Program-made: the position numbers and the translations under genes
In this document: in pieces, positions 1-64,000 of the stretch
Layout: the number at the start of each line of letters is the position of its first letter
Position numbering within the stretch: position 1 is the first letter of the stretch
The notes under the pieces: model-generated
The model's database searches: none
Seen by the model: the letters and a program-made list of their open reading frames with translations, nothing else
What the model was told of the DNA's origin: nothing
Assembly: GCF_029537235.1 (NCBI RefSeq)
Contig: NZ_CP120638.1
Location: 2,435,501-2,499,500, forward strand
Source: Rhizobium sp. 32-5/1
GTDB lineage: Bacteria > Pseudomonadota > Alphaproteobacteria > Rhizobiales > Rhizobiaceae
DNA length: 64,000 bases
Direction: 5' to 3'

Positions 1-1638
1 CCGGCCGTGGTCCATGAAGATCACCAGATCCGCTTCCCGCACGGTCGACAGGCGGTGCGCGATAATGAAAGTCGTGCGGTCCTTGCGCAGGTTGTCGATG
101 GCGACCTTCACGCGGTTCTCTGTCTCGACGTCTAGCGCGCTGGTGGCCTCGTCAAGCACCAGGATCGGTGCGTTCTTGAGGATCGCCCGGGCAATGGCGA
201 TACGCTGGCGCTCGCCGCCGGACAAGCGGTTGCCGCGCTCGCCGACCGGTGTGTCATACCCGTTCTGACGCGTCTCGATGAAGTCGTTGGCCGCCGCGGC
301 CTGGGCTGCTTCGACGACGTCGTCGATCGAGGCATTCTCGCGGCCAAGGCGGATATTGTCGCAGATCGAGCGGTTAAGCAGGCCGGCATCCTGGAAGACC
401 GTGGCGATCGAGCGGCGTAGCGATTTACGCGTCACCTTCGAGATATCGACACCATCGACAAGGATCTTGCCGGACATCGGCTCATGCACGCGCTGCAGAA
501 GGTTGACCAGTGTCGTCTTGCCGGCGCCGGTCGGGCCAACGATGGCGATCGTCTGACCAGCCTTCGCTGTAAACGAGACATTGCGCATGCCTGGTGCACC
601 ATTGGCAAAGTCGAAGGACACATCACGGAATTCGACTTCGCCGTGCACGTCGCCGAGATCGCCGGCATCGGCGGGCTCTTCGCGTTCACGAACAGAGTCC
701 TCGAGAACGAAGAAGTCTTCCAGCTTGGCACGGGCTTCGAAAATCTGCGTGACGAAGGCCTTCATCTGGTCGAGGCGACCGATGAGAAGACCGGCAAAGC
801 CGATGAACGCGATGACGTCGCCGATGCGCAGTTCGCCCTTCTGGACGAGGACCGTACCGATGACGAGAATGGCCATCATCGAAATTGTCGAGGCCATGCG
901 GTTCAGCGCGCTGGCCAGCGCCCACCAGTCGAGAACCGGGAGCTGGGCGGAGATCAGTTTCTGCGTGAAATTCTTCAGTTCGCGCGTTTCGGCTTCGATA
1001 CGGTTGTAGCTATGCACCACCGAAACGTTGCTGATCGAGTCCGACACATGCGAAAACACGGTGTGGTAATGACCTTCGACCGAGGCCTGGCCTTCCTTGG
1101 TGCGGGTCATGACGACCTTGCCGATGACGACATAGAGAATGCCGAGCACGACGAGAACCAGCGACAGGCGAACGTCCATGGCAAAGGCGGTCGGGATCAG
1201 CAAAGTCAGGGCAACCGCAGTCGCCAGATGCTGACGCATGAATTCAAGCCAGAGGCCGAACAGCGTTTCGCAGGCGCGAAGCAGTGTATGAAGCGCATTC
1301 GACGTGCCACGTTGGGTGTGCCAGGACAACGGCATGGAGATGATGCGGCCAAAGGCCTCTGTGATCAGGGTCGAGCGGCGGGTATGCGCCAGACGGTCGG
1401 CTTCACGGGCGACCAACACAAAGGCGATCGTGTTGAAGACGCCGAGGCCAGCCCACATCAGGAGCATCGGGGTGACGGTTTCCTTGGATGAAATAGCATC
1501 GATGATCCGTCCGAAAAGGATCGGCTCGGCGATGGTGATTACCGCCAGAACGACGTTTGCCATGACAATCGCCGAAACCCGGAGCTTGTGAATGGCGAGA
1601 TACTGAAGGGCTCTTGTGTAAACTTGGAACAATGACAC
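1..1638 (-). CDS. ndvA: Cyclic beta-1,2-glucan ABC exporter NdvA/ChvA, C-terminus cut by window edge
   Basis: Inner-membrane half-transporter, permease fused to ATPase, that exports cyclic beta-1,2-glucan to the periplasm; this is needed for hypo-osmotic adaptation and host infection in rhizobia and agrobacteria. 546 codons are visible, against about 590 in the family, so roughly the last 40 residues lie outside the window. The start is GTG at 1638, giving MSLFQVYTRALQYLAIHK, preceded by an AGAGGG ribosome site. The N-terminal half carries the six-helix transmembrane domain. The ATPase half shows Walker A GPTGAGKTT (about 516-545), signature LSGGERQR (about 200-230), Walker B ILVLDEATSALD (about 150-190) and the H-loop AHRLS near the window start. 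Near-verbatim agreement with NdvA as I remember it, plus adjacency to expR and pyc, makes the call firm. No frameshift is visible. Confidence 0.95.
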   Translation of the reverse strand, partial: MSLFQVYTRALQYLAIHKLRVSAIVMANVVLAVITIAEPILFGRIIDAISSKETVTPMLLMWAGLGVFNTIAFVLVAREADRLAHTRRSTLITEAFGRIISMPLSWHTQRGTSNALHTLLRACETLFGLWLEFMRQHLATAVALTLLIPTAFAMDVRLSLVLVVLGILYVVIGKVVMTRTKEGQASVEGHYHTVFSHVSDSISNVSVVHSYNRIEAETRELKNFTQKLISAQLPVLDWWALASALNRMASTISMMAILVIGTVLVQKGELRIGDVIAFIGFAGLLIGRLDQMKAFVTQIFEARAKLEDFFVLEDSVREREEPADAGDLGDVHGEVEFRDVSFDFANGAPGMRNVSFTAKAGQTIAIVGPTGAGKTTLVNLLQRVHEPMSGKILVDGVDISKVTRKSLRRSIATVFQDAGLLNRSICDNIRLGRENASIDDVVEAAQAAAANDFIETRQNGYDTPVGERGNRLSGGERQRIAIARAILKNAPILVLDEATSALDVETENRVKVAIDNLRKDRTTFIIAHRLSTVREADLVIFMDHGR

Positions 1639-2095
1639 TGTCTTATCCCTCTTGGGCATCTGAGTTTGCGTTGCCTTGGGCTGCAACGCGGGATTTTTAA
1701 TGGCGGCAAAAGTATCTGAGAGCGACTAAAGGTCCGGAATCAGTCTAAGTTTTTTGTTTTCCTTGGTCTGTCGTCGACGGTCTCTAAATGCGCTCAAATT
1801 TCTTCCTGCCGTAGCCAGGTTGGCTTGAAACATGCAACAACGACTGTTGGTGCGTCGAAAGATGCTGGCTGCCGGCTCGTTCCGCTTCGTGACAAATCTG
1901 TCGTCACGGCTTGGCGGAATTATCCATAGTCTGCTATTTTTCTGGCATCGCGGTTTTTCGCTGCGATGATCATGCGATCCTGTACTTCATCTCGGATTAT
2001 CGCTGGTGCAACATGAATGGCCCCTGAACGGACCGTTTATGTTGCGGCGCACAGTGATCCAGGGCGTGCGGAATCAGACCGGGGAAGGGGACTTC
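1639..2095. other. ndvA-expR divergent intergenic region
   Basis: About 457 bases without a convincing gene, holding the divergent promoters of ndvA (minus) and expR (plus). It contains two short inverted repeats, at 1888-1908 and 1946-1968, and no longer ORF with a ribosome site. An in-frame upstream ATG at 2006 exists for expR, but family alignment and the ribosome site favour the GTG at 2096. Confidence 0.6.
1888..1908. promoter_or_regulatory. Inverted repeat upstream of expR, possible regulator site
   Basis: CGTGAC (1888-1893) and GTCACG (1903-1908) form a perfect 6-bp inverted repeat separated by 9 bases. The size and symmetry suit a dimeric regulator in the shared ndvA/expR promoter region. 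I do not recognise it as a known ExpR or lux-box consensus, so the binding protein is unknown. Confidence 0.35.
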
Positions 2096-2836
2096 GTGAA
2101 TATTTCATTGCTGGTGCAGTTCATGGCACTGATGGACGAAATGAAAACCCGCAACGAGATCGTTGCGGAGTTTGAACGGGTACTTGACCGCTATGGCTTC
2201 GATTTCTACGGGATCGTACGTCAGCCCAAGCCCAATGAAGATCCGCTGAGCCTGCTTTTGGCCGGGCGCTGGCCGGAAGGCTGGCCTGAAATTTACATCA
2301 GCAAGAAATATGTGATCATCGATCCGACGATCCGCTACCTCGGCCACGCGCAGCGTGGCTTCCGCTGGCGCGATACGTTGGTTGCCTTCCGTTCCGACCC
2401 GCACCGAAAGCGCATGGAGCGCATGATGGTCGAGGCAAGAGGCCACAAGCTGCATGACGGCTATATTTTCCCTGTCCATGGCAGGCGGGGGCTGATGGGC
2501 AATCTGACGATCGGCGGACGCGTAGTTGATCTGAGTTCCGTCGAAATGGCCTTGTTCGACAGTATCGCCAAGAAGATCTTCTGGAAGCTGCTCGAACTGA
2601 CCGACCCGGCTATCCTAGCTGAATTGGTATCGAGCGTCGATGTGCAGATGACGCGGCGTGAAATGGAAGCGCTCAACTATCTGGCCGACGGGATGACCTC
2701 TCACGAAATAAGCCGAATTCTCGACATTTCCAACCACACGGTCGATTGGTACATGAACGGCATCCAGGAAAAGCTCAAAGCCAAGAACCGTCATCATGTC
2801 GTGGCGCTGGCCTTTCGATTGGGGCTGATTTCCTGA
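2096..2836 (+). CDS. expR: LuxR-family quorum-sensing regulator, ExpR type
   Basis: Cytoplasmic transcription factor of 246 aa. ExpR in Sinorhizobium responds to long-chain acyl-homoserine lactones and controls exopolysaccharide and motility genes. The start is GTG at 2096 (VNISLLVQFM), directly behind GGGGAAGGGG and matching the family N-terminus; an in-frame ATG at 2006 would add 30 unconserved residues. The autoinducer-binding domain spans about residues 1-165 and includes the W/Y/D pattern around WPEGWPEIYISKKY. The C-terminal helix-turn-helix, about residues 180-246, has LTRREMEALNYLADGMTS-like and SNHTVDWYMNGIQEKL segments. There is no luxI-type synthase nearby, so it is a solo LuxR locally. 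Position between ndvA and pyc matches my recollection of S. meliloti expR. Confidence 0.88.
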   Translation: MNISLLVQFMALMDEMKTRNEIVAEFERVLDRYGFDFYGIVRQPKPNEDPLSLLLAGRWPEGWPEIYISKKYVIIDPTIRYLGHAQRGFRWRDTLVAFRSDPHRKRMERMMVEARGHKLHDGYIFPVHGRRGLMGNLTIGGRVVDLSSVEMALFDSIAKKIFWKLLELTDPAILAELVSSVDVQMTRREMEALNYLADGMTSHEISRILDISNHTVDWYMNGIQEKLKAKNRHHVVALAFRLGLIS

Positions 2837-2950
2837 GCCGACAAATCTTTGCGCGAGGCTCAACTCTCAAATTGAACTTCCGTCAATGAGGCGCTAATAC
2901 TTCATATCGCGGTGCAGCATTTCCGTGTTTCAAGTCTTGAGGAGTCCGAC

Positions 2951-5900
2951 TTGCCCATTTCGAAAATCCTTGTCGCCAACCGGTCCGAAATTGCCATCCG
3001 CGTTTTTCGCGCTGCAAACGAACTGGGCATAAAAACGGTTGCGATCTGGGCTGAGGAGGACAAGCTGGCGCTCCATCGCTTCAAGGCGGACGAGAGTTAT
3101 CAGGTCGGGCGCGGCCCGCATCTTTCGCGCGATCTGGGGCCGATCGAGAGCTATCTTTCGATCGAGGAGGTAATCCGGGTCGCCAAGCTGTCCGGCGCCG
3201 ATGCTATTCATCCGGGTTACGGTCTTTTGTCGGAAAGCCCCGAATTCGTCGATGCTTGCAAGGCGGCCGGTATCACCTTCATCGGCCCGACCGGCGATAC
3301 GATGCGAAGACTTGGCAACAAGGTGGCTGCGCGCAATCTAGCCATCGAGATCGGTGTTCCGGTCGTGCCTGCAACCGAGCCGCTTCCCGACGACATGACG
3401 GTGGTCGCCAAGATGGCTGAGGAGATCGGCTACCCCATCATGCTCAAGGCTTCGTGGGGCGGAGGGGGCGCGGCATGCGCGCCATTCGCGATCCGAAGGA
3501 TCTGTCACGCGAGGTGACGGAAGCCAAGCGTGAAGCGATGGCCGCCTTCGGCAAGGACGAGGTCTATTTGGAAAAGCTGGTGGAGCGCGCCCGCCATGTC
3601 GAAAGCCAGGTTCTGGGCGATACGCACGGCAATGTCGTGCATCTGTTCGAGCGCGATTGTTCGGTGCAGCGCCGCAACCAGAAGGTTGTAGAGCGTGCTC
3701 CGGCTCCCTATCTTAGCGAAGAGCAGCGCCAGGAACTGGCCAGCTATTCGACGCGTATCGCCAAGGCGACCAACTATATCGGCGCCGGCACGGTCGAATA
3801 TCTTATGGATATGGACACCGGCAAATTTTACTTCATCGAAGTCAATCCGCGCATCCAGGTCGAGCATACCGTCACCGAAGTCGTCACCGGCATCGATATC
3901 GTCAAGGCGCAGATCCATATCCTCGACGGCTTTGCCATCGGCACGCCGGAATCCGGTGTGCCGAAACAGGAAGATATTCGGCTCAACGGTCACGCGCTGC
4001 AGTGCCGCATCACCACGGAAGATCCGGAGCAGAACTTCATTCCCGATTACGGCCGCATCACCGCCTATCGCGGCGCCACCGGTTTCGGCATCCGTCTTGA
4101 TGGCGGCACGGCCTATTCCGGCGCGGTCATCACCCGCTTCTATGATCCACTCCTGGAAAAGGTGACCGCCTGGTCGCCGAGTCCGCAGGAGACGATCGCG
4201 CGCATGCACCGGGCGCTGCGCGAGTTCCGCATTCGCGGCGTGGCCACCAACCTGACCTTCCTTGAGGCGATCATCACGCACGAGAAGTTCAGGGACAACA
4301 CCTACACGACGCGCTTCATCGACACGACGCCGGAGCTGTTCCAGCAGGTCAAGCGCCAGGACCGTGCCACCAAGCTGCTCACCTATCTCGCCGACGTGAC
4401 CGTCAACGGCCATCCGGAAGCCAAGGGTCGGCCGAAGCCGTCGAAGGAAATCGCGGAGCCGGTTGTGCCGTTCACGCCCGGCGACATCAAGCCCGGCACC
4501 AAGCAGAAGCTCGATGAGCTCGGCCCGAAGAAATTCGGCGAATGGGTGCGGGCGCAGAACCGCATCCTGATCACGGATACGACGATGCGCGACGGCCACC
4601 AGTCGCTTCTGGCGACGCGCATGCGGACCTATGACATCGCCCGCATTGCCGGCACCTATGCCCGCGCCCTGCCGAACCTGTTCTCGCTCGAATGCTGGGG
4701 CGGCGCGACCTTCGACGTCTCCATGCGCTTCCTCACGGAAGATCCCTGGGAGCGTCTCGCCAAAATCCGCGAGGATGCGCCAAATCTTCTGCTGCAGATG
4801 CTGCTGCGTGGCGCCAACGGCGTCGGCTACAAGAACTATCCCGACAATGTCGTGAAATACTTCGTCCGCCAGGCGGCCAAGGGCGGCATCGATGTCTTCC
4901 GCGTGTTCGATTGCCTCAACTGGGTCGAGAACATGCGCGTCTCGATGGATGCCGTGGCCGAGGAGAACAAGATCTGCGAAGCGGCGATCTGCTATACCGG
5001 CGATATCCTCAATTCGGCCCGTCCGAAATACGACCTGAAATACTACACCGACCTTGCCGCCGAACTTGACAAGGCCGGCGCTCACATCATTGCCGTCAAG
5101 GACATGGCGGGGCTGTTGAAGCCGGCTGCCGCCCGCGTGCTGTTCAAGGCGCTGCGCGAGGCAACCGACCTGCCGATCCATTTCCACACGCACGATACCT
5201 CGGGTATTGCCGCGGCCACCGTGCTTGCGGCCGTCGAATCCGGCGCCGACATTGTCGACGCGGCGATGGATCTCGCTGTCGGGCAATACTTCGCAACCCT
5301 GCCTCGGCTCGATCGTCGAGGCCCTGCGGGGCACCGAGCGCGATCCGGATCTCGACCCGGAGTGGATCCGCCGCATCTCCTTCTACTGGGAAGCCGTGCG
5401 CCACCAGTATGCCGCCTTCGAAAGCGACCTCAAGGGTCCGGCATCCGAAGTCTACCTGCATGAGATGCCCGGCGGCCAGTTCACCAACCTCAAGGAACAG
5501 GCCCGTTCGCTCGGGCTGGAAACCCGCTGGCATCAGGTCGCCCAGACCTATGCCGACGCCAACCAGATGTTCGGCGACATCGTTAAGGTGACGCCGTCCT
5601 CCAAGGTCGTCGGCGACATGGCGCTGATGATGGTTTCCCAGGATTTGACCGTGGCCGACGTCGAAAACCCGGCCAAGGACATCGCTTTCCCGGAATCGGT
5701 CGTCTCGATGCTCAAGGGTGATCTCGGCCAGCCTCCGGGCGGATGGCCGGAAGGGCTGCAGAAGAAGGCGCTGAAGGGGAGAAACCCTATACGGTTCGCC
5801 CCGGTTCGCTTCTGAAGGCGGCCGATCTCGATGCCGAGCGCAAGGATATCGAAACGAAAATCGAGCGCGAGGTCAGCGATTTCGAATTCGCCTCCTATCT

Positions 5901-6408
5901 GATGTATCCGAAGGTCTTCACCGACTATGCGCTGGCGGCCGATACCTATGGTCCGGTGTCCGTCCTGCCGACACCGGCCTATTTCTACGGCCTTGCTTCC
6001 GGCGAGGAACTGTTTGCCGATATCGAGAAGGGCAAGACGCTGGTCGTGCTCAACCAGGCGCAGGCGGAAGTCGATGAAAAGGGCATGGTCAAGGTCTTCT
6101 TCGAAATCAACGGCCAGCCGCGTCCGATCAAGGTCCCGGACCGCAACCGTGGCGCCTCCAGCGCGATCCGCCGCAAGGCAGAGGCCGGCAACGCCGCTCA
6201 TCTCGGCGCCCCGATGCCGGGCGTCATCTCGACCGTGGCCGTCACGGCCGGCCAGTCGGTCAAATCGGGCGATGTGCTCCTGTCGATCGAGGCGATGAAG
6301 ATGGAAACGGCGCTGCATGCGGAAAAGGATGGCACCATCGCCGAGGTCCTGGTCAAAACCGGCGACCAGATCGATGCCAAGGATCTGCTGATCGTCTACG
6401 GGGCCTGA
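2951..6408 (+). CDS. pyc: Pyruvate carboxylase (three apparent frameshifts)
   Basis: Biotin-dependent anaplerotic enzyme converting pyruvate, bicarbonate and ATP to oxaloacetate. The start is TTG at 2951 (LPISKILVANRSEIAIRV), 8 bases after GAGGAG. Domains in order: biotin carboxylase (ATP grasp, ASWGGGGRGM loop, EVNPRIQVEHTVTE), carboxyltransferase (LITDTTMRDGHQSLLATRM, zinc ligands in HFHTHDTSG), and C-terminal biotinyl domain with the biotin lysine in EAMKMETA at about 6290-6310. The frame breaks at G5 3464-3468 (one base lost), at 5268-5274 (one base gained) and at G4 5776-5779 (one base lost). Corrected, it encodes about 1152 aa, the normal length, with every domain intact, so the breaks are probably sequencing errors rather than decay. 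A perfect hairpin follows the stop. Confidence 0.93.
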
Positions 6409-6426
6409 ACAGAGCCTTATATTACT

Positions 6427-6454
6427 GAAAATGGCCGGGTTTCCGGCCATTTTC
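6427..6454. terminator. Bidirectional terminator between pyc and the ABC transporter operon
   Basis: Perfect 12-bp stem GAAAATGGCCGG / CCGGCCATTTTC with a GTTT loop, lying between the convergent ends of pyc (6408) and the ABC ATPase gene (6459). The arms end in T-rich or A-rich runs on both sides, so it can terminate transcription from either direction. Confidence 0.85.
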
Positions 6455-6458
6455 ATGT

Positions 6459-7219
6459 TCAAATATCGTAGCTGTTCCCTGCACTGAGGGACGAAATGAA
6501 CTTCTTCGTCCGCTCGCGCTCCGGCGTCTGGAAAATATTCCGGGGTGCGCCGCTTTCGACGATCAGGCCGCCGTCGAGAAACAGCACCTGATCGGCGACT
6601 TTTGAAGCCAGCCGCAAATCATGTGTCGCCATGATCATCGTCGTGCCTTCGCCCGCCAGCCGGTTCAGCACTTCGACGACCTCTTCCGCAAGTTCGGGAT
6701 CGAGCGCCGAGGTTGGCTCGTCGCAGAGCAAAACCCGCGGCGAGGGGCAAGGGCCCGGGCAATCGCGACGCGCTGTTGCTGGCCACCGGAGAGCGTTGCC
6801 GGCCAGGCGTCCGCCTTGTGCGCCATGCCGACTTTCTCCAGAAGCTCCAGGGCGCGTGCCTTTGCCTTTCCCTTCGGCCATTTCAGGACCGTGACAAGCC
6901 CCTCCATCACGTTCTCGATCGCCGTCTGGTGCGGAAACAGCTGGAAATTCTGGAAGACCATGCCGGTCTGGCGGCGCAGGCGCTGGATTTCGGCCCAGCC
7001 GGTCTTTTTGTCTGGTGCGAATGTGATCTTTTCCTCGCCCAGCCGGATGGTGCCTGATGTCGGCGTCTCCAGCAGGTTGATGCAGCGCAGGAGCGTGCTC
7101 TTGCCGCCGCCGGAGGGGCCGACGAGAGCGGTGACCGTTCGTTCCGCGATCGTGACACTGATGTCCTTGAGCACGATATTGTCGCCGAAGCGCTTTTCGA
7201 TATGGGTCAGCTCTATCAT
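6459..7219 (-). CDS. Polar amino-acid ABC transporter ATPase (one apparent frameshift)
   Basis: Cytoplasmic ATPase of a PAAT-family importer, about 253 aa when corrected. It starts at ATG 7219 (MIELTHIEKRFGDN), overlapping the permease stop by ATGA, so the two are translationally coupled. Walker A GPSGGGKST, Q-loop MVFQNFQLFPHQ, signature LSGGQQQRVAIARAL and Walker B VLLCDEPTSALDPE are visible. The frame is lost at G4 6744-6747 between the signature and Walker B; adding one base restores the family sequence to the stop. This points to a homopolymer miscall. It is the last gene of the binding protein-permease-ATPase operon. Confidence 0.88.
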
Positions 7220-7896
7220 GTGCGCGCCTCCAGGAAGCCGCCATAGCGGGCAAAACGGCGCTCCAGCCGCACTTGCAGTGCAGACAGAACAGAGGAAAGT
7301 GCCAGATAGATCAGCGCCGCCTCGATATAGAGGATCAGGGGTTCATAGGTTGTCGCCACGATCCGCTGGGCTGCCTGAAAAAGCTCCGGCACTGTGATGG
7401 CAGCGGCGAGCGAGGTGTCCTTGACCAGCGATATGAAGGTATTGGACAATGGCGGAACCGCAACACGCGCCGCTTGCGGCAGCACGGTACGGCGCATCGC
7501 CTGACCCCAACTCATGCCGATCGAATAGGCCGCCTCCCACTGGCCACGCGGCACCGAGGAAATGACGGCACGGATGATTTCGGAGGTATAGGCGCCGATA
7601 TTCAGCGTGAAGCCGATCAGCGCGGCCGGGAAGGCATCGAGCAGGATGCCGAGGCTCGGCAGGCCGTAGAAAATGACGAAGAGCTGGACGAGCAGCGGCG
7701 TGCCGCGGATCACCCAGACATAGAAGCGCACCAGTGCGACCAGCGGCTTCGGCCCGAACAACCGCGTGATCGCGACCAGGAGCCCGAGCGCGAGGCCGAG
7801 CGTGAAAGACAACAGCGTCAGCGGGATCGTGAAGACGAGCCCTGCCCAGAGCAGGGGCTGGAGCGAATCCAGCATGAGTTGCAGCCATGGGGGCAC
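7216..7896 (-). CDS. Polar amino-acid ABC transporter permease
   Basis: Inner-membrane permease of 226 aa from the chosen GTG at 7896 (VPPWLQLMLDSLQ), which has AAAGG 7 bases upstream; an in-frame TTG at 7950 would add 18 residues. It is a HisM/GlnP-type protein with about five transmembrane helices. The ATPase-contacting EAA loop is visible as the segment around WEAAYSIGMSWGQAMRRTVLPQA. It overlaps the ATPase start by four bases and lies downstream of the binding-protein gene on the same strand. Confidence 0.87.
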   Translation of the reverse strand: MPPWLQLMLDSLQPLLWAGLVFTIPLTLLSFTLGLALGLLVAITRLFGPKPLVALVRFYVWVIRGTPLLVQLFVIFYGLPSLGILLDAFPAALIGFTLNIGAYTSEIIRAVISSVPRGQWEAAYSIGMSWGQAMRRTVLPQAARVAVPPLSNTFISLVKDTSLAAAITVPELFQAAQRIVATTYEPLILYIEAALIYLALSSVLSALQVRLERRFARYGGFLEART

Positions 7897-8008
7897 GGGA
7901 GGGCCTTTCGAAACGGGAATGATCCGCCCCGGGTAGCCGGAACGGATCAATTCTTATAGGGCAGTCGCGGGAGCCGTGAAACTGGTTCGGCTTGGTCGGG
8001 GCGTTGCT

Positions 8009-8785
8009 TTACTTCGAAACGTCAGCGCCGAAATATTTCTGCGAGATCGTATCGTAGGTGCCGTCGGCCTTGATCTCCGCCAGCGCCTTGTTGATGGCCT
8101 CGAGCAGTTCCGGTTCTTCCTTGCGGATGATGATGCCGGAATAATCGGCGTTAGGCTGTTCGGCGGCGATCTTTACCGGCGCGTCGGGCTTGTGCTTCTT
8201 GAAATCGAGGAAGGACAGGCTGTCATTGATGGTGGCATCGGCACGCCCGGTCAGCACCAGCTGGATCGACTGGTCGAAGCCGTCTGTTCCGATAAGCTCG
8301 GCACCCGCATCGGTAGCGATCTTGCCGAAATTGCTCGACAGCGACTGGGCCGCCTTCTTGTCCTTCAGGTCCGGAAAATCCTTTATTTCGCTGTTGTCCG
8401 CCTTGACGATCAGCACGGCCTTGGAGGCGATATAGGGCTCGGAGAAGTCATACTTCTTCTTGCGCTCCTCGGTGATGCCGACCTGATTGATCACGGCATC
8501 GTATCTGTTGGCGTCTAGGCCGGCGATCAACCCGTCCCACTTGCCCTCGAGGAATTCGGCTTTCACGCCGAGACGCTTGGCCACTTCCTGACCGATCTCG
8601 ACGTCGAAGCCGACCAGGGCGCCGCTTTCGTCGTGATAGGTGAAGGGGGCATAGGTGCCTTCCGTGCCGATCTTCAGAACGCCGGCCGATTTGACGGCCT
8701 CGAGGTTTTCACCGGCAAAAGCGCTGCCTGCGGAGACAATCTGCGCGAATGCTGCGGCGGCGAGAAGTGTGTGAACCCATTTCAT
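8009..8785 (-). CDS. Periplasmic amino-acid-binding protein, cystine-like (TcyJ/FliY family)
   Basis: 258 aa with a clear Sec signal peptide (MKWVHTLLAAAAF, cleavage near AFA-GE), family 3 solute-binding protein. The start at 8785 gives a canonical signal peptide; ATG 8797 would add four residues. The segment KWDGLIAGLDANRYDAVINQ followed by ITEERKKKYDFSEPY closely resembles the E. coli cystine-binding protein, so L-cystine or a related amino acid is the likely ligand; this is inferred from similarity only. It is the first gene of the three-gene import operon running down to 6459. No regulator is adjacent on this strand. Confidence 0.85.
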   Translation of the reverse strand: MKWVHTLLAAAAFAQIVSAGSAFAGENLEAVKSAGVLKIGTEGTYAPFTYHDESGALVGFDVEIGQEVAKRLGVKAEFLEGKWDGLIAGLDANRYDAVINQVGITEERKKKYDFSEPYIASKAVLIVKADNSEIKDFPDLKDKKAAQSLSSNFGKIATDAGAELIGTDGFDQSIQLVLTGRADATINDSLSFLDFKKHKPDAPVKIAAEQPNADYSGIIIRKEEPELLEAINKALAEIKADGTYDTISQKYFGADVSK

Positions 8786-9111
8786 CGTGTTTTCCATTTT
8801 TCCGGTTGCGGCTTGGCCGCCAGGAGGCTTTCGGGGTCCGGCTCGGCTGCCGGAGTGCTTTAACAATCGCATGGGGTATGCGGCATGGCTGCGCATAAAA
8901 CTTCAGTTGTGCGGTGCAGCAGCGAAAGGTTTTCCTAAAATCTTCGGCCAGACCGTAAACTTTGGCCCCTGTCGATCAAAATCAAGGCGCTTGCCGAAAT
9001 TAATGGCGGCGCGGGGAAAGTTTCAGTGCGCCCCGGTATTGAATATCGGCTGAAATAGGGTATGCGTGTTTATACCGATTTAAGCTCATTTGTGCACGAT
9101 TCGAGTCGACC
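8786..9111. other. Divergent intergenic region: amino-acid transporter / DeoR regulator
   Basis: About 326 bases between the minus-strand transporter operon and the plus-strand DeoR gene. It must hold both promoters. I see no ORF with a ribosome site, no strong hairpin, and no operator I can name. Confidence 0.5.
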
Positions 9112-9894
9112 ATGCGGGCAGACCTGCTTTTGCGCGAACGACATGCCCTGATCCAGGATCGCCTTCGGCAATCAGGCCGCGTGCTTTCGGCAGAGCTTGC
9201 CCAGGAGTTGCGGGTGTCCGAGGATACGATCCGCCGCGATCTACGCGACATGGCATCCGCCGGTCTTTGCGAGCGGGTCTATGGCGGCGCACTCTCGCTT
9301 CCGACCGCGAGCACGTCCCTTGCCGAGCGCGTCACGGTCGCTCCGAAGCGCAAGGATATGCTGGCGAGAGCGGCCGTCGGTTTCCTCAAGGCCGGCATGA
9401 CCGTGTTCATCGATGCCGGTTCGACCAATCTGGCGATCGCGCGAGCAATCCCTGCCGATCTGGAATTGACCGTCGCTACCAATACGCCCCTGATCGCCGC
9501 AGCTGTTATGGACAAGCCGGGGGTGACCCTGCTTCTCATCGGCGGCAAGATCGACCGGCAGGTCGGGGCGGCGATCGGTGCCAAGGCACAGCAGGATGTG
9601 TCCGTGCTGCGGCCCGATCTTTGTGTGCTCGGCGCCTGCGGCATCGATGTCAACGCCGGTCTGACGGCCTTCGGTTTCGAGGATGCCGAATTCAAGCGTT
9701 TCGTTGCAGGCCGCAGCACCTCTGTTCTGGCAGCCGTCACCAACGAGAAACTCGGCCTGCTCGGCTCCCATGCCGTCATCCCGATTGGTGAATGCGCAAC
9801 GCTGGTGCTGGAGCACGACGCGCCCGCCGATACCGACAAAGCCTATGTGCAACGCGGCATTCATGTTGTCCGGTCTGAAAAGGGGATCGAATGA
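9112..9894 (+). CDS. DeoR-family transcriptional regulator
   Basis: 260-aa sugar-type repressor. The N-terminal winged helix-turn-helix (about residues 8-62) shows the DeoR pattern ERHALIQDRLRQSGRVLSAE then SEDTIRRDLRDMASAG. The C-terminal phosphosugar-sensor domain (DeoRC, about residues 75-245) includes VFIDAGSTNLAIAR and the GACGIDVNAGLTAFGFEDAE region. It overlaps the next gene by ATGA and is followed by an MFS transporter, so it probably regulates this three-gene unit in response to a sugar phosphate. The ligand cannot be read from the sequence. Confidence 0.85.
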   Translation: MRADLLLRERHALIQDRLRQSGRVLSAELAQELRVSEDTIRRDLRDMASAGLCERVYGGALSLPTASTSLAERVTVAPKRKDMLARAAVGFLKAGMTVFIDAGSTNLAIARAIPADLELTVATNTPLIAAAVMDKPGVTLLLIGGKIDRQVGAAIGAKAQQDVSVLRPDLCVLGACGIDVNAGLTAFGFEDAEFKRFVAGRSTSVLAAVTNEKLGLLGSHAVIPIGECATLVLEHDAPADTDKAYVQRGIHVVRSEKGIE

Positions 9895-10274
9895 GAATTG
9901 CCCATGTCGCCCTGTGGACCGCCGATCTCGACAGGCTCTGCGCCTTTTGGGAAACCACCTTCGGTGCCGTTTCCGGCGTCCGTTACGAAAGCAGGAACCG
10001 GCCGGGGTTCGCGTCGCGTTTCCTGACCCTTAAGGGCGGTCCATCGATTGAGATCATGCAAGGGCCGTGGATCGCCGCACCGGATGCAATGCCGGAGCGT
10101 GCCGGTTATGCGCATATCGCCTTGTCCCTCGGCAGCCGCGAAGCCGTCGATGCATTGGCTGAAATTGCTGCCTCCAAAGATATTCTCGTTGCCCCTGCAC
10201 GCATGACCGGCGACGGCTTTTATGAAGCCGTGCTGCGGGATCCCGACGGCAACCTCATCGAAATTACAGTCTGA
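9891..10274 (+). CDS. VOC-fold (glyoxalase/bleomycin-resistance-like) protein
   Basis: 127-aa protein of the vicinal-oxygen-chelate superfamily. It opens with MRIAHVALWTADLDRLCAFW, contains a central HIALSLGSREAVD motif and ends in VLRDPDGNLIEITV, the signature ending of glyoxalase-like proteins. Likely metal ligands are the first-strand His, the middle His and the C-terminal Glu. It is coupled by a 4-base overlap to the DeoR gene and followed by an MFS transporter. The substrate is unknown; methylglyoxal detoxification is only one possibility. Confidence 0.8.
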   Translation: MRIAHVALWTADLDRLCAFWETTFGAVSGVRYESRNRPGFASRFLTLKGGPSIEIMQGPWIAAPDAMPERAGYAHIALSLGSREAVDALAEIAASKDILVAPARMTGDGFYEAVLRDPDGNLIEITV

Positions 10275-10304
10275 ATCCGGCAGCGGATCATCAGGGGAAA
10301 GTTT

Positions 10305-11503
10305 ATGGATAGACCTATCGAAAATTCTGCAACGCCGCCTGCCGTCCGGCAGGGTTATATGCCTAAAAATCGTCTCGCGGTCTCCCTGCTGTTCCTGATG
10401 AACGGTTTCGTCACCGGCAGCTGGGCACCGAAGATACCGGAGTTCAAGGAGCGCCTCGGCATTGGCGAAAGCGTGCTCGGCCTGCTCATCCTGATGTTCG
10501 GCGTCGGCTCCCTTGTGCTGATGCCGATCGCCGGCGGCTTCATTGCGCGCATGGGGTCGCAGCGTGTGGTCAAGGTCACCGCCGTCATCCTTTCGCCACT
10601 GCTCCTGTTGTTGACGCTGGCTCCCAACGTTTGGACGGCTGTGCCGGCCATGTTCGTGCTTGGCGGCTTTGTCGGCGCCATGGATGTCGCAATGAATGCC
10701 AATGCGGTCGAGGTCGAGAAGTCGATGCGCCGGGCGATCATGTCGTCCTGCCATGCCTATTGGAGCCTTGGCGGCCTTATCGGCTCGGCAAGCGGCGGCC
10801 TGATCATGGCCCACCTCGGCGTGCTGCCCCATGCCATCTTCATCACGATCGCCTGCCTGCTGGTGTTGGCGATTGCCTGGCCGATGATCCACGCCGATCA
10901 GCCGCATCCCGATGCGGCAAAGAAAAGCTGCGGTTGCCGATGACGCCACTGCCCTGGATCATCGGCATCATCGCGCTGTTTTCCATGGTGCCGGAGGGTA
11001 CGGTTCTGGATTGGGGTGCGCTTTATCTGCGCGACGAACTTGGGGCGTCGGTGGCCATGTCCGGCTTCGGCTTTGCCGCCTTCTCCGCCACCATGGCCAT
11101 CATGCGCTTTGCCGGTGATCACGTCCGGGATCGCTTCGGGGCCGTCCGCACGCTCCGGGTCTGCACCCTGACGGCGCTGGTCGGTCTCGTTATGGCCGGC
11201 CTTGCTCCCAACGCCATCGTCGCCATCATAGGGTTTGCGCTGGCCGGCATCGGCATATCCAACATGGTACCGATCGCCTTTTCGGCCGCCGGCAACATGC
11301 CGGGGCTAGCGCCGGGCATCGGTCTGTCGGTTGCAACCACGATGGGCTATTCCGGCATGCTGTTTGCTCCATCCCTGATCGGATTTGTCGCGGAACATAC
11401 CGGCTTTGCCATCGTCTTCGCCTGTGTGCCGGTGCTGTTCATCGTCGTTCTCTTGTTTTCCCGCCACGCCGTTCATGCGGACCAGACGGACGGAGGTCAC
11501 TAG
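10305..11503 (+). CDS. MFS transporter (one apparent frameshift)
   Basis: About 399 aa when corrected, with 12 predicted membrane helices. The N-terminal half includes [20 protein letters not shown] and the helix [23 protein letters not shown], a pattern typical of the fucose-permease-like MFS branch. The frame breaks at the central cytoplasmic loop, at A4 10923-10926; one added A joins [13 protein letters not shown] and continues to the stop at 11503. It follows the DeoR and VOC genes by 30 bases and is probably their co-transcribed transporter. Confidence 0.85.
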
Positions 11504-11619
11504 GCGGGTGTAGCGCACAGGTCATCAAATCGTCGTCAAACCATGATGTGGACGTTGACAAGCTGGCTGTCCTCATCCACCTGAGGAGCCGTTGTCCTAT
11601 CAGCACTCAAGGGGCTTTC

Positions 11620-12873
11620 ATGTCTTCCGCCTTCGATTTCGATCCGCAGCCGCGCCGTGCCACCGTTGCCGTCGATGTCGGCGGCGTCATCGTCGGCGGC
11701 GGTGCGCCTGTTGTCGTGCAGTCGATGACCAATACGGACACGGCCGATATCGATGCCACCGTCGCCCAGGTCGCGGCGCTGCACCGGGCCGGTTCCGAAC
11801 TGGTGCGCATCACCGTCGACCGCGATGAAAGTGCTGCCGCCGTGCCGAAGATCCGCGAGCGGCTGGAGCGGCTCGGCCTCGATGTGCCGCTGATCGGCGA
11901 CTTTCACTATATCGGCCACAAGCTGCTGGCCGACCATCCGGCCTGTGCCGAAGCCTTGGCGAAATACCGGATCAATCCCGGCAATGTCGGCTTCAAGGCC
12001 AAGAAGGACAAGCAGTTCGCCGCGATTATCGAGCGCGCCATCCAGTTCGACAAGCCGGTCCGCATCGGCGTAAACTGGGGCTCGCTCGATCAGGAACTGC
12101 TGACCCGGATGATGGACGACAATCAGGCCAACGGCTTTCCGCTGACGGCGCAGCAGGTGATGCGCGAGACGATCGTTCAGTCTGCGTTAATTTCCGCCGA
12201 GCTGGCGGAGGAAATCGGTCTACCGCGCAACCGCATCATCCTGTCGGCCAAGGTCTCGAATGTGCAGGATCTGATCGCCTGCTATGCGATGTTGTCCGGC
12301 CGCACGAACCATGCGCTGCATCTTGGGTTGACCGAAGCGGGCATGGGTTCCAAGGGCATTGTATCTTCAGCCGCATCCCTCGGCATCCTGATGCAACAGG
12401 GCATCGGCGATACGATCCGCATCTCGCTGACGCCCGAGCCCGGTGGCGACCGCACCCGCGAGGTGCAGGTGGCGCAGGAATTGCTGCAGGTTATGGGCTT
12501 TCGCCAGTTCATTCCGGTGGTCGCGGCCTGTCCCGGCTGTGGCCGTACCACGTCGACCGTTTTTCAGGAATTGGCCCAGAAGATCGAGGGTGACATCAGA
12601 CGCAACATGCCGGTCTGGCGGGAAAAATATCCCGGCGTCGAAGGCCTCAAGGTCGCCGTCATGGGCTGCATCGTCAATGGCCCCGGCGAAAGCAAACATG
12701 CTGATATCGGCATTTCCCTGCCCGGAACCGGCGAGCTTCCCGCCGCGCCCGTCTATATCGACGGCAAGAAGGCCATGACGATCCGCGGCACCAACATTGC
12801 CCGGGATTTCGAGGCTCTGGTCAACGATTATATCGAAAAGCGTTTCGGCCAGGGACAGGCGGCTGCCGAGTAG
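11620..12873 (+). CDS. ispG: 4-hydroxy-3-methylbut-2-enyl diphosphate synthase (flavodoxin)
   Basis: Penultimate enzyme of the MEP isoprenoid pathway, reducing ME-cPP to HMBPP with a [4Fe-4S] cluster. 417 aa from ATG 11620 ([13 protein letters not shown]), with AAGGGG 6 bases upstream; an earlier in-frame ATG at 11548 lacks a site. Cluster cysteines are visible in [11 protein letters not shown] and in [15 protein letters not shown], and the TIM-barrel half contains [16 protein letters not shown]. Its stop lies 3 bases from the convergent ispA stop, so two isoprenoid genes sit end to end. Confidence 0.96.
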
Positions 12874-12876
12874 CGG

Positions 12877-13791
12877 TCAGCTTTTCCGGTCGGCGACGAA
12901 ATGGGCCGTTTCGATGAGGATGTCGGCGCTGGCGCCAAAGGGCTCCAGAAGGGCCGTTGCTTGGCCCACCAGCCGGGCCAGCTCCGTTTGTGCCCAGGAC
13001 TGACCGCGTAGCGATACGAGCGTGCCCTTGCCGCGCGCAGCATCCTTGCCGGTTGCCTTGCCCATGGTTGTCGCATCCGCCGTCAGGTCGAGCAGATCGT
13101 CGGCCAGCTGGAAGGCAAGGCCAATGGTTTCGCCATAGGTGCGCATCAGGCGCCGGTTTTCGGCATCGGCGTTGGCGATGATCGCGCCGGCTTCGCAGGC
13201 AAAGCGGATAAGCGCACCCGTCTTCATAGCCTGCAGCGTGATGATGCCGGCTTCATCCGGCGTGCTCGTCTCTGCCGCGAGGTCGAGCGCCTGCCCGCCG
13301 GCCATGCCGCCGATACCGGAGGCGCGGGCCAGCGCCCGCACGAGTTCCGTCTTCTGGCGGTCCGGCAGCGGCGTTTCCGGCGCGGCGATAATGTCGAAGG
13401 CAAGTGTCAGCAGGCTGTCACCAGCCAGGATTGCCGAAGCCTCGTCGAAGGCGATATGCACGGTCGGCTGCCCGCGTCTAAGGGCGTCGTCGTCCATCGC
13501 CGGAAGATCATCATGCACCAGCGAATAGCAGTGCACGCATTCAAGCGCTGCGGCAACGCGCAGGGTCGCCTGCGGCTCGCCGCCGAGAAAGGCCGCCGTT
13601 TCCATGACAAGGAACGGGCGAAGTCGCTTGCCGCCGTTCAGCACCCCGTGGCGCATGGCGGCCATCAACCTTGCCGGCCGTGCAATCTCGTCGGGCCGCG
13701 TTTCCGCGGACAGGATCTCGATCAGGCAAGCCTCGACCGCCGCGGCATTGGTTTTCAAACGTTCCTGGAACAGGCTGGTGTTGTCGCTCAT
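12877..13791 (-). CDS. ispA: Polyprenyl (farnesyl/geranyl) diphosphate synthase
   Basis: 304-aa all-helical prenyltransferase condensing IPP with DMAPP/GPP. The start is ATG 13791 ([15 protein letters not shown]); a longer frame to 13848 lacks family similarity. The first aspartate-rich motif is in [11 protein letters not shown], followed by LRRGQPTVH, and the second in [10 protein letters not shown]. The KGTLVSLRG segment is typical of bacterial FPP synthases of the IspA type. Convergent with ispG. Confidence 0.92.
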
Positions 13792-13982
13792 GGCGCGCTC
13801 TTTGGCACGACTGCCGGGATGCTGGCAACGGCATTTATCCGGGCACAACTCTTGATGGGCAAGGTGTTCCTGCAGAAAAGGCGTTCAACTTTTGCCGCTC
13901 TTGCTCTATGAGAACCATTGGGATCATCAGGCGGGCGCTTCATAGGGTGGATATTGTACCGGAAACTCGGGACGAGAGTGAC

Positions 13983-14693
13983 GTGCAACCCAGCCGTCGG
14001 ACGGGATTGATGCGTGGCCTGCGTGCCCGCTGGCGAAAGCTGGTCCTGATTTTCATCGCGCTTCTTGTGCTGCCCTATGCGCTGATCATTCTCTACGCGC
14101 CAAGTTTCATCCATCCGATTTCGACGCTGATGCTGCGCGACCTCTTACTGCTTCGCGGTTATGACAGGCAATGGGTCTCCTTCGAAGAGATATCGCCTAA
14201 TCTCGTGCAATCGGTGATGATGTCCGAGGACGGGCAATTCTGCATCCATGCCGGTGTCGACTGGGTGCAGATGCGCAGCGTCGTCAATGAGGCACTCGAG
14301 GGCGAATCGACCCGCGGCGCCAGCACGATCCCGATGCAGACGGCGAAGAACCTGTTTTTGTGGAACGGCCGGTCCTTCGTGCGTAAGGCCATGGAACTGC
14401 CCTTGGCCGTTGTTGCCGACTTCGTCTGGAGCAAACAGCGCATGATGGAACTCTATCTGAATGTCGCCGAATGGGGGCCGGGCATTTACGGCGCCGAAGC
14501 CGCAGCACAGCATCATTTCGGCGTCTCCGCCTCCAAGCTGTCGCGCCGGCAGGCCGCGCTGCTCGCCGTTTCGCTGCCCAATCCGATAGAGCGCAATGCC
14601 GGCAAGCCGGGGCGGGGCTTGCGGCGGCTTGCCGGGGTCATCGAGCGCCGCGCCGGGCGTTCTGGCGAATATATCAAATGCCTTTATGAGTAG
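13983..14693 (+). CDS. mtgA: Monofunctional biosynthetic peptidoglycan transglycosylase
   Basis: Membrane-anchored glycosyltransferase (GT51) that polymerises lipid II into glycan strands. 236 aa from GTG 13983 ([12 protein letters not shown]), which follows a GAGAG-like site; an in-frame ATG at 13908 would give 261 aa but has no visible ribosome site. One N-terminal membrane helix ([19 protein letters not shown]) is followed by the catalytic domain with [18 protein letters not shown] (catalytic Glu) and the conserved [14 protein letters not shown] and [19 protein letters not shown] motifs. It lies divergent from ispA. Length fits the family. Confidence 0.9.
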
Positions 14694-14767
14694 GATCAGG
14701 CCTTTTCATTGACTCTGATGTCTTCGTGTCCCTAAGATTTGCCCAAGCATCAGCACGGAGAAAACCA

Positions 14768-15415
14768 TTGAGCGAACTCGTCCTTTACATCGGCAACAAG
14801 AACTACTCTTCCTGGTCGCTGCGCCCCTGGCTTGCGCTCGAAGGCTGCGGCGTGCTGTTCAAGGATGTGGTCATTCCCTTTGATTTTCCGGCTGGAAATC
14901 CGGAAATTCGAAAGATTTCGCCAACTGGCCGCGTGCCGGTGCTCTATCATGGTGAGGTGCGCGTCTGGGAATCGCTTGCGATCATCGAATATGCCGCGGA
15001 TCTGTTTCCGCAGGCAGGCCTCTGGCCGCAAGACATCGAGGCGCGGGCGCTGGCGCGCAGTTATTGCATGGAAATGCTCTCGGGCTTCCGGTCGCTACGC
15101 AACGCCTGCCCCATGAACATCCGGCGCGAGATCCGTGCGATCGACCTTCCCGATGGCGTCATGGATGATGTCGCGCGCATCGAAACCATCTGGCGCGACG
15201 CGATTGCCCGGTCCGGCGGCCCGTTCCTGTTCGGACGGTTTAGCGCCGCCGATGCCATGTTTGCACCGGTGGTCAACCGCTTCGAGATCTATGAACTCAC
15301 CAGCGATCCGACCTCTCTTGCCTACATGAGCGCCGTGAAGACCCATCCCGCATTTCAGAAATGGCAGGCGGCCGCTCTTCAGGAAACATGGATCGTGCCC
15401 GAAGACGAAGCCTGA
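14768..15415 (+). CDS. Glutathione S-transferase family protein
   Basis: 215 aa, starting at TTG 14768 (LSELVLYIGNKNYSSWSLRP) with GGAG 8 bases upstream. The N-terminal thioredoxin fold carries the serine-rich active-site segment NYSSWSLRPWL and the conserved cis-proline region in TGRVPVLYH, with ESLAIIEYAADLFP binding the glutathione glutamyl group. The C-terminal helical domain follows from about residue 90 and contains FSAADAMFAPVVNRF. Substrate unknown. Confidence 0.85.
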   Translation: MSELVLYIGNKNYSSWSLRPWLALEGCGVLFKDVVIPFDFPAGNPEIRKISPTGRVPVLYHGEVRVWESLAIIEYAADLFPQAGLWPQDIEARALARSYCMEMLSGFRSLRNACPMNIRREIRAIDLPDGVMDDVARIETIWRDAIARSGGPFLFGRFSAADAMFAPVVNRFEIYELTSDPTSLAYMSAVKTHPAFQKWQAAALQETWIVPEDEA

Positions 15416-15565
15416 GCTTGGTGAGAGTCGAAAAAATCGAGGCGGGGACTGGTCAAACCCGTGGCGGGCATGTATAAGCCCGGCAAATTCCGAGATTGAC
15501 AACTGTTTGTCCCGGCCGCGTGACTGGCCGCTCAACAGTGTTTTGCCCGATAAGTGGAGTATAAA

Positions 15566-15751
15566 ATGGCTGTACCGAAAAGAAAAACAAGCCCGTCCAA
15601 GCGCGGCATGCGCCGCTCCGCTGACGCGCTGAAGTCGCCGACCTACGTCGAAGACAAGAACTCCGGCGAACTGCGCCGTCCGCACCACATCGACCTGAAG
15701 ACCGGCATGTATCGCGGCCGTCAGGTTCTGACGCCGAAGGAAAGCGCATAA
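15566..15751 (+). CDS. rpmF: 50S ribosomal protein L32
   Basis: 61-aa basic ribosomal protein beginning [20 protein letters not shown], the universal L32 start. An upstream in-frame ATG at 15554 would add only four residues; ATG 15566 gives the conserved N-terminus. The ending [19 protein letters not shown] is typical of the alphaproteobacterial form. It is followed by a strong terminator. Confidence 0.97.
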
Positions 15752-15782
15752 TCTGCGCTTGACATCAGGGCAAGAGACAAGA

Positions 15783-15806
15783 GGGCTGGCTTTGCCGGCC
15801 CTTTTT
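15783..15806 (+). terminator. Rho-independent terminator after rpmF
   Basis: GGGCTGGC, loop TTT, then GCCGGCCC with one mismatch in the stem, followed immediately by TTTTT. It lies 31 bases after the rpmF stop, the usual position. Confidence 0.85.
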
Positions 15807-15947
15807 GTGTCCGGATGGCTGTTTGCAGCCGGTCAGGGCTTGGCGCGGGTGAACACTGCCCAACTGCGCCATCTTCTTGACCTGAAACCTACTGTATGGA
15901 ACAGCTATGCGCGTCGTTCGTGCGTGACAACGGGAGCCTGTGTCCAG

Positions 15948-16355
15948 ATGATTGCCGCCATTCCGCTGCTGATCCTACCCTTCGCGCTCTACAACATTGC
16001 CATGACCGGCGTTTTCGGCGGTGGCGGGATCGCTGTGCTGGACAGCCAGGTCATGTCGTTGTCGATGCTGTCGGGCGCCACATGGACGATGAGCTTCGGC
16101 GATCTCCTGATCGTCATCGCCCTTGCCCTCCTGTTCGTCGAAATCCTGAAAGCCACGCGCACCAGTTCGAAGACGCTGATGGATCATCTCCTGTCCATGG
16201 TGCTGTTCATCGTGTTCCTGGTCGAGTTTCTGCTGGTCGGAAATGCTGCCACCCAGATTTTCTTCATCCTGATGATGATCAGCTTCATCGACGTGATCGC
16301 CGGATTTTCCGTCTCGATGCGCACGGCCGGACGGGATGTTTCCATCGGCCTGTAA
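15948..16355 (+). CDS. Small integral membrane protein of unknown function
   Basis: 135 aa from ATG 15948 (MIAAIPLLILPFALYNIAMT), with GGGAG 11 bases upstream. About four hydrophobic segments are visible: residues 1-22, 45-66, 80-100 and 103-125. I do not recognise a family or a catalytic motif. It lies between rpmF and the convergent phaR gene, separated from phaR by a hairpin. It probably has its own promoter, since the rpmF terminator precedes it. Confidence 0.7.
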   Translation: MIAAIPLLILPFALYNIAMTGVFGGGGIAVLDSQVMSLSMLSGATWTMSFGDLLIVIALALLFVEILKATRTSSKTLMDHLLSMVLFIVFLVEFLLVGNAATQIFFILMMISFIDVIAGFSVSMRTAGRDVSIGL

Positions 16356-16363
16356 CGGATCGG

Positions 16364-16403
16364 GATAAGTCGCGCATCCGGCTTCGAATGCGCGATCTTT
16401 ATC
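16364..16403. terminator. Bidirectional terminator between membrane-protein gene and phaR
   Basis: Inverted repeat with GATAA, a 2-base offset, CGCGCAT (16371-16377), an internal loop, ATGCGCG (16388-16394) and TTTATC. It sits in the 49 bases between two convergent genes, and the outer arms are T-rich on both strands. Confidence 0.65.
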
Positions 16404-16404
16404 A

Positions 16405-16986
16405 TCAGCCGAGATTTTCCAGCTTGGCTTGAAGCGCCCGCATCTGCTCTTTCAGTTCGTCAATATCCTTGGCTTCCGCCTTGCGGGTCTCCTTCGCCTG
16501 TGGTGCAGCGGCCATGAAGGGCGAAAACATCTGCATTGCCTGGTGGAAAAGGTCGGTGTTGCGCCGGACGTGTTCCTCAACCATTTGCAAGGGAACGCTG
16601 AAATTCTTGCCAAGCGGCGTATCGCCGAAGGCCTTGTTGATCTGCTCGCGCATCTGCACCTGCTGATCGGTAAAGGCCTGCATCGAGTGTTCGAGATAGC
16701 TCGGCACGACCATCTGCATCTGGTCGCCGTAGAAGGAAATCAACTGGCGCAGGAAGGATATCGGCAGAAGCGTGTTTCCGGTCTTCGACTCCTGCTCGAA
16801 GATAATCTGCGTCAGCACGGAGTGCGTGATGTCGTCGCCCGATTTCGCGTCCTGAACAGTGAATTCCTCTCCCTTTTTCACCATTACCGCGAGATCGTCC
16901 AAAGTCACATATGTGCTTGTGCCGGTGTTGTAGAGCCTCCGGTTCGCATATTTTTTGATAACGATCTGGCCGTCATGCTTTGCCAT
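16405..16986 (-). CDS. phaR: Polyhydroxyalkanoate synthesis repressor PhaR (AniA)
   Basis: 193-aa repressor that senses PHB granules and controls phasin and carbon-storage genes. The N-terminal DNA-binding PHB_acc_N domain is unmistakable: [21 protein letters not shown], then [14 protein letters not shown]. The middle carries the granule-binding segment [16 protein letters not shown] and [16 protein letters not shown]. The C-terminus is an acidic/basic coiled coil ([19 protein letters not shown]). It is divergent from phaA-phaB, the standard rhizobial arrangement. Confidence 0.95.
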
Positions 16987-17214
16987 GTGGGGTCTCCTCC
17001 TCCCATGTTCCCGTCTTTATTGTACTTTTCAGAGTATCCGCAAAAAAACCGTTCTGACAATCTCTTTGTGCAATGCGGCGACGCAGGTGCGAAGTTTGGT
17101 TTCCGCCGTAGATTGCACTCCCCAACAAACGCCCGTCACATTATCGCGTTTGACTTGCGCTGCGAGCTTTGCCAGTCTCGCCTCAGCGTAAAAAGAAGAA
17201 CGAGGAAACAGACC

Positions 17215-18396
17215 ATGAGCAATCCCTCCATCGTGATCGCCAGTGCGGCCAGAACAGCCGTCGGCTCCTTCAACGGCGCCTTTGCCAATACGCCTGCCCA
17301 CGAACTCGGTGCTGCGGTGATCAAGGCGGTGCTGGCCCGGGCCGGCGTCGATGCCGCCGAGGTCGACGAGGTTATTCTCGGGCAGGTGCTTTCCGCCGGC
17401 GAGGGACAGAACCCGGCCCGTCAGGCGGCCATGAAGGCCGGTATCCCGCAGGAGGCGACAGCCTGGGGCATGAACCAGCTTTGTGGCTCCGGATTGCGCG
17501 CCGTCGCGCTCGGCATGCAGCAGATCGCCACCGGCGACGCGAAGATCATCGTTGCCGGTGGCATGGAATCCATGTCCATGGCTCCCCATTGCGGTCATCT
17601 GCGTGCAGGCGTGAAGATGGGCGATTTCAAGATGGTCGATACCATGATCAAGGACGGCCTGACCGATGCCTTTTACGGCTATCACATGGGAACGACAGCG
17701 GAAAACGTCGCCAAGAAGTGGCAGTTGTCGCGCGACGAACAGGATCAGTTCGCGCTTGGCTCGCAGAATAAGGCCGAGGCCGCGCAGAAGGCTGGCAGTT
17801 TTGCGGACGAGATCGTTCCCTTCATCGTCAAGGGCCGCAAGGGCGACGTCACCGTCGATCAGGACGAATATATCCGCCATGGCGCGACGCTGGAATCGAT
17901 GACCAAGCTGCGCCCGGCCTTTGACAAGGAGGGCACTGTCACCGCCGCCAACGCCTCCGGCCTCAATGATGGTGCCGCGGCTACGCTGCTGATGACAGAA
18001 GCGGAAGCGGCACGCCGCGGCATCACGCCGCTTGCCCGGATCGTCTCCTGGGCAACGGCTGGCGTCGATCCGCAGATCATGGGCACGGGCCCGATCCCGG
18101 CGTCGCGCAAGGCGCTGGAAAAGGCCGGTTGGTCGGTCAGCGATGTTGAGCTGGTCGAGGCAAACGAGGCCTTTGCGGCGCAGGCCTGCGCGGTCAACAA
18201 GGATCTCGGCTGGGATCCGTCTATCGTCAACGTCAATGGTGGCGCCATCGCCATCGGTCACCCGATCGGCGCATCCGGGGCCCGCGTCCTCAACACGCTT
18301 CTGTTCGAAATGAAGCGCCGTGGCGTCTCCAAGGGGCTGACCACGCTCTGCATCGGCGGCGGCATGGGTGTTGCCATGTGCGTCGAGCGCATCTGA
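17215..18396 (+). CDS. phaA: Acetyl-CoA acetyltransferase (beta-ketothiolase)
   Basis: First enzyme of PHB synthesis, condensing two acetyl-CoA to acetoacetyl-CoA. 393 aa from ATG 17215 ([19 protein letters not shown]), with GAGGAA upstream. The acyl-enzyme cysteine lies in [12 protein letters not shown]. The C-terminal catalytic His is in [18 protein letters not shown] and the second cysteine in [13 protein letters not shown]. It precedes phaB, and the pair supplies 3-hydroxybutyryl-CoA; no PHB synthase (phaC) lies in this window. Confidence 0.96.
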
Positions 18397-18522
18397 GAAG
18401 GAGAGCCGACTTAAAATAGATCACCTCACGGCAAAACGCCGGAGGGGTTTCGCAAATGGCTTCGCCCGTGTTTGACGGGCGGGCCATGGCAAACGACCAA
18501 CAATTCATCGGGGAGTGAATCA

Positions 18523-19248
18523 ATGAGCAGGGTAGCACTGGTAACGGGCGGAACGCGTGGCATCGGCGCCGCGATCTCGATCGCGTTGAAGACGGCAGGA
18601 TACAGCGTCGCGGCAACCTATGCCGGCAATGACGAGAAGGCGCAGGCTTTCAGCAGCGTCACCGGCATCGCCGTCTTCAAGTGGGATGTCTCCGACTACA
18701 AGGAATGCGTCGCCGGCATCGCGTCGGTGGAAGCGGCTCTCGGCCCGATCGAAATCCTTGTCAACAATGCCGGCATTACGCGCGATGCCATGTTCCACAA
18801 GATGACGCCCGAACAATGGGGTGATGTCATCGGTACCAATCTTACCGGCCTGTTCAACATGACGCATCCCGTCTGGTCGGGCATGCGCGACCGCAATTTC
18901 GGCCGCGTCATCAATATCTCCTCGATCAACGGCCAGAAGGGCCAGATGGGGCAGGCAAACTATTCTGCCGCCAAGGCCGGCGATCTCGGGTTTACCAAGG
19001 CGCTCGCCCAGGAAGGTGCCGCCAAGGGCATTACCGTCAATGCCATCTGCCCCGGCTATATCGGCACGGAAATGGTGCGCGCCATCCCGGAAAAGGTGCT
19101 GACCGAGCGGATCATTCCGCAGATTCCGGTCGGTCGCCTCGGCGAACCGGAAGAAATCGCCCGCTGCGTCGTCTTCCTAGCATCCGACGATGCCGGTTTC
19201 ATCACCGGTTCGACGATCTCCGCAAATGGCGGCCAGTTCTTCGTCTGA
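18523..19248 (+). CDS. phaB: Acetoacetyl-CoA reductase
   Basis: NADPH-dependent short-chain dehydrogenase reducing acetoacetyl-CoA to (R)-3-hydroxybutyryl-CoA. 241 aa from ATG 18523 with GGGGAG upstream. The Rossmann motif GGTRGIGAAI is at residues 8-17, the NAG motif in LVNNAGITRDAMF, the catalytic Ser in INISSINGQKGQMGQ and the YxxxK pair in NYSAAKAG. QKGQMGQANY matches PhaB rather than FabG. It is 126 bases after phaA and is followed by a strong terminator. Confidence 0.95.
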   Translation: MSRVALVTGGTRGIGAAISIALKTAGYSVAATYAGNDEKAQAFSSVTGIAVFKWDVSDYKECVAGIASVEAALGPIEILVNNAGITRDAMFHKMTPEQWGDVIGTNLTGLFNMTHPVWSGMRDRNFGRVINISSINGQKGQMGQANYSAAKAGDLGFTKALAQEGAAKGITVNAICPGYIGTEMVRAIPEKVLTERIIPQIPVGRLGEPEEIARCVVFLASDDAGFITGSTISANGGQFFV

Positions 19249-19272
19249 CGCAGTCTTCACCATGCTTTCAAA

Positions 19273-19294
19273 GGGCGCTTTCGAGCGCCCTTTT
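19273..19294 (+). terminator. Rho-independent terminator after phaB
   Basis: Perfect stem GGGCGCT / AGCGCCC closed by a TTCG tetraloop and followed by TTTT, 24 bases after the phaB stop. Confidence 0.9.
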
Positions 19295-19396
19295 CATTTT
19301 CTGCAGTGCGCAAAGGTTAACGGCGCACCGGAAAGCTACGGCATCACGCCAGTTTATCCACTGTTTCCTATGGTTAACCAATTGTAATTCCACATC

Positions 19397-19456
19397 ATAT
19401 AGCGATGAACAAACCGTGAAAACCCTTATGTCGGTGATTCATCGCCGATTCGTTCC
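19397..19456 (+). repeat. 60-base imperfect direct repeat, copy 1
   Basis: Begins ATATAGCGATGAACAAACC and ends GATTCATCGCCGATTCG plus TTCC. It aligns without gaps to 19871-19930 at 47 of 60 positions; the first 20 and the last 21 bases are best conserved. Both copies carry two GATTC sites 11 bases apart. Confidence 0.8.
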
Positions 19457-19637
19457 TGCTTTGGCTGAGAGGTTAACGGCAACTTGTTTCGGCCCATCTG
19501 CTGCGCGATCGGAGTGTTTTGTGAAACACCACTGCGGCGATGGGAATCCGGCAAAATTCTGCTCCCGTGCGTTGCTCGAAAAGACGTAGCTCCCACTACA
19601 TCTTGTGTTGGAGCGAGCGAAAGGTCCATGAGGCTCG

Positions 19638-19655
19638 CGATTCGCCGCTGAATCA
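19638..19655 (-). repeat. Inverted third copy of the paired-GANTC core
   Basis: Read on the minus strand this is TGATTCAGCGGCGAATCG, matching the core TGATTC-N6-GAWTCG of the two direct repeat copies. It keeps the 11-base spacing between GANTC sites but lacks the upstream AACAAACC block. Confidence 0.6.
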
Positions 19656-19870
19656 TCCCGAGAAGGCACGAAGTGTTAATTTCGTTCGGAATCGATCCTG
19701 CTGGCGCGTCGTCGAGGGTTGAATTTTCCTAAATTTTCCAGAGTCTTGGATTCCGAATCCCGCAGTCGAAGCTGACGCTTTGGTGAGATCTGCCGGTCCA
19801 ATCGGCGGGAGTCACCAACGACAAAAACTCCGATTCAGCATGTGGTGCGAATCCGACTTTCGATATCAAT

Positions 19871-19930
19871 ATATAGCGGTGAACAAACCCTGAATCCGGT
19901 GGAGTCAATGATTCGTCGCTGATTCGTTCC
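19871..19930 (+). repeat. 60-base imperfect direct repeat, copy 2
   Basis: Begins ATATAGCGGTGAACAAACC and ends GATTCGTCGCTGATTCG plus TTCC, 474 bases downstream of copy 1 and 78 percent identical to it. It lies about 170 bases before the helicase start, so it could be part of that gene's control region. Confidence 0.8.
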
Positions 19931-20101
19931 GTGACTGTTCCGAATCTCTCTTAAGTGCCCTCCGTGGGCGTTGAGAAAGGGTGCCGCCGACCCACTATGT
20001 TGTGGTCCAGCCCTTGCCTTTGCGCGCTTGCATGGTCATGTGTGCTGCTTCTGTTGCACCGGGCTCGCGCGTGGGTGGCAATGGGGCCAGACAATGCCGG
20101 G

Positions 20102-23100
20102 ATGAGAGACGTGCGTGACAAATCGATGATCCTGAGCGGCCGCGGCGTGACCGCGGTGCTCGGACCGACCAATACCGGCAAGACGCATTACGCGATCGAG
20201 CGCATGGTGGCGCACGAGAGTGGCGTCATCGGCCTGCCGCTGCGCCTGCTGGCGCGCGAGGTCTATACACGTGTCGTCGAGAAGGTCGGTGTGCACAATG
20301 TTGCGCTGATCACCGGCGAGGAAAAGATCACCCCGCATATGGCGCGCTTCTCGGTCTGCACGGTCGAGGCCATGCCGCGCGATACTATGGCCTCCTTCGT
20401 CGCGATCGACGAGGTGCAACTGGCCGGCGATCTCGAGCGCGGCCATATCTTCACCGACCGTATCATGCATTTGCGCGGACGCAGCGAGACCTTGCTGCTT
20501 GGCGCATCCACCATGCGGCCAATCCTGGAGCAGTTGCTCCCCGGCATCACCGTCGTCGAGCGGCCGCGGCTATCACAATTGCTCTATGCCGGCTCGAAGA
20601 AGATCACACGCCTGCCGCAGCGCACCGCCATCGTCGCCTTTTCTGCCGAAGAGGTCTACGCGATCGCCGAGCTTATTCGCCGCCAGCGGGGCGGTGCCGC
20701 CGTCGTTCTGGGCGCGCTCTCGCCGCGCACCCGAAACGCGCAGGTGGCGCTCTATCAGGAAGGCGACGTCGAATATCTGGTTGCCACCGATGCGATCGGC
20801 ATGGGGCTCAATCTCGATGTCGATCATGTCGCCTTCGCGCAGGACCGCAAGTTCGACGGTTACCAGTTTCGCGATCTCAATCCCGGCGAAATGGCACAGA
20901 TTGCCGGCCGCGCGGGGCGCCATGTGCGCGACGGCACGTTCGGTGTCACCTCGCGGGTCGAGCCGTTCGACAAGGAACTGGTGCACCGGATCGAATCACA
21001 TCAGTTCGATCCCGTTCGCGTGCTGCAGTGGCGCTCCAAGGCGGTGGACTTCGCCTCTATCGCGGCACTGAAAAAGAGTCTTGAAGTGGCGCCCACCGTG
21101 CATGGCCTGACGCGGGCGCTGCCGGCCATCGACCAGCAGGCGCTGGAGTATCTGTCGCGTTATCCGGAGGTGGCTAGCGTCGCCACCACGCCCGAGCGTG
21201 TCGAAAAACTCTGGGATGCCTGCGCTTTGCCGGATTATCGCCGCATTACCCCTGCCCAACATGCCGATCTGATCTCCACCATCTATGCCGATCTCGTGCG
21301 TCGTGGCACAGTGAACGAGACTTTCATGGCGGAGCAGGTTCATCGGGCCGATCGGACCGATGGTGAAATAGACACGTTGTCTGCACGTATTGCGCAGATT
21401 AGAACGTGGACGTATGTGTCGAACCGTCCTGGATGGCTTGCCGATCCGACACACTGGCAAGAAAAGACGCGGGAAATCGAAGATCGATTGTCCGATGCCT
21501 TACATGAAAGGTTGACGAAACGGTTCGTTGACCGCAGGACATCTGTGCTTATGAAGCGCCTGAGAGAGAATGCGATGCTGGAAGCTGAAATCAGTGTGAA
21601 TGGGGATGTCTTCGTCGAGGGACATCATGTGGGGCAGTTGGCCGGTTTTCGGTTCAGCCTGGCCGCAGGGACGGAAGGCTCCGATGCGCGTGCAGCGCTC
21701 GGCGCGGCGCAGAAGGCGCTTGCGCTTGAGTTCGAGGCGCGTGCAGCGCGGCTGCATGCCGCCGGCAACAGTGATCTCGCGCTCGCCTCCGATGGCTATG
21801 TGCGTTGGCTGGGCGAGCCGGTGGCGCGTCTTGCGGCAAGCGACCATGTCATGCGTCCGCGTGTTATCCTGCTCGCTGACGACCAGCTCCAGGCCAATGC
21901 TCGCGATCACGTCGTTGCCCGCATCGAGCGCTTCGTCAATCATCACATCTCCACGGTGCTGAAGCCGCTCGACGATCTGTCGCGGGCCGAGGATCTGGAG
22001 GGTCTTGCCAAGGGTCTGGCTTTCCAGCTCGTCGAAAACCTCGGCGTGCTCTTCCGTCGCGATGTCGCCGACGACGTCAAGTCGCTGGACCAGGAGGCGC
22101 GTGCCTCGATCCGCCGCCACGGCATCCGCTTCGGCGCCTATCACATCTTCATGCCGGCGCTCCTGAAGCCCGCGCCTGCCGAACTGATCACGCTGCTCTG
22201 GGCGCTGAAGAACGACGGCCTCGACAAGCCGGGCTATGGCGATCTGATCCCGGTGCTTGCTGCCGGCCGCACCTCCGTCGTCACGGATCCGACCTTCGAG
22301 CGTACATTCTACAAGCTCGCCGGCTTCCGCTTCCTCGGAAAGCGTGCCGTGCGCATCGACATTCTCGAGCGCCTTGCCGATCTCATCCGTCCGCTGCTGC
22401 AGTGGAAGCCGGGCTCGGCCACGCGTCCTGACGGCGCCTATGATGGTCGTCGCTTCACTGCGACCACGGCCATGCTGTCCATTCTCGGCGCGACGCCTGA
22501 TGACATGGAAGAAATTCTGAAAGGCCTCGGCTACCGCGCAGACAGCGTCAAGGCCGAAGAAGCAACCGCATTCCTGGCCGCGCAGGCCGGTTCGGCCGCC
22601 GCGCCTGCCGAGGCTGCTCCCGTCGAAGCCGATGCGGACAAGGCCGACCACGACGATGCTGATGCATCTGCCGAAGAGCCGGTCAGCGAGCCAGTTGCCG
22701 AAGTAACCGCCGCTCCAGATGCGCCCGCCGAGACGGAAACGACCGAGGTGGCTGCGGAGACGGCGGCGCCGGCAGAAGCCAGCGAACCTGTCGAGCCAAA
22801 GCCTGTACTCCTCTGGCGTCCAGGTAGCCGCAATGACAACCAGCGCACCGGTGGCCGTCCACAGGGTGATCGTCGGGGTTCCGGCAATCGTGCGCCGCAG
22901 GGTGAAGCACGTCGTGAAGGCGGTGAGCCGCGCCGCGAAGGCGAAGGTCGCCGGGAAGGCCGTGACGACAACCGCAAGAGCGGCGGCGGCCGGCCGGATC
23001 ATCGCGCAAAAAGCCGTGACGGAAAGCCGCAGGGCGGCCAGCGTCCTGACAAGGGCGAACGGCAGGATCGTCCCGACCGCAACGACCGCGGCCCGAAGCC

Positions 23101-23209
23101 GCAGCAGGCCGCCAAGTTCGAGGCGCGTCCACCGCGCAAGGAAAAGCCGCTCGATCCGGATAGTCCTTTCGCCAAGCTCGCTGCCCTGAAGGAGCAGATG
23201 AAGAAGTAA
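20102..23209 (+). CDS. mgpS: SUV3/MgpS-type DExH helicase
   Basis: Large cytoplasmic superfamily-2 helicase, 1035 aa from ATG 20102 (MRDVRDKSMILSGRG); the frame is open back to 19955, but that extension is unlike the family. Walker A is in LGPTNTGKTHYAIERM, the DExH-like box in FVAIDEVQLAGD, and motif VI in MAQIAGRAGRHVRDG, all within about residues 10-310. The organisation matches mitochondrial SUV3 RNA helicases and rhizobial MgpS. From about residue 860 the tail is first Ala/Glu/Pro-rich and acidic, then Arg/Gly/Asp-rich with repeated RREGE- and GDRRG-like units, which suggests RNA binding. It is followed after 4 bases by an S4 RNA-binding protein, consistent with a shared RNA role. Confidence 0.85.
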   Translation: MRDVRDKSMILSGRGVTAVLGPTNTGKTHYAIERMVAHESGVIGLPLRLLAREVYTRVVEKVGVHNVALITGEEKITPHMARFSVCTVEAMPRDTMASFVAIDEVQLAGDLERGHIFTDRIMHLRGRSETLLLGASTMRPILEQLLPGITVVERPRLSQLLYAGSKKITRLPQRTAIVAFSAEEVYAIAELIRRQRGGAAVVLGALSPRTRNAQVALYQEGDVEYLVATDAIGMGLNLDVDHVAFAQDRKFDGYQFRDLNPGEMAQIAGRAGRHVRDGTFGVTSRVEPFDKELVHRIESHQFDPVRVLQWRSKAVDFASIAALKKSLEVAPTVHGLTRALPAIDQQALEYLSRYPEVASVATTPERVEKLWDACALPDYRRITPAQHADLISTIYADLVRRGTVNETFMAEQVHRADRTDGEIDTLSARIAQIRTWTYVSNRPGWLADPTHWQEKTREIEDRLSDALHERLTKRFVDRRTSVLMKRLRENAMLEAEISVNGDVFVEGHHVGQLAGFRFSLAAGTEGSDARAALGAAQKALALEFEARAARLHAAGNSDLALASDGYVRWLGEPVARLAASDHVMRPRVILLADDQLQANARDHVVARIERFVNHHISTVLKPLDDLSRAEDLEGLAKGLAFQLVENLGVLFRRDVADDVKSLDQEARASIRRHGIRFGAYHIFMPALLKPAPAELITLLWALKNDGLDKPGYGDLIPVLAAGRTSVVTDPTFERTFYKLAGFRFLGKRAVRIDILERLADLIRPLLQWKPGSATRPDGAYDGRRFTATTAMLSILGATPDDMEEILKGLGYRADSVKAEEATAFLAAQAGSAAAPAEAAPVEADADKADHDDADASAEEPVSEPVAEVTAAPDAPAETETTEVAAETAAPAEASEPVEPKPVLLWRPGSRNDNQRTGGRPQGDRRGSGNRAPQGEARREGGEPRREGEGRREGRDDNRKSGGGRPDHRAKSRDGKPQGGQRPDKGERQDRPDRNDRGPKPQQAAKFEARPPRKEKPLDPDSPFAKLAALKEQMKK

Positions 23210-23213
23210 GCTC

Positions 23214-23633
23214 ATGAGTGAACAGCAGCCACAGTCCCTGCCGGTGTCTCGCCAGCGTCTGGACAAGTGGCTGTTCTTTGCCCGGCTTTTGAAATCCCGC
23301 TCGCTCGCCCAGAAGGCGATCGAGGCGGGCCATATTTCCGTCAATGACACGCGCATCAAGCAGCCCGCCCATGCAATCAAGGCCGGCGACACGATCGTCG
23401 TTTCGCTGGACCGTCGCGATCTGATCGTCCGGGTTCTTCTGCCGGGAAACCGCCGCGGCCCGTATGAGGAAGCGCGGCTGCTCTATGAGGACCTGACGCC
23501 GGCGCCGGTTTCCCGCGAAGAGCGCACCGCGTTCGAGCAGGCGACGCGGGAGCGTGGCAGCGGGCGTCCGACAAAGAAGGAGCGTCGCGAAGTCGATCGG
23601 CTGATATCCGGGCCGGACTGGCGCGAGGATTAG
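23214..23633 (+). CDS. S4-domain RNA-binding protein (HslR-like)
   Basis: 139 aa. The S4 domain occupies about residues 12-75: RQRLDKWLFFARLLKSRSLAQ, then IEAGHISVNDTRIKQPAHAIKAGD. The basic C-terminus (RERGSGRPTKKERREVDRL) is typical of the Hsp15 family, which binds stalled 50S subunits. It starts 4 bases after the helicase stop, so the two are almost certainly co-transcribed. Confidence 0.88.
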   Translation: MSEQQPQSLPVSRQRLDKWLFFARLLKSRSLAQKAIEAGHISVNDTRIKQPAHAIKAGDTIVVSLDRRDLIVRVLLPGNRRGPYEEARLLYEDLTPAPVSREERTAFEQATRERGSGRPTKKERREVDRLISGPDWRED

Positions 23634-23836
23634 AAAACTCTCCCTCCGACGGCGATTTTTGCGCATGAATTATTCTTGCAAAGGCTCTTTAAAGCCTTTA
23701 CCTCACAGATCAACCACGCTGGCATGGTGCGTCGTTCCCGACAGCCACAGGATGGACATCAAAGTGATGTGCGGACTGCGGGCATCACTCTTGATTGCCG
23801 CCTGCCATCAAATGTGAAAAATTGCTGGAGTACTTC

Positions 23837-24175
23837 ATGACGTATGTCGTGACCGACAACTGCATTCGCTGCAAATATACCGACTGCGTCGAAGTGTGCC
23901 CGGTGGACTGCTTCTATGAGGGCGAAAACTTTCTCGTCATTCATCCGGACGAGTGCATCGACTGTGGCGTCTGCGAGCCGGAATGTCCGGCTGGCGCGAT
24001 CAAGCCGGATACGGAGCCGGGCCTTGATAAGTGGCTGACGGTCAATGCCGAATATGCGGTAAAATGGCCGAATATCACCATCAAGCGTGATGCCATGCCC
24101 GAAGCCAAGGAACTGGACGGTGAAGAAGGCAAGTTTGAAAAATACTTCTCGCCGGAGCCCGGACAGGGCGACTGA
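23837..24175 (+). CDS. fdxA: Seven-iron ferredoxin FdxA
   Basis: 112-aa electron carrier with one [3Fe-4S] and one [4Fe-4S] cluster. Start ATG 23837 ([17 protein letters not shown]) with GGAG 8 bases upstream. Cluster cysteines are visible in [17 protein letters not shown] and in [15 protein letters not shown]. The C-terminal extension of about 45 residues is typical of alphaproteobacterial FdxA. It lies between the helicase/S4 pair and carD. Confidence 0.95.
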
Positions 24176-24588
24176 GGTCGGCGCGCGCCGTCTCAAGTGC
24201 GATGCAGCAATCCTTGACGAGGATTGTAAAAACGAGGAAATCCGGCAAGACCCGGCTTAACCATGTCCATGACGGACGGGTTGGGCGCTTCTGCGATGTA
24301 AAGCAAATTATTGATTTCCGCAGTTTTTTATGATAGGGTCATAAAACTGATCCAAATCGTGGCACGCATGTGTGCCCGAAAACCACCACGAAAGCAAACA
24401 TCTCCCACGGCGCGGCTCACTCAAAACACGCAACGTCAGTTGCTTTATTGTGATCGCCCCGAAAAGACCCGTTTGCGTTCCACTGGCTGGATTGGCATGG
24501 AGTCACCCGACGGTGTCCCCGTCTATCCCGGGCCTGACTGACCCGGCCCCGGCCCCGCCGGGAGCGTAACAGGGAGTTTTTGAAACGA
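24176..24588 (+). other. fdxA-carD intergenic region
   Basis: About 413 bases without a convincing gene. It must hold the carD promoter and a long 5' leader. A small hairpin CAATCC/GGATTG with a following A-rich stretch lies just after fdxA (about 24209-24229), and a CG-rich inverted repeat sits shortly before carD (about 24530-24565). I see no recognisable riboswitch. Confidence 0.5.
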
Positions 24589-25158
24589 ATGACGACCCAG
24601 CAGAAAAAATCTTCAACACGCCATGGATTCAAGACCGGTGAATCGATCGTTTACCCGGCGCATGGTGTTGGACAAATCGTTGCGATTGAAGAACAGGAAG
24701 TGGCAGGCATGACGCTTGAGCTTTTTGTCATCGATTTCGAAAAGGACAAGATGCGTCTCAAGGTGCCGGTTGCCAAGGCCGTGACCATCGGCATGCGCAA
24801 GCTGTCCGAGACCGACTTCGTCGAACGCGCACTCAAGGTCATACAGGGCCGTGCCCGCGTGAAGCGCACCATGTGGTCGCGTCGCGCCCAGGAATATGAT
24901 GCCAAGATCAATTCCGGCGACCTGATCTCGATCGCTGAAGTCGTCCGCGACCTCTATCGTGCTGAAAACCAGCCGGAGCAGTCCTATTCCGAACGCCAGC
25001 TCTACGAAGCTGCCCTTGATCGCATGGCGCGTGAGATCGCAGCCGTGAACAAGATGTCGGAAACGGAAGCTGTCCGTCTCGTCGAAGCCAACCTGAGCAA
25101 GGGTCCGAAGCGCGGCAAGGCCGTCGAAGAAGACGAAAGCCAGGACGAAGCCGCGTAA
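24589..25158 (+). CDS. carD: CarD-family transcription regulator
   Basis: 189 aa from ATG 24589 (MTTQQKKSSTRHGFK), with AGGGAG upstream; a TTG at 24580 would add three residues. The N-terminal RNA-polymerase-interacting Tudor-like domain (about residues 15-70) shows ESIVYPAHGVGQIVAIEEQE. The C-terminal helical domain contains the DNA-contacting stretch RVKRTMWSRRAQEYDAKINS. CarD proteins bind RNA polymerase and stabilise open complexes at rRNA and other promoters. A strong terminator follows. Confidence 0.93.
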   Translation: MTTQQKKSSTRHGFKTGESIVYPAHGVGQIVAIEEQEVAGMTLELFVIDFEKDKMRLKVPVAKAVTIGMRKLSETDFVERALKVIQGRARVKRTMWSRRAQEYDAKINSGDLISIAEVVRDLYRAENQPEQSYSERQLYEAALDRMAREIAAVNKMSETEAVRLVEANLSKGPKRGKAVEEDESQDEAA

Positions 25159-25186
25159 GCTCTCAAGCCACGCAGCGTCAATCAAA

Positions 25187-25216
25187 AGCCCTGTCAGCGA
25201 TGACGGGGCTTTTTTG
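25187..25216 (+). terminator. Rho-independent terminator after carD
   Basis: AAGCCCTGTCA, loop GCGA, TGACGGGGCTT with one wobble-type mismatch, followed by a run of five to six T. Confidence 0.9.
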
Positions 25217-25268
25217 TGTCTGGTAGGTGGAATGTCTCAGCTCTGCAGGGCGCCTGCGCACAGCCGCC

Positions 25269-25308
25269 AAAAATAAAAAGGGCGCCGCGGTCGTAACCGC
25301 TGCGCCCT
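25269..25308 (-). terminator. Rho-independent terminator after typA
   Basis: On the minus strand a 12-bp stem GGGCGCAGCGGT / ACCGCGGCGCCC with one mismatch and a 4-base loop is followed by TTTTTATTTTT. It lies about 30 bases past the typA stop. Confidence 0.88.
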
Positions 25309-25334
25309 TGTCTTTATTCTGTCTTTGCGGCTGC

Positions 25335-27164
25335 TTATGCAGCGCCGCGGGACTTTTCGAAACGCTTGCGGTCGTTCGAGTCGAGATACATCTTGCGCAG
25401 GCGGATATTCTTCGGCGTCACTTCGACCAGTTCGTCGTCCTGGATCCAGGACAGCGCGCGGTCGAGCGTCATGCGGATCGGCGGCGTCAGCTTGACGGCT
25501 TCGTCCTTGCCGGAGGCGCGCATGTTGGTGAGCTTCTTGCCCTTGAGAACGTTGACTTCAAGGTCGTTGTCGCGCGTGTGGATGCCGATGATCATGCCGG
25601 CATAGACCTTTTCGCCGACGTCGATGATCATCGGGCCGCGGTCTTCCAGGTTGAACATGGCATAGGCCACGGATTCGCCGGCATCGTTGGAGAGCAGAAC
25701 GCCCTGAACACGGCCGCCGATATCGCCCTTGTAAGGCTGATATTCGTGGAACAGGCGGTTCATGATCGCCGTGCCGCGCGTGTCGGTCATCAGTTCCGAC
25801 TGGTAGCCGATCAGGCCGCGGGTCGGGGCAAAGAACTTCAGGCGAACGCGGTTGCCGCCGGACGGACGCAGCTCGGCCATTTCGGCCTTGCGCTCGGACA
25901 TCTTCTGAACGACGACGCCGGAATATTCCTCATCGACGTCGATGACGACTTCTTCGACCGGCTCCAGCATATCGCCGGTTGCTTCATCCTTGTGCATGAC
26001 GACGCGCGGACGCGAGACGGCGAGTTCGAAGCCTTCGCGACGCATGGTTTCGATCAGAACAGCCAGCTGCAATTCGCCGCGGCCTGAGACGTAGAACGAG
26101 ATCCTTGCCTTCGGCTTCTTCGATCTTCAGCGCAACGTTGCCTTCGGCTTCCTTCAGCAGGCGGTCACGAATGACGCGGCTGGTAACCTTGTCGCCTTCG
26201 GTGCCGGCAAGCGGCGAGTCATTGACGATGAACGACATGGTGACGGTCGGCGGGTCGATCGGCTGGGCATGCAGCGCTTCGGTGACCGAAGGATCGCAGA
26301 ACGTATCGGCGACCGTGCCCTTGGAGAGGCCGGCGATGGCGACGATGTCACCCGCATGCGCTTCATCGATCGGTGTGCGCTCGATGCCGCGGAAGGCGAG
26401 GATCTTGGAGATACGGCCGTTCTCGATCAGCTTGCCGTCCTGGCCAAGAACCTTGACGGCCTGGTTCGGCTTGATCGAGCCGGAATGGATGCGTCCGGTG
26501 ATGATGCGGCCGAGGAAGGGGTTGGCTTCCAGGATCGTGCCGATCATGCGGAAGGCGCCGTCTTCGTCGCCGACGCTCGGCTCCGGAACATGCTTGAGAA
26601 CGAGGTCGAGAAGCGGCGCGAGGCCCTCTTCCTTCGGACCTTCCGGATTGACGTTCATCCAGCCGTTGCGGCCCGAACCGTAGAGGATCGGGAAATCGAG
26701 CTGTTCGTCGGTCGCGTCGAGGTTGGCGAAGAGGTCGAAGACTTCGTTGATGACTTCTTCGTGGCGGCCATCGGGACGGTCGATCTTGTTGATCGCGACG
26801 ATCGGGCGAAGGCCGACCTTCAGCGCCTTGGAAACCACGAACTTGGTCTGCGGCATCGGGCCTTCCGAGCTATCGACCAGAACGATCGCGCCATCGACCA
26901 TAGACAGGATACGTTCGACTTCACCACCGAAGTCGGCGTGGCCAGGGTATCGACGATGTTGATGCGGACGCCCTTCCACTCGATCGAGGTCGCCTTGGCA
27001 AGAATGGTGATGCCGCGCTCTTTTTCGAGATCGTTGCTGTCCATCATGCGCTCGGTCGTGCGCTGGTTGTCGCGGAACGAACCCGACTGCTTCAGAAGTT
27101 CGTCAACAAGCGTGGTCTTGCCATGGTCAACGTGTGCGATGATCGCGATGTTGCGCATTTTCAT
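25335..27164 (-). CDS. typA: Ribosome-binding GTPase TypA/BipA (two apparent frameshifts)
   Basis: Translational GTPase of 609 aa when corrected, involved in 50S assembly and stress adaptation. Start ATG 27164 ([20 protein letters not shown]). The G1 loop is AHVDHGKTT, the G3 region [12 protein letters not shown], and the C-terminal BipA-specific domain contains [21 protein letters not shown] and [18 protein letters not shown]. The frame is lost at C3 26945-26947 (one base lost, in DTPGHAD) and at 26097-26103 (one base gained, just before SGRGELQ). The two cancel in length, and all domains are present, so sequencing error is the likely cause. Monocistronic, with its own terminator. Confidence 0.93.
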
Positions 27165-27254
27165 ATGTAAATACTCGGAGGTTTCGGGGTGCATCTTGCG
27201 CACGCCACATCTTCAATTGCCGGGCTCATACAGGTTTTTTGCATTTGCGAAAGG

Positions 27255-27282
27255 GGCAGGCCGCAAAGTCTTGCAGCCTGCC
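27255..27282 (-). terminator. Hairpin after dcp, possible terminator
   Basis: GGCAGGC / GCCTGCC form a perfect 7-bp outer stem, extended by TGCAA/TTGCG-type pairs around a short loop. It lies in the 180 bases between dcp and typA, both on the minus strand. The following T-run is weak. Confidence 0.45.
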
Positions 27283-27345
27283 GCCATGTTTTAAAAACCT
27301 TCATATATCCGCGGTTGCCCAGGCGTCTTTCGGGCTATCGATGGC

Positions 27346-29409
27346 TCAGGCAGCGAGCCCCTTTTTCGCCAGCATGGCATCCGGGCTTGGCAGCTTGCCG
27401 CGGAAGGCCTTGTAGGCATCTTCGGGATCGATGGCGCCACCGATCGAATAGATGTTGTCCTTCAAGCGCTTTGCCATCGCGCTGTCAAAGGCGTCGCCGG
27501 TCTCCTCGAAGGCGGCGAAGGCATCCGCGTCGAGTACCTCCGACCACATGTAGGAATAGTATCCGGCCGAATAACCATCGCCGGAAAACACATGCTGGAA
27601 ATGCGGTGTTGCGTGGCGCATGACGATCGAAGCCGGCATGCCGATCTTGTCCAGCACCTCGGCCTGCACCGCCATCGGGTCCGCCACCGCATCCCGCGTA
27701 TGGAAGGCCATGTCGACCAGTGCCGAAGAGGTGAACTCGACCGTGTTGAAACCGGAATTGAAGGTGCGCGCCGAAAGCACCTTGTCGAGCAGCGCCTGCG
27801 GCATCGGCTCGCCGGTCTGTTCGTGCACGGCATATTTTTTCAGAATCGCCGGCACGGTCAGCCAGTGTTCGTAAAGCTGCGACGGCAGTTCGACGAAATC
27901 GCGCGAGACGCTGGTTCCGGAAACGGAGGGATAGTTGACGTTCGACAGCATGCCGTGCAGCGCGTGGCCGAATTCGTGGAAGAGCGTGCGCGCATCGTCC
28001 AGTGATAGCAGCGCCGGCTTGCCGGCGGCAGGCTTGGCGAAGTTGCAGACATTGTAGATGATCGGAATTTCACCCTTCACACCGTTCTTCAGAAGCAGCT
28101 TGTGCTGTGACTGGAAGGCGCTCATCCAGGCGCCGGAGCGCTTCGAGGCGCGGGCGAAATAGTCGCCCAGAAACAGCGCGACAAGTTTTCCGTCTGCATC
28201 GCGAATGTCGAAGACGCGCACATCCGGGTGATAGCCGGCGACGCCCTTCTTCTCGGTGGCGGTAATGCCGAACAGCCGCTGCGCGACATCGAAGCAGGCA
28301 TCGATGATCTTTTCCAGCTGCAGATAGGGCTTCAGTTCGCTTTCGGAGAAATTGAAGCGTTCCGAGCGCAGCTTCTCCGCATAATGCCGCCAGTCCCAGG
28401 GCATGACTTCATGGTTCTTGCCTTCGGCCGCAATCAGCTTCGCGAGGTCAGCTTCTTCTTCGCGGGCCCGGACAACCGCCTTTTCCCAGACCTGCGTCAG
28501 AAGGCCGTTCACGGCGTCGGCGGTTTTCGCCATGGTGTTGTCGAGCTTGAGCGCGGCATAGTGTTCATAGCCCAGCAGCTTTGCCTTCTCGGCTCTGAGC
28601 GCCAGCGTCTCGCGGATGGTTTCGCGATTGTCGGTTTCGCCACTATTGGCGCCGCGCGCTGTCCAGGCGCGGAACGCCTGCTCGCGCAGGTCGCGTCTTT
28701 CGGAAAAGGTCAGGAACGGCTCGATGATCGAGCGCGACAGGGTGACGGCATATTTGCCTTCCTCGCCGCGGTCGCGGGCGGCCGACGCCATGGCATCCTT
28801 CAGAAACTCCGGAAGACCTGCAAGCTCGTCGCCGCCGGTCAGGATCAGCGCCCAGCTCTTTTCATCCGCCAGCACGTTCTGGCCGAATTTTGCGCCGAGG
28901 CTGGCCAGTGTTTCGTTGATCGCGGCAAGCCGTTCCTGCTCGGCCTTCGGCAGTTTGGCGCCGGATTTGACGAAGCCTTTCCAGTGCCGTTCCAGGACGC
29001 GCGTGGCTTCGAGATCGAGCCCCAGCGTTTGGCGATTTTCCCAGAGCGTGTCGATGCGCGCGAAAAGGGCTGTATTCATGCCGATCTTCGAATAGTGACG
29101 CGACATTTTCGGCGCGATCTCGCGCTCCAGCGATTGGATTGTGTCATTGGTATGGGCGCCGGCCTTGTTCCAGAACAGCGCGGAAACGCGCGACAGGCTG
29201 TCGCCGGCGATTTCCAGCGCCACGACGGTGTTTTCGAAGGTCGGCGCATCTGGATTGTTGGCGATGGCCTCGATCTCGGCTTCATGATCGGCGAGCGCGA
29301 CATCGAAGGCCGGGCCGAAATCCGTATCGTTGACAGCCTCGAAACGCGGCAGGCCGTCCGGGCCGTTCCATTCCGTCAGGGCCGGGTTGAGCGGGGTGCT
29401 GGTGGTCAT
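27346..29409 (-). CDS. dcp: M3-family zinc metallopeptidase (peptidyl-dipeptidase Dcp / oligopeptidase A)
   Basis: 687-aa cytoplasmic peptidase degrading short peptides. The zinc motif is in LFHEFGHALHGMLS at about residue 475, with the downstream glutamate ligand in SRDFVELPSQLYEHW. The length matches bacterial Dcp/PrlC proteins. Start ATG 29409 (MTTSTPLNPALTEWNGP). It lies upstream of typA on the same strand but is separated by about 180 bases and a hairpin, so probably a separate unit. Confidence 0.93.
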   Translation of the reverse strand: MTTSTPLNPALTEWNGPDGLPRFEAVNDTDFGPAFDVALADHEAEIEAIANNPDAPTFENTVVALEIAGDSLSRVSALFWNKAGAHTNDTIQSLEREIAPKMSRHYSKIGMNTALFARIDTLWENRQTLGLDLEATRVLERHWKGFVKSGAKLPKAEQERLAAINETLASLGAKFGQNVLADEKSWALILTGGDELAGLPEFLKDAMASAARDRGEEGKYAVTLSRSIIEPFLTFSERRDLREQAFRAWTARGANSGETDNRETIRETLALRAEKAKLLGYEHYAALKLDNTMAKTADAVNGLLTQVWEKAVVRAREEEADLAKLIAAEGKNHEVMPWDWRHYAEKLRSERFNFSESELKPYLQLEKIIDACFDVAQRLFGITATEKKGVAGYHPDVRVFDIRDADGKLVALFLGDYFARASKRSGAWMSAFQSQHKLLLKNGVKGEIPIIYNVCNFAKPAAGKPALLSLDDARTLFHEFGHALHGMLSNVNYPSVSGTSVSRDFVELPSQLYEHWLTVPAILKKYAVHEQTGEPMPQALLDKVLSARTFNSGFNTVEFTSSALVDMAFHTRDAVADPMAVQAEVLDKIGMPASIVMRHATPHFQHVFSGDGYSAGYYSYMWSEVLDADAFAAFEETGDAFDSAMAKRLKDNIYSIGGAIDPEDAYKAFRGKLPSPDAMLAKKGLAA

Positions 29410-29530
29410 TGCAATCTTCCTTCGTCTATTCTGTCACGCGCATTGCAGCGCGGGCGATGCCGTTGTCGACGGCGAATGTGGAGACCTCAAGGTCGTCTCG
29501 GGTTTGCTGTTTTCAAGTCGTTCCGGTTTT

Positions 29531-30171
29531 TCAGGGTTTGCGCAGACCCAGCAGTCCGGGGGCCGCATGCCAGATCGCCTGCACCGCAAAACCGATGAAG
29601 AGAAGGCCGGACAGCCGCACGATCGCCAGTTCGTGACGACGATAGAACCGCCGCACGATCGGCGCGCCGATGATGAAGATCAGGATCAGGTCGGCGGCAA
29701 CGAAGCCGAAGAAGGAGACCGCAAGCAGCATCGGTAGCGCGTCAAATTCCAGGGCATTGGCAGAGCCGGCGAGCAGCGCCGTGAAAGTTGCCAGCGCCAC
29801 CGGATAGCCCTTGGGATTGGTCAACCCGAAGATCAGCCCGCGGCGATAGGGACGCTCAACGACCAGCAGCGGCTGGTTTTCGCCGCGCGGCTTCGCGTTC
29901 AAAGCCGTCCAGCCGATCCAGGCGAGGTAGAGCCCGCAGAACAGGCCCAGAATGTCGAAAATCGTGCTGCCGATGGATTTCGCTCCGACAATCGCGACGA
30001 GGGCGAGTGCCGACCACAGCACGTCGCCGGCCAGATGCCCGCCCATGAACATCGCGCCGGCCTTGCGCCCCTGACCGGCGCCGATGCCAAGAAGGGCGAG
30101 GAAGGCCGGGCCGGGAATGAGAACGTAAAAAGGGCCGCCAGAAAGGCGCCGACGAGCAGGGTCTGCGACAT
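29531..30171 (-). CDS. LysE-family amino-acid exporter (one apparent frameshift)
   Basis: About 213 aa when corrected, with five to six membrane helices. Start ATG 30171 (MSQTLLVGAFLAALF). One missing T in the run at 30127-30131 (A5 on the plus strand) separates the first 15 residues from FYVLIPGPAFLALLGIGAGQG, the conserved PGPxxL region of the family. The later LTNPKGYPVALATFTALLAG segment corresponds to the family NPK motif. Substrate unknown. Confidence 0.82.
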
Positions 30172-30434
30172 GCAATCTCCTTGAAACAGATTGCCATTCG
30201 ATCCTGCCCGCATGATTCCGTCAAGCCACAGGCACGATCTTGCTGGCGCCAAATCGAAGGAAGAGGCTCTTTGAGCACCGGTCGCCTTGCATTGCCGTCG
30301 AATGGATGAGCTGATAATTGTCCGGCGGGCACGAGCCGCCCGCCTGCCAAGATTTGCGCGCTGGGCGGCTCGTTTTGCGCCTCAACCTGCAAAACAGGAT
30401 CGTCGCTCGGACGACACTGAGAAGGGAGCGACCC

Positions 30435-31628
30435 ATGGCGGACCGCATGACCGAACGGCGCACCAGCATGCTGGGTGCGCTTCTGGCGACACTCGGGCCA
30501 ATCTCAATGTCGCTCTATACCCCGGCCATGCCGCAGCTTGTTGAAGCCTTCGGCACGACGGAATCGGCGATCAAGCTGACGCTGTCGTTTTACTTTGCCG
30601 GGTTCGCCTTCGCCCAGCTTCTGGCCGGGCCGCTGTCAGATGCCTTCGGACGACGTGTGGCGACCTTGTCTTTCCTCGCGATTTACCTGGCCGGCAGCCT
30701 GCTTGCCGCCTATGCGCCAAGCGTCGACTGGCTTCTGGCCGGACGGCTGATCCAGGGCATAGGCGCCTCCGTCGGGATCACGGTCGCGCGCGCCATCGTG
30801 CGCGACCAGTTTGTCGGCGAGGAAGCCTCGCGGATCATGAACCTGATCGGCATCATGCTGGCGATCGGCCCGGCCATCGCGCCAACGCTTGGCGGCCTGA
30901 CGCTTGCCGCCTTCGGTTGGCAGTCGGTGTTCTTCCTGATGGTCGTCTTCGGCCTTCTCTCCTGCCTGACGATGATCGTCTTTCTGAAGGAAACGACGGT
31001 GCCGGAGCCTCACCGGGCACGTCCCGGGCCGGTCATGGCTGCCTATCGCACGCTTGCGTCCGACAGCCGATTTCTGGCGAGCGCCATGGTCATGGCGGGG
31101 GCCGTGGGCGCGCTCTATGCGCAGTCGACCATGCTGCCCTTCATCCTGATCCAGAAAGTCGGCCTGACGCCGACCCAATTCGGCATGGGCATGCCGATGC
31201 AGTCGGGCGCCTATTTCTCAGGCTCCATCGCGCTGCGTTTCTTCATGCGGCGCTTCAGTGGTGAGCAGGCGGTTCGCCTGGGCCTGCTTCTCATCGGCCT
31301 CGGCAGCCTGATGATCGTGCTGTCCGTCGTCTTGCTCGAGCCGCGTTTCCTGTCGATCATGATGCCGGTCTCGTTCTACACGTTGGGGATCGCCTTCGTC
31401 ACGCCGCAGATGACCACGGCCGCGATGTTTCCGTTTCCGCATATCGCCGGTTCCGCCTCTGCGCTGATGGGCTTCATCCAGATGGGCGCCGGGTTCGCGG
31501 CAGGCGTCGTTGCAGCCGTTCTCGGCATGCCGGTCCTCGCCTTCGGCACCGTCATCCCGATCATGGGCGCGATGTCGATAGCTGGCTATTTATGGTTCCT
31601 TTGGGCATGCCGCGTAAAGACTGCCTGA
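30435..31628 (+). CDS. Bcr/CflA-type multidrug MFS transporter
   Basis: 397 aa, about 12 membrane helices. Start ATG 30435 (MADRMTERRTSMLG) with AGGGAG upstream. Family motifs include SMSLYTPAMPQLVEAF in helix 1, the motif A loop GPLSDAFGRR and the motif C-like region GIMLAIGPAIAPTLGG. The substrate range cannot be read. Convergent with argG, whose terminator lies between. Confidence 0.87.
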   Translation: MADRMTERRTSMLGALLATLGPISMSLYTPAMPQLVEAFGTTESAIKLTLSFYFAGFAFAQLLAGPLSDAFGRRVATLSFLAIYLAGSLLAAYAPSVDWLLAGRLIQGIGASVGITVARAIVRDQFVGEEASRIMNLIGIMLAIGPAIAPTLGGLTLAAFGWQSVFFLMVVFGLLSCLTMIVFLKETTVPEPHRARPGPVMAAYRTLASDSRFLASAMVMAGAVGALYAQSTMLPFILIQKVGLTPTQFGMGMPMQSGAYFSGSIALRFFMRRFSGEQAVRLGLLLIGLGSLMIVLSVVLLEPRFLSIMMPVSFYTLGIAFVTPQMTTAAMFPFPHIAGSASALMGFIQMGAGFAAGVVAAVLGMPVLAFGTVIPIMGAMSIAGYLWFLWACRVKTA

Positions 31629-31656
31629 AGCGTCACTAGACCTTTTGAATAATCAT

Positions 31657-31687
31657 GAAAAAGCCCGCGACGAAGACGCCGCGGGCT
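31657..31687 (-). terminator. Rho-independent terminator after argG
   Basis: On the minus strand AGCCCGCG / CGCGGGCT form a perfect 8-bp stem with an 11-base loop, followed by TTTT. It lies 30 bases beyond the argG stop, between two convergent genes. Confidence 0.85.
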
Positions 31688-31716
31688 CACAGACATGCTT
31701 TTCAAGAAAAACAGTA

Positions 31717-32937
31717 TTACTTGCGGTTGCGGGCCGCCAGCGTGCGCAGGCGCAGCGCGTTGAGCTTGATAAACCCTGCGGCGTCCTTCTGGTCGTAGGC
31801 GCCCTGGTCGTCCTCGAAGGTCACTAGCTGATCGGAATAGAGCGACTTGTCGCTCGACCGTCCCGTAACCATGACATTGCCCTTGTAGAGCTTCAAAGTC
31901 ACTTCGCCCTCGACATGCTCCTGGCTCTTGTCGATCAGCGCCTGCAGCATTTCGCGCTCGGGCGAGAACCAGAAGCCGTAATAGATCAGCTCGGCGTAGC
32001 GCGGCATGATGTCGTCCTTGAGGTGGGCTGCACCCCGGTCGAGCGTGATCGATTCAATGGCGCGGTGGGCGGTGAGCAGGATCGTGCCGCCGGGGGTCTC
32101 GTAGATGCCGCGCGACTTCATGCCGACGAAGCGGTTCTCGACCAGATCGAGACGACCGATGCCGTTGTCACGGCCAAGCGCATTGAGGGCGGTCAGGATC
32201 GAGGCCGGGCTCATTTCCCTGCCGTCGATCGAGACGGCATCACCCTTGCGGAAGCCGATCGTAACGGTGGTCGCGACGTCAGGCGCTTCTTCCGGCGAAA
32301 TCGTGCGCATGTAGACGTAGTTCGGGGCCTCGACGGCCGGGTCCTCGAGAACCTTGCCCTCGGAGGACGAGTGCAGCAGGTTGGCGTCAACGGAGAAAGG
32401 CGCTTCGCCCTTCTTGTCCTTGGCAACCGGGATCTGGTGCTTTTCGGCAAATTCGAGCAGGTCCGTGCGGCTCTTGAACGACCAGTCGCGCCAGGGGGCG
32501 ATGATCTTGATATCGGGGTTGAGCGCATAGGCCGAAAGCTCGAAGCGAACCTGGTCGTTGCCCTTGCCGGTCGCGCCGTGGGCGATGGCATCAGCGCCGG
32601 TTTCTCGGGCGATGTCGATCAGGTGCTTGGAGATCAGAGGGCGGGCGATCGAGGTGCCGAGCAGGTAGACGCCTTCATAGACGGCGTTGGCGCGGAACAT
32701 TGGGAACACGAAATCCTTGACGAACTCCTCGCGCACATCGCGGATAAAGATATCCTTGATGCCCATCATCTCGGCCTTCTTGCGGGCCGGCTCCAATTCT
32801 TCCCCCTGGCCGAGATCGGCGGTGAAGGTGACGACTTCGGCGCCGAGTTCTGTCTGGAGCCATTTCAGGATGATCGAGGTGTCGAGGCCGCCGGAATAGG
32901 CGAGGACGACTTTCTTCACTTGCTTCTGCGATGTCAT
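31717..32937 (-). CDS. argG: Argininosuccinate synthase
   Basis: Joins citrulline and aspartate with ATP in arginine synthesis. 406 aa from ATG 32937 ([17 protein letters not shown]); an in-frame upstream start at 32970 would add 11 residues not seen in the family. The PP-loop is AYSGGLDTS. Citrulline/aspartate-binding segments include [15 protein letters not shown] and [18 protein letters not shown]. Complete and in one frame. Confidence 0.96.
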
Positions 32938-33193
32938 GGGCTTGATGTCCGTCTGGTCTTTGTGCGGCACGGTCTGTGCCGCATGGAAAATTTCGCGGCA
33001 CTTTTAGCCAGATTATGCGTTCGTGCAAGACGCAGAGGCCGTTGCCGCGCCTGGTGCTGCACAAAGATGCGCCGCGGATAGCGAATTCCGCGCGCAAGAG
33101 CCGTGTCTCGTTCGAATTGAACCTGCGGCTTCAAGAGCATTTAAACAATTGCCCTTTACCGTACAGTGTCAGGTGAGTGCTGCAGGAAACGAA

Positions 33194-34173
33194 ATGGACG
33201 ACGTCGACATAGTTCCTCATGAGGTCCTGGCCTCCATGCTGATGCGGATGTTCGAATTCGCACCTGTCGCCATGTCCATCACCACCAGCGATATGCAGAC
33301 GTCGAGCTATGCAAAGGTCAATGACGCCTATCTGCGGCTCACCGGTTTGAAATGGGAAAACATCCGAGGCCGCAAGCTCATCTCGGAAGGTGCTGCAATC
33401 GACAGTCCCGCCCGCAACCGGCGTCACCGCATGCTGGCCGAGGAGGGCTCCTATGAACTCGAGGAAGTCGAGATCGCCCATGTCGACGGGACGATCATCC
33501 CGACGCTGATCTCGGCGCAGCGCACGGTGGTCAACGGCGTCTCCTTCGATGTCGAAATTCTGATCGACGTGTCGGCGCGTGTCCGCCAGCAACGCGAGAT
33601 CGAGAACGCGCTGAAGGCTTCGGCCCGCACAGACGTTCTGTCCGGCCTGCCCAACCGGGCCTGTTTCGACGAGGTTGTCGCCGAGGCTGTTGTGCATATG
33701 GACGAGACGGAAAAAGGCTGGCGCTCGCCTTCATCGATCTCAACGGCTTCAAGGCCGTGAATGATACGATGGGTCACGCCGCGGGCGATGAGGTATTGCG
33801 GGTCATTGCCAGCCGTCTGCGCGAAAGTTTCCGTGCAACGGACTTCATCGCGCGCATCGGCGGCGACGAATTCGTCGTGTTGCTGGAGCTTGATCCGATG
33901 CTGGTGCCGAACCTGCAGCACAGTTTGCAGGAAACCATGGAGCGGATCTTCAAGCCGATCCCGGTCGATGGGCATGTGACCTATACCGGTGCTGCCGTCG
34001 GAGTTACCTTCCTGCAGGCAGACGACACAGCCGCTTCCTTCGTCAAACGGGCGGACGACTACATGTACGTCGCCAAGACCACCGAGCAGCGGGTTGCCAT
34101 TGTCTGCTTCGGCCAGGTCGTCGAAAAGCCACTCGTTAAGGTTCGGCATAATCGGCGCGGCACGCAGCGGTAA
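33194..34173 (+). CDS. PAS-GGDEF diguanylate cyclase (one apparent frameshift)
   Basis: About 326 aa when corrected. Start ATG 33194 (MDDVDIVPHEVLASMLMRMF) with AGGA 8 bases upstream. A PAS domain covers about residues 18-140 (FEFAPVAMSITTSDMQ; LRLTGLKWENIRGR). The GGDEF domain covers about residues 155-315: TDVLSGLPNRACFDE, then FIDLNGFKAVNDTMGHAAGD, then ARIGGDEFVVLLE. The signature is intact, and RATD five residues before it fits the allosteric c-di-GMP I-site (RxxD). One A is missing at A5 33711-33715, between the first two of these. No membrane segment is visible, so a cytoplasmic sensor is expected. Confidence 0.88.
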
Positions 34174-34284
34174 TCACCGGACTTGGATTCACGAAAATTG
34201 TTGTGCTGTGAAAAAAACGCCGAGCCGAATTGGTTGCTGCGTGTTATCGACACGGAACGATCGAGTTTCGCGAAAGAACATCCC

Positions 34285-34926
34285 ATGGACTTCCTGCCAA
34301 GCCTGCCGACGCTTCTGGCTTTCACCGCAGCAACCCTGCTGCTCGCCGCCACGCCGGGCCCGGACATGACGCTTTCGATCAGCCGCGCCTTGTCTCAGGG
34401 CAAGGCCGCCGCGATGTACGTCGTTGTTGGCACAAGTCTCGGCTGCCTTGTTCATACTCTGCTGGTCGCCTTCGGTGTCTCCGCCCTTATCACCGCATCA
34501 CCGACGGCATTTCTTGTGTTGAAGACCGGCGGCGCCGCCTATCTCTTCTGGCTTGCAATCCAGGCCATCCGTTTCGGCTCCACCCTGTCGGTGAAAAAGG
34601 TCGATGATTCCGGCGCCTCGCCCCTGTCAAATATTTCGACCGGCTTCGGCGTCAATCTGCTCAATCCCAAGGTCATCATCTTCTTCATGACCTTCCTGCC
34701 GCAATTCGTCACGGCCCATGACCCGAACGTCACGGCCAAACTTTTGTTCTTCGGCATCTTCTTCATTTTCGCCGCCATGCCGGTCAACATCGCCGTCATC
34801 CTGACGGCCGATTGGCTTTCCGCCTGGCTGCAGCGCAAGAAGAGCGTGATGCGGGCGATCGACTACACCTTCGCTGGCGTCTTCTCGATCTTTGCGGTGA
34901 AGATCCTGTTCACGCAGACGCGCTGA
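34285..34926 (+). CDS. LysE/RhtB-family amino-acid exporter
   Basis: 213 aa from ATG 34285 (MDFLPSLPTLLAFTAATLLL). Six hydrophobic segments; the family motif TPGPDMTLSISRAL follows helix 1, and NLLNPKVIIFFMTFLPQF carries the NPK signature of RhtB exporters. An upstream in-frame ATG at 34183 has no similarity. A second, less similar LysE gene lies at 29531-30171. Confidence 0.88.
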   Translation: MDFLPSLPTLLAFTAATLLLAATPGPDMTLSISRALSQGKAAAMYVVVGTSLGCLVHTLLVAFGVSALITASPTAFLVLKTGGAAYLFWLAIQAIRFGSTLSVKKVDDSGASPLSNISTGFGVNLLNPKVIIFFMTFLPQFVTAHDPNVTAKLLFFGIFFIFAAMPVNIAVILTADWLSAWLQRKKSVMRAIDYTFAGVFSIFAVKILFTQTR

Positions 34927-34972
34927 AGCACGGCCGGAGGCCGTCCCAAGGTCTGATCCATGTTCGCCAGGT

Positions 34973-36208
34973 TCAGTCGTCTTCGCCGTGATTTGCGATC
35001 ATCAGCGCTTCGAGCGCCATGCGATCGACCTTGCGCATGCGTTCGCTGTCGGATTTCAGCTGACCGCAGGCGGCGAGAATATCGCGGCCGCGCGGGGTGC
35101 GGATCGGTGAGGCGTAGCCGGCCGCATTGATGAAGTCGGCAAACTTTTCGATCTGCTCCCATTTCGAACACTGGTAGTTCGTGCCCGGCCAGGGATTGAA
35201 CGGGATGAGGTTGATCTTCGCCGGAATACCCTTCAAGAGCCGCACCAGTTCCTTGGCGTCTTCGAGGCTGTCATTGACGCCTTCGAGCATCACATATTCG
35301 AAGGTGATGCGGCGGGCATTCGAGACGCCGGGATAGTTGCGGCAGGCGTCGAGCAGGTCCTTCAGCGGATATTTCTTGTTGATCGGCACGAGCATGTCGC
35401 GCAGGTCGTCCTTCACCGCATGCAGCGAGATTGCCAGCATGACGCCGATCTCCTCGCCGGTACGAAAGATTTCAGGCACGATGCCGGAGGTCGAAAGCGT
35501 GACCCGGCGGCGCGACAGCGACAGGCCGTCGCCATCGGTCGCGATCAGAAGTGCTGTCTTGACGTTCTCGAAATTGTAGAGCGGCTCGCCCATGCCCATC
35601 ATCACCATATTGGTGACCTTGCGGCCCTCATTGGGAACGATCGCGCCGGCCGGCGTGTCGCGGTCGGGAAAGTCGCCCAGCCGATCGCGCGCGAGCAGCA
35701 GCTGCGAGAGGATTTCCTCCGCCGTCAGGTTGCGGACCAGCTTCTGGGTGCCGGTGTGGCAGAACGAACAGGTGAGTGTGCAGCCGACCTGGCTGGAGAC
35801 ACAGAGCGTGCCGCGGCCTTCTTCGGGAATATAGACCGTCTCGATTTCGACCGGACGGCCGGCGCCGCGCGGCGGAAAGCGCATCAGCCACTTGCGCGTG
35901 CCGTCATTGGAGATCTGCTCCTCGACGATTTCCGGCCGGGCGATGGTGAAATGCCGCTTGAGCATTTCGCGCAGGTCCTTGGAAACATTGGTCATATGGT
36001 CGAAATCGGAGACGCCGCGGACATACAGCCAGTGCCAGAGCTGGCTGACCCGCATCTTCACCTGTTTCTGCGGCACGCCGGCGCCGGCCAGAGCCTGCCC
36101 CAGATCCTCGCGCGACAGGCCGATCAGTGACGGCATTTCCGGGGCCGGGCCTGTACGGATCGGTGCCTTGACCGGACGGTCCAGATTGAGTGCTTCAGTC
36201 GCGGCCAT
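34973..36208 (-). CDS. rlmN: Dual-specificity RNA methyltransferase RlmN
   Basis: Radical-SAM enzyme that makes 2-methyladenosine at A2503 of 23S rRNA and A37 of some tRNAs. 411 aa from ATG 36208 ([16 protein letters not shown]) with GGGAA upstream; in-frame starts at 36217 and 36247 exist. The cluster motif is [13 protein letters not shown] (CxxxCxxC); the C-terminal catalytic cysteine lies in [19 protein letters not shown]-type sequence and [11 protein letters not shown] are characteristic. Confidence 0.95.
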
Positions 36209-36424
36209 GTCTGCCATTTCCCATTCTGCAACGCCAAGGCCCGTCAAGCGTATTGCCTGCAGTCCGTCGCGTAAAATGCTGAGATCAGTGTTCGTTTGCC
36301 GCGCATCGGGATCGTCAACGGATCCGCGCAGCCATCATTGGACGGGCCTTTAGCACGCTTTTTGCCAATCGTCACCCTCCCGGCCTTCAGGGCAGATCTG
36401 CAATTTGCAAATGCCTTAACGGCC

Positions 36425-36447
36425 AAAGGCCGGACAAGCCGGCCTTT
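36425..36447 (-). terminator. Terminator after the IalB-family gene
   Basis: Perfect 9-bp stem AAAGGCCGG / CCGGCCTTT with a 5-base loop, 25 bases past the stop at 36472. The T-run is short, so termination efficiency is uncertain. Confidence 0.55.
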
Positions 36448-36471
36448 GCGAGTCGGTCAAGCGAGGTTGCC

Positions 36472-36975
36472 TTACTTGCAGGTTTCGATCTGCTTCAGGG
36501 CAGCCGAAATGCCTGATAGGGAATAGGAGTAGGCGGTCGGCGTGCCCTTGCGCGATTTTGCCGCGACAGACATGGCCTTGCCGCTCTTCATGGCCGCGAC
36601 CAGCGCCGGCTCTTCGGCAGCGTTCTCGACCCAGGCCGAATTGCCCTTGGTGAACAGCGTGAAGGACCGTTCGTCGATCTTGACGACGACCTTGGAATTT
36701 TCCTGTAGCGGATAGCCCATCATCGCCTGCGGCTCGTAGGAGATATTCTGGCCCGGGCGCTGCGAGACCAGGAAGAAGATGTCGCCGTGATCGACATTGG
36801 CCGGGCTCTTTTCCTTTGGTACCGACAGCACATAGCAAACCTTGCCGGCGCCGGCCGTATAGGAATAGGCACCCCAGGCATTGAACTGCTGGATTCGGGT
36901 TGGCGACTGGGCCGAGGCCACGCTGGCAAAAGAAAGCACGATTGCGAGAGCGGTGGTGAGCTTTGTTACAAACAT
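36472..36975 (-). CDS. Invasion-associated locus B (IalB) family protein
   Basis: 167 aa with a Sec signal peptide (MFVTKLTTALAIVLSFASVASA, cleavage near ASA-QS), so exported to the periplasm. The mature part has the IalB-family layout: an N-terminal FNAWGAYSY segment, CYVLSVPKEKSP, a middle DERSFTLF region and a C-terminal SLSGISAALKQIETCK. Two cysteines, in the CYV segment and at the C-terminus, may form a disulfide. IalB homologues are widespread in Rhizobiales; the biochemical role is unknown. Confidence 0.8.
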   Translation of the reverse strand: MFVTKLTTALAIVLSFASVASAQSPTRIQQFNAWGAYSYTAGAGKVCYVLSVPKEKSPANVDHGDIFFLVSQRPGQNISYEPQAMMGYPLQENSKVVVKIDERSFTLFTKGNSAWVENAAEEPALVAAMKSGKAMSVAAKSRKGTPTAYSYSLSGISAALKQIETCK

Positions 36976-37429
36976 AATGTCCTGCCGGTTTCTTAGCTGC
37001 CACGTCCGATCCTGGATATGGGCCGGGTACGCATGGTCACGATTTGATTGATTTTGACTTAATTCAGGTTACCAAACCGTCAACAATCCTGAATTTCCTT
37101 CATACCCGGTTCATTGCGAAACACATACGACAGAACCGTACCGAGATTTCAAGGTCGGCACAATGTTACCGGCGAGCCTTGCCCGTTCGTCCGGTCGCGT
37201 GTCCGGTTTGAATTTGCCCCGTAAAGAACGTTGCCCGCAGTCCGATTTCGCGGCCTGCTTGTCACCCCATGCCCCTTGTGCCGGGTTTCCTCCATCGTGT
37301 GATGGAATACCGATACAAGGCAACGTTTTATGTCACAAAGAATCAGGCAAGAGTTTGACGTTTCGCAAAAGCGTTGTACCTGTGGTGCAAATATAGAAAA
37401 GACGGACTGAGGGAGGCCGGCAGAGCGGA
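36976..37429. other. Intergenic region between IalB-family gene and ECF sigma gene
   Basis: About 454 bases without a supported gene; divergent promoters are expected. GGAAT (37304-37308), 15 bases, CGTT (37324-37327) resembles the ECF-type pattern GGAAC-N16-GTT with one mismatch. The sequence is more AT-rich than its neighbours near 37040-37110. Confidence 0.5.
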
Positions 37430-37998
37430 ATGGATGTTGATGCAAAACAGCATTTCGCCAATCTTGCGGTCTCCGTCGCGGAAAAGCGTGACCAGACGGC
37501 TTTTGCAGCCCTTTTCGATTTCTTTGCGCCGCGACTGAAATCCTTCCTGATGCGCCAGAATATGCCGGCGATGGAGGCCGAGGAACTGGCGCAGGAAGTC
37601 ATGGTGGTGCTGTGGCAAAAGGCGCATCTTTACGACCCCGCCAAATCCTCGCTATCCACCTGGCTGTTTCGGATCGCCCGCAACCGCCGCATCGATGCGG
37701 CCCGGCGTCAGCGCAACCGGACGCTGGACGAAACCGATCCCTCTCTGATGCCTGCGGCCCCGCAGCACCCGATGCGCTGGTCGAAAACAGCGACCGCGAG
37801 CAGTTCGTGCGCGTTGCGTTGGAAAAACTGCCCGAGGAGCAGATCGCGCTAATCCGCATGGCCTTCTTCTTCGGTCAATCGCATTCGGAGATTTCGGCCG
37901 CCACGGGCATTCCGCTGGGCACTGTGAAATCGCGCATCCGGCTCGCCTTCGGCAAACTCAAGAAACTGCTCGAGGAAGACGGCGTCGATAGCGCTTGA
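37430..37998 (+). CDS. ECF-subfamily RNA polymerase sigma factor (one apparent frameshift)
   Basis: About 189 aa when corrected. Region 2 is seen in FAALFDFFAPRLKSFLMRQ and EELAQEVMVVLWQKAHLYD, followed by STWLFRIARNRRIDAARR; region 4 is LPEEQIALIRMAFFFGQSHSEI and GIPLGTVKSRIRLAFGKLK. One base is missing near C4 37758-37761 in the linker between regions 2 and 4. The gene has GGGAGG upstream, though somewhat far from the ATG. ECF factors of this type usually have an anti-sigma gene immediately downstream, but here the next gene is a convergent YkvA-family gene, so no obvious anti-sigma partner is present. Confidence 0.87.
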
Positions 37999-38005
37999 GG
38001 AGAGG

Positions 38006-38382
38006 CTACTCGTCCGGTCTGGATTCCAGCGCCTCGTCGGCGCGAACATAGTGATCTTCCTTGATCTGGCCGCTGATTGCCGCAAAGGCTGCCGTCAGCA
38101 CTGCGATGTCGTCGGAAAAGCCGACCATGGCCAGCATGTCCGGAAGGAAATCGAACGGCATCACGAAATAGGCGAGCGCGCCCAGAAGGATGCCGCGTGT
38201 CCGCAGCGGCGTCGTCGGATCCATGGCACAATAATAGGCTGCAACGAGATCGCGGCTGAACGGGACCTGCCGCATCGCGCGCTTCAGCGTCGGCCAGAAC
38301 CGCCGGCGAACTTTTTGGCGCGGGCTTCCTGTTCGCTCTGTTCGCCGGGCAGGAGTATTTCGCCGATCTTGACGTCGTCCAT
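38006..38382 (-). CDS. YkvA-family (DUF1232) membrane protein (one apparent frameshift)
   Basis: About 125 aa when corrected. Start ATG 38382 (MDDVKIGEILLPGEQ), with AAAGGG upstream. One base is missing in T5 38312-38316; correcting it joins EARAKK to VRRRFWPTLKRAMRQVPF. The DUF1232 core is clear: RGILLGALAYFVMPFDFLPD then MVGFSDDIAVLTAAFAAI, two hydrophobic segments. Function unknown. Its stop lies 7 bases from the convergent sigma-factor stop. Confidence 0.82.
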
Positions 38383-38468
38383 CTTGTCCCTTTCCTCTGT
38401 CATCGGAAACATATGGTGCCGTTATCAGGCAATTCAAATGCCGGTTCCATGCTGCCTGCGGATAGAGG

Positions 38469-38786
38469 TTACTTGATGTGATCGGGCATGCGCCCGGCGG
38501 CGGCCTTGTCCATTCTGGCCGCCAGCTTGAAATCCAGTTCCGTCAGGCCTTTGGCGTCATGCGTGGTTAGCGTCACGTCCACCTTGTTGTAGACATTGAA
38601 CCATTCCGGGTGGTGGTTGAGTTTTTCAGCAGCCAGCGCGCTTTCCGTCATGAAGCCGAAGGCCTCGACGAAGCTCTTGAAACGAAAGGTTTTCCAGATA
38701 GACAGTCCGTCTTCCGCCAGTACCCAGCCCTCCATGCCATGGAGATGCTCCTTGATGGTGGTGACGTCGAGTTTTTCCTGTTTCAT
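38469..38786 (-). CDS. phhB: Pterin-4a-carbinolamine dehydratase
   Basis: 105 aa from ATG 38786 ([18 protein letters not shown]) with AAGGGGA upstream. The family core is intact: [16 protein letters not shown], then the catalytic histidine pair in [20 protein letters not shown], ending [16 protein letters not shown]. It recycles the pterin cofactor of aromatic amino-acid hydroxylases, or acts as a DCoH-like protein; no hydroxylase gene is adjacent. Confidence 0.92.
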
Positions 38787-38894
38787 GATATTCCCCTTCT
38801 CGTGACCGGTCTTGCGATGGCGCGGCGAATGTTTCAGGGTCAGAACGCCGGCGCTGCCGATAGGTTCGATATTCTTTTCAACACGCTGGATAGC

Positions 38895-39365
38895 ATGAAA
38901 CCGATGCGCATTCTCTTCGTTTGTCTGGGCAATATCTGCCGTTCGCCTCTGGCTGAAGGGATATTGCAGCAGCAGGCGGCGGAAGCCGGGCTGGAAATTA
39001 TAGTCGATTCTGCCGGGACGGGTGGCTGGCATGTCGGCGATGCGCCGGACCCGCGATCAATCGCCGTTGCCGCGCGCCACGGTATCGATATCAGCGGGCA
39101 GCGCTGCAGACGCGTGACCCCTGAGGATTTCGGAAATTTCGATCTGATCTTCGGCATGGATCGCCGCAATGTCGACCATCTGCGCGCGCTGGCGCCGGAT
39201 GCAGCACAAATGCGAATCCACCTGTTTCTCGACTATGCGCTTGGCACCGCCACCGATGTGCCGGACCCGTACTACGAAAGCGAGGATGGCTTCGAAACGG
39301 TCTACAGAATGCTCTCCGCCGGGTGTTCGTCGCTCATCGGCAGGCTCGACGAGCGTTTCTCGTAG
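38895..39365 (+). CDS. Low-molecular-weight protein tyrosine phosphatase
   Basis: 156 aa from ATG 38895 ([20 protein letters not shown]). The phosphate-binding loop [10 protein letters not shown] carries the catalytic Cys and Arg; the general-acid Asp lies in [17 protein letters not shown]. Nothing nearby points to exopolysaccharide control by tyrosine phosphorylation. The last 64 bases overlap the convergent thpR gene. Confidence 0.92.
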
Positions 39366-39892
39366 AGCGGAAAAATCTCTTCCGTCAGATAGGGGCCGCC
39401 GCCCACGGAATCGCGTGACGAGAGCAGCACGAAGCGCGAGACGGTGAAAGGATTGGTGTGGAAGTTGCCACGCCCGCCAAGATAGCTGACGACGTCATCG
39501 ACACGGGACGAGCGCAACCGCGCCAGCGACACATGCGGGGTGAACTTACGCGGGTCGGCGGGCAGGCCGAGCCTCTGGCAGATGCGTTCGATCTCCGCCT
39601 GCAGCGCATACATTTCCGGCGGGTTGCTGACGCCGGCAAAAACCGAGTGCGGCTTCTTCGATCCGAATGCGCCCATGCCGGTGAGTTGAAGCTGGAATTC
39701 GGGGCGTTCGATCCGGTCCAGCCGATCGACGATCTCGTCTGCGGTGCGGTTATCGACATCGCCGATGAAGCGAAGCGTGATGTGGTAGTTTTCCACATCG
39801 ATCCAACGGGCACCGGGAAGACCACCACGCAACAATGAAAGGCTCATCGCGGCATTACGCGGAATCTCGAGGGCGGTGAAAAGTCTCGGCAT
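39302..39892 (-). CDS. thpR: RNA 2',3'-cyclic phosphodiesterase (2H family)
   Basis: 196 aa. The two HxTx-type catalytic motifs are HITLRF (about residue 42) and HVSLAR (about residue 123), as in 2H phosphoesterases. It opens MPRLFTALEIPRNAAMSLS, typical of ThpR. The C-terminal tail beyond the core ([16 protein letters not shown]) is encoded antisense to the end of the phosphatase gene: a 64-base tail-to-tail overlap. Confidence 0.9.
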   Translation of the reverse strand: MPRLFTALEIPRNAAMSLSLLRGGLPGARWIDVENYHITLRFIGDVDNRTADEIVDRLDRIERPEFQLQLTGMGAFGSKKPHSVFAGVSNPPEMYALQAEIERICQRLGLPADPRKFTPHVSLARLRSSRVDDVVSYLGGRGNFHTNPFTVSRFVLLSSRDSVGGGPYLTEEIFPLYEKRSSSLPMSDEHPAESIL

Positions 39893-40054
39893 GACGAGCT
39901 CCCCGAATCTCTTTCAGACGTCTCAGCGAAACATGCCGATCATCTGTAAGCAACTGTTATTTAGCACCTGCAATATTTGGCGCGCATCCTGTTAACAACT
40001 TCTGAACGGTCACCGCGCGGTCTGTCGATTCGCGCAAGCCGCAACATCCGCCGA

Positions 40055-40699
40055 TCAGCCGCCCGCGGAAAGACGCCCGATAAACCGTTCTGCAACCGGC
40101 AGAAATTTTTCGACCATGACGCCAATGCCCTTGCCGTTCGGGTGCATGCCGTCTTCGAGCTTGAGCGTTGCGTCGTCGATGACTCCATCGAGAAAGAATG
40201 GATAGAGCTCCAGCCCGTGGGTCTTGGCGAGTTCTGCATAGATCGGGTTGAAGCGGTCGGCATAGTCGCCGCCCATGTTCGGCGGCGCGAAGATGCCGAT
40301 CAGCAGCACCGGGATACTGCGCGCCTTGAGCTTGGACAGCATGGCGTCGAGGTTCTTGCGACTGTCCTCCGGCGGGATGCCGCGCAGCGCGTCATTGGCG
40401 CCCAGTTCGAGGATCACGCCCTTGGTGCCATCAGGCACCGACCAGTCGATCCGTGCCAAGCCACCCGAGGTCGTGTCGCCGGACACACCGGCATTGGCGA
40501 TCGTCACGTCGAGCCCCTTTTCGCGCAGGGCTTTCTCCAATCGCGCGGGAAAGGCATCTTCCGGCGGAAGCTGGTAACCGGCCATCAGGCTGTCGCCGAA
40601 GCCGACAAGACTGATCGTTTCCGCACGGGATGCCACGGGCGTTGAGAGAAAGATGGACGCCAACACCAACAAAAATGCCCTGAAACCTTTTAATCGCAT
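40055..40699 (-). CDS. tesA: SGNH/GDSL arylesterase (TesA-like)
   Basis: 214 aa with a signal peptide (MRLKGFRAFLLVLASIFLS, cleavage near SRA-ET), hence periplasmic. Block I is VGFGDSLMAGY (nucleophile Ser), block II contains NAGVSGDTTSGG, block III LELGANDALRG, and block V DGMHPNGKG (Asp/His). It is divergent from an ABC ATPase/permease pair, as tesA is from ybbA-ybbP in E. coli. Confidence 0.92.
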   Translation of the reverse strand: MRLKGFRAFLLVLASIFLSTPVASRAETISLVGFGDSLMAGYQLPPEDAFPARLEKALREKGLDVTIANAGVSGDTTSGGLARIDWSVPDGTKGVILELGANDALRGIPPEDSRKNLDAMLSKLKARSIPVLLIGIFAPPNMGGDYADRFNPIYAELAKTHGLELYPFFLDGVIDDATLKLEDGMHPNGKGIGVMVEKFLPVAERFIGRLSAGG

Positions 40700-40797
40700 G
40701 ATGTCGTCCCTAAATCCGTTCCCATCCGCCCGTCGTAACAGTCAGGCTGGCATTTTTCATACTTTCACATATAGGGCGGTTTCCTTTGGTAAAAACC

Positions 40798-41514
40798 ATG
40801 ATCGAACTGAAAAATGCGGATCTGACGCTCGGGCAGGCTGCAGCCTCGGTGCATGTTCTCAAGGGGATGAGCCTCTCCATCGGTACCGGCGAATCCGTTG
40901 GCATTGTCGGGCCGTCTGGGTCCGGCAAGTCGACGCTTCTCATGGTGCTGGCCGGCCTGGAGCGGCTGGACAGCGGCGAGATCACCATTGCTGGCACCCC
41001 TTTGCACGGATTGAGCGAGGATCGGGTGGCGGAATTCCGCGGCCGCAATATCGGCATCGTGTTCCAGTCCTTTCATCTCATTCCCAATATGACGGCGCTC
41101 GAAAACGTCGCGGTGCCGCTTGAGCTTGCCAATGTCAGGAATGCCTTTGAAATCGCCCGCCAAGAACTTGTCTCCGTCGGCCTCGGCGAGCGCCTGTCGC
41201 ATTATCCCGGCCAGCTGTCCGGCGGCGAGCAGCAGCGCGTGGCGATTGCCCGCTCGCTTGCGCCATCGCCAAAGCTCCTGATCGCCGATGAGCCGACCGG
41301 CAATCTCGATGCCGAGACCGGCCGGCAGATCGCCGATCTGATTTTTTCGAAACAGGCCGAGCGCGATATGACGCTCATTCTCGTTACCCATGATGCGAGC
41401 CTGGCGGCGCGCTGCTCGCGCCAGGTGCGCGTGCGCTCCGGTGAGATCGTCGATGATGGTTCGGTGCCGATGAAGGATGCAGGCGCTCACCGCAGCGCGG
41501 TCGTGACCGCATGA
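40798..41514 (+). CDS. ybbA: ABC transporter ATPase, YbbA/LolD type
   Basis: 238 aa from ATG 40798 (MIELKNADLTLGQAA); an in-frame TTG at 40786 would add four residues, and neither start has a strong ribosome site. Walker A GPSGSGKST, signature LSGGEQQRVAIARSLA, Walker B LLIADEPTGNLD and H-loop LVTHD are all present. The DEPTGNLD form marks the MacB/LolD-type (mechanotransmission) ABC class. Overlaps the permease by ATGA. Confidence 0.9.
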   Translation: MIELKNADLTLGQAAASVHVLKGMSLSIGTGESVGIVGPSGSGKSTLLMVLAGLERLDSGEITIAGTPLHGLSEDRVAEFRGRNIGIVFQSFHLIPNMTALENVAVPLELANVRNAFEIARQELVSVGLGERLSHYPGQLSGGEQQRVAIARSLAPSPKLLIADEPTGNLDAETGRQIADLIFSKQAERDMTLILVTHDASLAARCSRQVRVRSGEIVDDGSVPMKDAGAHRSAVVTA

Positions 41515-44076
41515 GGATCGCTGCCGATATCATTCCGCAACGCTTTGGCGCGTCGATCGCTCTCGCTTTCCGACTGGCATTGCGGGAGATGCGTGGCGGC
41601 CTCAAGGGCTTCTACATCTTCCTCGCCTGCATCGCGCTCGGCACCGCCGCCATTGCCGGCGTCAACTCGCTGTCGCAATCGATCACCGGCTCGATCGCCA
41701 GCCAGGGCAGGAGCTTCTGGCCGGCGATATCCGGTTCCAGCTCAACAACCGCGTCGCGACCGACGAGGAAACGACCTTTCTCGATGGCACGGGTTCGCTC
41801 TCCATGTCATCGTCGCTGCGGTCGATGGCGCGCTTGCCGGATGGTTCCAATCAGGCGCTGGTCGAACTCAAGGCTGTCGATGGCGCCTATCCGCTTTATG
41901 GCACGCTGCAAAGCGAGCCCGCCGGGCCGCTTTCGGCCAGTCTTGCCAAGGACGGCGACCGGTTCGGCGGTCTGGCCGCACCCTCCTGCTGGAACGACTC
42001 GGCATCAAGGTCGGCGACGAACTCATGCTGGGCACCGCGAAAATCCGCGTCACCGGCACGATCCTGCGTGAACCGGATGCGCTGTCGGAAGGTTTCGGCT
42101 TTGCACCGCGGCTGATGATCTCGGAGGACGCGCTGGCCGCGTCGGGGCTAGTCCAGCAAGGCAGTCTGGTGCAGCATGTCTACAAGGCCCGCGTCGATAA
42201 CCCCGCAAGCCTGCCCCTGATCCGCAAGGAGGCCGAGGACCGCTTTCCGTCGGCCGGCTGGTCGATCCGAACCTCGGAGAATGCAGCCCCTGCGCTGACG
42301 GCCAACATCACCCGGTTTTCGCAGTTCCTGACGCTTGTCGGCCTGACCGCGCTGATTGTCGGTGGCGTCGGCGTCGCCAATGCCGTGCGCGCTTTCCTCG
42401 ATTCCAAGCGTGGCGTCATCGCGACCTTCAAATGCCTCGGTGCGCCTGCTTCCGTCGTCGCGATGATCTACCTGTTCCAGATCCTGTTCATCGCGCTGAT
42501 CGGCATTGTCATCGGTCTCATTGTCGGCGCCCTCATTCCGTTTGTCGCGGCCCAGTTCCTGGCCGGCATCCTGCCCGTGTCGACCGGTTTCGAATTCTTC
42601 CCGTCGGCGCTCGGCATGGCTTCGCTGTTCGGCGTGCTGACGGCGCTGGCCTTCGCCATCCTGCCGCTTGGCCGCGCCCGCGATGTTCCCGCGACCGCGC
42701 TGTTTCGCGAGCAGGGTTTCGAGCGTGCGCGATGGCCGGCCTGGCCCTATATCGCCGGAGCAGCCCTTTGCCTTGCGGCGCTCGCCGGCCTTGCCATCTT
42801 CACGGCCTATGACCGCTATATCTCCATGGTCTTCCTTGGTGCCATCGCTTTCGCCTTCGTGGTCCTGCGCGGCGTATCCGTGCTTGTCTCGGCGATTGCT
42901 CGGCGGGCGCCACGGGTCAAATCCCCGGCGCTGCGGCTGGCAATCGGCAACATCCACCGTCCGGGTGCATTGACACCCTCTGTCGTTCTTTCGCTCGGGC
43001 TTGGTCTCGCGCTGCTGGTCACGCTGGCGTTGATCGACGGCAATCTGCGGCGGGAACTGACCGGAAACCTGCCGGAGCGGGCGCCGAACTTCTTCTTCGT
43101 CGATATCCAGGGCACCGAGATCGAGGGTTTCCGTTCCGTGCTGCAGATGGCATTGCCACAGGGCAAGATCATCGAGGTGCCGATGCTGCGCGGCCGCATC
43201 CTTGCCTTCAACGGGCAGGATATCAGCAAGATGACCGTGCCGCCGGGCGGCCAATGGGTGCTGCGCGGCGACCGCGGCATCACCTATGCCAAAAACATTC
43301 CGGAAAACTCGACCCTGACGGAAGGCGAGTGGTGGAGCGCCGACTATACCGGTGAACCCTTGGTGTCCTTTTCCGAGGAGGAGGCTGGCGAACTCGGCCT
43401 GAAGATCGGCGACACCGTCACCGTCAACGTGCTTGGCCGCAACATCACGGCGAAGATCGCCAATTTCCGCACCGTCGAGTGGGAATCGCTGTCGATCAAT
43501 TTCGTCATGGTGTTTTCGCCCAACACATTCGCCGGCGCTCCCCATGCCTGGCTTGCCACTGTTATCGACCCCACGGCAACGGCGGAGCAGGAGGCGGCTG
43601 CGCTGAAGGCGATCACCAACGCCTACCCGACCATCACCAGCGTGCGCGTCAAGGACGCGCTCGACATCATCAACGAACTGGTCGGTCAGCTGGCGACCGC
43701 CATCCGTGCGGCAGCAGCCGTTGCGCTGGTTGCGTCCGTTCTGGTGCTGGCCGGGGCGCTCGCAGCCGGCAACCGGGCGCGCATTCACGATGCCGTCGTC
43801 CTGAAGACGCTCGGTGCAACGCGCGCCACGCTGATCCGGGCTTTCTCCTACGAATATGCCATTCTCGGCCTGTCGACGGCGATCTTTGCTCTTTTTGCCG
43901 GTGGCGTGTCGGCCTGGTTCGTCGTCAGCCGGATCATGACGCTGCCATCATCCTTCCTGCCTGACGTTGCGGGCCTCACGGTGGTGATCGCCCTGGCAAT
44001 GACCGTCGGCATCGGCTTGATCGGAACCTGGCGGGTTCTCGGCCAGAAGGCCGCTCCGGTGCTGCGCGAACTCTAG
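41511..44076 (+). CDS. ybbP: FtsX-family ABC permease, YbbP type (two apparent frameshifts)
   Basis: About 855 aa when corrected. Start ATG 41511, coupled to ybbA by ATGA. One N-terminal membrane helix (FYIFLACIALGTAAIAG), a periplasmic domain, a first FtsX helix bundle (LTLVGLTALIVGGVGVANAV), a second periplasmic domain, and a C-terminal bundle (VALVASVLVLAGALAAG; DAVVLKTLGATRATLIRAF). The frame breaks around 41705-41708 and again near 41974-41978; one added base at each restores RFQLNNRVATDEETTFLDG and then RTLLLERLGIKVGDE. The TesA/YbbA/YbbP set may handle envelope lipids or esters; the substrate is unknown. Confidence 0.88.
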
Positions 44077-44091
44077 GGTCTGGCGTTCTTG

Positions 44092-45343
44092 TCAAAGAAT
44101 CAGGATCGCCCTGAAGTCATTGACGTTCGTCCCTGTCGGTCCGCAGACAAACAGATCGTCCACGGCGTCGAAGGCAGACCAGGCGTCGTTGTTGGCCAGA
44201 TTCGCGTCTGCCCGGACACCGGCGGCCAGCATGCGGCCGATGCTTGTTCCATCGGCGAATGCCCCGGCATTGTCCTCGCTGCCATCGATACCGTCCGTGT
44301 CGGCGGCCAGCGCGTGAATGCGCGTCGAGCCTGAAATCTGTGTGGCGAAGGACAGGAGGAACTCCGTGTTTCGGCCGCCCTTTCCTTTTCCCCGGACGGT
44401 CACGGTGGTTTCCCCGCCGGAAAGCAGCACCACGGGTGTCTGAAATGGCCGGCCGCGGCGCTCCACTTCGCGGGCAATCGCCGCATGGAAGCTGCCAGCT
44501 TCGCGTGCCTCGCCCTCCAGCGCGTCCGACAGGATTACAGCTTGCACGCCCTGCGCTTCCGCCACGGCCGCTGCCGCTTCCAGCGAGACATTTGCTGAGG
44601 CGATCAGGTGAACGTGGTGGCCGGAAAATTCCGGGTCTTCCGGTGATGGAGCGCGCGCCGCGGTCTCGATGTGGCGGATGATCTTCGCCGGCAGGCCGAT
44701 GCGATAGGTCTCGATCGCCCTCAAAGCGTCCCGCGCATCGCCCTCACTCGGTATGGTCGGCCCGGAGGAAACCAGCGCCGGATTGTCGCCCGGTATGTCG
44801 GAAACGACGAAGGTCACGACTTGTGCCGGATGGGCTGCCGCGGCAAGACGTCCGCCCTTGATCCGGGAGAAATGCTTGCGGATGAGGTTCATCGCCGAAA
44901 TCGGCGCACCGGATTTCAGCAGGGCCTCGTTGAGCAGGATTTCGTCGGAGAGTTCAAAACCTTCCGGTGGTGCCGGCAGGAGCGCCGATCCGCCGCCGCA
45001 CATCAGCGCAATCACAAGGTCGTCCTCGGTCAGATCGCGCGCAAGTTCGAGTAGTCTGGCGGAGGCCGCGAGCCCGGCCTCATCCGGCACGGGGTGAGAC
45101 GCTTCCATAACCTCGATCTGCGCGCAGGGGTGGCGTAGCCGTACCGCGTGACGACAGCGCCCTCGAGTTCCCCGGCCAGGCGTCCTCGAGCGCGCGAGCA
45201 AGCTGTGCGGCACCCTTGCCTGCGCCGATGACGATCGTCCGCCCCTTCGGCACGGCGGGCAGAAACTTACGAATACCCTGATCGGGCTTTGCCGCCTCGA
45301 CAGCTGCATTGAAAAGCGTGGTCAGAAGATCTCTGGGCGTCAT
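44092..45343 (-). CDS. Glycerate 2-kinase, MOFRL type (two apparent frameshifts)
   Basis: About 417 aa when corrected. Start ATG 45343 (MTPRDLLTTLFNAAVEAAKP), with GGGAGGG upstream. The N-terminal glycerate-kinase domain has IVIGAGKGAAQLARALED and later MCGGGSALLPAPPEG; the C-terminal MOFRL domain has LSGGETTVTVRGKGKGGRNTE and ALAADTDGIDGSEDNAGA. One base is lost at C4 45170-45173 and another at 45126-45130, which together displace about 15 residues. Phosphorylates D-glycerate to 2-phosphoglycerate in the glyoxylate/tartrate route. It follows a LacI regulator by 37 bases and is probably co-transcribed with it. Confidence 0.88.
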
Positions 45344-45380
45344 TTTTTATCCCTCCCGGACAGTTCAATCGATGTTCGTT

Positions 45381-46391
45381 TCATCGCGATGCCGCTGCGG
45401 TGCTGCCGCGCAGGACCAGACGAAGCGGGAGTTCCCGGACCCGCATGTGCAGGCGCTGGGCGGGTGTCGCCAGCAGATACTGAGCCGCCAGCGTGCCCAT
45501 TTCCTTAGCCGGCACATCGACGGTGGTCAGCTCCGGGCTCGTCAGCTCGCCGATTTCGAGATTGTCGAAGCCGAGGACCGAAACCGTGCCCGGCACGGCG
45601 ATATTCTCTTCCCGGCAATATTTGAGCGCGCCGGCGGCAACGATATCGCTGCCGCAAAAGACGGCGGTTGGCGGATTGTCCGCGCCCATCAACTGCTGCA
45701 TCCCCAACCGGCCACCGTCGACCCTGTAGGCGGATTCGATGATGCTGAGTGGAGTGATGCCGTTCTCGCGCAGTTCCGCAACGAAACCGTCCCGGCGCGC
45801 AATGGCCCGGTCGTTGTTATCGGTTATCCCGCCGAGCATGGCGATCCTGTTGTGGCCGAGATCGAGCAGGTAGCGCGCGGCCATACGCCCGGCCTTGTCG
45901 TTGTCGAACCCGACTGCCGCGCCGATCTCCGTCGCAGCGGCGGTGTAAGTGAAGACATAGGCGATGTTGCGCTGTTCGAGCAGCGCGATGGTTTCGGGAC
46001 GGTGGGCAGCACCGACCAGCACGATGGCATCGACGCCGCGCTCGACGAGCAGCCTGACCTGATCATATTCCAGGTCGATGTCGAAGGCCGAAGTGCCAAT
46101 GATCAGCGACACGCCTTTTTCCGAAAGACCTGACTGTAGACTGTTCATCATGGCGGCATAGATGGCGTGATCCAGCGTCGGGATGACGGCGCCTGCAAGG
46201 CGCGACTTGGTGGAGCGCAGGCTTCGGGCCGAGCCGTTCGGAACATAGGCCAAATCCATCGCCGCCTGCAGCACCCTTTCGCGGATACGGATATCGACGT
46301 TCGGATTGTCGTTCAGCACACGCGAGACGGTCGCCGGAGAGCAGCCTGCTCTCCGCGCCACATCGACAAGCTTGGTGTCCGATACGTCCAA
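45381..46391 (-). CDS. LacI-family transcriptional regulator
   Basis: 336 aa from TTG 46391 (LDVSDTKLVDVARRAGCSPA), with AGAGG upstream; an in-frame ATG at 46466 would read across the likely operator and is unlikely. The N-terminal HTH plus hinge are typical: LVDVARRAGCSPATVSRVLN and YVPNGSARSLRS. The periplasmic-binding-like sensor follows. Two LacI-type operators, at 46412-46425 and 46476-46489, lie just upstream, which suggests autoregulation together with the downstream glycerate kinase gene. Confidence 0.9.
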   Translation of the reverse strand: MDVSDTKLVDVARRAGCSPATVSRVLNDNPNVDIRIRERVLQAAMDLAYVPNGSARSLRSTKSRLAGAVIPTLDHAIYAAMMNSLQSGLSEKGVSLIIGTSAFDIDLEYDQVRLLVERGVDAIVLVGAAHRPETIALLEQRNIAYVFTYTAAATEIGAAVGFDNDKAGRMAARYLLDLGHNRIAMLGGITDNNDRAIARRDGFVAELRENGITPLSIIESAYRVDGGRLGMQQLMGADNPPTAVFCGSDIVAAGALKYCREENIAVPGTVSVLGFDNLEIGELTSPELTTVDVPAKEMGTLAAQYLLATPAQRLHMRVRELPLRLVLRGSTAAASR

Positions 46392-46411
46392 TGTGCTGCC
46401 TCTGAAAACTG

Positions 46412-46425
46412 TGAAATCGTTTTCA
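46412..46425. promoter_or_regulatory. LacI-family operator, proximal copy
   Basis: TGAAATCGTTTTCA, a close match to the LacI-family half-site pattern TGAAANCGNTTNCA centred on a CG. It lies 21 bases upstream of the regulator's TTG start. Confidence 0.7.
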
Positions 46426-46475
46426 CGAATTTTCCCACAAGTGGCAAAAGGTGCTGTAAATGTCAACCGAGATCG

Positions 46476-46489
46476 TGAAATCGTTTTCT
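46476..46489. promoter_or_regulatory. LacI-family operator, distal copy
   Basis: TGAAATCGTTTTCT, identical to the proximal copy in 13 of 14 positions and 64 bases from it, about six helical turns. This spacing would allow a looped repression complex. Confidence 0.6.
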
Positions 46490-46496
46490 CAATTAT

Positions 46497-46528
46497 AAAA
46501 AAGCCACTGCGCGTCTCCGCGCGGTGCC
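46497..46528 (-). terminator. Rho-independent terminator after the RND operon
   Basis: On the minus strand GGCACCGCGCG / CGCGCAGTGGC form an 11-bp stem with two mismatches and a GAGA loop, followed by TTTTTT. It separates the RND efflux operon from the LacI/glycerate kinase unit. Confidence 0.75.
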
Positions 46529-46562
46529 TCCTTGTTCACGAAGTGATTTTACCCGCTCTTGC

Positions 46563-49500
46563 TTATTCCGCCGCGATGGCGGTTGGTCGCATGACCTCAA
46601 TCCCATCGCCCAGCGCTGCCGGCGCTGTTTCCGCTTCGGCCGACCGTGCCTTGGGCTCGCGACCGAAGAACAGCGCATAGGCGGCAGGCAGCACGAAGAT
46701 CGTCAGCACCGTCGCCACCAGGATGCCGCCCATCATGGCGTAGGCGAGCGGTCCCCAGAAGACGCCGCGCGAGATCGGGATCAGCGCAAGCACGGCAGTC
46801 AGTGCCGTCAGCATGATCGGGCGGAAACGCAGCACCGCCCCGCCGATGATCGCCTCCATGCGGTTCATGCCGGCGGCGATGTCCTGGTCGATCTGGTCGA
46901 TCAGGATGATCGAGTTGCGGATGATGATGCCGAGGAGCGCGATAACCCCGAGGATCGCAACGAAGCCGAAGGGCGCGCCGCTGATCAGAAGCGCCGCACT
47001 GGCGCCGATGATGCCGAGCGGCCCGGTGGCCAGCACCAGCATCGCCTTGCCGAAATGCTGCAACTGGATCATCAAAAGCACGACGATGACCAGCAACATG
47101 ATCGGCGCCTTGGCGGCGATCGAGGCCTGGCTTTCGGCCGCATCCTCGGCGCCGCCCTGGATATCGACCTTGTAGCCGGGGGCAAGCCCGTCCCTCAGGC
47201 CCTGCATCTCGCCATACATCTTCAGCGCCACGTCATTGGGCTGCACGCCATCGGGCAGGGTGCCGCGCACGGTGATCGTCGGCAGGCGGTCGCGCCGCCA
47301 TTCGACGCCCTGTTCGAGAACCGGCACGACCTTGGCGATCTGGGAGAGCGGAATGAAGCCGCCGAAATCGGTCGGGATATAGACCGAGTTGACGGCCGAG
47401 AGCAGCTTGCGGTTTTCCTGTGGTTCGCGGGCAACGATCGAAACCGTTTCCTCGCCGTCGCGGAAATCCCCGAGCGGCGCGCCGCTGGTGGTCGCCTGCA
47501 GCATCTGGCGAATGCGTTGCGACGTAACCCCGAGTGCCCGGGCGCGGTCCTGGTCGATGACCAGCTTCATGGCCGCCACCGGTTCCAGCCAGTCGTCATG
47601 GACGGCGCCGAGCATGGGATTGTCGGAGAATTTCTGCTTCACCTGATCGGCGATGCGCCGCACCTCGGCCCGATCAGGACCACTCACGCGCATCTGCACC
47701 GGCCAGCCGGTCGGCGGCCCCAGGAACAGCCGGTCGACCTTGGAGCGGACCGAGGGGAAATCTTCGGCCAGAATGTCGCGCAGCTTGAGGATCAGGCGTT
47801 CGCGGGCCGGTTCGTCCTTGGCCATGACGAGCAGCTGGGCGAAGTTCGGATTGCGCAATTGCTGGTCGAGCGGCAGGAAGAAGCGCGGCGCACCCTCGCC
47901 GATATAGGTGGCGATGAAGCGCTTGTCTTCGTCCGCGATGATGCGGTCCTCCAGCGCCTTTGCCTGCGCCTCGACCTCGGTGATGCTGGTCCCCTCGGGC
48001 AGCCAGAGATCGACAAGGATTTCCGGGCGCGAGGATTGCGGGAAGAAGTTCTGCGGAATGAACTGGAACGCCCAGAGACTGCCGACGAAGGTCGCGAGTG
48101 TCAGCGCAATCACGGTGAGGCGATGGCGCACGGCCCAGCCGACGCTGGCCCGCAGACGGCGATAGAAGCGGGTGTCGAACACGTCCTTGTGGGCGCCCAC
48201 ATGATGGCGCTGTTTCAGGATCATGTAGCCGAGCCAGGGTGTGAAATAGACCGCGACGAACCAGGAAACCACCAGCGCGATGCCGACCACGTAAAACAGC
48301 GAGCGCACGTATTCGCCGGCCGTCGAGGCGGCAAAACCGACCGGGATGAAGCCTGCCGTGGTGATCAGCGTTCCCGTTAGCATCGGAAATGCGGTGGAGG
48401 AATAGGCAAAGCTCGCAGCCTCGATTTTCTCCAGGCCTTCCTCCAGCTTGCGCTCCATCATCTCGACAACGATCATAGCATCGTCGACGAGAAGACCGAG
48501 CGCGATGATCAGGGCACCAAGCGAGATGCGCTGCAGGTCGATGCCGAGTTCGTACATGATGGCAAAGGTGGCCGCGAGAACCAGCGGGATGGCGATGGCA
48601 ATGACGAGGCCGGAACGCCAGCCGATCGACACGAAGGAGACGATGAGCACGATGATCAGCGCTTCGCCGAGAGCCTTCATGAATTCGCCGACGGCCTCGG
48701 TCACGACCTCGGGCTGGTTGGCGATCTGATCGATCTTCACGCCATAGGGCAGGGCCTCGCTGAAGCGCTCATAGGTCGCCTCGACCGTCTTGCCGACATC
48801 AATGACATTGTAGCCCTTGGCCATGACGACGCCGATCTGGACGCTGTCCTGGCCGTCGAAACGGAACTTGCGCGCAAACGGCTCTTCCAGCCCTGCGGTC
48901 ACGGTTGCGATATCGCCAAGCCGCGTCACCTGCCCGCCGGAGCGCAGCCGCAATTCGCGGATGTCGTCCACCTTGTCGACGCTGCCCTCGACGGAGATGC
49001 GCACCGACCGTTCCCCGGTCTCGACGCGGCCGGCCGGATCGACATTGTTCTGGCCGGCCAGCGTGGTGTTCAGGTCGGCAAGGGTCAAGCCGCGCTCTGC
49101 CAGTGCCTTGGAGGAAACGTCGATGTAGACCTTCTCGGGCTGGTCGCCGATGATCACGGCCTTCTCGACGCCCGGCGTCGCCAGGAGCATGTCGCGCGCC
49201 TGGATGGCATAGGCCTTCAGTTCGGGATAGCTGAACCCCTCACCGGTAAGCGAGTGCAGGGTGATGAAGGTATCGCCGAACTCATCGTTGAAATAGGGAC
49301 CGTAAAGTTCGGAAGGCAGTTCCGAGCGGATGTCGCCGACCTTCTTGCGGACCTGGTAGAAGGCATCGGCCACCTCGGCTGCATCCGTGTCGCCCTTGAC
49401 CTGCAGCGTGATGATCGCGCTTCCGGCGCGGCTATAGGAACGCACGAAATCCAGATGCGGCGTCTCCTGCAGCTTGCGCTCGATCTTGTTGACGACCTGA

Positions 49501-49727
49501 TCCTGCATTTCCTCGATCGAGGCGCCGGGCCATGCGGCCTGGATCACCATCACCCGGAAGGTGAAATCCGGATCTTCCTTCTGGCCCATGTTCATGAGCC
49601 CGAAAACGCCGGTGAGGAGAATGAGGCCGAACAGGAAGCGTGCAATGCCCGCATGGCCGATGGCCCAACGCGACAGGTTGAAAGCTTGTTTGCCATCGCC
49701 GGCTGGGCCGTTGGTCGAGGTGGTCAT
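46563..49727 (-). CDS. RND-family efflux pump inner-membrane subunit
   Basis: 1054 aa, the usual RND length, with the 12-helix layout and two large periplasmic loops. The first helix ARFLFGLILLTGVFGL is followed by a long loop; the central bundle contains ALIIALGLLVDDAMIVVEMMER, with the paired Asp residues of the proton relay in helix 4; the C-terminal bundle ends ILVATVLTIFVLPAAYALFF. It belongs to the smaller-substrate AcrB/MexF-like group, but the substrate is unknown. It is transcribed with an adaptor and a TetR regulator. Confidence 0.92.
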   Translation of the reverse strand: MTTSTNGPAGDGKQAFNLSRWAIGHAGIARFLFGLILLTGVFGLMNMGQKEDPDFTFRVMVIQAAWPGASIEEMQDQVVNKIERKLQETPHLDFVRSYSRAGSAIITLQVKGDTDAAEVADAFYQVRKKVGDIRSELPSELYGPYFNDEFGDTFITLHSLTGEGFSYPELKAYAIQARDMLLATPGVEKAVIIGDQPEKVYIDVSSKALAERGLTLADLNTTLAGQNNVDPAGRVETGERSVRISVEGSVDKVDDIRELRLRSGGQVTRLGDIATVTAGLEEPFARKFRFDGQDSVQIGVVMAKGYNVIDVGKTVEATYERFSEALPYGVKIDQIANQPEVVTEAVGEFMKALGEALIIVLIVSFVSIGWRSGLVIAIAIPLVLAATFAIMYELGIDLQRISLGALIIALGLLVDDAMIVVEMMERKLEEGLEKIEAASFAYSSTAFPMLTGTLITTAGFIPVGFAASTAGEYVRSLFYVVGIALVVSWFVAVYFTPWLGYMILKQRHHVGAHKDVFDTRFYRRLRASVGWAVRHRLTVIALTLATFVGSLWAFQFIPQNFFPQSSRPEILVDLWLPEGTSITEVEAQAKALEDRIIADEDKRFIATYIGEGAPRFFLPLDQQLRNPNFAQLLVMAKDEPARERLILKLRDILAEDFPSVRSKVDRLFLGPPTGWPVQMRVSGPDRAEVRRIADQVKQKFSDNPMLGAVHDDWLEPVAAMKLVIDQDRARALGVTSQRIRQMLQATTSGAPLGDFRDGEETVSIVAREPQENRKLLSAVNSVYIPTDFGGFIPLSQIAKVVPVLEQGVEWRRDRLPTITVRGTLPDGVQPNDVALKMYGEMQGLRDGLAPGYKVDIQGGAEDAAESQASIAAKAPIMLLVIVVLLMIQLQHFGKAMLVLATGPLGIIGASAALLISGAPFGFVAILGVIALLGIIIRNSIILIDQIDQDIAAGMNRMEAIIGGAVLRFRPIMLTALTAVLALIPISRGVFWGPLAYAMMGGILVATVLTIFVLPAAYALFFGREPKARSAEAETAPAALGDGIEVMRPTAIAAE

Positions 49728-49754
49728 GGCGTCGTTCCGTTCCTTGATTTCGGC

Positions 49755-50906
49755 TTAGCGGACAAGCTGGGCGGTTTTGTCTTGGCCAGTGGCGCTTGCC
49801 TGCTGGTTCGCAGCTTCCGGCAGCTTCACCTTCAGCTCATCGCGCATGAACTGCGTGCCTGCTGTCACGACGATGTCGCCGGGCTTGAGGCCATTTGCGA
49901 TCCGGGCCTCAGTGCCCGCGAAATCGGCGATCTCGACAGGGCGCGCATGGACTGTTTCGGTTGATGGATCGACCGTCCAGACCAGGGCCGTCTCGCCTTG
50001 CTTGGCAAGGGCGCTGAGCGGAACGGCGACCAGCGATGGGCCGGCGTCCACAGCCGCGCTTATCAGAGCCGTCATGCCGAGCAGCGCCGGCGAATTTTCC
50101 GGCAGGCTCACGCGGATTGCAAAGGTCCGGGACTGCGGATCGGCACTGCCGGCGACTTCGCGCACCTTGCCCTCCAGGGTTTCGCCGCTGTTCGACCAGA
50201 TCGTCACTTTGACTGTCTTGCCCGGCTTGAAGGCGAGAATGTCCGTCTCGGGAACGGCGACCAGCACTTCCTTTTCGCCATCCGCCGCGACCGTGACCAC
50301 CGGTGTACCCGCGGCAACCACCTGGCCTGCCTCGGCGTTGACCGCCGTGACGATGCCGGTCCGATCTGCCTGCAGGGCGCCGTAGGTCACCTGGTTTCGG
50401 GCCTGTTCAAGGGTGGAAAGGGCGGCGTCGCGTGTCGAAACGGCCTGGTTGTAGGAAAGCTGCGCCTGTTCGAGTTGCGATTTCGACGAGACCTGCTTGT
50501 TGAAAAGGTCCTCGGCGCGTGTCTTTGCCAGCGCCGCCGTTTCGACCTGCCGCTCGGCGGCTGCGAGATTGGCCTCGGCGGAACGAACCGACAGCGCGTA
50601 GTCGGTCGTGTCGATGCGGGCAAGCACGTCGCCCTTGGTCACGCGATCGCCGATATCGACAAGCCGTTCGGTGATCTTGCCGCCGACCCGAAAGCCGAGT
50701 GCCATTTCGGTGCGCGAGCGCACCGTGCCCGAATATTCCAGTTCGCGCGCCGTCTGCGCCTGCGCCACCGTCATGACCTTTACCGGCCGCACGACGTCCG
50801 CCTGGACTTCCGGCGCCTGTTCGGAGCAGCCTGCAAGACCAATCATTGCGGCAAGCAACATAGAGGTTGCTATCGTTGTCTTTATCCGTCCTGCCTGAAA
50901 AACCAT
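49755..50906 (-). CDS. RND efflux periplasmic adaptor lipoprotein
   Basis: 383 aa, membrane-fusion protein. Signal peptide with lipobox LAGC (MLLAAMIGLAGCSEQ), so probably lipid-anchored in the inner membrane. A biotinyl-lipoyl-like domain (GFRVGGKITERLVDIGDRVTK), a long alpha-hairpin coiled coil (about residues 95-165) and a beta-barrel follow. It lies 27 bases upstream of the pump gene. No outer-membrane channel gene is present; a shared TolC is likely. Confidence 0.9.
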   Translation of the reverse strand: MVFQAGRIKTTIATSMLLAAMIGLAGCSEQAPEVQADVVRPVKVMTVAQAQTARELEYSGTVRSRTEMALGFRVGGKITERLVDIGDRVTKGDVLARIDTTDYALSVRSAEANLAAAERQVETAALAKTRAEDLFNKQVSSKSQLEQAQLSYNQAVSTRDAALSTLEQARNQVTYGALQADRTGIVTAVNAEAGQVVAAGTPVVTVAADGEKEVLVAVPETDILAFKPGKTVKVTIWSNSGETLEGKVREVAGSADPQSRTFAIRVSLPENSPALLGMTALISAAVDAGPSLVAVPLSALAKQGETALVWTVDPSTETVHARPVEIADFAGTEARIANGLKPGDIVVTAGTQFMRDELKVKLPEAANQQASATGQDKTAQLVR

Positions 50907-50963
50907 GGCTGAATTCCTGTCGTTGATGTCTGGTGTTTTGTGCAGGCTGGCGGTGTGATGCCG

Positions 50964-51569
50964 CTACTTCAGTGCCCGGATTGCGAATTCTACGAGGTCT
51001 TCGGGCTGCGCCCGGTTTGGCTTGGAAATGCACTGCATGATCAACTGCGGATGACAGAGCGAGGTGATGCTGGCACCAAAACATTTGGCGGCGACGGAAA
51101 TGTCCTGCTCGCGAAACTCTCCCAGCCGGATCCCGTCTGAAATCACTTCGGCAATGAGGTCGTGCAACCGGTCGATGTGTTTCTCGATGACGTTCCAGTC
51201 GCGCTCGATGGCGACGATCACCATCTCGTGGACCTTTTCCTCGTCCATCATGGTCTCGACAGTCAGTCGGTGCTGCTCGAGAGCATAGCGGCGCAGCCGC
51301 TCGGTGGCGCTGATGGGAAGGCCGGCTGTGTACCGGGCAAGCTCATAACTTCCGCCCAGCATCCGGTTGCAGATCGCCTGGTGAATCTCGACCTTGGACG
51401 CAAAGAACCGATAGATGTTGGCCGTCGACATGCCGAGTTCCTTGGCAATGTCCGCTACCGTCGTCTTGCCATAACCGTAGTGACGGAACAGGCCCTCGGC
51501 GGCATTGAGGATCCTTGTGATGTTATCCTGGCGGCCGACATCGATTTCCGGGCTGATGGCTTCCTGCAT
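50964..51569 (-). CDS. TetR-family repressor of the RND operon
   Basis: 201 aa. The N-terminal HTH is clear: ITRILNAAEGLFRHYGYGKT then VADIAKELGMSTANIYRFFASK. The C-terminal ligand domain has the TetR_C_7-like NRAQPEDLVEFAIRAL end. First gene of the RND operon, 57 bases before the adaptor. A perfect 18-bp palindrome immediately upstream of its start is the likely operator. Confidence 0.9.
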   Translation of the reverse strand: MQEAISPEIDVGRQDNITRILNAAEGLFRHYGYGKTTVADIAKELGMSTANIYRFFASKVEIHQAICNRMLGGSYELARYTAGLPISATERLRRYALEQHRLTVETMMDEEKVHEMVIVAIERDWNVIEKHIDRLHDLIAEVISDGIRLGEFREQDISVAAKCFGASITSLCHPQLIMQCISKPNRAQPEDLVEFAIRALK

Positions 51570-51576
51570 GGTGTCT

Positions 51577-51620
51577 TGCCTTACGACTGACGAATTTTGA
51601 ATTTCGTCAGTCGTAAGGCA
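51577..51620. promoter_or_regulatory. Perfect 18-bp palindrome, likely TetR operator
   Basis: TGCCTTACGACTGACGAA (51577-51594) and its exact reverse complement (51603-51620) flank an 8-base spacer. It begins 8 bases before the tetR start on the minus strand. A hairpin this strong right at the start codon could also sequester it in the mRNA. Perfect symmetry over 36 arm bases is far beyond chance and fits a TetR pair binding head to head. Confidence 0.8.
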
Positions 51621-51775
51621 TCAATCATTATCTGTCAAGCAGATGGGGCGCTCGCGTGCCGGCAATGGTCCTTGGAGGCTGATCTGGTAACGAAAAATCA
51701 GCCTGACCCAGGACGGTTGAATACCACGCTGCGAAAATGGTATTGCACTGCAGCGAAATTCCTTCCGGGCAAACC

Positions 51776-53421
51776 ATGCTGCCGATCAGCGATACCTATG
51801 ACCATCTGCGCCGGGACTTCCGCTGGCAGATTCCCGAGCGCTTCAACATCGGCGTCGCGGTCAGCGATGCCTGGACGACGCACGAACCCGATCGTGTATG
51901 CCTCCAGCATTTCAGCCCCGATGGTGCCCATCTCTCGCTCACCTATGGCGCCCTGAGTGCCCGATCCTCCTCCTTTGCCAATGCTCTGGTCGCGCACGGG
52001 GTTGCGGCCGGCGACCGGGTAGCCATCCTGCTGCCGCAGGGTTTCGAGACGGCGATCGCCCATGTCGCAATCTACAAAATGGGTGCCATCGCCCTGCCGC
52101 TCGCTTTGCTTTTCGGTGTGGAAGCTCTTGAATACCGGCTGCGTGATGCCGATGCGGCTGCGATCGTCACCAATCGCTTCGGCCTTGGAAAGATCGCTGC
52201 GATCCGCGATCGTCTGCCGGACCTGAAACTTGTCGTTCTCGCCGATGACGCTGACGACAGCGAGGCCGGAACGGAATCGTTCCGCAGGTTGGCTGAAGGT
52301 TTCTCTCCGGCTTTCACCTCCGTGGATACGACCCCCGACGATCCTGCGATGATGATCTACACGTCGGGCACGACGGGGCCGCCCAAGGGGGCGCTGCATG
52401 CGCACCGCGTGCTTCTCGGCCATATTCCGGGGTTCCAGTTTCACCATGCCTATCTGCCGCAGGTGGGGGACCGGATGTGGACGCCGGCCGACTGGGCCTG
52501 GGCCGGGGGCTTCTGAACGCGCTCCTGCCGTCGCTGCTGCTCGGCGTGCCCGTCGTTTCCTCGCCGGGCCAGAAGTTCGATCCGCACATGGCGCTCCGCA
52601 TCATGGAAGAGATGCAGGTGCGCAATGCCTTCATCCCGCCAACGGCGCTCAGGCTGCTGAAGGCCGTGGACAATCCGCGGGCGCACTACAATCTCAACCT
52701 GCGCACGATCGGTTCGGCGGGTGAATCGCTCGGCCGCGAAACCTGCGAATGGGCAAGCGAAGCCTTCGGCGTGCCGGTCAATGAATTCTACGGCCAGACG
52801 GAATGTAACATCGTGCTGTCGTCGGCGGCCCATCTCGGCGTGTTGAAGCCTGGATCGATGGGCAAGGCGGCGCCCGGTCACGAGGTCGCGATCATCGATG
52901 GTGACGGCAATGTCGTGCCTGATGGAACCGTCGGGCAGGTCGCGGTGAAGCGGCCCGACCCGGTGATGTTTCTCGGCTACTGGAAGAACGACGAAGCGAC
53001 GCAGCGCAAATTCATCGGCGACTGGATGACCACGGGAGACCAAGGTGTTCAGGATGCCGAGGGCTATGTCACCTTTTTCGGCCGCGACGACGACGTCATC
53101 ACCTCATCGGGCTACCGGATCGGTCCGAGCGAGATCGAGGATTGCCTTGCCGGCCACCCCGCCATCCAGCTTGCGGCGGCCATCGGCAAGCCGGATCCGC
53201 TGCGCACGGAAATCGTCAAGGCCTATGTCGTGTTGCGGCCCGGCCATGCGCCATCTGCCGAGCTGGGAGCAGACATTCGCGATTGGGTGAAGACGCGGCT
53301 TTCGATGCACGAATATCCGCGCGAGGTCGCGTTTGTCGAAAGCCTGCCGCTGACGACGTCGGGCAAGGTCATTCGGCGCCTGCTGCGGGATCAGGCGGCG
53401 GCCGAAGTGCCGGCGCCGTAA
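51776..53421 (+). CDS. AMP-forming acyl-CoA synthetase (one apparent frameshift)
   Basis: About 548 aa when corrected. Start ATG 51776 (MLPISDTYDHLRRDFRWQIP). The ATP-binding P-loop-like motif is MIYTSGTTGPPKGALHAHR; the second core motif is GEFYGQTECNIV-like, in NEFYGQTECNIVLSSAAHLG; the hinge motif is VTFFGRDDDVITSSGYRIGPSE; the C-terminal catalytic Lys is in LPLTTSGKVIRR. One G is missing at G5 52505-52509, in ADWAWAGGLLNALLP. It resembles the acetyl-/medium-chain synthetase group; the acid is unknown. It is divergent from tetR, so it may share that regulator. Confidence 0.87.
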
Positions 53422-53437
53422 GCCGCCTGACTATTGG

Positions 53438-54721
53438 CTATTTCGAACGGCGCGGCGCCAGCGCCCGGATCTTTTCGCGCAGCAACCGGGCCATGTTGCG
53501 GGTGTTGCGATAGAGATGAAGCTGGGCTGCGACCTGCCGGACGTCACGGTCGCGGTTCTGGTTGAGGCCGATCACCAGCGTGCCCATCTCCTCGCGTTCT
53601 TCCCAGAAGCGGCTCATCACCGGATGGTCAGGCACGGCGCAGCTGTCGGAACGCATGATGTTGGCATCGTCGAGATGCCATTCCGTCAGTTCAGCCATCA
53701 GGAGCTTGCCGGGAGAATACCTGGCATAGCGCTCGTCATAGGCGGTTTTCCAGGTATAGGCTTCGCCGGCCATCATGAAGACAATCATTGTTGCAATCGC
53801 GGTGCCGTCGAGATCGAGCGTGTGGATGCGCACGCTGTCGGCCTCGGCGAGATTGGTGATCGCCTCGCGGGCAAAGGCCGCCCGGTAGCGGTCCATGACC
53901 ATGGCGGTGCGCTGGCGGCCCTTCCAGCCGCTGGCTTCGAGCGCCAGGAATTCCTCCATGCGCACCCGAATCTCGGCCGGCTGCCGGGCAACGTTGTAGC
54001 TGAGCTTGCCGATGGCTTCGAGATGTCCCCATTGCCGGCGCAGATCGCGGAAATGCGACGGGGTCATCGCCTTGCGAAGATAGGCCTGGCCATCCAGCAG
54101 GCTTTCCAGCATCGGCCGCGTGAAGCTGTCTGTTACCGTGATCGGCAGGTTTCGGCCGATGGCCACTGCGCGGGCCATCTGGGCAAACTTGCCTTTCAGG
54201 CGGACATCCGGCAGCACCAGTACGGACGGCAGGCCGGCTGACGGATCGGCCAGGGCCTCGTAGAGGTTGTCAATCGTTTCGGCGGCTTCTTCCGCATCAA
54301 GCAGTGGCACCCCAAGCGGGCCGAACGGGTTCGACCAGGCACGAATGATCGACGCGCCTATCGAGAAGCCGGGCTTTTCAATTGAAAACGGCATGAGAAA
54401 CCGAATGCGGCTGCGCCGCTCATCCTGGTCGCGGATAAGCGCAAGCCGGATGACCCGGTCCTCAAGGCGTGGCATGGCGGGCGCCAGGAAGCGTCCGGTA
54501 AAAAACACGTTCGGCTCCAGCGCCCTGTTCGACAGGAAATCCAGTTCCTGCTGCAGGTCATAGCCGGCCCGGGCGGGATACAGGCAGAGATGTCGCCCCG
54601 GCCGGCCAACCGACAATGTATTTTCGGCTGCCGGATGATGGATAGCCGGTGGAACCAGTCCGCCGAGAAGTCGTGCCGCGCGGCCGTTTGCATCGTCCGG
54701 ATATTGGGGCGTGCCGGTCAT
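53438..54721 (-). CDS. GNAT-fold acetyltransferase, CelD/BcsL (BioF2-like) family
   Basis: 427 aa. Two GNAT halves: an N-terminal half with IRFLMPFSIEKPG and WSNPFGPLGVPLLDAEEA, and a C-terminal half with FREAI-like catalytic region AIATMIVFMMAGEAYTWKTAYDE then YSPGKLLMAELTEWH. This family acylates surface polysaccharide precursors or cellulose. It overlaps the upstream flippase gene by 4 bases, so the two form an operon whose products likely act on the same envelope polysaccharide. Confidence 0.8.
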   Translation of the reverse strand: MTGTPQYPDDANGRAARLLGGLVPPAIHHPAAENTLSVGRPGRHLCLYPARAGYDLQQELDFLSNRALEPNVFFTGRFLAPAMPRLEDRVIRLALIRDQDERRSRIRFLMPFSIEKPGFSIGASIIRAWSNPFGPLGVPLLDAEEAAETIDNLYEALADPSAGLPSVLVLPDVRLKGKFAQMARAVAIGRNLPITVTDSFTRPMLESLLDGQAYLRKAMTPSHFRDLRRQWGHLEAIGKLSYNVARQPAEIRVRMEEFLALEASGWKGRQRTAMVMDRYRAAFAREAITNLAEADSVRIHTLDLDGTAIATMIVFMMAGEAYTWKTAYDERYARYSPGKLLMAELTEWHLDDANIMRSDSCAVPDHPVMSRFWEEREEMGTLVIGLNQNRDRDVRQVAAQLHLYRNTRNMARLLREKIRALAPRRSK

Positions 54722-56157
54722 GATCTGGATGCCTCTGCTTTGATGGTTCTGGCATGGGGATCCGCAAAAGCGAACAGCACAATGCCGAAAGTGTGGCGCA
54801 CGGCCAGATGGAGAAGGATTGCCTCGATCAGCATGGCGCCCGCGGTCGCAAGGGCAGCACCCGTCAAGCCGAAAAGCGGGATCAGCGTCATGTTGAGCGC
54901 GAGATTGCAGACGAGGGCCGCGGCATAGAGGGCAACGCAGAGCTTCTGCTGTCCCGCCATCGTCAGGAAAGCCTCTGCCGGACCAACGAGTGCCTTGGCC
55001 ATGATACCGGCAAACAGGATGACCATCAGCGGATAGCCGGCGAGGAAGGCCGGTCCGAAGAGCGACAGTAGGAAATTGCCGGCCAGCAGCACCACCCCGC
55101 CGACCACAAGCGATGGCCAGAACGACCAGCGTGCGCTTTCGACGGCAATTACTGCCAGTTGCTGGCGATCGGGATCCGCCATGGCGGCGGAAAACCGCGG
55201 TGCTGCGGCCGCCTTGACCGAGAACATCACGAAATGCACCAGCGCCATGGTCTTGGCGGCGGCAAAATAGATCGCGACGCTTTGCGGATCGAGATAGAGG
55301 CCGACAATCACCACATCGGAATTGGTCAGCATGAAGCCGAAGCCCTCGATCAGGAAGATCGGAAAGGCGATGCGGATCCAGGTGCCGAACTCAATTCTAC
55401 GGGGCCCCTTGACGTAGCGCTTGCGCAGCCTCCAGGTCAGGATAAAGAACTGCGTGACGCTCGTCAGGTAGGTCGCGGCCATGGCCGCGATCATCGCGGT
55501 CTGTGCCGTATGCGGTTGACCGCTGGCGACGGCCAGCATCATCAGGGCCAGGATAAGCAGCGGCCGGATGATATAGGTCGGGCTCAGCGCCGAAACCGCC
55601 CAGCTGTGGGCGCGCGACGTGCCGTCCATGACGTCGCCAAGCGCGATCATCGGAAGCGCGAAAATACCGAGATAAAGCGGCACGATGTAATAGTTATCGA
55701 TCCAGCCCCCGAACAGCCAGAGGCCGCCGATGCCGGTAATGGCGAGGCCTGTCGCCGATATCAGGGCGAAGATGCGGACGGTCGTCGTCAATCCGCGGAT
55801 TTCCGGCAAGGCCTCTCGCGCATGATATTGCGGCAGGAAACGAATGATCGCGGTGTGAAAGCCGAGGCAGGAAAGATTGCCGAACAGGATGACGAGGACC
55901 CAAACGAAAACGTAGATGCCGTATTCGAATTCGCCCATGACACGGGCAAGGATGATCTGGGAAATAAACGCGATTGCAGCGCTGATGATGCGAATGGCAA
56001 AGGCGACGAGCGCCATGCGCTGGGCCTGATGCCTGGGATCGTTTCCGGTGAGAACCGGCCCCAGCTTTTCGACAAGCGGCGCCAGCCGTTCTCGCAACGC
56101 GGGCGGCAAGAGACGTCCAGCCGTATGACATGCAGCCAGGAACAAGGGGATACCCAT
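54718..56157 (-). CDS. Polysaccharide flippase (Wzx/MurJ-type MOP exporter)
   Basis: 479 aa, about 12 membrane helices. Family features are visible from ALVAFAIRIISAAIAFISQI through VMGEFEYGIYVFVWVLVILF, with a second half beginning around IAFPIFLIEGFGFMLTNSD. Members carry lipid-linked oligosaccharides across the inner membrane. First gene of the pair with the GNAT enzyme. No glycosyltransferase cluster is present around it, so its partner pathway is not in this window. Confidence 0.85.
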   Translation of the reverse strand: MGIPLFLAACHTAGRLLPPALRERLAPLVEKLGPVLTGNDPRHQAQRMALVAFAIRIISAAIAFISQIILARVMGEFEYGIYVFVWVLVILFGNLSCLGFHTAIIRFLPQYHAREALPEIRGLTTTVRIFALISATGLAITGIGGLWLFGGWIDNYYIVPLYLGIFALPMIALGDVMDGTSRAHSWAVSALSPTYIIRPLLILALMMLAVASGQPHTAQTAMIAAMAATYLTSVTQFFILTWRLRKRYVKGPRRIEFGTWIRIAFPIFLIEGFGFMLTNSDVVIVGLYLDPQSVAIYFAAAKTMALVHFVMFSVKAAAAPRFSAAMADPDRQQLAVIAVESARWSFWPSLVVGGVVLLAGNFLLSLFGPAFLAGYPLMVILFAGIMAKALVGPAEAFLTMAGQQKLCVALYAAALVCNLALNMTLIPLFGLTGAALATAGAMLIEAILLHLAVRHTFGIVLFAFADPHARTIKAEASRS

Positions 56158-56283
56158 CGATTACGCAATACAGGCACAAGTCTTGCCAGATCAGCGTTAA
56201 CAAAGGGTGCAGGGGCGTGGGATGCGTGCGCTGAACGCCTGGATTTTTAATCCGAAAAAATTGAATGCAATGGCGCGGCACTG

Positions 56284-56311
56284 ATGACAGAGGCCGGCTC
56301 TCTGCTATTAT
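56284..56311 (+). promoter_or_regulatory. Putative sigma-70-type promoter of the small unit
   Basis: ATGACA (56284-56289; 5 of 6 to TTGACA) and TATTAT (56306-56311) separated by 16 bases. Transcription would start near 56318 and run toward the 29-codon ORF. Confidence 0.55.
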
Positions 56312-56420
56312 AGGTTGCATTCGATGGCAGAAGGAGCGTGGGCGACACCAGCTCGCTCAACCGGGAGGACGGGCTCCCCAGCCGAGGCAACGGCCTTGCT
56401 ATCGAATCTGGAGGTGATCT

Positions 56421-56510
56421 ATGTGGCAAAAGCCATTTAGCATCGCGCTTATCTTGAGGAAAACCCGGACAGGCTGGTCGATAGCTGTCCGGGTGAATAT
56501 CAAAAGATAA
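56421..56510 (+). CDS. Small ORF, 29 residues, unrecognised
   Basis: ATG TGG, then a frame of 29 codons ending TAA at 56508-56510. The protein starts MWQKPFSIALILRKTRTGW and is strongly basic with one short hydrophobic stretch (FSIALIL). GGAGG at 56410-56414, within GGAGGTGAT, precedes the ATG by 6 bases, one of the best ribosome sites in the window. Its second half overlaps a perfect 10-bp stem, so codons and structure constrain each other. I know no family for it; a leader peptide, a small membrane-associated peptide or a chance ORF in an sRNA are all possible. Confidence 0.55.
   Translation: MWQKPFSIALILRKTRTGWSIAVRVNIKR
56463..56494 (+). repeat. Perfect stem-loop within the small ORF
   Basis: ACCCGGACAG and CTGTCCGGGT pair perfectly over 10 bp around a 12-base loop. 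It is followed by further hairpins at 56517-56543 (GGCAGCGGGA / TCCCG-T-CTGCC) and 56545-56566 (CTTCAG / CTGAAG). None has a clear T-run, so they look more like RNA structure than a standard terminator. Confidence 0.75.
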
Positions 56511-56589
56511 GCAAACGGCAGCGGGATAGCAGTCCCGTCTGCCACTTCAGAAAATAAGCCCTGAAGGCGTCAAAAGTAAGTCCCGGCTT

Positions 56590-59301
56590 TTATGCCTCGA
56601 AGGCGCCATGGCAATGCTTGTACTTCTTGCCGGAGCCGCAGGGGCAGGCCTCGTTCCGCGATACCCTGCCCCAGCTCAACGGGTTCTGCGGATCGCGATT
56701 TTCCGGGGAAACGACCAGCTGGGCGCCGCCTTCGTTGAAATCGTCCTCGCCGGTCAGCGGATCGATGTGATGACCCTCCATCATCGGCAGCTGCGGCTGC
56801 GGCGCGTCGGCGGCCTCGCGAACCAGTTCCACACGCATCAGCTGTGCCGTCACCGCCTGGCGCAGATTGCCGAGCAGGGCCTGGAAGAGTTCGAATGCCT
56901 CGGACTTGTATTCCTGCAACGGATCACGCTGGGCATAACCGCGGAAGCCGACGACGGAGCGCAAGTGGTCGAGATTGACGATGTGTTCGCGCCACAGATG
57001 ATCGATCGTCTGCAGAACGACCGAACGCTCGACATATTGCATGATGTCTTTGCCGAAACGTTCGGCGCGATCCGCCGCTGCAGCATCGGCTGCCGCCGTC
57101 AGGCGCTCGCGGATGTCGTTTTCGTCGATGCCTTCCTCTCGCGCCCAGTCGGCGACGGGAAGATCGAGGTTCATCTGGTTGCGGACATCGTTCACGAGAC
57201 CTTCGACATCCCACTGTTCCGCATAGGCCTTTTCCGGAATGCGCTTGTTGACGATGTCGTCGATGACATCATGGCGCATGTCGGTGACGGTCTCGGTCAC
57301 ATCAGGCGCATCCATCAGTTCGATGCGCTGTTCGAAAATGACCTTGCGCTGATCGTTCAGCACGTCGTCATATTTCAGGAGGTTCTTGCGGGTATCGAAG
57401 TTGCGGGCTTCAACCTTCTTCTGTGCTCGCTCCAGGGCCTTGTTGATCCAGGGATGGACGATCGCTTCGCCTTCCTTGAGACCAAGCTTGGTCAGCATCG
57501 AATCCATGCGGTCCGAGCCGAAAATGCGCATCAGGTCGTCCTGCAGCGACAGGAAGAATTTCGAACGGCCGGGGTCGCCCTGACGGCCGGAACGGCCGCG
57601 CAGCTGGTTGTCGATGCGGCGGCTTTCGTGACGTTCCGTCGCCAGAACGTAGAGACCGCCCGCGGCCAGAGCGATGTCCTTCAGGCGCTGAACCTCGACC
57701 TTGATCGCAGCTTCCTTTTCAGTCCGCTCGGGACCGTGCTCCATATCGCCGAGTTCGGCGGCGATGCGCATTTCCAGGTTGCCGCCGAGCTGGATGTCGG
57801 TGCCGCGGCCGGCCATGTTGGTGGCGATGGTGACGGCGCCTGGCACGCCGGCCTGGCTGACGATGTAAGCTTCCTGCTCGTGATAGCGGGCATTCAGAAC
57901 CTGGAAATTCTGGAAGCCGGCCTTCTTCAGCATTTCTGCAAGAAGTTCTGACTTCTCGATCGAGGTCGTGCCAACCAGGACAGGCTGCTTGCGGTCCTGG
58001 GCTTCCTTGATCTCGGCGATGATCGCCTTGTATTTTTCTTCCGCCGTCCGGTAGACCTCGTCGTCCTCGTCCTTGCGGATGATCGGCAGGTTGGTAGGCA
58101 CTTCAAGCACTTCCAGCCCGTAGATGTTGCCGAATTCCTCGGCTTCGGTCGAAGCCGTACCGGTCATGCCACCGAGCTTCTTGTACATGCGGAAATAGTT
58201 CTGGAAGGTGACCGAGGCCAGCGTCTGGTTTTCCGGCTGGATACTGACGCCTTCCTTGGCTTCCAGCGCCTGATGCTGGCCTTCGGAATAGCGGCGGCCC
58301 GGCATCATGCGGCCGGTGAATTCGTCGATGATGACGATCTCGTCATTGCGGACGATATAGTCCTTGTCGCGCTGGAACAGCCGGTGGGCCTTCAAAGCGT
58401 TGTTGACATGGTGGACGATCGCGACGTTCTCGACGTCATAAAGCGTTTCGCCCTTGAGCAGCTTTGCCTCGCGCAACAGGTTTTCCAGCTTTTCGGTGCC
58501 GACTTCGGAGAAGTTGGCCGAGCGCTGCTTCTCATCAATCTCGTAGTCTTCCGGTTCCAGCATCGGAATGAACGCGTTGATCGTGTTGTAAAGTTCGGAG
58601 CGGTCGTCGAGCGGCCCGGAAATGATCAGCGGCGTGCGCGCTTCGTCAACCAGGATCGAATCGACTTCGTCGACGATGGCGAAGAAGTGGCCGCGCTGCA
58701 CCATCTGGGCGCGCTCATACTTCATGTTGTCACGCAGATAGTCGAAGCCGAGTTCGTTGTTCGTGGCATAGGTGATGTCGCAGGCGTAAGCCGCGCGGCG
58801 CTGGTCATCCGAGAGGCCATGGACGATCACACCTGTGGTCATGCCGAGGAAGGAGTAGATGCGGTTCATCGTCGCGCTATCGCGCGCGGCGAGATAGTCG
58901 TTGACGGTCACGACATGCACGCCCTTGCCGGCCAGTGCGTTGAGATAGACAGGCAGGGTCGCCACCAGCGTCTTGCCTTCACCGGTCTTCATTTCGGCGA
59001 TGGCGCGCTCATGCAGGATCATGCCGCCGATCAGCTGGACATCGAAGGGCCGCAGGCCCAGCGTCCGGCGCGCGGCTTCGCGGACGACCGCAAAGGCCGG
59101 TACCAAGAGATCGTCCAGCGTCTTGCCTTCGGCGAGATGCTTGCGGAACTCGACCGTCTTGGCCGCGAGCGCCTCGTCGGTCAGCGCCTTCATCTCCGGC
59201 TCGAGCGCGTTGATCGCATCGACCCGTGTCTTGTAGCCGCGAACGCGACGATCGTTCGATGAGCCGAAAATTTTGCGGGCGAGGCCGCCGAGACTGACCA
59301 T
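56590..59301 (-). CDS. secA: Preprotein translocase ATPase SecA
   Basis: 903-aa motor of the Sec export pathway. Start ATG 59301 ([18 protein letters not shown]); a longer frame to 59370 is unlike the family. Walker [15 protein letters not shown], Walker B/DEVD in [26 protein letters not shown] and [13 protein letters not shown] mark the two helicase-like motor domains. The scaffold and wing domains follow, and the C-terminal zinc motif is [15 protein letters not shown]. Divergent from the parvulin gene. Confidence 0.97.
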
Positions 59302-59543
59302 GAGGAATGGTCCTTTCTTTTCTGTCGCTGGCACGTTCCAGGGCCAAGGCCACATTTCCGAGAAATGCACTGAAACGCCCGGAAACTGTTCTGGACGCGA
59401 GGTTGCGTGACAGATAAGAGGGGGTCGAATTATGTCAACGGGAGTTGAGGCGCGGCGAGGCTACAGAACGGCCACATTCTGGTGATGTGGAACGTTTTCA
59501 GCCGGCCCGATCTCCCGGTTTTAAAGCGCGAAAGGTTAGACGA

Positions 59544-60404
59544 ATGTTCAAGCACAACAAGCTGGCAGCGGTGGCGCTGGTCGCCCTGATGGCGGCTCAG
59601 GGTTCCGTGTTCGCCGCCGATGCGGCCGATCCGGTTGTCGCCAAGGTCGGCGGAAACGAGATCCGCCAGTCGGATATCGACATGGCCATCGGCGGCCTCG
59701 ATCCGCAAGTGGCCCAGCTTCCCGAAGAGCAGAAGCGCGCCGCCGCGCTGTCCGCCGTGATCGACATGCAGCTGCTTGCCGCAGACGCAAACAAGGAAGG
59801 TCTCCAGGAAAACGAGACCTTCAAGAAGCGCGTTGCCTTCCTGACCAATCGCGAACTGCACAATGCCTACTTCAAGAAACATGTCGTCGAAGGCATCAAG
59901 CCGGAAGAGGTCAAGGCACGCTACGATAAGGAAATTGCGGCGATCACCCCGCCGGAGGAGGTCAAGGCCAGCCATATTCTGGTCAAGACCGAAGATGAAG
60001 CCAAGGCCGTCATCAAGGAGCTTGATACCGGCAAGGATTTTGCGACGCTTGCCAAGGAAAAGTCCACCGACCCGAACAAGGATGGCGGCGGTGACCTCGG
60101 TTACTTCACCAAGGAGCGCATGGTTCCGGAATTCTCCGAGGCTGCTTTCGCTCTTGAAAAAGGCAAGTATACTAAGACCCCGGTCAAGACCCAGTTCGGC
60201 TATCACGTCATCCGTCTCGACGACCGCCGCACGCAGGCAGCCCCGACGCTTGAGCAGGTCGAGCCCCAGGTCAAGCAATTGGTGATGCGCGACAAGTATC
60301 TCGAGCTTCTCGCTGCAGCCAAGAAGGATGCCGGGGTCGAAATCACTGATCCGGCCCTGAAGAAAGCCTATGACGACGCCAACAAGGCGCCGGCCGCCAA
60401 CTGA
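59544..60404 (+). CDS. Periplasmic parvulin-type peptidylprolyl isomerase
   Basis: 286 aa. Signal peptide MFKHNKLAAVALVALMAAQ with cleavage near VFA-AD, so periplasmic. SurA-N-like helical segment to about residue 130, then a parvulin domain (ASHILVKTEDEAKAVIKEL; GGDLGYFTKERMVPEFSEAAF; TQFGYHVIRLDD). The ending is helical and Ala-rich. Start ATG 59544 with AAAGG upstream. It is divergent from secA, which fits a role in folding exported proteins. Confidence 0.9.
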   Translation: MFKHNKLAAVALVALMAAQGSVFAADAADPVVAKVGGNEIRQSDIDMAIGGLDPQVAQLPEEQKRAAALSAVIDMQLLAADANKEGLQENETFKKRVAFLTNRELHNAYFKKHVVEGIKPEEVKARYDKEIAAITPPEEVKASHILVKTEDEAKAVIKELDTGKDFATLAKEKSTDPNKDGGGDLGYFTKERMVPEFSEAAFALEKGKYTKTPVKTQFGYHVIRLDDRRTQAAPTLEQVEPQVKQLVMRDKYLELLAAAKKDAGVEITDPALKKAYDDANKAPAAN

Positions 60405-60413
60405 TCGACGCTG

Positions 60414-60449
60414 GAAGGGTGTCGCTGTCGTAAAGCGGTGACGCCCTTC
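60414..60449 (+). terminator. Possible terminator between the parvulin gene and argJ
   Basis: GAAGGGTGTC (60414-60423) and GACGCCCTTC (60440-60449) pair over 10 bp with one wobble, followed by TGCTTT. The loop is long and the T-run is poor. Confidence 0.4.
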
Positions 60450-60555
60450 TGCTTTAAGCGTCCGAGTTTCAACGGGTCCCGGGGATGTCAAATCTTTCGG
60501 GACCTTGTCGTAGGTCCGGCTTGCGGACCGTCGCTCTTGTTATGCAGGTTTGATC

Positions 60556-61796
60556 ATGTCCGGCACCGTCTCCCGCTTGCGCCCAAGTCCTTCGCCGAAA
60601 TGCCCGCCATCCGCGGCGTGCGCATGGCCACAGCCTCGGCGGGCATCAAGTACAAGAATCGCACCGATGTGCTGATGATGATCTTCGATGCACCGGCGTC
60701 TGTTGCGGGTGTCTTCACCCGGTCGAAATGCCCCTCGGCGCCGGTCGATTTCTGCCGCGGCAATCTGCCGGGCGGCATTGCCCGCGCCGTTGTCGTCAAT
60801 TCCGGCAATGCCAATGCCTTCACCGGCAAGAAGGGTCGCGCCGCCACGGAACTGACGGCGCAGTCGGCCGCCAAGGCCGCCGGCTGCAAGGAAACGGAGG
60901 TTTTTCTTGCATCCACCGGCGTGATCGGTGAGCCGCTCGATGCCACCAAGTTTGCCGGCGTGCTGGATGACCTGGCGGTTTCTGCGAGCGGCGATTTCTG
61001 GTTCGAGGCCGCCAAGGCGATCATGACCACCGACACATACCCCAAGGTTTCAACGCGCAGCGCGACGATCGGCGGCGTCAAGGTCACGATCAACGGTATC
61101 GCCAAGGGCGCCGGCATGATTGCGCCTGATATGGCGACCATGCTGTCCTTCGTCGTCACCGATGCGGATATCGCCCCGGCGGCGCTACAGATGCTTCTTT
61201 CCGATGGCACCGGCCCCACCTTCAATTCCGTCACCGTCGATAGCGATACATCGACATCCGATACGCTGATGCTGTTTGCGACCGGCGCTGCCGGCACCGA
61301 TGGCCAGACCAAGGTCACCGACGCGGCCGATCCGGCGCTTACCGATTTCCGCGCGGCGCTCAACGATCTGTTGCGCGATCTTGCGCTGCAGGTGGTTCGT
61401 GACGGCGAAGGCGCACGCAAGATGGTGGCCGTCACCGTCGAGGGTGCTGAAACCGATGCGGCTGCCAAGCGCATCGGCCTGTCGATTGCCAATTCACCGC
61501 TGGTCAAGACGGCTGTCGCCGGTGAAGACGCCAATTGGGGTCGCGTCGTCATGGCCGTCGGCAAATCAGGCGAAATGGCCGACCGCGACCGCCTGGCGAT
61601 CTGGTTCGGCGATATCCGGGTGGCTGTCGATGGCGAGCGCGATCCGGATTATTCCGAGGCCGCGGCGACTGCAGTGATGAAGGCGCAGGACATTGCGATC
61701 CGCGTCGAGATCGGTCTCGGCTCCGGTACTGCCACGGTCTATACCTGCGACCTCACCAAGGAATATGTCGAGATCAACGGCGACTATCGGAGCTGA
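60556..61796 (+). CDS. argJ: Bifunctional ornithine acetyltransferase / N-acetylglutamate synthase (one apparent frameshift)
   Basis: Arginine-pathway enzyme cycling the acetyl group between N-acetylornithine and glutamate. About 413 aa when corrected. Start ATG 60556 (MSGTVS), with AGG upstream. One C is missing at C3 60572-60574, restoring [19 protein letters not shown]. The self-cleaving Thr is in [17 protein letters not shown]. It is followed by GNAT and mutT genes as a probable operon. Confidence 0.93.
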
Positions 61797-61800
61797 CGCA

Positions 61801-62586
61801 TTGGAGAGACCCGATTTGATCACAAAGGCCGACCTGCCGATCGTGCGCCGTCTCGAGGCCGTCGGCTTCCGGGCCTGGCCTGCCGCGTCCGTCCATTACG
61901 ATGGCAGCTGGCTCATTCGTCTGACCGCAGGCCATCCCTCCAAGCGCCTCAATTCTCTCAATCCTCTGGATCCATCCGACTATCGCGATCTGGAAATCCG
62001 GCTGGAAAAGGCGGCCAAGCGGTTTTCGGATTACGGCTTGCCGCTAACCGTGCGCCAGTCGCCGCTGACGCCGCCGCAGATGAAAACGCTGATGGATGCG
62101 CAGGGCTGGTCCTTGCTGGGCGAAAGCATCGTCATGATGGCCGATATCGCGGCCAGCGATCTCGTCGACGGCATGGACTACCTGCCGATCCGCGACGTCG
62201 GGCGTTTCGTCGATGCGCGTATCCGGATTTGCGGCGACGACCCGCAGAGCAAGCCGGGCCTGACCGAGATCATCAATGCGATCCGTCCGGAAAGCGGGCT
62301 GTTCCTGTTCGAGGATGCGACGCTTGGGCCGACGGCCGTTTCGCTTGTCGTTCACGACAATGATCTGGCCGGCATCCTGCAGTTCGGCGTCACTGAGACG
62401 CTTCGCCGGCAGGGGATCGGCGCTTCGATCCTTGATGCCTCACTGCGCTGGGCAAGGCTGCGCGGCGCTCGCAAGGCTTGGCTGCAGGTCGAGGCTGAAA
62501 ACGACGCAGCGATCGCTCTTTATCGCAAGTTCGGTTTCAAGGACGTCTATCGCTACGTCTACCGTCGGCTGGATGCAGGATCATGA
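61801..62586 (+). CDS. GNAT-family N-acetyltransferase
   Basis: 261 aa from TTG 61801 (LERPDLITKADLPIVRRLEA), with GGAG 8 bases upstream. The C-terminal GNAT core shows AGILQFGVTETLRRQGIGASI, the acetyl-CoA-binding R/QxxGxG/A loop, followed by WLQVEAENDAAIALYRKFGF. The N-terminal half is a degenerate GNAT-like lobe. It starts 4 bases after the argJ stop and overlaps mutT by 4 bases. Substrate unknown. Confidence 0.87.
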   Translation: MERPDLITKADLPIVRRLEAVGFRAWPAASVHYDGSWLIRLTAGHPSKRLNSLNPLDPSDYRDLEIRLEKAAKRFSDYGLPLTVRQSPLTPPQMKTLMDAQGWSLLGESIVMMADIAASDLVDGMDYLPIRDVGRFVDARIRICGDDPQSKPGLTEIINAIRPESGLFLFEDATLGPTAVSLVVHDNDLAGILQFGVTETLRRQGIGASILDASLRWARLRGARKAWLQVEAENDAAIALYRKFGFKDVYRYVYRRLDAGS

Positions 62587-62999
62587 CCGAGCCGGCCGGA
62601 AAACGCATTTTGCTGGTTGCCGCCTGCGCTTTGGTGGATAGCGACGGACGTGTCCTGCTGGCGCAACGGCCCGAGGGAAAATCGCTGGCGGGTCTCTGGG
62701 AGTTTCCCGGCGGCAAGGTCGAGCCCGGCGAGACGCCGGAGGAAACGCTGATCCGGGAGCTGGACGAGGAACTTGGCATCAAGACCAAGATTGCGTGCCT
62801 TGCGCCATTGACGTTCGCCAGCCACACCTATGACGATTTCCACCTTTTGATGCCGCTTTACGTCTGCCGCCGCTATGAGGGCGTGGCCCATGGGCGGGAG
62901 GGGCAGGCCCTGAAATGGGTCCGCCCCAAGGCCTTGCGCGATTATCGGATGCCGCCCGCCGACGAACCGCTGATCCCGTTTCTGATGGACCTGCTGTAG
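62583..62999 (+). CDS. mutT: 8-oxo-dGTP diphosphatase MutT
   Basis: 138-aa Nudix hydrolase. The Nudix box is complete: GGKVEPGETPEETLIRELDEELG. It opens with KRILLVAACALVDSDGRVLL and AQRPEGKSLAGLWEFPGG, typical of MutT. Hydrolyses 8-oxo-dGTP to prevent A-to-C errors. Third gene of the argJ-GNAT-mutT unit. Confidence 0.92.
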   Translation: MTEPAGKRILLVAACALVDSDGRVLLAQRPEGKSLAGLWEFPGGKVEPGETPEETLIRELDEELGIKTKIACLAPLTFASHTYDDFHLLMPLYVCRRYEGVAHGREGQALKWVRPKALRDYRMPPADEPLIPFLMDLL

Positions 63000-63242
63000 T
63001 CTCTTCCTCAGTGCCCGAACTTTGCTGTGTGTTGTCCTTGATGGGAGGTTTCGCACCGCGAAATCGCCGTTTCGTTAATCGAACGTTTATCATCTTCCAG
63101 CAAAATCGAACGCGTAAGGATTGCCGGTGTGCGTCCGGGGCGGGGCATCCTGTTTCCGGTACCGGTTTCGAATATGCACGGAGTTCAAACGAAGTCGTCT
63201 TTCCGCTTCGGGCCGTTGCAGATGAGTTTCGAGAGGCTGACT

Positions 63243-63563
63243 ATGGTGGACGACGATTTCTGGAGAACTGTTCAGGACAAGGATCTGGTTACCAGCCAGT
63301 CCCGCCGGACCGGTGTGCTCAATCTGTCGCTGCTGTTCGGCACGGCCGTGATCGCGCTGACGCTGATCCTGACACCGATGCTCGCCTCGAAGACCGACAA
63401 TCGCGTGCTGGCCAATGCGCCGTTCGACTATGACAATATTCAGACCGGTTCGATTCCATCCGGCAATGCGACGAAGCGCTATACGGTGCGCCGCAGTGTC
63501 CTGCAGGAAATGCCCGGTGCCGTCTGCATCATCGATAGCGATGGTACCAAAAGCGGTTGCTGA
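63243..63563 (+). CDS. Small single-pass membrane protein of unknown function
   Basis: 106 aa from ATG 63243 (MVDDDFWRTVQDKDLVTSQS), with GAGG upstream; in-frame starts at 63222 and 63129 exist. One transmembrane segment, about residues 30-50 (LNLSLLFGTAVIALTLILTP), with a periplasmic tail containing two cysteines (MPGAVCIID; final KSGC). Not recognised. It lies 78 bases before the Flp pilin gene. Confidence 0.65.
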   Translation: MVDDDFWRTVQDKDLVTSQSRRTGVLNLSLLFGTAVIALTLILTPMLASKTDNRVLANAPFDYDNIQTGSIPSGNATKRYTVRRSVLQEMPGAVCIIDSDGTKSGC

Positions 63564-63640
63564 GTGCATGACACGAACCTGGGTGTGGTCGCTGCGTCCC
63601 GCGTTCTCGTTTAACGACGTTGCGAACAGGCCGGGGGCCC

Positions 63641-63814
63641 ATGAGAATTTTGATCCGCTTTCTGGCAAATGACACCGGGGCCACTGCCATCGAATATGGT
63701 CTGATCGCGGCCCTGATTTCGGTCAGCTTGATTGTCGGCCTGCAGGGCTTTTCAGACCAATTGCTGATCACTCTGACAACGATCAAGGATGCGATCGTCA
63801 ACGCAGGCACTTGA
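63641..63814 (+). CDS. Flp/Fap-family type IVb pilin
   Basis: 57 aa from ATG 63641 (MRILIRFLANDTGATAIEYG). The prepilin motif is G-ATAIEYGLI, with cleavage after Gly and Glu at +5, followed by a hydrophobic helix (IAALISVSLIVGLQGF). This is the size and layout of Flp pilins of the tad system. No cpa/tad assembly genes are in the window, so it is an orphan here. Confidence 0.88.
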   Translation: MRILIRFLANDTGATAIEYGLIAALISVSLIVGLQGFSDQLLITLTTIKDAIVNAGT

Positions 63815-63824
63815 GGACTGCGGC

Positions 63825-64000
63825 TTAATCGCCAATTTTCCGTTCCGGGACGCCCAACGCGTCCGATAGCCGGCGTTTTGCAGATCCCGGCGCCAGCGGC
63901 TTTTGTTGGCTTTCATGCGGTGCCCATCCGGAGAGGTAAATGATCGAGAAGGTGGCGCGGATGCGGCCGTCCGTATCCGAAAAGCGTTCGGCATAAATTT
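63825..64000 (-). CDS. C-terminus of a SAM-dependent methyltransferase, cut by window edge
   Basis: 58 codons including the TAA at 63825-63827, running off the window end. The frame reads YAERFSDTDGRIRATFSIIY, then SGWAPHESQQKPLAPGSAKR. I remember this conserved ending from rhizobial class I methyltransferases of the BioC-like type encoded near mutT. No catalytic part is visible here, so the assignment rests on the tail and on position. Confidence 0.6.
   Translation of the reverse strand, partial: IYAERFSDTDGRIRATFSIIYLSGWAPHESQQKPLAPGSAKRRLSDALGVPERKIGD

Follow-up and report, generated by a model that had tools for sequence, protein, structure and literature searches.

A directional, often tandem, GANTC-rich DNA module is linked to the Suv3-like helicase gene in Hyphomicrobiales and beyond

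The dense cluster of GANTC sites on the Rhizobium sp. 32-5/1 chromosome belongs to a DNA module of about 105 bp that is present in two clear tandem copies upstream of a gene encoding a Suv3-like helicase. An earlier note on the window (the whole 64,000-nucleotide stretch that was analyzed) had described a cluster of methylation sites; the finding is larger than that, namely, a module of several elements, often arrayed in tandem, that keeps a fixed direction toward the Suv3 helicase gene and is linked to it. Its GANTC density, its make-up, its tandem copies, its linkage and orientation to the gene, and its conservation were all observed in the genomes compared. Our preferred explanation, in which we place somewhat better than even confidence, is that the modules form a composite cis-regulatory array of the helicase gene, with putative NrdR- and LexA-type operators tuned by methylation. 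The single step that the module is a control region of the downstream helicase gene is, taken alone, quite likely to be correct.

GANTC is the target of CcrM, the cell-cycle methyltransferase of alphaproteobacteria. Recounting gave the same 17 sites in 511 bp as had been reported, with starts running from 19436 to 19942, and the three pairs said to be exactly 11 bp apart were found at 19436/19447, 19639/19650, and 19910/19921. The 64-kb window contains 81 GANTC sites in total, versus a mean of 349 in dinucleotide shuffles; with GANTC depleted about fourfold in the window, the contrast presented by the cluster is larger than had been assumed. Whether the region is an outlier in its genome had been proposed as a check. 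A sample of 40 segments, each 20 kb long and together covering 14% of the genome (800 kb out of 5.62 Mb), was scanned in 511-bp windows at 10-bp steps and gave a background of 1.39 GANTC per kb, or 0.71 per 511 bp, and a maximum of 6 per window, versus 17 in the cluster. At the rate derived from this sample, the Poisson chance of 17 sites in 511 bp is approximately 4e-18, and relative to the 800-kb sample the cluster is a genuine outlier. The pattern GANTC-N6-GANTC occurs at 23 places genome-wide, 3 of them in the cluster, and the reversed-pattern control gave 17. The source genome is recorded as 87% complete.

The region is bounded by a hairpin on the phbB side and by the helicase start, which was taken at 20105. 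The terminator-like hairpin 3' of phbB (19270 to 19293, plus strand) is a consensus match only, of a kind found once where 1.1 were expected. The linked gene (20105 to 23209, plus strand) has domain matches to PF22527 (DEXQc_Suv3, 3.5e-26) and PF00271 (Helicase_C, 1.6e-9), which bear out its previous description as a SUV3-like helicase; Suv3-type helicases are relatives of the mitochondrial enzyme.

The two copies, modules A and B, are paralogous, with 78% identity over 60 nucleotides. Module A, the upstream copy (19388 to 19463, plus strand), comprises a CACATCATATAG box, GAAC-N7-GAA, and GATTCATCGCCGATTCGTTC, and scored 46.2 bits with covariance model R2 (E of 1.1e-13 within the window and 9.6e-12 genome-wide), a model for which our own locus was among the rows used in building. 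Module B, the gene-proximal copy (19831 to 19947, start approximate, plus strand; R2 61.4 bits, E of 2.1e-18, with the model match spanning 19844 to 19941), is the deeply conserved one and is found across the order and beyond. Its first NrdR-type half or box is CAGCATGTGG (19836 to 19845), 31 bp before the second; the A, T, and G columns of this first box were invariant in the 38 to 40 local alignments extending there, local alignment being a procedure that favors matching ends. The second NrdR-type palindrome, CAATATATAG (CnAnATnTnG; 19867 to 19876), has all six core letters in 33 of 63 modules and five of six in a further 12, versus 1.4% of shuffles with five or more. Next come GAAC-N7-GAATC (19881 to 19896, plus strand; GAACN7GAA in 48/63 modules) and GATTCG (19910 to 19915, plus strand), the most conserved element, which is present in 64 of the 65 best modules from outside the genus, the 65th being a partial alignment, and in 26/26 rows from outside the order. 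The last of these elements is GTTC-CGTGACT-GTTC (19926 to 19940, plus strand), a LexA-like direct repeat whose form GTTCN7GTTC is shared by 53/63 modules. From the 63-module alignment and the class rows, the consensus order is CnAnATnTnG (which in many loci follows another such palindrome at a distance of 31 bp), GAACRAA, GAA 11 bp later, GATTCG, and TTYGTTC, the last usually with GTTC 11 bp further on.

The second 11-bp GANTC pair, 19639/19650, falls in a possible decayed middle module (19591 to 19651, plus strand) that carries a CACTACATCTTGTG box and was not significant with R2 (4.0 bits, E of 1.6). Between the modules and outside them lies GATTCcGAATC (19749 to 19759), two GANTC sites 6 bp apart, which is a second conserved element: both sites are unchanged in 19/19 same-genus relatives, and the flanks differ by 30 to 37%. 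A genome-wide search of our own genome with R2 returned the two copies at this locus and one weak match inside a coding frame (E of 0.015), with no further clear copy.

Conservation of the cluster in related genomes, whose absence the earlier note had named as a refutation, was borne out in Hyphomicrobiales. A DNA search of 61 genomes, our own included, recovered the region in 28, in many as two separate blocks, and a helicase orthologue is present in 192 of 199 genomes of the order. GANTC spacings such as 10/8/11/21-22 recur in helicase upstream regions across different families. An initial profile, for which 20 loci of the same genus were the sole source, detected the module in 79/89 helicase upstream regions, and two further rounds on these 89 regions, three in all, raised this to 85/89. 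Copies per region numbered one (24 regions), two (46 regions), three (14 regions), or four (1 region). Neighboring copies are spaced 202 to 298 bp apart in 59/77 cases. At E ≤ 0.01, no matches were obtained in reversed sequence or in helicase coding sequence, and the reverse complement gave two weak matches, as is expected because the module is partly palindromic. The four loci lacking the module (L063, L075, L094, and L100) have 2, 3, 0, and 1 GANTC in 1,000 bp, respectively.

A named set of 80 loci from GTDB genomes, of which 79 were usable (L211 was dropped because its upstream sequence was too short), had the module upstream of the helicase at 62 loci, a count that is not independent of the 89-locus result since the two sets overlap in part. 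Carriers include Sinorhizobium meliloti 4H41, Rhizobium johnstonii 3841, Agrobacterium vitis, Mesorhizobium, Bradyrhizobium, Rhodopseudomonas, and Stappia, with a weak match of 9.9 bits in Xanthobacter (L206). The module was not found at the other 17 of the 79 named loci, which include Aureimonas, Fulvimarina, Jiella, Pseudovibrio, Ancylobacter, and Methylobacterium, and it is missing from 4/4 Aureimonas and 4/4 Methylobacterium/Methylorubrum loci of this set. Upstream regions of 700 bp in the named set average 8.9 GANTC with the module versus 0.8 (range, 0 to 2) without it; across loci, the GANTC cluster and the module are gained or lost together.

The same arrangement extends beyond the order. 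R1, a sequence-only covariance model from 63 sequences, matched 35 of 289 class genomes at E ≤ 0.01, 32 of them outside Hyphomicrobiales and the rest being our own and two order-mates, in a sample that includes at least 4 genomes of the order. The lack of an R1 match in the other 254/289 genomes is weak evidence of absence because the filters were strict and only about 13 to 14 candidates were scored per genome. R2 matched 31/289 genomes at E ≤ 0.001, with no gain in genomes over R1 in an equal-sized sample. Of 30 loci retrieved, 27 have the Suv3 helicase (24/27 outside the order), and in 27/27 of the loci with the helicase the module is oriented toward it. Our own locus (L112) was left out of the class rows. 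Letter agreement among the rows from outside the order is partly by construction, because the search model weights those letters; the helicase linkage and direction found there are independent of this weighting. Upstream neighbors differ, with a flavin monooxygenase-like gene at L110, a radical-SAM-like gene at L113, and an acyl-CoA-dehydrogenase-like gene at L132 (three loci, genes named by eye). Because upstream neighbors vary at the examined loci outside the order while the helicase stays, phbB and PHB metabolism were rejected as the linked function.

The module occurs without the helicase at L118, L119, and, weakly, L139. At L119 (G288), it lies at 1501 to 1596 and, judged by eye, adjoins an acyl-CoA-dehydrogenase-like frame as in L132; a different protein, and no helicase, is encoded within 1.5 kb downstream. 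By eye, the module at L118 (G434) is followed by frames of MerR/mercury-type appearance rather than by the helicase.

The constancy of direction bears on the possibility, raised in part by the earlier note, that the modules are a replication-linked site with a trans-acting function near the origin, such as titration in the manner of datA, sequestration, or loading, and are merely anchored by the helicase gene. Tandem arrays of up to four modules and a variable distance to the gene would suit such a site. So would position: with hemE, which we take to be the neighbor of oriC in relatives, as the origin mark, the module lies approximately 190 kb away in our own genome, and the helicase lies less than 300 kb away in 11/27 genomes, including our own. 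These distances were calculated manually, in a few cases from rounded genome sizes, and were measured for the helicase, with the module confirmed in some of the genomes. In addition, TTATCCAC at 19353 to 19360, directly upstream of module A, is DnaA-box-like, and TTATCCACA or TGTGGATAA, with similar letters, occurs upstream of the modules in L042, L044, and L045. However, in G071 and G086 the helicase and hemE are over 2 Mb apart, so that origin proximity is a tendency and not a rule; the module is missing in some lineages; and its orientation toward one gene, constant at every locus that has that gene, also speaks against such a site. We regard this explanation as quite improbable.

A noncoding RNA locus had also been suggested, and this idea was not borne out. 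A structured 5' leader or small RNA could be accommodated by a region that precedes the gene and runs parallel to it, and GAACRAA can be drawn as pairing with TTYGTTC over 7 bp. RNAalifold returned one seven-pair stem, for which the covariation term was -0.03; the most variable pair has more A-C mismatches (15) than A-U pairs (10), and no Rfam family reached its gathering score within the window. RNA structure was rejected on the covariation term and the missing Rfam match, leaving an RNA reading very improbable indeed.

Considered as DNA, the module resembles known operators at two points. The CnAnATnTnG palindromes follow the NrdR letter consensus reportedly described by Rodionov and Gelfand in 2005. 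Pairs of NrdR-type boxes in the 89 regions fall 20 times at 31 bp and 5 times at 32 bp, whereas in the reversed control no spacing has more than 2 pairs, and the 31-bp pairs come from both the 20 same-genus regions (8 pairs) and the 69 others (12 pairs). Our own ribonucleotide reductase gene (domain PF02867) has an upstream pair at 31 bp plus a single box matching 12/12 letters, its start codon being provisional; the gene is split into two overlapping frames, L107 to L109 (G000:C1:136862-139010), probably by an assembly error. The pairs of reductase promoters thus have the same core and 31-bp spacing as the module. They differ in being flanked by ACAC/GTGT, whereas the module boxes are flanked by CCAC/GTGG and sit in a larger, often tandem element before a helicase gene. 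The known target of NrdR is ribonucleotide reductase, and the gene linked to the module is Suv3, with the reductase gene elsewhere in the genome. Published NrdR sites, in the passages available, are two boxes approximately 31 to 32 bp apart (PMC2892513). The first box is not recognizable in every module. The published passages on NrdR targets name no helicase, which counts against an NrdR reading. NrdR-type proteins are candidate ligands of the module, with arguments about evenly balanced.

The second resemblance is to LexA boxes, for which the available part of a Caulobacter study gives the consensus GTTCN7GTTC (PMC12700426). Our own lexA gene has GAACN7GAAC directly upstream, and in its promoter region (L263) GAACACATGTGGAAC precedes ATATAGTGTTCGTTC and TTTGTTTC, a combination resembling the letters of the module. 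The alphaproteobacterial form GTTC-N7-GTTC is common to most modules, as noted above; the module repeats, however, have G+C-rich spacers (mean of 60%) that often bear GANTC (28/53), frequently occur in several copies per gene, and are decayed in the smallest genomes, with the second GTTC degraded in all three genomes of about 1.4 Mb that have the module. In Caulobacter, only one LexA box is present at approximately 97% of SOS promoters, and the spacer in the example shown is AT-rich, according to the same partial source (PMC12700426). Given those promoters, the G+C-rich spacers and multiple copies weigh to some extent against LexA, and LexA-type binding at the modules, also a candidate, could as readily prove wrong as right. 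Alternatively, an uncharacterized two-component regulator of the OmpR/PhoB type, or some other regulator, may act on 11-bp TTCG repeats, the NrdR and LexA likeness being coincidental. OmpR/PhoB-type regulators use 11-bp direct repeats, and TTC/GAA units do recur at 11-bp steps in both arms of the module. We consider this reading doubtful, as the palindromes paired at 31 bp are an independent match to NrdR.

The role of methylation is a separate question. GANTC reaches 37.0 per kb in modules versus 1.0 per kb in helicase coding sequence and is the only one of eight isomeric palindromes to be strongly enriched there, the other seven ranging from 0.3 to 5.2 per kb. Linkers between modules are also raised, at 4.2 per kb, above the distant upstream flank (1.77), the downstream flank (1.34), and helicase coding sequence (1.0), with little change in the other seven palindromes. 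This linker excess is partly a general intergenic excess, which is about twofold in Ensifer as stated in the portion of the source available (PMC8725594); undetected partial modules may add to it. A CcrM-type enzyme with the RAMA domain is encoded in 79 and NrdR in 80 of the 80 genomes examined (out of 98), our own included. G434, the sole genome without a detected CcrM, keeps the module, though not beside the helicase. Because both proteins are near-universal in the 80 genomes, including the four from the 89-region set that have no module, their presence is uninformative as a natural experiment.

Substitution patterns offer hints of selection for GANTC at few sites. Among 19 same-genus relatives and all 17 sites, changes at G, A, N, T, and C numbered 36, 80, 77, 63, and 59 in 311 comparisons, so that the N position is no more variable than A. 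At the retained sites 19650 and 19942, N changed in 10/10 and 9/15 cases. That N is overall no freer than A suggests selection for GANTC as such at only a few positions. The central site at 19910 is no longer GANTC in 7/19 same-genus relatives, in every case by a change at A; in L029, for example, the equivalent is GTTTCG, and the other four letters of GATTC are kept in all seven, which makes these relatives a natural experiment on the importance of that adenine. Outside the order, T stands at N in 26/26 module rows, and the central GATTC is the sole GANTC in 14 of them. In Hyphomicrobiales, three further positions often resemble GAATC (the GAA unit), GAGTC (the stretch that follows it), and GACTC (the last repeat's spacer); they are GANTC in 36, 36, and 32 of the 65 best modules from outside the genus versus 4, 5, and 0 of the 26 rows outside the order. 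Extra CcrM sites were therefore either added in Hyphomicrobiales or lost elsewhere. The 11-bp spacing, which the earlier note had asked to see conserved, was so in part: GATTCG-N5-GATTC recurs in several families and orders (13/65 best modules and 11/57 A1 rows from outside the genus and 6/26 rows from outside the order), but it is patchy. The pair is deeper-rooted than one genus and is not a fixed feature.

The proposal of a CcrM-timed control region consequently stands in part: the cluster is an outlier, is conserved, resembles a control region, and occurs where CcrM is encoded, but it is only partly supported because the position-by-position test does not single out the GANTC unit. In its strict form, a CcrM/GcrA promoter cluster in which GANTC methylation and GcrA binding would time helicase transcription in the cell cycle, we find it unlikely. 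It would account for the singular GANTC enrichment in modules and linkers, for GANTC within so many LexA-like spacers, for the changes of N at 19650 and 19942, and for the near-universal CcrM. Against it are the overall behavior of N, the relatives in which the central site no longer has its A, the fixed T at N and the frequently single GANTC in rows outside the order, and the partly general nature of the linker excess. CcrM/GcrA-controlled promoters likewise have dense GANTC upstream of a gene and CcrM in the cell; here, many sites sit in a multi-element module whose only regular GANTC outside the order is the central GATTCG. The repABC loci of secondary replicons also are GANTC-dense regulatory DNA according to the available text (PMC11514494), and unlike them this cluster is chromosomal and helicase linked. 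A functional role of methylation at the modules falls a little short of an even call.

The explanation that we prefer, a composite array controlling the helicase gene, combines these elements. We infer from sequence both which proteins would bind and any effect that methylation would have. The module of about 105 bp would serve as a DNA platform bearing NrdR-type palindromes, LexA-like GAAC/GTTC repeats with an 11-bp period, and a central GATTCG. Since further positions are often GANTC in Hyphomicrobiales, several methylatable adenines would lie within and between the operators. NrdR-type repressors, responding to dNTP state, and LexA-type repressors, responding to DNA damage, would occupy the modules; the hemimethylated or fully methylated state set by fork passage and CcrM would tune their occupancy; and helicase output would then track the replication and damage state of the cell. 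The proximal module lies roughly 100 to 500 bp from the gene, and this variable distance is loose for a promoter-overlapping operator and counts against our best explanation.

In our judgment, apart from RNA leaders, it is unusual for a long noncoding element of several parts to stay with one gene across more than one order of bacteria. Among the open full-text papers searched, titles and the beginnings of abstracts contained no description of the element or of its regulation. Mitochondrial SUV3 is mentioned alongside PNPase and R-loops in the parts of the literature available, and control of its bacterial counterpart by replication and damage would be sensible on that basis, this still being a deduction.

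In sum, a puzzling methylation cluster is explained as a portion of an older and larger element, one that connects a helicase from the same family as mitochondrial Suv3 with apparent regulators of replication, damage, and methylation. The modules offer a concrete and removable target for studying the function of dense GANTC arrays. A bolder conjecture, to which we give a low probability, is that one ancient element wires the bacterial counterpart of mitochondrial Suv3 to dNTP state through NrdR, to damage through LexA, and to the time elapsed since fork passage through CcrM methylation. If this were true, methylatable adenines inside the operators would match the supply of helicase to conflict between replication and transcription.
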